This document shows, one piece after another, positions 1 through 14,622 of a DNA stretch of 14,622 bases. The translations under genes and the position numbers were made by a program. The stretch is from an uncultured Polymorphobacter sp. GTDB lineage: Bacteria; Pseudomonadota; Alphaproteobacteria; Sphingomonadales; Sphingomonadaceae. The stretch's first letter is position 1, and every line of letters starts with the position of its first letter. The stretch covers positions 1 through 14,622 of the forward strand of contig CALMPZ010000623.1 of assembly GCA_937871645.1 (NCBI GenBank), in the 5' to 3' direction. The notes beneath the pieces are model-generated. The model had not been told where the DNA came from. It worked only from the letters and a program-made list of their open reading frames with translations, and did not search any database.

Positions 1-48
1 CGGCGCCTTGCCGAAAATCTTTTCCTTGATTGCGGTGAAGATGCTCAT
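1..48 (-). CDS. N-terminus of a DUF3597-like protein (partial, runs off left edge)
   Basis: Sixteen codons are visible, starting from an ATG at 48 and reading MSIFTAIKEKIFGKAP before the window ends. A short N-terminus of the form M-S-I-F-x-x-I-K-x-K-I-F-G is typical of the small DUF3597 proteins common in sphingomonads and other alphaproteobacteria, whose function is unknown. A good ribosome-binding site (AGGGAG, minus strand, 58-63) lies nine bases before the ATG, which supports the start. The gene is separated by 99 bases from the end of the glycan operon on the same strand and is probably an independent chromosomal gene. Family assignment rests on only 16 residues, so it is tentative. Confidence 0.6.
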   Translation of the reverse strand, partial: MSIFTAIKEKIFGKAP

Positions 49-57
49 GAGGTTTGG

Positions 58-63
58 CTCCCT
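58..63 (-). promoter_or_regulatory. Ribosome binding site of the DUF3597-like gene
   Basis: The minus strand reads AGGGAG nine bases upstream of the ATG at 48. It is the only evidence besides the reading frame that this edge fragment is a real gene start. Confidence 0.6.
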
Positions 64-68
64 TGGTC

Positions 69-107
69 AAAAATCGAAGCTAGCCGAGCACCGCCAGCGA
101 GTCTAGC
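69..107 (-). terminator. Weak candidate terminator after the glycan operon
   Basis: After the last operon gene (stop at 148) the minus strand has an imperfect inverted repeat. Arms are at 97-107 and 79-89, with 8 of 11 positions pairing around a 7-base loop. A T5 run follows at 69-73. The location is right for a Rho-independent terminator, but the stem has three mismatches and about five bases lie between stem and T-run. It may be chance, and the operon could end by Rho or read through into the DUF3597-like gene. Confidence 0.25.
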
Positions 108-147
108 GCCGCCAATCAAGCCGGCAACTGTTCAAAAAACTGCAATA

Positions 148-1176
148 TCAGCCTTTTACCGACGACCTGCGCGGCGACCGCAACCAGGCCAGTCCGCCCA
201 TCGCCGCGACAGCAGCCAGCAGCACGCCCAGCAGCGCCAGCAGCAGTTGCGCCGGCAAGCCGCCGATATAGTTCAGCGTATGCACGCCCATCATCGATGT
301 CAGCAGCCGCGGCCCGGCGCCGTGCTGCGCCGGGTCGGCAATGCCGACGACTTCGCCGCCGGCGACGAACACGCGCGTCGCGCCTTCGGGGTTGATGTCG
401 CCGGGCTGCTGGACGTTGACGCTATAGGGACGGTCGGGACTGCGCGGTGCCGCGACGGCGCGCACCGTGCCGCCTGGCGTCGCGCCCTGTGCCACCGCGA
501 TGATCGCGCTCCAGTTGGCGGGGCCTGCGGCAGTGACGGTCGGTGCCTTGGGCATGGCAAAGCCCGGGAGCTTGCCGATCGATTTTTCGAACACCATCGC
601 GGCGCCGCTGGTGAATTGCAGCAGCAACGGCAGCGCCAGCACCAGCGCCAGGTTGCGATGGCTTTTGAGCAGCGCCAGCCGTTTGCCCGACGCCGGCCAT
701 AGCCGCCACGAAAAGCCGCGGCGCAGCGGCCAGTAGACGATCAGCCCGCTGACCACCATCAGCAGCGCCGCAATGCCGACGACGCCGGTGATGATCTCGC
801 CGGTTTCGCCGAGCAGAAGCTTGTGATGCAGTTGCAGCGCCCATTCACCGATGCCGCGCGTGCCGCGCCAGCGTTCGGCGACCTGGCCATCGGCATCGAC
901 CCAGGCGCGTTCGCCGCCTTGCAGGAACGCCGCGCTCAGCGGCAGGTCATAGGGCGCGAGCTTTGCCGAAACCAGCACATCGGGGTGCGCGGCGGCGAAG
1001 CGGTCGAGCCCGGGGCCGAGTTGTGCCGGTGTGACGGGTGCGCCACGCGCGGCAGGCAGCGCGGCCCGGACAAAATCGCCGCGGAACGCCGCCACCGCGC
1101 CCGACAGTGCAATGACGATGAGCAGTGCGGCGAGCACGATGCCCGCCCAGCGGTGGATCTGTCGCAGCAGGGTCAT
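148..1176 (-). CDS. PepSY-associated TM-helix (PepSY_TM) membrane protein, probable haem-binding reductase-like protein
   Basis: This 342-residue inner-membrane protein has the PepSY_TM layout. TM1 is at about 10-31. A periplasmic PepSY-like section at about 45-110 follows, then TM2 at about 128-150, TM3 at about 174-196, a second soluble section at about 200-285, and a C-terminal TM at about 307-330. Histidines flank the helices at H8, H117/H118, H173 and H299. In characterised relatives such as the siderophore reductase FoxB, equivalent histidines bind two b haems that move electrons across the membrane. The start is secure: an AAGGAGAG ribosome site (1186-1193) lies nine bases before the ATG. 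The ATG overlaps the flippase stop (ATGA, 1173-1176), so translation is coupled. Its role in a glycan operon is unexplained. It could be a ferric reductase carried along, or an electron donor for an operon enzyme (inference). Confidence 0.85.
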   Translation of the reverse strand: MTLLRQIHRWAGIVLAALLIVIALSGAVAAFRGDFVRAALPAARGAPVTPAQLGPGLDRFAAAHPDVLVSAKLAPYDLPLSAAFLQGGERAWVDADGQVAERWRGTRGIGEWALQLHHKLLLGETGEIITGVVGIAALLMVVSGLIVYWPLRRGFSWRLWPASGKRLALLKSHRNLALVLALPLLLQFTSGAAMVFEKSIGKLPGFAMPKAPTVTAAGPANWSAIIAVAQGATPGGTVRAVAAPRSPDRPYSVNVQQPGDINPEGATRVFVAGGEVVGIADPAQHGAGPRLLTSMMGVHTLNYIGGLPAQLLLALLGVLLAAVAAMGGLAWLRSPRRSSVKG

Positions 1177-2648
1177 CGGGACGAACTCTCCTTGGTGCCG
1201 TAGTTGCGCTTGGTGCCGCCGAGCAAGATGATGTCGGCGATCAGCTTGCGGTCGAGCAATGGTGCCAGCGCTGCATAGGCTGCGACGCTGGCCAGCGCCA
1301 GCAGCGTTGACAGCGGCACCAGCAAGTTGAGCGCGATGATGGCGCCCGCCAACGCCAGCGGCGGCAGCACCAGCCGGAACGACGGCGGCGCGCACCCCCA
1401 CAGCCGGGCGAAGCGGTGGGCTGACGCCCAGACCATCACGAAGCCGGCGAGCGAGGCGATGGCATAGCCGATGGCGCCGAATGCGTGACCAAGCGCCAGC
1501 GCCAGCACGACCGTTGTCGCCAGCCCGATGCACTGCGACCACAGCACGCGCGTCTGCGCGCCGGCGGCCGCCAGTCCCCAGCGCGCATGCCCCGACCAGA
1601 TGGTGATTGGCACCATCCACGCCATCACCGCGAGCAAGGGCGCGGCGTCGAGCAGTTTGGGGCCGAGCGCGAGGCGGATGATCGGCGTCGCGAACACCGT
1701 CAGTACCAGCGCGAGGAAGGTCGCGCCCCAGCCGGTGACGCGCAGCGACCGCGCCAGCAGAATACCGAGTGAGCCGTCGTTGCGGGCATAGTTGCGTGCT
1801 ACCGACGGGTAGAGGTTGAAGTGATACAGGTTGCTGAACGTCACCAGCGAGGTGACGATGCGCGACGCGGCGGCAAACCATGCGGTGGCGACGCCGCCGA
1901 TCAACGCCCCGATCAGGAACAGCGGCGCATATTGGTTGAGTGCCCAGACCAGATTGGTCGACCCGACCGCTGCGCCTTCGCGCAGCAATGCGCCGAAGCC
2001 GGCGAACGAGCCGCGCAGCCGGATGCGCGCGATGCGGTGGTGCTGGACGGCCAGGCAATACAGCGTCATCGCGCTGACTGCGGCGATTTCGGCCCAGCCG
2101 ACCGCCAGCATGTCGCCGGGCGCGCGCACCAGTGTCCAGATCAGCGCAGCGAAAACGCCCATGCGCAGCATGTCGGCGATGGCGGTGGCAGCCATGCGCT
2201 CGGTCGCCTGGAACAGCCACTGCTGGCGCCACGGCGTGATCAGCAGGCTGAGTGCGAACAGCCAGACCAGTGCCACCGGTATTGTAGTCTTCATCAACTG
2301 CGTGGCGATGAGCATCATCAGCGGCACAGCGGCAAGCGCCAACAGTAGTCGTGCGGCCGGAATCTGGAATGCCAGCAGCGCCAATTCGTCAGGGTCGCGG
2401 CCAACGCGGCGCGTGCCGATGACGTTGAGCCCGCCATCGACCAGCATCGCGAAAAACACTGCCAGCCCGACGACATATTCGACCGCACCATAGTCGACAG
2501 GGTCAAGCACGCGCGCCAGCCAGGCGAACGCCGCAAAGCCGAGCAGCTTGGCGATGACCTGCCCGCCGGCGAGCACGATATAGTCGCGGAAGAACTTGGT
2601 GCCGCTGCCGGCGAGCTTGCGCCACAGCGTTGCGACGGGCGTGGTCAT
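1173..2648 (-). CDS. Wzx-like oligosaccharide flippase (MOP superfamily)
   Basis: This is a 491-residue, almost entirely hydrophobic protein of the usual length (420-500) for O-antigen or exopolysaccharide flippases, with roughly twelve to fourteen membrane helices. The N-terminal region has the family signature: a charged start, then an amphipathic helix, L-A-R-V-L-D-P-V-D-Y-G at about 44-54, and D-G-G-L-N-V-I-G-T-R-R at about 72-82. These proteins move undecaprenyl-diphosphate-linked oligosaccharides from the cytoplasmic to the periplasmic face of the inner membrane. The ATG at 2648 lies 15 bases after the CmoA-like gene; its ribosome site is weak, suggesting coupled translation. Its stop overlaps the PepSY_TM start. 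Presence of a flippase implies that at least one operon product is a polyprenyl-linked oligosaccharide. The exact sugar cannot be read from sequence. Confidence 0.88.
   Translation of the reverse strand: MTTPVATLWRKLAGSGTKFFRDYIVLAGGQVIAKLLGFAAFAWLARVLDPVDYGAVEYVVGLAVFFAMLVDGGLNVIGTRRVGRDPDELALLAFQIPAARLLLALAAVPLMMLIATQLMKTTIPVALVWLFALSLLITPWRQQWLFQATERMAATAIADMLRMGVFAALIWTLVRAPGDMLAVGWAEIAAVSAMTLYCLAVQHHRIARIRLRGSFAGFGALLREGAAVGSTNLVWALNQYAPLFLIGALIGGVATAWFAAASRIVTSLVTFSNLYHFNLYPSVARNYARNDGSLGILLARSLRVTGWGATFLALVLTVFATPIIRLALGPKLLDAAPLLAVMAWMVPITIWSGHARWGLAAAGAQTRVLWSQCIGLATTVVLALALGHAFGAIGYAIASLAGFVMVWASAHRFARLWGCAPPSFRLVLPPLALAGAIIALNLLVPLSTLLALASVAAYAALAPLLDRKLIADIILLGGTKRNYGTKESSSR
1186..1193 (-). 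promoter_or_regulatory. Strong ribosome binding site deciding the PepSY_TM start
   Basis: The minus strand reads AAGGAGAG nine bases before the ATG at 1176. It fixes the start there, although the same frame stays open upstream to 2232 as the antisense-like shadow of the flippase gene. Confidence 0.8.
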
Positions 2649-2663
2649 GCGCGCGTGCTCGGG

Positions 2664-3380
2664 CTATTTGATTGCGAGATAGCCTTCGAAGCAGATATAT
2701 TTGCTGACCGTGGTGATGTCTTCGAACCCCGCGCGGCGCATCAGGCCGAAATTGCCTTCGGTCGAGAACGGTTCGAGGATGCCCTTGAGGCTGCGCGTCT
2801 TGCCGACGATTTCCTTCTCGTCGAAGCCCTGGCGCAGCTTGAATTCATTGTAGAGCCCGACGGCAATGTCCTGGAAGCGCGCATCGGGGGCGCGGACCTT
2901 TTCGAACATGATGAACGCGCCGCCCCAGTTGAGCGCTTCGTAGATGCGGTCGAACAATTGCTGGCGGTCGCGCGGCGGGATGAACTGCATCGTGTAGTAG
3001 GAGATGATGAGGTCGGCCTTTTCGAACGCGAAATTGCGGCCATCCTCCTCCAGAATCGTGATGCTCGGCACGTCGGCGCAATGCGCACGCGCCTTGGCGA
3101 CCATCGGTGCCTCGACGTCCATGCCGATGAATTTGGCGCCGACGCGGTGGGCGTTGTGCAGCGCCAGCTTCTTCAGCAGTTCGCCGGTCGAGGTGCCGAT
3201 TTCATAGGCGGTGCTGGTCGGCGACAGGAACCAGTCGCTGAGCTGGCAGGTCAGGTCGTGGCCTTCTTCGTAGAGCGGTACCGAATGGCGGATGTGGTCG
3301 ACGAAGGTGTCCGCGACGCTGCCGCCGAAGCTCCACGCCGCATTGCCCGCTTCGATGTTTTGTCCGACCTTGCTTGCCAT
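2664..3380 (-). CDS. CmoA-like class I SAM (or carboxy-SAM) methyltransferase family protein
   Basis: This is a 238-residue cytosolic Rossmann-fold protein. It resembles E. coli CmoA (carboxy-SAM synthase, 247 residues) along its full length: W-S-F at 16-18, R-H-S-V-P at 31-35 (CmoA R-S-V-P), motif I region Y-E-I-G-T-S-T-G at 59-66 (CmoA Y-D-L-G-C-S-L-G), M-Q-F-I-P-P at 131-136, and L-N-W-G-G-A at 150-155. R196 falls where CmoA has Arg199, the residue that holds the extra carboxylate of carboxy-SAM. CmoA makes carboxy-SAM from SAM and prephenate for tRNA wobble modification, with CmoB using it. No CmoB is present here, so a glycan-related role or a plain methyltransferase is also possible. 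A GAGGGG ribosome site (3389-3394) eight bases upstream fixes the ATG. The gene follows the only real gap (54 bases) in the operon. Confidence 0.8.
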   Translation of the reverse strand: MASKVGQNIEAGNAAWSFGGSVADTFVDHIRHSVPLYEEGHDLTCQLSDWFLSPTSTAYEIGTSTGELLKKLALHNAHRVGAKFIGMDVEAPMVAKARAHCADVPSITILEEDGRNFAFEKADLIISYYTMQFIPPRDRQQLFDRIYEALNWGGAFIMFEKVRAPDARFQDIAVGLYNEFKLRQGFDEKEIVGKTRSLKGILEPFSTEGNFGLMRRAGFEDITTVSKYICFEGYLAIK

Positions 3381-3388
3381 CTTCGAAT

Positions 3389-3394
3389 CCCCTC
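3389..3394 (-). promoter_or_regulatory. Ribosome binding site of the CmoA-like gene
   Basis: GAGGGG on the minus strand, eight bases before the ATG at 3380. It lies inside the 54-base spacer (3381-3434), the largest gap inside the operon. I see no clear promoter or terminator in that spacer. Confidence 0.7.
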
Positions 3395-3434
3395 GACTGC
3401 CCGTGCGCGCGCAGCATAGCAGCGCAGCGCCGTT

Positions 3435-4757
3435 TCAAACACCCGGCGCGTTGATGCCGAGCCCATCTACCAGCGCATCTACTCTGGCAACTGTTTCAGA
3501 ACGACCGCGATGCGTGGCGACTTCACGCACCAGCGCCAGATAGTCACGCATTGCCGTCGCTTCGCTCCAGCGCGTTGCCGTCGCGGCCTGGCCGGCGGTG
3601 CCGAGCCGGTCGCGCAGCGCCGTGTCGGTGGCGAGCGCGGTGACGGCGTTGCGCAGCGTCGCGGCGTCGGTGAACAGCAGCCCGCCGCCGCTTTCGTCGA
3701 GTATCTGGGCATAGGGGCCAAGGTCGCGGGCGATCAGCGGCGTGGCCTCGCGAAAGGCTTCGAGCGCCACCATCGGGAAGACTTCGTAACACAGCGAGCA
3801 AGCAATCAGCGCACGGGCGTTGCGGTAAAGCGCCGGCAGGTTGGCCGGATCGACCTGGCCAAGGAAATGCACGTTGGACTTGCCCGCCGCGAGCGCGCGC
3901 AGTTCGGCGCCGTAAGTGCCTTCGCCGGCAATCAGCAGGTCGGCGGGGATTGTCTCATCCCACGCCGGAATGACGTCCTGCAGCCCCTTGATGACTTCCA
4001 GCCGCCCGACGAACAGGAAGTACGGCCGCGGGTGCGGTGCCGGTGTGCCGGCGCCTTTCGCTTCGGTCTCGTCAGCGGGCAGGAACGACGCCATGGCGCG
4101 CATTTCACGCGTGAAGCCGAAGGCGCGGTGGTTTTCGGCGACCGAGTGGCTGAGCGCGATGAATGCGTCGACATGCGCGGCTTCGCGTTCGAGCACGCCG
4201 GTGGAACGCCACAGCTGCGGCGGCCGGTGGAACGTCATCGAGCATTTGAAGCAGTCGCGTGCGTCGCACAGCTCGCGGTTGTAGCGCCACAGCACATGAT
4301 TGGCGCAGACCAGCCAATGTTCGTGCGCGGTATGCAGCTTGACGGCGTCGCCGAGCGCCCAGACGCCGGGGCCGCCGATCAGCGAGGTGTTGTGATAGTG
4401 GATGACGTCAAAGCCGCGGTCGAGCAGCGCCTTGATCGCCGCCTTCTGGACGACCGGCGTGCCGGTCTGTTGCGTCAGCATGGCCGAGCCCGTCGGCCAA
4501 CGGCTCGACAGCCGGTGGACGGTGACGCCGGGCGGCTCGGGCAGCGGCGGCGGGATTTCGCTGTGACCGGTCATCGCGCACCAGGCATCGGCGTCATAGA
4601 TGACTTCGACTTCGCAGCCGGCACGCGCGAGTGCGTGTGCGAAACTGCGGACATAGCGTCCGTCACCGCCGAAATTGCATGGCGGATAGAAGGTCGTGAC
4701 GAGTGCGACCCGCAATGGGGCGACCCGCAGCGGCGGTACAGGCTGCGGGTTCACCAT
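3435..4757 (-). CDS. Glycosyltransferase family 4 (GT-B fold)
   Basis: This is a 440-residue cytosolic glycosyltransferase. The N-terminal acceptor half starts with a beta strand and loop V-T-T-F-Y-P-P at 20-26 followed by the glycine loop F-G-G-D-G at 29-33. The C-terminal donor half has V-G-R-L-E-x-x-K-G at 250-258, L-L-I-A-G-E-G at 274-280 and the E-x7-E nucleotide-sugar motif at E325 and E333. A cysteine cluster (C151, C164, C169, C172) sits in the N-terminal half, as in a subset of GT4 enzymes, and may bind a metal. It would add a sugar from an NDP-sugar to a lipid-linked intermediate. I chose the ATG at 4757 because it begins one base after the preceding stop. The frame stays open to 4796, but that would overlap the dioxygenase. 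No good ribosome site is visible, so coupling is likely. Confidence 0.88.
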   Translation of the reverse strand: MVNPQPVPPLRVAPLRVALVTTFYPPCNFGGDGRYVRSFAHALARAGCEVEVIYDADAWCAMTGHSEIPPPLPEPPGVTVHRLSSRWPTGSAMLTQQTGTPVVQKAAIKALLDRGFDVIHYHNTSLIGGPGVWALGDAVKLHTAHEHWLVCANHVLWRYNRELCDARDCFKCSMTFHRPPQLWRSTGVLEREAAHVDAFIALSHSVAENHRAFGFTREMRAMASFLPADETEAKGAGTPAPHPRPYFLFVGRLEVIKGLQDVIPAWDETIPADLLIAGEGTYGAELRALAAGKSNVHFLGQVDPANLPALYRNARALIACSLCYEVFPMVALEAFREATPLIARDLGPYAQILDESGGGLLFTDAATLRNAVTALATDTALRDRLGTAGQAATATRWSEATAMRDYLALVREVATHRGRSETVARVDALVDGLGINAPGV

Positions 4758-4758
4758 G

Positions 4759-6144
4759 TCAGGCGCTGGCGTCGGCCGTCGCCTCGGCAGCTGCAACGCC
4801 GCGCACCAGCCAGATCGCGCCGTCGCGTTCGGTGACGCGGTAGCTGCGCAGCTTGAAGGCGTCGCACGCCGATTTGCCGTCGGTCAGGCTGAAGGCGATG
4901 CCGTGGCCCGGACAGAAAATCTGCGTCGCATCGTGGTGGCCGTCAGCGAGGTCGACCATGCGGTGCGGGCAGCGCCGGTCATAGGCACGCAGGCCTTCGG
5001 GACTGCGCACCAGCAACAGCTTGAGCCCTGGGCCATCGACCGCGAGCTTGTCGCCGGCGGGCAGGTCGGCGGTCGCGCACAGGCGTGTTTCGCCCGATGC
5101 TGCCGGCGCCTCGGCCAAGGTCAGGTGGCGCGTGTGCGGATCGGCCGGCACCGGGGTCTGGCCGACCGACGGTTCGCCGTGGAACTTGTCGGCCGGAAAC
5201 AGCGTGATGTCGGCGAAATCGCGGCGCGCCAGTGCGGGACTCGAATACCAATGTTCGGCATTGAACGGCGCATTGTCGTTGAAGCGCGGCGCGTTGGGGT
5301 TGATGCGCATGGTCAGCGCGACGCGGGTATCGTCCGAAATGTTGACGTGCGTGCCGTGGAGCATTTCGGGGTTGAACAGCAGCAACTGGCCGGGCTTCAA
5401 GTCGACCTTGGTCGGCGCCGGCAGGTTGATGCCGGGCGCCAGATACATGCTCTTGGGATCATAATCGACGCGGTTACCGAACAGTTCGGGGTACAGGATG
5501 ACGGTGTTGCCGGTGTTGACGCCATCGATCGACAGCCAGACGTTGAAGCCGTCATAGCTGTGGCCATACCAGGTGTCGATGTGGGGGCCATGGCTGCGCG
5601 CCAACGACGGCAGATCGCCATGATAGCTGTCGGCATCGAATTCAATCTGGTGTGCGGCGATCTTGGCGCGCTTGCGAATGCGACGGGTGACCTGATTGAG
5701 GAAGATCGATGGCCGGCGCACCCCGGCCTTGATGAGGCGCAGCCGCTCTTCCCAGTCGGTCGCGGGTAGCTCTTCCTTGCCGCCGACGCGCGCCACGAGT
5801 TGCGGGTAGTGGATACGCAGCACGATCAGCATGTCGACATAGAAGGGGTCGGCCAGCCCGATCGTGTCATGGCCGACTTCATACGCCCAGTAGTAGAGGT
5901 CGTCGCGGATGCGCTTCTGGATGAAATCTTCGAGCAGGCGCACCTTTTCGACGGGGAAGTGCTTGTGCAGGCTGCGCAGCCCGTCGCGCTCGATCCCGGC
6001 ACGTGCCTGCGGCCCGGCGAGCGCCTCGACGCCGGCGCCAAAAGCGTCGTGTAGCTTGGCGAGGATGGCGTCGCGGCCGGCATAGTCGTCGAGGATCGAA
6101 TGCTCGCCGCCGAAAACGATCGCCTGGGCATCGGCCTGTTTCAC
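4759..6144 (-). CDS. PhyH-type Fe(II)/2-oxoglutarate dioxygenase fused to a Rieske [2Fe-2S] domain
   Basis: This 461-residue protein has two iron domains. Residues about 150-330 form a phytanoyl-CoA-dioxygenase-like jelly roll. The metal facial triad is H188-x-D190 and H263, with R274 eleven residues after H263. That is the same offset as in human PHYH (His264, Arg275), where the Arg binds 2-oxoglutarate. Residues about 345-450 form a Rieske ferredoxin domain with C392-P-H394, then 16 residues, then C411-P-G-H414, the standard C-x-H...C-x2-H cluster ligands. The N-terminal 140 residues look helical and unassigned. The likely reaction is oxidation of a sugar, lipid or nucleotide-linked substrate. 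The Rieske part may deliver electrons or keep the iron reduced (inference). The start is a GTG with a perfect AAGGAGA site at 6152-6158, seven bases away; it overlaps the upstream stop (GTGA). A frameshift artefact is unlikely because one frame carries both domains. Confidence 0.88.
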   Translation of the reverse strand: MKQADAQAIVFGGEHSILDDYAGRDAILAKLHDAFGAGVEALAGPQARAGIERDGLRSLHKHFPVEKVRLLEDFIQKRIRDDLYYWAYEVGHDTIGLADPFYVDMLIVLRIHYPQLVARVGGKEELPATDWEERLRLIKAGVRRPSIFLNQVTRRIRKRAKIAAHQIEFDADSYHGDLPSLARSHGPHIDTWYGHSYDGFNVWLSIDGVNTGNTVILYPELFGNRVDYDPKSMYLAPGINLPAPTKVDLKPGQLLLFNPEMLHGTHVNISDDTRVALTMRINPNAPRFNDNAPFNAEHWYSSPALARRDFADITLFPADKFHGEPSVGQTPVPADPHTRHLTLAEAPAASGETRLCATADLPAGDKLAVDGPGLKLLLVRSPEGLRAYDRRCPHRMVDLADGHHDATQIFCPGHGIAFSLTDGKSACDAFKLRSYRVTERDGAIWLVRGVAAAEATADASA

Positions 6145-7601
6145 TTTGAGGTCTCCTTCAATTCCGCCTCTGCGGTTTTGCGATATACCTTGACGGTGCC
6201 GCCGCCAAGCGTGCCGTCGAACGAAGCAGCAAGATTATATTCACGCGCGATACGCGCCATGGTTGCTTCCTGGCCCGCCAAGACATGGTCATCGAACGCC
6301 GTGACGATCCACGTGCCCTGCTTGTCCAGCGCGTTCAGATCGGCCTCGGTCGCGATGCCCGGCCAGCCGGGTGCGAGATAGGATTTGAGCGGCGCGCTCG
6401 CCAACCCGATCGAGGTCGCGACATCGTCCGGCGCGCGTTGCGCCGCGATCAGCGCCAGCGCCCCGGCGAAGTCCTGTTTGGGCCGCGCATAGTTGCGTAC
6501 CAGCAGGAGCGAAGATGCCGCCACCATCACCAGCGTGCCCGCCACCAGCAGTGCGTTGGCGAGGTTAGGCCGCCCGATGCGCGCCGCGAGCCAATCGGCG
6601 AGTGCTACCGCACCGGCAGCGACGCACAGGAAGACGAAGCCGATATCGACGAAGAAATAGCGCGGCCAGATGCGGAAATCGAGCGCCACCAGCAAGGCCA
6701 GTGCCATCGGAATCGACAGCAGATAGACCGCGACAATGACTGGCGCGCGCCGCCGCATCGCGTTGATGCCGAGCCCGACGAGCAGCAACGCGCCGCCGAG
6801 TGCCAGTGGCGCCAGCGGGCCGAAACTGTCGAGGCTTGCGGTGATTTCGCGCAGCGTCCGCAGCGGATTGACCCATTCGGCCATTGCCGAGCTGGTCTTG
6901 CCCGACGACACGACATTCATCGCCTTGAGCACCTGCGCATAAAGCGGCAGATGCAGCAGCATGGTCAGAAGTCCGCCGAGGACGAAGCCGTAAACCGGGC
7001 GCCAGTCGCGCTGTCCGCGCAGCCAGACGACGACATAGACCAGCGCATGCGCGGCGAAGAAAAACCCCGCCGACAGATGCGTGTACATTGCCGCGGCGAC
7101 GCAGACCGCGTAGCCCGTCCACAGGCTAAGGCGCGGCGTGCGCAGCCCGCGCGCCAGCAGCAAAGTCGCAAGCGATGTCCAGAACAGCAGCGCGGTATAG
7201 CCACGCGCGTTCTGCGAGAACCAGACATGATGGTACGAAATCGCCAGCAGCAGCACGGCGAGCAGCGCGGCACGCCGGCCGGCAGCCTCGCGGCCGATGA
7301 GCCACAGCACCACCAGGCTGGCGACGCCGTAAAGCATCGCCGGCAGCCGCAGCGCCCAGGCGCTTTCGCCGAAAACCAGCATCGAGGCGCGGGCCTGCAG
7401 CGAGTAGAACATGTGGTTGTTGAGCGACGAGAAGTCGCCGACGAGCTCACCATAAGGTTTGCGGACAAAGTCGGTCAGCGTCAGGATTTCGTCATACCAA
7501 AGTTGCGCGTTGAGCCCGATGACCCGTAGCACCAGCGCCAGCAGCAGAATCGCGGCTAGCGCCAACCATTCGTTGCGGCTGACCGGTTCCTCAGCGACCA
7601 C
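6141..7601 (-). CDS. GT39/ArnT-like polytopic glycosyltransferase (GT-C fold)
   Basis: This 486-residue multi-pass membrane protein is of the PMT/ArnT type. After TM1 (about 12-30) comes the first periplasmic loop with W35-Y36-D37-E38, whose acidic residue is the expected catalytic base. N-N-H-M-F-Y-S-L at 61-68 corresponds to the family's N-H-P-P-L-Y motif, and R-L-P-A-M-L at 85-90 and N-A-R-G-Y at 131-135 are also typical. About ten more hydrophobic segments follow, and a soluble C-terminal part at about 390-486. Such enzymes take a sugar from a polyprenyl-phosphate carrier on the periplasmic side and add it to a lipid, glycan or protein. The GTG start at 7601 has GAGG at 7609-7612 and overlaps the pyruvyl transferase by 11 bases. 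The donor could be supplied by the GT2 gene of this operon (inference). Confidence 0.83.
   Translation of the reverse strand: MVAEEPVSRNEWLALAAILLLALVLRVIGLNAQLWYDEILTLTDFVRKPYGELVGDFSSLNNHMFYSLQARASMLVFGESAWALRLPAMLYGVASLVVLWLIGREAAGRRAALLAVLLLAISYHHVWFSQNARGYTALLFWTSLATLLLARGLRTPRLSLWTGYAVCVAAAMYTHLSAGFFFAAHALVYVVVWLRGQRDWRPVYGFVLGGLLTMLLHLPLYAQVLKAMNVVSSGKTSSAMAEWVNPLRTLREITASLDSFGPLAPLALGGALLLVGLGINAMRRRAPVIVAVYLLSIPMALALLVALDFRIWPRYFFVDIGFVFLCVAAGAVALADWLAARIGRPNLANALLVAGTLVMVAASSLLLVRNYARPKQDFAGALALIAAQRAPDDVATSIGLASAPLKSYLAPGWPGIATEADLNALDKQGTWIVTAFDDHVLAGQEATMARIAREYNLAASFDGTLGGGTVKVYRKTAEAELKETSK
6152..6158 (-). promoter_or_regulatory. Strong ribosome binding site deciding a GTG start
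   Basis: AAGGAGA on the minus strand, seven bases before the GTG at 6144. It shows that the dioxygenase-Rieske gene uses the overlapping GTG and not a later ATG. Confidence 0.8.
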
Positions 7602-8562
7602 GACCGGCCTCGAGCGTCGACACCAGCGAGGATTTCCAGCGCGCGATGGCCTCGACCGGCGGGGTCACGGCAATCGCCAGATCGCCGTCGATCATCGCTT
7701 CCAACCGCGCAAAATCATCGCGCGCCACCGTCGGCAGGTTGAAGTCGCGTCCCATTTCCTGCGCGCGGTTGTCGATTTCGACGATGATGGCGCGGCGGCC
7801 ATGCTGCAGCGCGCGGATGCCGCCGTGGAGGCGGTTGCCGACATAGTCGAGGCTCGGCGCTTCGCGCAGCAGCCGGTCATACGCCGACAGGCTGGGTTCG
7901 AGGATGCGGATATCGTCGCCGAAGCTGCGCAGCCAGTCATGGTCCTCGGCAGTCTGCACCCAGGCGTGGATGACCTTGTAGCGCGACCGCAGCGTTTCGA
8001 TTAGCCGGCCATCGGCGGCGCGGTCGGGGATGTAGGTGTTGAGCGTCGTCACCACTTCGTCGGCACGCGCGCGCGGCAGGGCGGCGCAACGCTCGGGCGA
8101 CAGATTCCACAGCGTCGGGCAGCCGGTGTTGACGGTGTTGGTGATGCCGATCGCGGCGAGCATCGCCTGCGCCTGCGAATCGCGCACCGAATGTAGCGCG
8201 GTGGGGTGCAGCACGCGGCGCAGCAGCCAGCGCGTGTACGGATCCGGCTTCATCTGGTGCTGGTACCAGCCAACTCCCATCAGTACGACGTTCATGCCCA
8301 GAAACGCATCGCGTGGACTGAGCCGCCATACCGAGCGCAGCCACTGGTGCGAGGAAATCAGGTTCGACCCGCCCGCCACCACCAGGTCGGCGGCCTGCAC
8401 CATCGCGCGGCCCTTGGCGCCCATTGTGTCATGGCTGGCGACGCTGGCGACGAGCACGTCCTTCAATGGCCGGTCGAGCTGTTCGCGCACCGCTTCCATG
8501 ATGATCTGGTCACCGATGTTGGTCGAGGCGACCGACGTATCGAGCAAAACGGCGCGTTTCAT
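7591..8562 (-). CDS. Polysaccharide pyruvyl transferase family protein (PF04230)
   Basis: This 323-residue cytosolic protein is of the family that moves the enolpyruvyl group of phosphoenolpyruvate onto sugars, usually forming a pyruvate ketal, for example in xanthan-type polymers. Motifs in order are N-I-G-D at 15-18, G-G-S-N-L at 64-68, S-V-R-D-S at 125-129, G-C-P-T at 147-150, and G-N-R-L-H-G at 242-247, where H246 matches the conserved R-x-H active-site motif. The frame is open further upstream to 8796, but I chose the ATG at 8562. The conserved domain begins there, it overlaps the methyltransferase stop (ATGA, 8559-8562), and AAGG lies seven bases before it. A pyruvyl ketal would give the glycan a negative charge and possibly an anchor for SLH-like proteins. 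The acceptor sugar is not predictable. Confidence 0.86.
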   Translation of the reverse strand: MKRAVLLDTSVASTNIGDQIIMEAVREQLDRPLKDVLVASVASHDTMGAKGRAMVQAADLVVAGGSNLISSHQWLRSVWRLSPRDAFLGMNVVLMGVGWYQHQMKPDPYTRWLLRRVLHPTALHSVRDSQAQAMLAAIGITNTVNTGCPTLWNLSPERCAALPRARADEVVTTLNTYIPDRAADGRLIETLRSRYKVIHAWVQTAEDHDWLRSFGDDIRILEPSLSAYDRLLREAPSLDYVGNRLHGGIRALQHGRRAIIVEIDNRAQEMGRDFNLPTVARDDFARLEAMIDGDLAIAVTPPVEAIARWKSSLVSTLEAGRGR

Positions 8563-9347
8563 GCCGCTGCCTTCGAAACTGCGGCCTTGGTGATACGCGC
8601 GCCGATGATGACCTCGAAATCGGGGTCGCAGAAATCCAGCTCGTCGGGTTCGAGCTCCTCGAGCGCCAGCCCCTGCAGATAGGCGGTTGCCGACAGCACA
8701 TTGCCGTACGGCGTCACGACCGCGGTCGATCCGGGGAAGCGCTCGGCGGCCAGCCGTTCGACAGCCGGCGCGGTCAGCCGCCAATATTCGCCCCAATCGT
8801 CGCGGCCGAGCCGGCGGCCGATCTTGGAGATGCCCGAGGTCGTCAGCAGCAGCACGCCGCCGGGCTTAAGGATGCGGTGCAGCGTGTCGAGCGCGGCGTT
8901 CATGTCCCAGATCATCTGCAGCGTCTGGGTGAAGATGATGCAGTCGAAGCTGTTGTCGGCAATGTGCGGCGCGTTGGTCAGGTCGGCGACGATCGTGGCG
9001 TCGGGGTTGCCTTCGACATAGTGCAGTACTTCGGGCTGGGAGACGCGGCCCTGGCCGTATTTGTTGATGTAGAACGGGTCGCCGAGTTCGAGCGTGCGGC
9101 CGCGGATCGCGTCGGCATTGGTTGCCAGGAACGCCTCGATATAGTGGCGGTCGATCGGCCGGCCGCGCTCCATGCCGAAGCTGGCGCTGACCGGGGTAAC
9201 GCGGCGCAGGTCGCCGAACGCCACACTGCCGCGGCGCGGCCATTGCAGGCCGTACTTGCGCCGCATGCTGCCGATCCACGCGCGTTGGCGCGGGGAAAGC
9301 AGCCGCCGCAACAGGCTGTCCTGGCTGCCTTTGCCTGCGTCAGCCAA
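8559..9347 (-). CDS. Class I SAM methyltransferase with an atypical motif I
   Basis: This is a 262-residue Rossmann methyltransferase of the type often found in surface-polysaccharide clusters. Visible parts are motif I as T-L-E-L-G-D-P-F-Y at about 85-93 (a bulky D-P-F replaces the usual second glycine), the acidic strand-2/3 region V-A-D-L at 121-124, N-S-F-D at about 132-135, L-H-R-I-L-K-P-G-G at about 156-164, and Y-W-R-L-T at about 188-192. The substrate is likely a glycan hydroxyl or carboxyl group (inference). I chose a TTG at 9347: GGGAGG (9353-9358) sits five bases before it, and it overlaps the deacetylase stop slightly. The frame is open to 9635, but that extension is arginine/serine/alanine-rich and is the shadow of the deacetylase gene. 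An ATG at residue 28 is the alternative start. Confidence 0.78.
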   Translation of the reverse strand: MADAGKGSQDSLLRRLLSPRQRAWIGSMRRKYGLQWPRRGSVAFGDLRRVTPVSASFGMERGRPIDRHYIEAFLATNADAIRGRTLELGDPFYINKYGQGRVSQPEVLHYVEGNPDATIVADLTNAPHIADNSFDCIIFTQTLQMIWDMNAALDTLHRILKPGGVLLLTTSGISKIGRRLGRDDWGEYWRLTAPAVERLAAERFPGSTAVVTPYGNVLSATAYLQGLALEELEPDELDFCDPDFEVIIGARITKAAVSKAAA

Positions 9348-10083
9348 ACCCGCCTCCCAGTTTTTCACGCAAGGTCCGCAGCCCCTGGCGGACGCGCAGA
9401 TAGCCATTGCGGCCGTCGAGCAGCCCGCGCCAGTGCCGGCGGTCGCGGAAATAATGCATCTCGATGCGCGGCAGATCGTGCGCGTCGCGGCGCTGCTGCG
9501 CGCGTCCCAATCGCGTGCCGAAACCGAAGCGGTAGTGCCGCGCGATAGTGGCAACGACCGCTGCGTTGACCGCGCCATAGGGGGCGGCAAAGCTGGAGAC
9601 GGGAGCGTCGGTCCACGCCGCCAGTTCGGGCGCACAATCGGCGACTTCGCGTTCGCAGGCCGCCGTGTCGATGCGTGTCAGGTTGGCGTGAGTGCGGCTA
9701 TGCCCGCCAAATTCGAACCCGGCTTGCGCCAGGGCGGCAATATCGTTCGCGGCCATCAACCGGCGCGGCGGCACATCGGCGCCCTCCCAGTCTTCCGACC
9801 CGCCGATGCGTGCGGTCGGCACGAACACCAGCGCGCTGAAACCGTGCTGCGCCAGAATCGGCGCGGCAGTGTCGGCAAAGTCGGCGAACGCATCATCGAA
9901 GGTGATCAGCACCGCCTTGTCCGCCGGCGCACCGTCCCACCAGCGCCCGAAATCATCGAGGCGCTGGCTCGCATAGCCGGCGTCGGCAAGCTCTGCCATT
10001 TGCATCGCAAAGGTGGCGGGCGCAATGCTCGTCGGCCCGGCGTTCGCCGAGATCGAATGATAGGTGAGCACCAGCCCCGACAT
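9340..10083 (-). CDS. Polysaccharide deacetylase (NodB homology, carbohydrate esterase 4-like)
   Basis: This 247-residue protein has the NodB fold motifs: T-Y-H-S-I at 7-11, T-F-D-D at 61-64 (catalytic base and metal aspartates), H128-S-R-T-H132 (metal histidines), and F-A-A-P-Y-G at 165-170, where the usual Arg of F-R-P-P-Y-G is missing, as in many divergent members. L-P-R-I at 204-207 is typical of the C-terminal end. Such enzymes remove N-acetyl groups from amino sugars. No signal peptide is seen, so it probably acts in the cytoplasm on a lipid-linked or nucleotide-linked sugar. The ATG at 10083 shares one base with the preceding stop (TGATG), and GAGGA at 10087-10091 lies just before it. 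The upstream extension of the frame to 10269 lies inside the FAD enzyme gene and is rejected. Confidence 0.86.
   Translation of the reverse strand: MSGLVLTYHSISANAGPTSIAPATFAMQMAELADAGYASQRLDDFGRWWDGAPADKAVLITFDDAFADFADTAAPILAQHGFSALVFVPTARIGGSEDWEGADVPPRRLMAANDIAALAQAGFEFGGHSRTHANLTRIDTAACEREVADCAPELAAWTDAPVSSFAAPYGAVNAAVVATIARHYRFGFGTRLGRAQQRRDAHDLPRIEMHYFRDRRHWRGLLDGRNGYLRVRQGLRTLREKLGGGFG
9353..9358 (-). promoter_or_regulatory. Ribosome binding site supporting a TTG start
   Basis: GGGAGG on the minus strand, five bases before the TTG at 9347 and inside the end of the deacetylase gene. It is the main reason to place the methyltransferase start at this TTG. Confidence 0.6.
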
Positions 10084-11519
10084 CAGTCCTCGACAACATG
10101 CGTTTCGAAAACGGCGCGATAGTCGTGCCACTTGGCGCTGTCGAAGCTGCCGTCGGGGTTCAGGCAATCGACCGCGCCATGCGCCATGGCCAGCGCATGG
10201 TGGGTGTTGTCGTGCGCGAACAGTCCCTGGCGCCCGAAGGTCAGCAGGCCGGTGAAGCCCTCGATCCACTTGTCCATGACCGCGAGATCGCCCTCGAAGC
10301 TGCGGTCATAGACCGGATAGGCATAGCCCAGCCGCCTGGTGTGCGTGGCGCGGACCTTGGCGGTTACCGGCAGCCCGACGCCGCCGAGCCATTCGCACAG
10401 CTTGGCGCCGAGTTCGTCGTCGCTCAGCGCCCACAACGGCTCGTGCGGGTCGCACGGCAGTTCGGCGCACAGGATGGTGACGCCTTGGGGTTCGGTGCTC
10501 GCCGAATAATTCTTGGGCTCCGAAAGCCGCGAGATCGGCACCGCGATTTCGGGGAAATAGTGCGCGTCATATTCGGTGAACTGCTGCGTTTCGAGCACGA
10601 GGTAGATGAGGATCATGCCGCGGTAGCGGATGCGCGCGGCCGCCGCCGCGACTTCGGGCGGCGCCGGCGGGTCCATCATCTTGACCAGCGCGGTAATCGG
10701 CAGCGTCGACCAGACGACATCGCTTTCGACGCGCGTTTCAGTGTCGCCGCGCTTCCAGCGCACCGCGGTCACCTTGCCGTCCTTGTGTTCGACGGCGCTG
10801 ACCGCGGCATCGAGTTCGAAGCGCGCGTCGCGGGCTTCGGCGCGAGCGCGCAGTGCGTCGCTGATCTGGCCGAAACCCTTGCGCGGGTAGAAAAACCCGC
10901 CGGTCATCGGCTTCTTCAGGCCCGGCACCTGGCCGAGAATCTTCTTGACGATCTTGCCGACCGAGCTGCCCGAAATGCGCTTCTGCGCCAAGGTCACCGC
11001 AAGTTCCTCGGGCGGCAGCGCCCAGAGCTTGCGCATGTAGGGGAAATAGAAACTCTCGCTCATCGCCGGGCCGAGGCCGGTGAGCAGCACGCTCGCAAAT
11101 GTTTCGGGGCCTTCGGGTTTGCGGCGCAGCTTCTTCGTCGCGGCGTCCCAGAACAGCGAAAAGGTGAAGCCCTTGGGCAGTTTGAGCACCAGATCGACGG
11201 GCTTGAGCGGGAAGTGAATCCAGCGCTTCTGTAACCGGATTCGGCCATGGCGCGGGCGCCACAGCAGGTCGGGGCCGACGGCATCCTGGATCATCGCCAG
11301 AATGTGCGGCTCGCTGGCCGGGTGGAGGCGGTGGCTGCCGAAATCGCAGTGGATGCCCTCGATGTCGAAGCTACCCGAGTTGCCGCCGACGCGCGGGGCG
11401 CGTTCGAGCGCGACGATTGACTGCGCCTTGCCGCTGTTCGCCAGCATCAGCGCCGCACCGACGCCCGCCGGGCCGGCACCGAGGATGGTCACGCGGGGTT
11501 TGGCAGCGTCAGCCTTCAT
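10083..11519 (-). CDS. FAD-dependent oxidoreductase/mutase, amine-oxidase or UDP-galactopyranose-mutase-like
   Basis: This 478-residue flavoprotein starts with a dinucleotide-binding fold: G14-A-G16-P-A-G19, then the ribose-binding acid in A-L-E39-R, then R-V-G-G-N-S at 43-48. The segment D-F-G-S-H-R at 59-64 is characteristic of the group containing UDP-galactopyranose mutases, protoporphyrinogen oxidase-like proteins and phytoene-desaturase-like proteins. Near the C-terminus F-G-R-Q-G-L-F-A-H-D-N at about 425-435, followed by H-A-L-A-M-A-H-G, closes the FAD site. No transmembrane segments are seen. In a glycan operon it may make or rearrange a nucleotide sugar, but sequence alone cannot tell mutase from oxidase or desaturase. 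The ATG at 11519 overlaps the upstream gene by 11 bases, with a moderate GGAACAGG site before it. Confidence 0.75.
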   Translation of the reverse strand: MKADAAKPRVTILGAGPAGVGAALMLANSGKAQSIVALERAPRVGGNSGSFDIEGIHCDFGSHRLHPASEPHILAMIQDAVGPDLLWRPRHGRIRLQKRWIHFPLKPVDLVLKLPKGFTFSLFWDAATKKLRRKPEGPETFASVLLTGLGPAMSESFYFPYMRKLWALPPEELAVTLAQKRISGSSVGKIVKKILGQVPGLKKPMTGGFFYPRKGFGQISDALRARAEARDARFELDAAVSAVEHKDGKVTAVRWKRGDTETRVESDVVWSTLPITALVKMMDPPAPPEVAAAAARIRYRGMILIYLVLETQQFTEYDAHYFPEIAVPISRLSEPKNYSASTEPQGVTILCAELPCDPHEPLWALSDDELGAKLCEWLGGVGLPVTAKVRATHTRRLGYAYPVYDRSFEGDLAVMDKWIEGFTGLLTFGRQGLFAHDNTHHALAMAHGAVDCLNPDGSFDSAKWHDYRAVFETHVVED

Positions 11520-12483
11520 GCACCTGTTCCAGCTTTGTCAGTTTAGGGGAGGGCCAGCGCAATTGCACCAGAAAGCCAATCAATCCGCTGGCATAGAGCA
11601 CCGTCTGCCACACCAGCCCGATCGCCACGACCTGCGCCGGATCGGCACCGAACGGCTTCATCAATGCCGCCATGCTGGCTTCGCGCACGCCGAGCCCGCC
11701 GAGGCTGATCGGCGCGATGGCGATGATCTTCGCGGTCGACCAGGCGTAGAACCACGCGGCAACCGGCGCCTCGACATGGGCGGCCTGCGCGAAGGCAACG
11801 TTGATCAGGATGAACAGGCATTGCACCGCCATCGAGATGGCTAGGCAGGCGAGCAGCAGTCCCGGCGTGCGCGCCAGATCGGCCACCACCGCAACGACGC
11901 GCGCCACCAGTTTGAAGACCTTGCCGCCGCTGCGGCGCGTCATTGCACGGTCGAGCGGGATCGCCACCGCAAAGCCGATGATGACTGCGCCGACGCCCGT
12001 AAGCATCAGCAGCCGTAGCGCTTGCGGATCGCCAAGTTCGGGACGCCAGGCGACATAGGCGCCCACGAGCGCAATCAGCAGCAGGCCGACCGTATCGAGC
12101 AACCGGTCGGCAACCGAGCCGATGGCGAGCTGCGCCTTGTCATGTGCCTGCGGCATCACCAGTCCGGCGCGCACGACATCGCCGCCGGCAACGCCCGGCA
12201 GCGCCAGATTCGCGGCAAGCCCGGCAAGATGCGCGCGAAACGCCGCAGCAAAGCCGATGCCGGGGCCGATGAGCAGGCGCCACTTGGCTGCGGCAGCTGC
12301 ATGGCCGAGCAGGAACAGCGCGAGTGCCGCGAGCCAAAGCGCCGGCGACAGTGCGCGTGCCGTGGCCCAGACTTGCTTGAACGGCACGAAATAGAAGATC
12401 AGCGCCAGTACGACGGCGCTGACGCCGACGCGAACCAGCCAGATGACGGGTATCTTTCGGGCAGGCTTGGCAGCGACGCTCAT
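11509..12483 (-). CDS. YbhN/LPG_synthase_TM flippase-like membrane protein (PF03706)
   Basis: This 324-residue protein has about eight to nine membrane helices and the family's landmark motifs. These are L-P-G-x-A-G-G-D-V-V-R at 96-105, D126-R-L-L-D130 at the start of a following helix, and P-I-S-L-G-G-L-G-V-R-E at 258-268 near the C-terminal end. The family includes the membrane half of lysylphosphatidylglycerol synthase and many proteins next to lipid-linked-sugar genes, where a lipid flipping role is proposed. It lies directly after a polyprenyl-phosphate-sugar synthase-like GT2, with an ATGA overlap (12480-12483), so it may translocate that product (inference). The start is supported by GGGAGG at 12494-12499, ten bases away. 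A GTG or other start further upstream up to 12501 is less likely. Confidence 0.83.
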   Translation of the reverse strand: MSVAAKPARKIPVIWLVRVGVSAVVLALIFYFVPFKQVWATARALSPALWLAALALFLLGHAAAAAKWRLLIGPGIGFAAAFRAHLAGLAANLALPGVAGGDVVRAGLVMPQAHDKAQLAIGSVADRLLDTVGLLLIALVGAYVAWRPELGDPQALRLLMLTGVGAVIIGFAVAIPLDRAMTRRSGGKVFKLVARVVAVVADLARTPGLLLACLAISMAVQCLFILINVAFAQAAHVEAPVAAWFYAWSTAKIIAIAPISLGGLGVREASMAALMKPFGADPAQVVAIGLVWQTVLYASGLIGFLVQLRWPSPKLTKLEQVHEG

Positions 12484-13433
12484 GCGTCGGGCGCCTCCCA
12501 TTTCGGCGCGGCCTTGACCGATGGCCGCAGGTTGAGCCGCGACAGCATGTCGGCAAGCAGACCGAGCGACCAGATCATCACCGCACCCAGCAGGCCGAGC
12601 ACTGCGGTTTCGGAGAGGTTGTCGACATAAATGTCATAGATGCCCTTGAGCACCCCCATCACGAACAGCAACGCACCCAGCGGCATGAACACGCGCAGCG
12701 GCTGGAAATACACCGTCAGCCGGCAGACGAGGAACATGAAGCGGAAGAAGTCGGTAGCGCGGATTTTCGATACGCCGACGCGCTTGCCGTATTCGATCGG
12801 CAGGTATGACACGCGCTGGCCGGTCGCGAGCATGCATAGCGTGACGGTCGTGGTGAACGAAAACGCCTCGGGCAGCAGCGGCACGAACTGTTCGAGCGGC
12901 TCACGCCGGAACACCCGCAGGCCCGAGTTCAGGTCGGTAATTTCGTGGCCGGCGAGCACGCTGGCGAGGTTGTTCAAGACCCATTTCGCCGGCTTGCGAA
13001 TCAGCGGCACGCCCTTCATCGCGGCGCCGCGATCACCGACCACCATGTCGTTATAGCCCGCCATCGCGATCATTTCGGGCAGATATTTCGCCGGATAGGT
13101 GCCATCGGCATCGAGAATCGCGACCAGCGGCGCGGTACTGACCGCAATGCCGGCCTTGAGCGCGCGGCCATAGCCGCCGTTGTTGGGGAAGTTGACGACA
13201 CGCGCATCGGTTTCGCGCGCGCGGGCCAGCGTGTCGTCGCTCGAACCGTCGTTGACGACGATGATTTCATGGGCAATGCCCGCTGCGGTCAGCACGGCGC
13301 GCACGCTGTCGACCGTCGCCTTGACGGCATTCTGTTCATTATACGCCGGAATGACGACCGAAACCGCCAGCGATGGCGCTTTGGCCACGCTGTTCGCAGC
13401 CGCGCTTTCCGAATGTTCAACCTGCCCTGTCAA
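12480..13433 (-). CDS. GT2 glycosyltransferase, polyprenyl-phosphate-sugar synthase-like (DPM1/GtrB type)
   Basis: This 317-residue enzyme has a cytosolic GT-A domain and two C-terminal membrane helices (about 245-265 and 277-297). Motifs are V-V-I-P-A-Y-N-E at 26-33, V-N-D-G-S-S-D-D-T at 60-68, N-N-G-G-Y-G at 84-89, the metal-binding D108-A-D110, and D-L-N-S-G-L-R at 167-173. This is the dolichyl-phosphate mannose synthase-like group, which loads one sugar on a polyprenyl phosphate. It is the first gene of the operon. The start is a TTG with only a weak GGGGG-rich site before it. The GTG at residue 16 is the main alternative, and no ATG occurs before the catalytic domain. Its product would be the natural donor for the GT-C enzyme downstream. 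Confidence 0.85.
   Translation of the reverse strand: MTGQVEHSESAAANSVAKAPSLAVSVVIPAYNEQNAVKATVDSVRAVLTAAGIAHEIIVVNDGSSDDTLARARETDARVVNFPNNGGYGRALKAGIAVSTAPLVAILDADGTYPAKYLPEMIAMAGYNDMVVGDRGAAMKGVPLIRKPAKWVLNNLASVLAGHEITDLNSGLRVFRREPLEQFVPLLPEAFSFTTTVTLCMLATGQRVSYLPIEYGKRVGVSKIRATDFFRFMFLVCRLTVYFQPLRVFMPLGALLFVMGVLKGIYDIYVDNLSETAVLGLLGAVMIWSLGLLADMLSRLNLRPSVKAAPKWEAPDA
12494..12499 (-). promoter_or_regulatory. Ribosome binding site of the YbhN-like gene
   Basis: GGGAGG on the minus strand, ten bases before the ATG at 12483 and inside the end of the GT2 gene. It supports the inner ATG over the longer frame. Confidence 0.55.
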
Positions 13434-13647
13434 AGCTTTACCCCCGGTTGGTCGACGCCTCTATAGCGCGCCGGCGTGACAATGGCACCCTGTTGTCGAC
13501 GCAATTCTTCGCGTGTGCAGCATTTTACCCACAATGCACGAAAATCCGGCTAGCCTTTGTATGCAGCCGCTGCAACTTTGCACTACGACCGTAACGGACA
13601 TTGTGCGATTAGCTTGCGACGCCGTGCTTGTGACCATGTGACCAAGG
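13434..13647 (-). promoter_or_regulatory. Divergent intergenic region expected to hold the operon promoter
   Basis: These 214 bases separate the twelve-gene minus-strand operon from the plus-strand membrane protein and are visibly richer in A+T than the surrounding genes. On the minus strand a TATAGA sequence (13460-13465) lies 26 bases before the TTG start, and a TAAAAT sequence lies at 13522-13527. Neither has a convincing -35 partner at 16-18 bases, so neither is called as a promoter with confidence. Two copies of GTCGACGC occur at 13451-13458 and 13495-13502. No small gene or RNA gene is evident. That promoters for both directions lie here is inferred from the gene layout. Confidence 0.5.
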
Positions 13648-14622
13648 ATGCCGACACTGGAACCCCGAACCGCTGCCGTATCGCCAACAAATGCCGACGC
13701 CGCGTCGCGCTTGCCGGCGCATACGCTGCGCGCGCGGCTGCAGATTTTCGGGTCGATGCTGTTGTTGGCGGTGGCCTTGCTGTGGCCAGCGATGGTGCAG
13801 CAACGCCCGGCCTATTTCTTCGATAGCGCCGGCTATCTGAGCACCGGAACCAAGGCGTTCGCGATTGCCAGCGACAAAATTGCGTCCAAGCTTTCGACAA
13901 CCGGCGAAAAGCCTGCCGCGAAGGCTGGTGTACCGGCGCCGCCGCGCGTCACCAGCGTCGTGTCGATTCGCGCCATCGCCTATAGCCTGTTCGCGGCCGC
14001 GACTTCGGCGCCCGGCTACCGGATGCACGCGCTGATCGCGGTCAACGCGCTGGTGGTGACCTTGCTGATCTGGCAGTTCTGGCGGATCCGGGCACCACGC
14101 GCGTCGCCGCGTGACGAGGCGTTGGCGGCGCTTTTCGTCGCAACCGCGACCTCGGCACCGTGGTTTGTCAGCTATGCGATGCCCGACATCTTTGCCGGCG
14201 CGGCAATTCTGGCGCTGCTGATCCTGACGTTTGCGCCGTTGCACCGGCAGCGCGTGGCGCGTGCTGCAGTGGCGAGTGTCGTGACCTTCGCGGTCGCCGC
14301 GCACGCCAGCCATATCCCGATCATCGGGCTGATTGTTGCGGCGGCGGTTGCCGAATTGTTGTTCGAACGCTGGCGCGGCACGGCGCCTTGGTCGTGGCGC
14401 CGGTTCGCCTGGGTGGTCGTGCCCTATGTTGCCGGTATGGTGCTGGTCGTGGCGCTATCGGTCGTCAGTTTCGGATCGGCCAGCGTGGCACCCAAGCGGC
14501 TGCCGTTCGCGCTGGCCAAGTCGATCGATGACGGACCGGGCAACTGGTATCTCAAGGCGACCTGCGCCGAAAAGCACTGGGCGGTTTGTCCGTTCTTCGC
14601 ACGAACCGGTGGTGGCGGCCCC
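13648..14622 (+). CDS. Multi-pass membrane protein, possibly a GT-C-type glycosyltransferase (partial, runs off right edge)
   Basis: The frame is open for 325 codons from the ATG at 13648 to the window end, with no stop, so the gene is partial. An in-frame TGA at 13639-13641 means the start cannot lie further upstream. Hydrophobic segments at about 33-50, 126-146, 156-174, 180-197, 205-221, 223-239 and 253-275 indicate an integral inner-membrane protein. F-F-D59-S-A-G-Y-L, just after TM1, and A-M-P-D180-I-F-A-G further on look like the acidic first-loop residue and a later motif of GT-C enzymes, but I cannot name a family. The ribosome site is poor: AAGG touches the ATG. Gene direction is opposite to the operon, and a shared divergent promoter region suggests a related glycan role (inference). 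Confidence 0.75.
   Translation, partial: MPTLEPRTAAVSPTNADAASRLPAHTLRARLQIFGSMLLLAVALLWPAMVQQRPAYFFDSAGYLSTGTKAFAIASDKIASKLSTTGEKPAAKAGVPAPPRVTSVVSIRAIAYSLFAAATSAPGYRMHALIAVNALVVTLLIWQFWRIRAPRASPRDEALAALFVATATSAPWFVSYAMPDIFAGAAILALLILTFAPLHRQRVARAAVASVVTFAVAAHASHIPIIGLIVAAAVAELLFERWRGTAPWSWRRFAWVVVPYVAGMVLVVALSVVSFGSASVAPKRLPFALAKSIDDGPGNWYLKATCAEKHWAVCPFFARTGGGGP

Follow-up and report, generated by a model that had tools for sequence, protein, structure and literature searches.

A PhyH-clan 2-oxoglutarate oxygenase that carries a C-terminal Rieske domain in a glycan gene cluster of Polymorphobacter

The window, by which we mean the whole stretch of 14,622 nucleotides that was analyzed, comes from an uncultured Polymorphobacter sp. 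and carries on its minus strand the genes listed in Table 1. Among them is a single open reading frame that joins an oxygenase of the PhyH clan to a Rieske domain. It starts with a GTG codon at position 6144, preceded by an AAGGAG ribosome-binding site, and stops at 4761–4759. The initial annotation had given the coordinates of this frame, which we confirmed, without mentioning the minus strand; its residue numbers for H188, D190, H263, R274, C392, H394, C411 and H414 were all correct. It had also placed the gene in a glycan operon, and the family matches of the window neighbors support this setting. The PMT_2 glycosyltransferase is presumably ArnT-like, and the GT4 gene has an in-frame ATG 1 base past the fusion stop. 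The CmoA-like methyltransferase scored 138.5 bits against a cut-off of 193.3, matched PDB 4gek (E 5.5e-32) and has matches at two other fusion loci, L059 and L144; it might produce an unusual derivative of SAM or depend on one.

Table 1 Coordinates of the fusion gene, its domains and the neighboring genes in the window
Feature	Position	Strand	Remarks
PhyH-clan 2OG-Fe(II) oxygenase with C-terminal Rieske domain (fusion)	4759..6144	-	461 aa; ORF, families, model
Oxygenase domain	5215..6144	-	residues 1-310; triad H188/D190/H263; R274 at H+11
Rieske ferredoxin-type domain	4795..5094	-	residues about 351-450; C392-x-H394, C411-x2-H414
Polysacc_synt (Wzx-type) flippase	1173..2648	-	
CmoA-like SAM methyltransferase	2664..3380	-	under curated CmoA cut-off
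GT4 glycosyltransferase	3435..4796	-	directly downstream; mechanical ORF start overlaps fusion
PMT_2 glycosyltransferase	6141..7601	-	directly upstream; stop overlaps fusion start codon (GTGA)
Polysaccharide pyruvyl transferase	7591..8796	-	
Methyltransferase	8559..9635	-	
Polysaccharide deacetylase	9340..10269	-	
FAD-dependent amine-oxidase-type protein	10083..11519	-	PRK07208-like, under that model's cut-off
LPG_synthase_TM membrane protein	11509..12501	-	
GT2-type glycosyltransferase	12480..13433	-	nearest NCBIfam model AglJ, under cut-off

The C-terminal part was recognized by Pfam Rieske with 43.8 bits (E 2.4e-11, cut-off 20.3), and all 12 fused proteins that we scanned exceeded this cut-off. 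Its ligand set is complete, with the 16 residues between H394 and C411 that the initial annotation had counted. We used the best of five AlphaFold2 models of the window protein, whose mean pLDDT ranged from 87.2 down to 71.5; its residues from about 350 to 455 match Rieske ferredoxins, and the protein therefore combines the CxH…CxxH ligands with the Rieske fold that characterize this class. CarAc, NdoA and BphA3, the Rieske ferredoxins of dioxygenase systems, resemble it in fold and ligands but stand alone, with about 105 residues each, and serve other oxygenases. A chance motif was excluded by the E value given above and by shuffling: when the residues of the fusion protein were shuffled 20,000 times, the pattern CxH, 15 to 17 residues, CxxH appeared once, and its combination with the pattern HxD…H-10-R never did. 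Nor is the protein a ring-hydroxylating oxygenase, the alpha subunit of which has an N-terminal Rieske domain followed by a helix-grip catalytic domain. Domain order, length and fold all differ, the Rieske part of the window protein being C-terminal, with 47 residues after H414, and its catalytic part matching a PhyH-like fold.

The oxygenase ligands, too, are complete, H188, D190 and H263 forming the triad that had been proposed, together with R274. Pfam PhyH gave 20.5 bits against a cut-off of 22, or 22.9 bits when the frame neighbors were included. In a scan of 12 of the 14 fused proteins described below (L006 and L007 left out), PhyH exceeded the cut-off in seven, stayed under it in three (window, L008 and L061) and was unreported at E 0.001 in two (L009 and L059). 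The window score is marginal, so that it is mainly the relatives and the structural matches that support a dioxygenase fold. In the best model, residues 1 to about 300 match PtlH, MysH and human PHYH, which points to the double-stranded beta-helix of PhyH-clan 2OG-Fe(II) oxygenases; domain and fold searches thus favor the fold that the initial annotation had predicted, clustering of the triad being judged from fold match and alignment. PtlH, MysH, PHYH and EvdO2 share with the window protein the fold, the HxD…H triad and the arginine, which in the window protein lies at H+11, but the matched PhyH-clan chains, of about 240–310 residues, are too short to include a Rieske domain. The TIGR04324 model (SpoChoClust_2, sporadic carbohydrate cluster 2OG-Fe(II) oxygenase) resembles the fusion around the second histidine and the arginine and in its carbohydrate-cluster setting, but its 248 positions lack a Rieske domain. 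Five of seven fused proteins scanned with it scored 29–47 bits (none was reported for L061 and L062), with 29.2 for the window protein and 47.3 for the best fused member, L071, all short of the cut-off of 150 bits. A literature search for the TIGR04324 name gave no paper.

We then asked how widely the fusion occurs. Both domains were matched together in 3/3 searched genomes of the genus of the window and in neither the 56 further genomes searched from the family nor the 39 from the order, where the other listed matches concerned the Rieske part. A scan of genome contigs gave four relatives, all fused: two from Polymorphobacter, one from a Burkholderiales MAG (67% identity) and one from Croceibacterium salegens (62%). 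The class and phylum surveys, in which the best candidates were scored, at most four per genome, so that members may be missed, gave both-domain matches in at least 5 of 385 genomes (that of the window, G298, G215, G280 and G234) and at least 2 of 398 genomes (that of the window and G587, from another class), respectively. Family searches added G832, with the fusion in 2/5 genomes, and G855, G894 and G899, which make 4/79 genomes when G587 is counted. Three queries of plasmids found no fusion, the sole match being a stand-alone oxygenase in Embleya; one query of phages gave no match, and a scan of viral contigs with two Rieske-motif patterns gave none that was confirmed. Since the fusion recurs in Polymorphobacter arshaanensis, Croceibacterium salegens and other genomes, a sequencing or assembly chimera was excluded.

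In an alignment of 14 fused proteins, H188, D190, H263, R274, C392, H394, C411 and H414 are invariant in 14/14, as are N201, W203, N213, R280 and C427; these proteins are not all independent, with 91–93% identity among the window protein, L006 and L007, 86% between L059 and L144 and 92% between L145 and L146. The Rieske part is C-terminal in every one of them, and the linker varies in length. The fusion is a conserved lineage that recurs in distantly related bacteria and not an accident; what had been noticed in the window is real, and more general than could be known from it. Between the window protein and two close relatives, dN/dS was 0.13–0.16 for the oxygenase part and 0.04–0.08 for the Rieske part, so that within Polymorphobacter the Rieske part is no decaying passenger. 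Four members, L071, L145, L146 and L147, have shortened Rieske domains, which end 10–11 residues past the second ligand pair but retain every cluster ligand, all four, as well as a cysteine close to the terminus; in a model of L145, the listed structural matches span residues 33–315, with the short Rieske part outside them. An 81-codon fragment at a contig edge of the same-genus genome G002 (G002:C92:3-245), excluded from the 14, is 96% identical to the fusion C-terminus, and we suggest that it represents a duplicate or a strain mixture.

Unfused relatives of the oxygenase part were found with a profile of that part, which gave 37 matches in 34/235 genomes of the class. Thirty matches were represented by loci (7 lay outside); the top 5 are fused and the remaining 25 unfused, a ranking that is partly by construction because the profile was built with fused rows. 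The 25 unfused loci, of 2.5–3.8 kb, contained no Rieske-type pattern (one of them, L166, also had no oxygenase-pattern ORF). In none of eight neighborhoods was an unfused relative accompanied by a separate Rieske gene, a situation that would have given a Rosetta-stone hint; one of the eight (L133) also lacked the oxygenase motif. The 2-oxoglutarate arginine is kept in all four unfused relatives aligned. A tree of the oxygenase part, with nine fused and eight unfused rows, needed 1 change (support 39/0, 40% of bootstrap trees), with which a single fusion event would be compatible. Two unfused proteins, L109 (genome G302) and L115 (genome G449), have an N-terminal segment that weakly matches a Nif11-like leader family (25.7 and 29.5 bits, respectively; cut-off 32.3).

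A glycan setting is found for most fused members. Counting the fusion itself, 9/11 window proteins compared were matched in the same order at L009 and 6/11 in a different order at L059. L008 has a GT4 gene directly downstream of the fusion, and L071 and L145–L147 have an adjacent Wzx-type gene, accompanied at L145 by a sulfotransferase gene. The sole glycan sign at L062 is a GT2-like ORF, and no glycan gene was identified at the L061 locus. The cluster at L060:290-10982 is of nonulosonate type, encoding NeuB, a DegT aminotransferase, a formyltransferase, an asparagine-synthase-like protein and a GT28-C protein that by eye looks PseG-like; a second PhyH protein directly follows the fusion there. 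At L059:2053-4346, from the genus of G298, genes for a carbamoyltransferase and an SxtJ-family protein (PF19588) adjoin the glycan genes.

As to electron donors, we recognized no reductase among the genes of the window cluster and no donor gene that the loci share. In one genus (G298 and G832), a gene for cytochrome b561 (PF01292), a candidate electron donor, lies between the fusion and GT4 genes (L059:6600-7355 and L144:7126-7884). Among nine loci the L144 copy matched the L059 copy alone, and it had no match among the listed ORFs of L145–L147, in a comparison that kept the longest of overlapping ORFs and can thereby hide real genes, as it did the L007 fusion gene. Around a PF14759 gene on contig C536, no Rieske-pattern ORF was present within 9 kb among non-overlapping ORFs of at least 90 codons.

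The initial annotation had regarded the pairing of these two domains as unexpected. It is indeed unusual, but NamH and CMAH provide a precedent for a Rieske domain paired with a catalytic domain that is not the ring-hydroxylating one. The catalytic domain of CMAH, like that of NamH, has the UlaG (beta-lactamase-like) fold, and neither protein would be expected to have a 2-oxoglutarate site. The catalytic domain of the window protein matches the PhyH-like fold, and Pfam gives Rieske and PhyH alone. NamH consists of a UlaG domain and a C-terminal Rieske domain (PMC10050696), CMAH has a Rieske domain and requires cytochrome b5 (PMC9219854), and both are sugar hydroxylases. Cpz10, of caprazamycin biosynthesis, is a 2-oxoglutarate oxygenase that has a second iron, and the electron relay proposed for it has been likened to Rieske oxygenases, but the accessible part of its description mentions no Rieske domain (PMC9814697). 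The literature searched, as titles and abstract beginnings and with most subscription journals outside its scope, contained no description of a 2-oxoglutarate-oxygenase/Rieske fusion, in keeping with the view that this architecture is not a known characterized class; annotated but undescribed members are likely to exist elsewhere. The fusion is a conserved arrangement of two known families, and what is new in it is that the Rieske domain sits on a 2-oxoglutarate-oxygenase scaffold.

We propose that the fusion protein is a tailoring oxygenase of surface glycans, which would oxidize either a sugar or a sugar intermediate linked to polyprenyl. The N-terminal double-stranded beta-helix would bind Fe(II) through H188, D190 and H263 and 2-oxoglutarate through R274, while the C-terminal Rieske domain, as a covalently attached ferredoxin, would relay electrons from an external donor to the catalytic iron. 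The donor may be a BphA4-type ferredoxin reductase of the window genome or, in the genus of G298, the cytochrome b561. In the simplest case, these electrons would return the catalytic iron to Fe(II) after uncoupled turnover, performing the job of ascorbate within the polypeptide. From residue conservation, we argue that 2-oxoglutarate is probably still bound and used, because the triad and the arginine are kept, and that electrons probably also come in, because the cluster ligands are kept. Counting against this proposal, 2-oxoglutarate oxygenases generally work without an electron partner. Further points against it are that we recognized neither a reductase in the window cluster nor a Rieske-pattern ORF around the PF14759 gene, that the comparison described above found cytochrome b561 in a single genus, that glycan signs are absent at L061 and limited to one ORF at L062, and that four members have shortened Rieske domains. 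We consider a glycan-tailoring 2-oxoglutarate oxygenase with a built-in Rieske line that re-reduces its iron evenly balanced between right and wrong.

Alternatively, the Rieske electrons could drive every turnover, as in CMAH and NamH but on a beta-helix, with 2-oxoglutarate left unconsumed or with the arginine holding a substrate carboxylate. That these two Rieske-bearing enzymes are sugar hydroxylases (PMC10050696, PMC9219854) is in line with such a scheme, as are the cytochrome b561 gene adjacent to the fusion in one genus and the NeuB, DegT aminotransferase and formyltransferase genes of the L060 cluster; we nevertheless think it unlikely, as the arginine kept in all fused proteins and all unfused relatives aligned would then not obviously be needed. 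The Rieske cluster might also sense redox state or oxygen, or play a structural part, and in this way tune the oxygenase while delivering no electrons to its iron. Its constant C-terminal position behind a linker of varying length would suit this role, as would the lack of a recognized donor gene common to the loci, but the four cluster ligands are invariant while much of the Rieske domain diverges, and its best structural matches are electron-transfer ferredoxins, which makes a sensor or structural part improbable. Finally, the Rieske domain may serve a separate reaction or partner, such as the flavoprotein of the cluster, and be fused for co-expression or docking. FAD/GMC oxidoreductase genes do share a stretch with the fusion gene, both in the window (10083-11519) and at L009, L059, L144, L061 and L062. 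However, they belong to three families (amine oxidase, GMC and DAO), and the seven scanned neighbors at L060, one of them without a family, include no FAD/GMC gene; we therefore regard a separate partner as very improbable.

2-Oxoglutarate oxygenases are regarded as self-sufficient, since the co-substrate gives the electrons, and we know of no obvious ascorbate supply in bacteria. A built-in carrier that is kept with every ligand across distant bacteria suggests that an externally supplied electron is important to the enzyme in vivo. If the 2-oxoglutarate scaffold used external electrons in productive turnover, which we entertain as a tentative possibility, this would be a further way in which a Rieske cluster is wired to a mononuclear iron, convergent with CMAH and NamH; it could permit glycan chemistry beyond either parent class, such as an oxidation that is reductively gated or takes an extra electron. 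The fusion makes testable either recovery from Fe(III) inactivation in bacteria or Rieske-driven chemistry on a 2-oxoglutarate scaffold, and it hints at a modification of surface glycans in bacteria that awaits identification.
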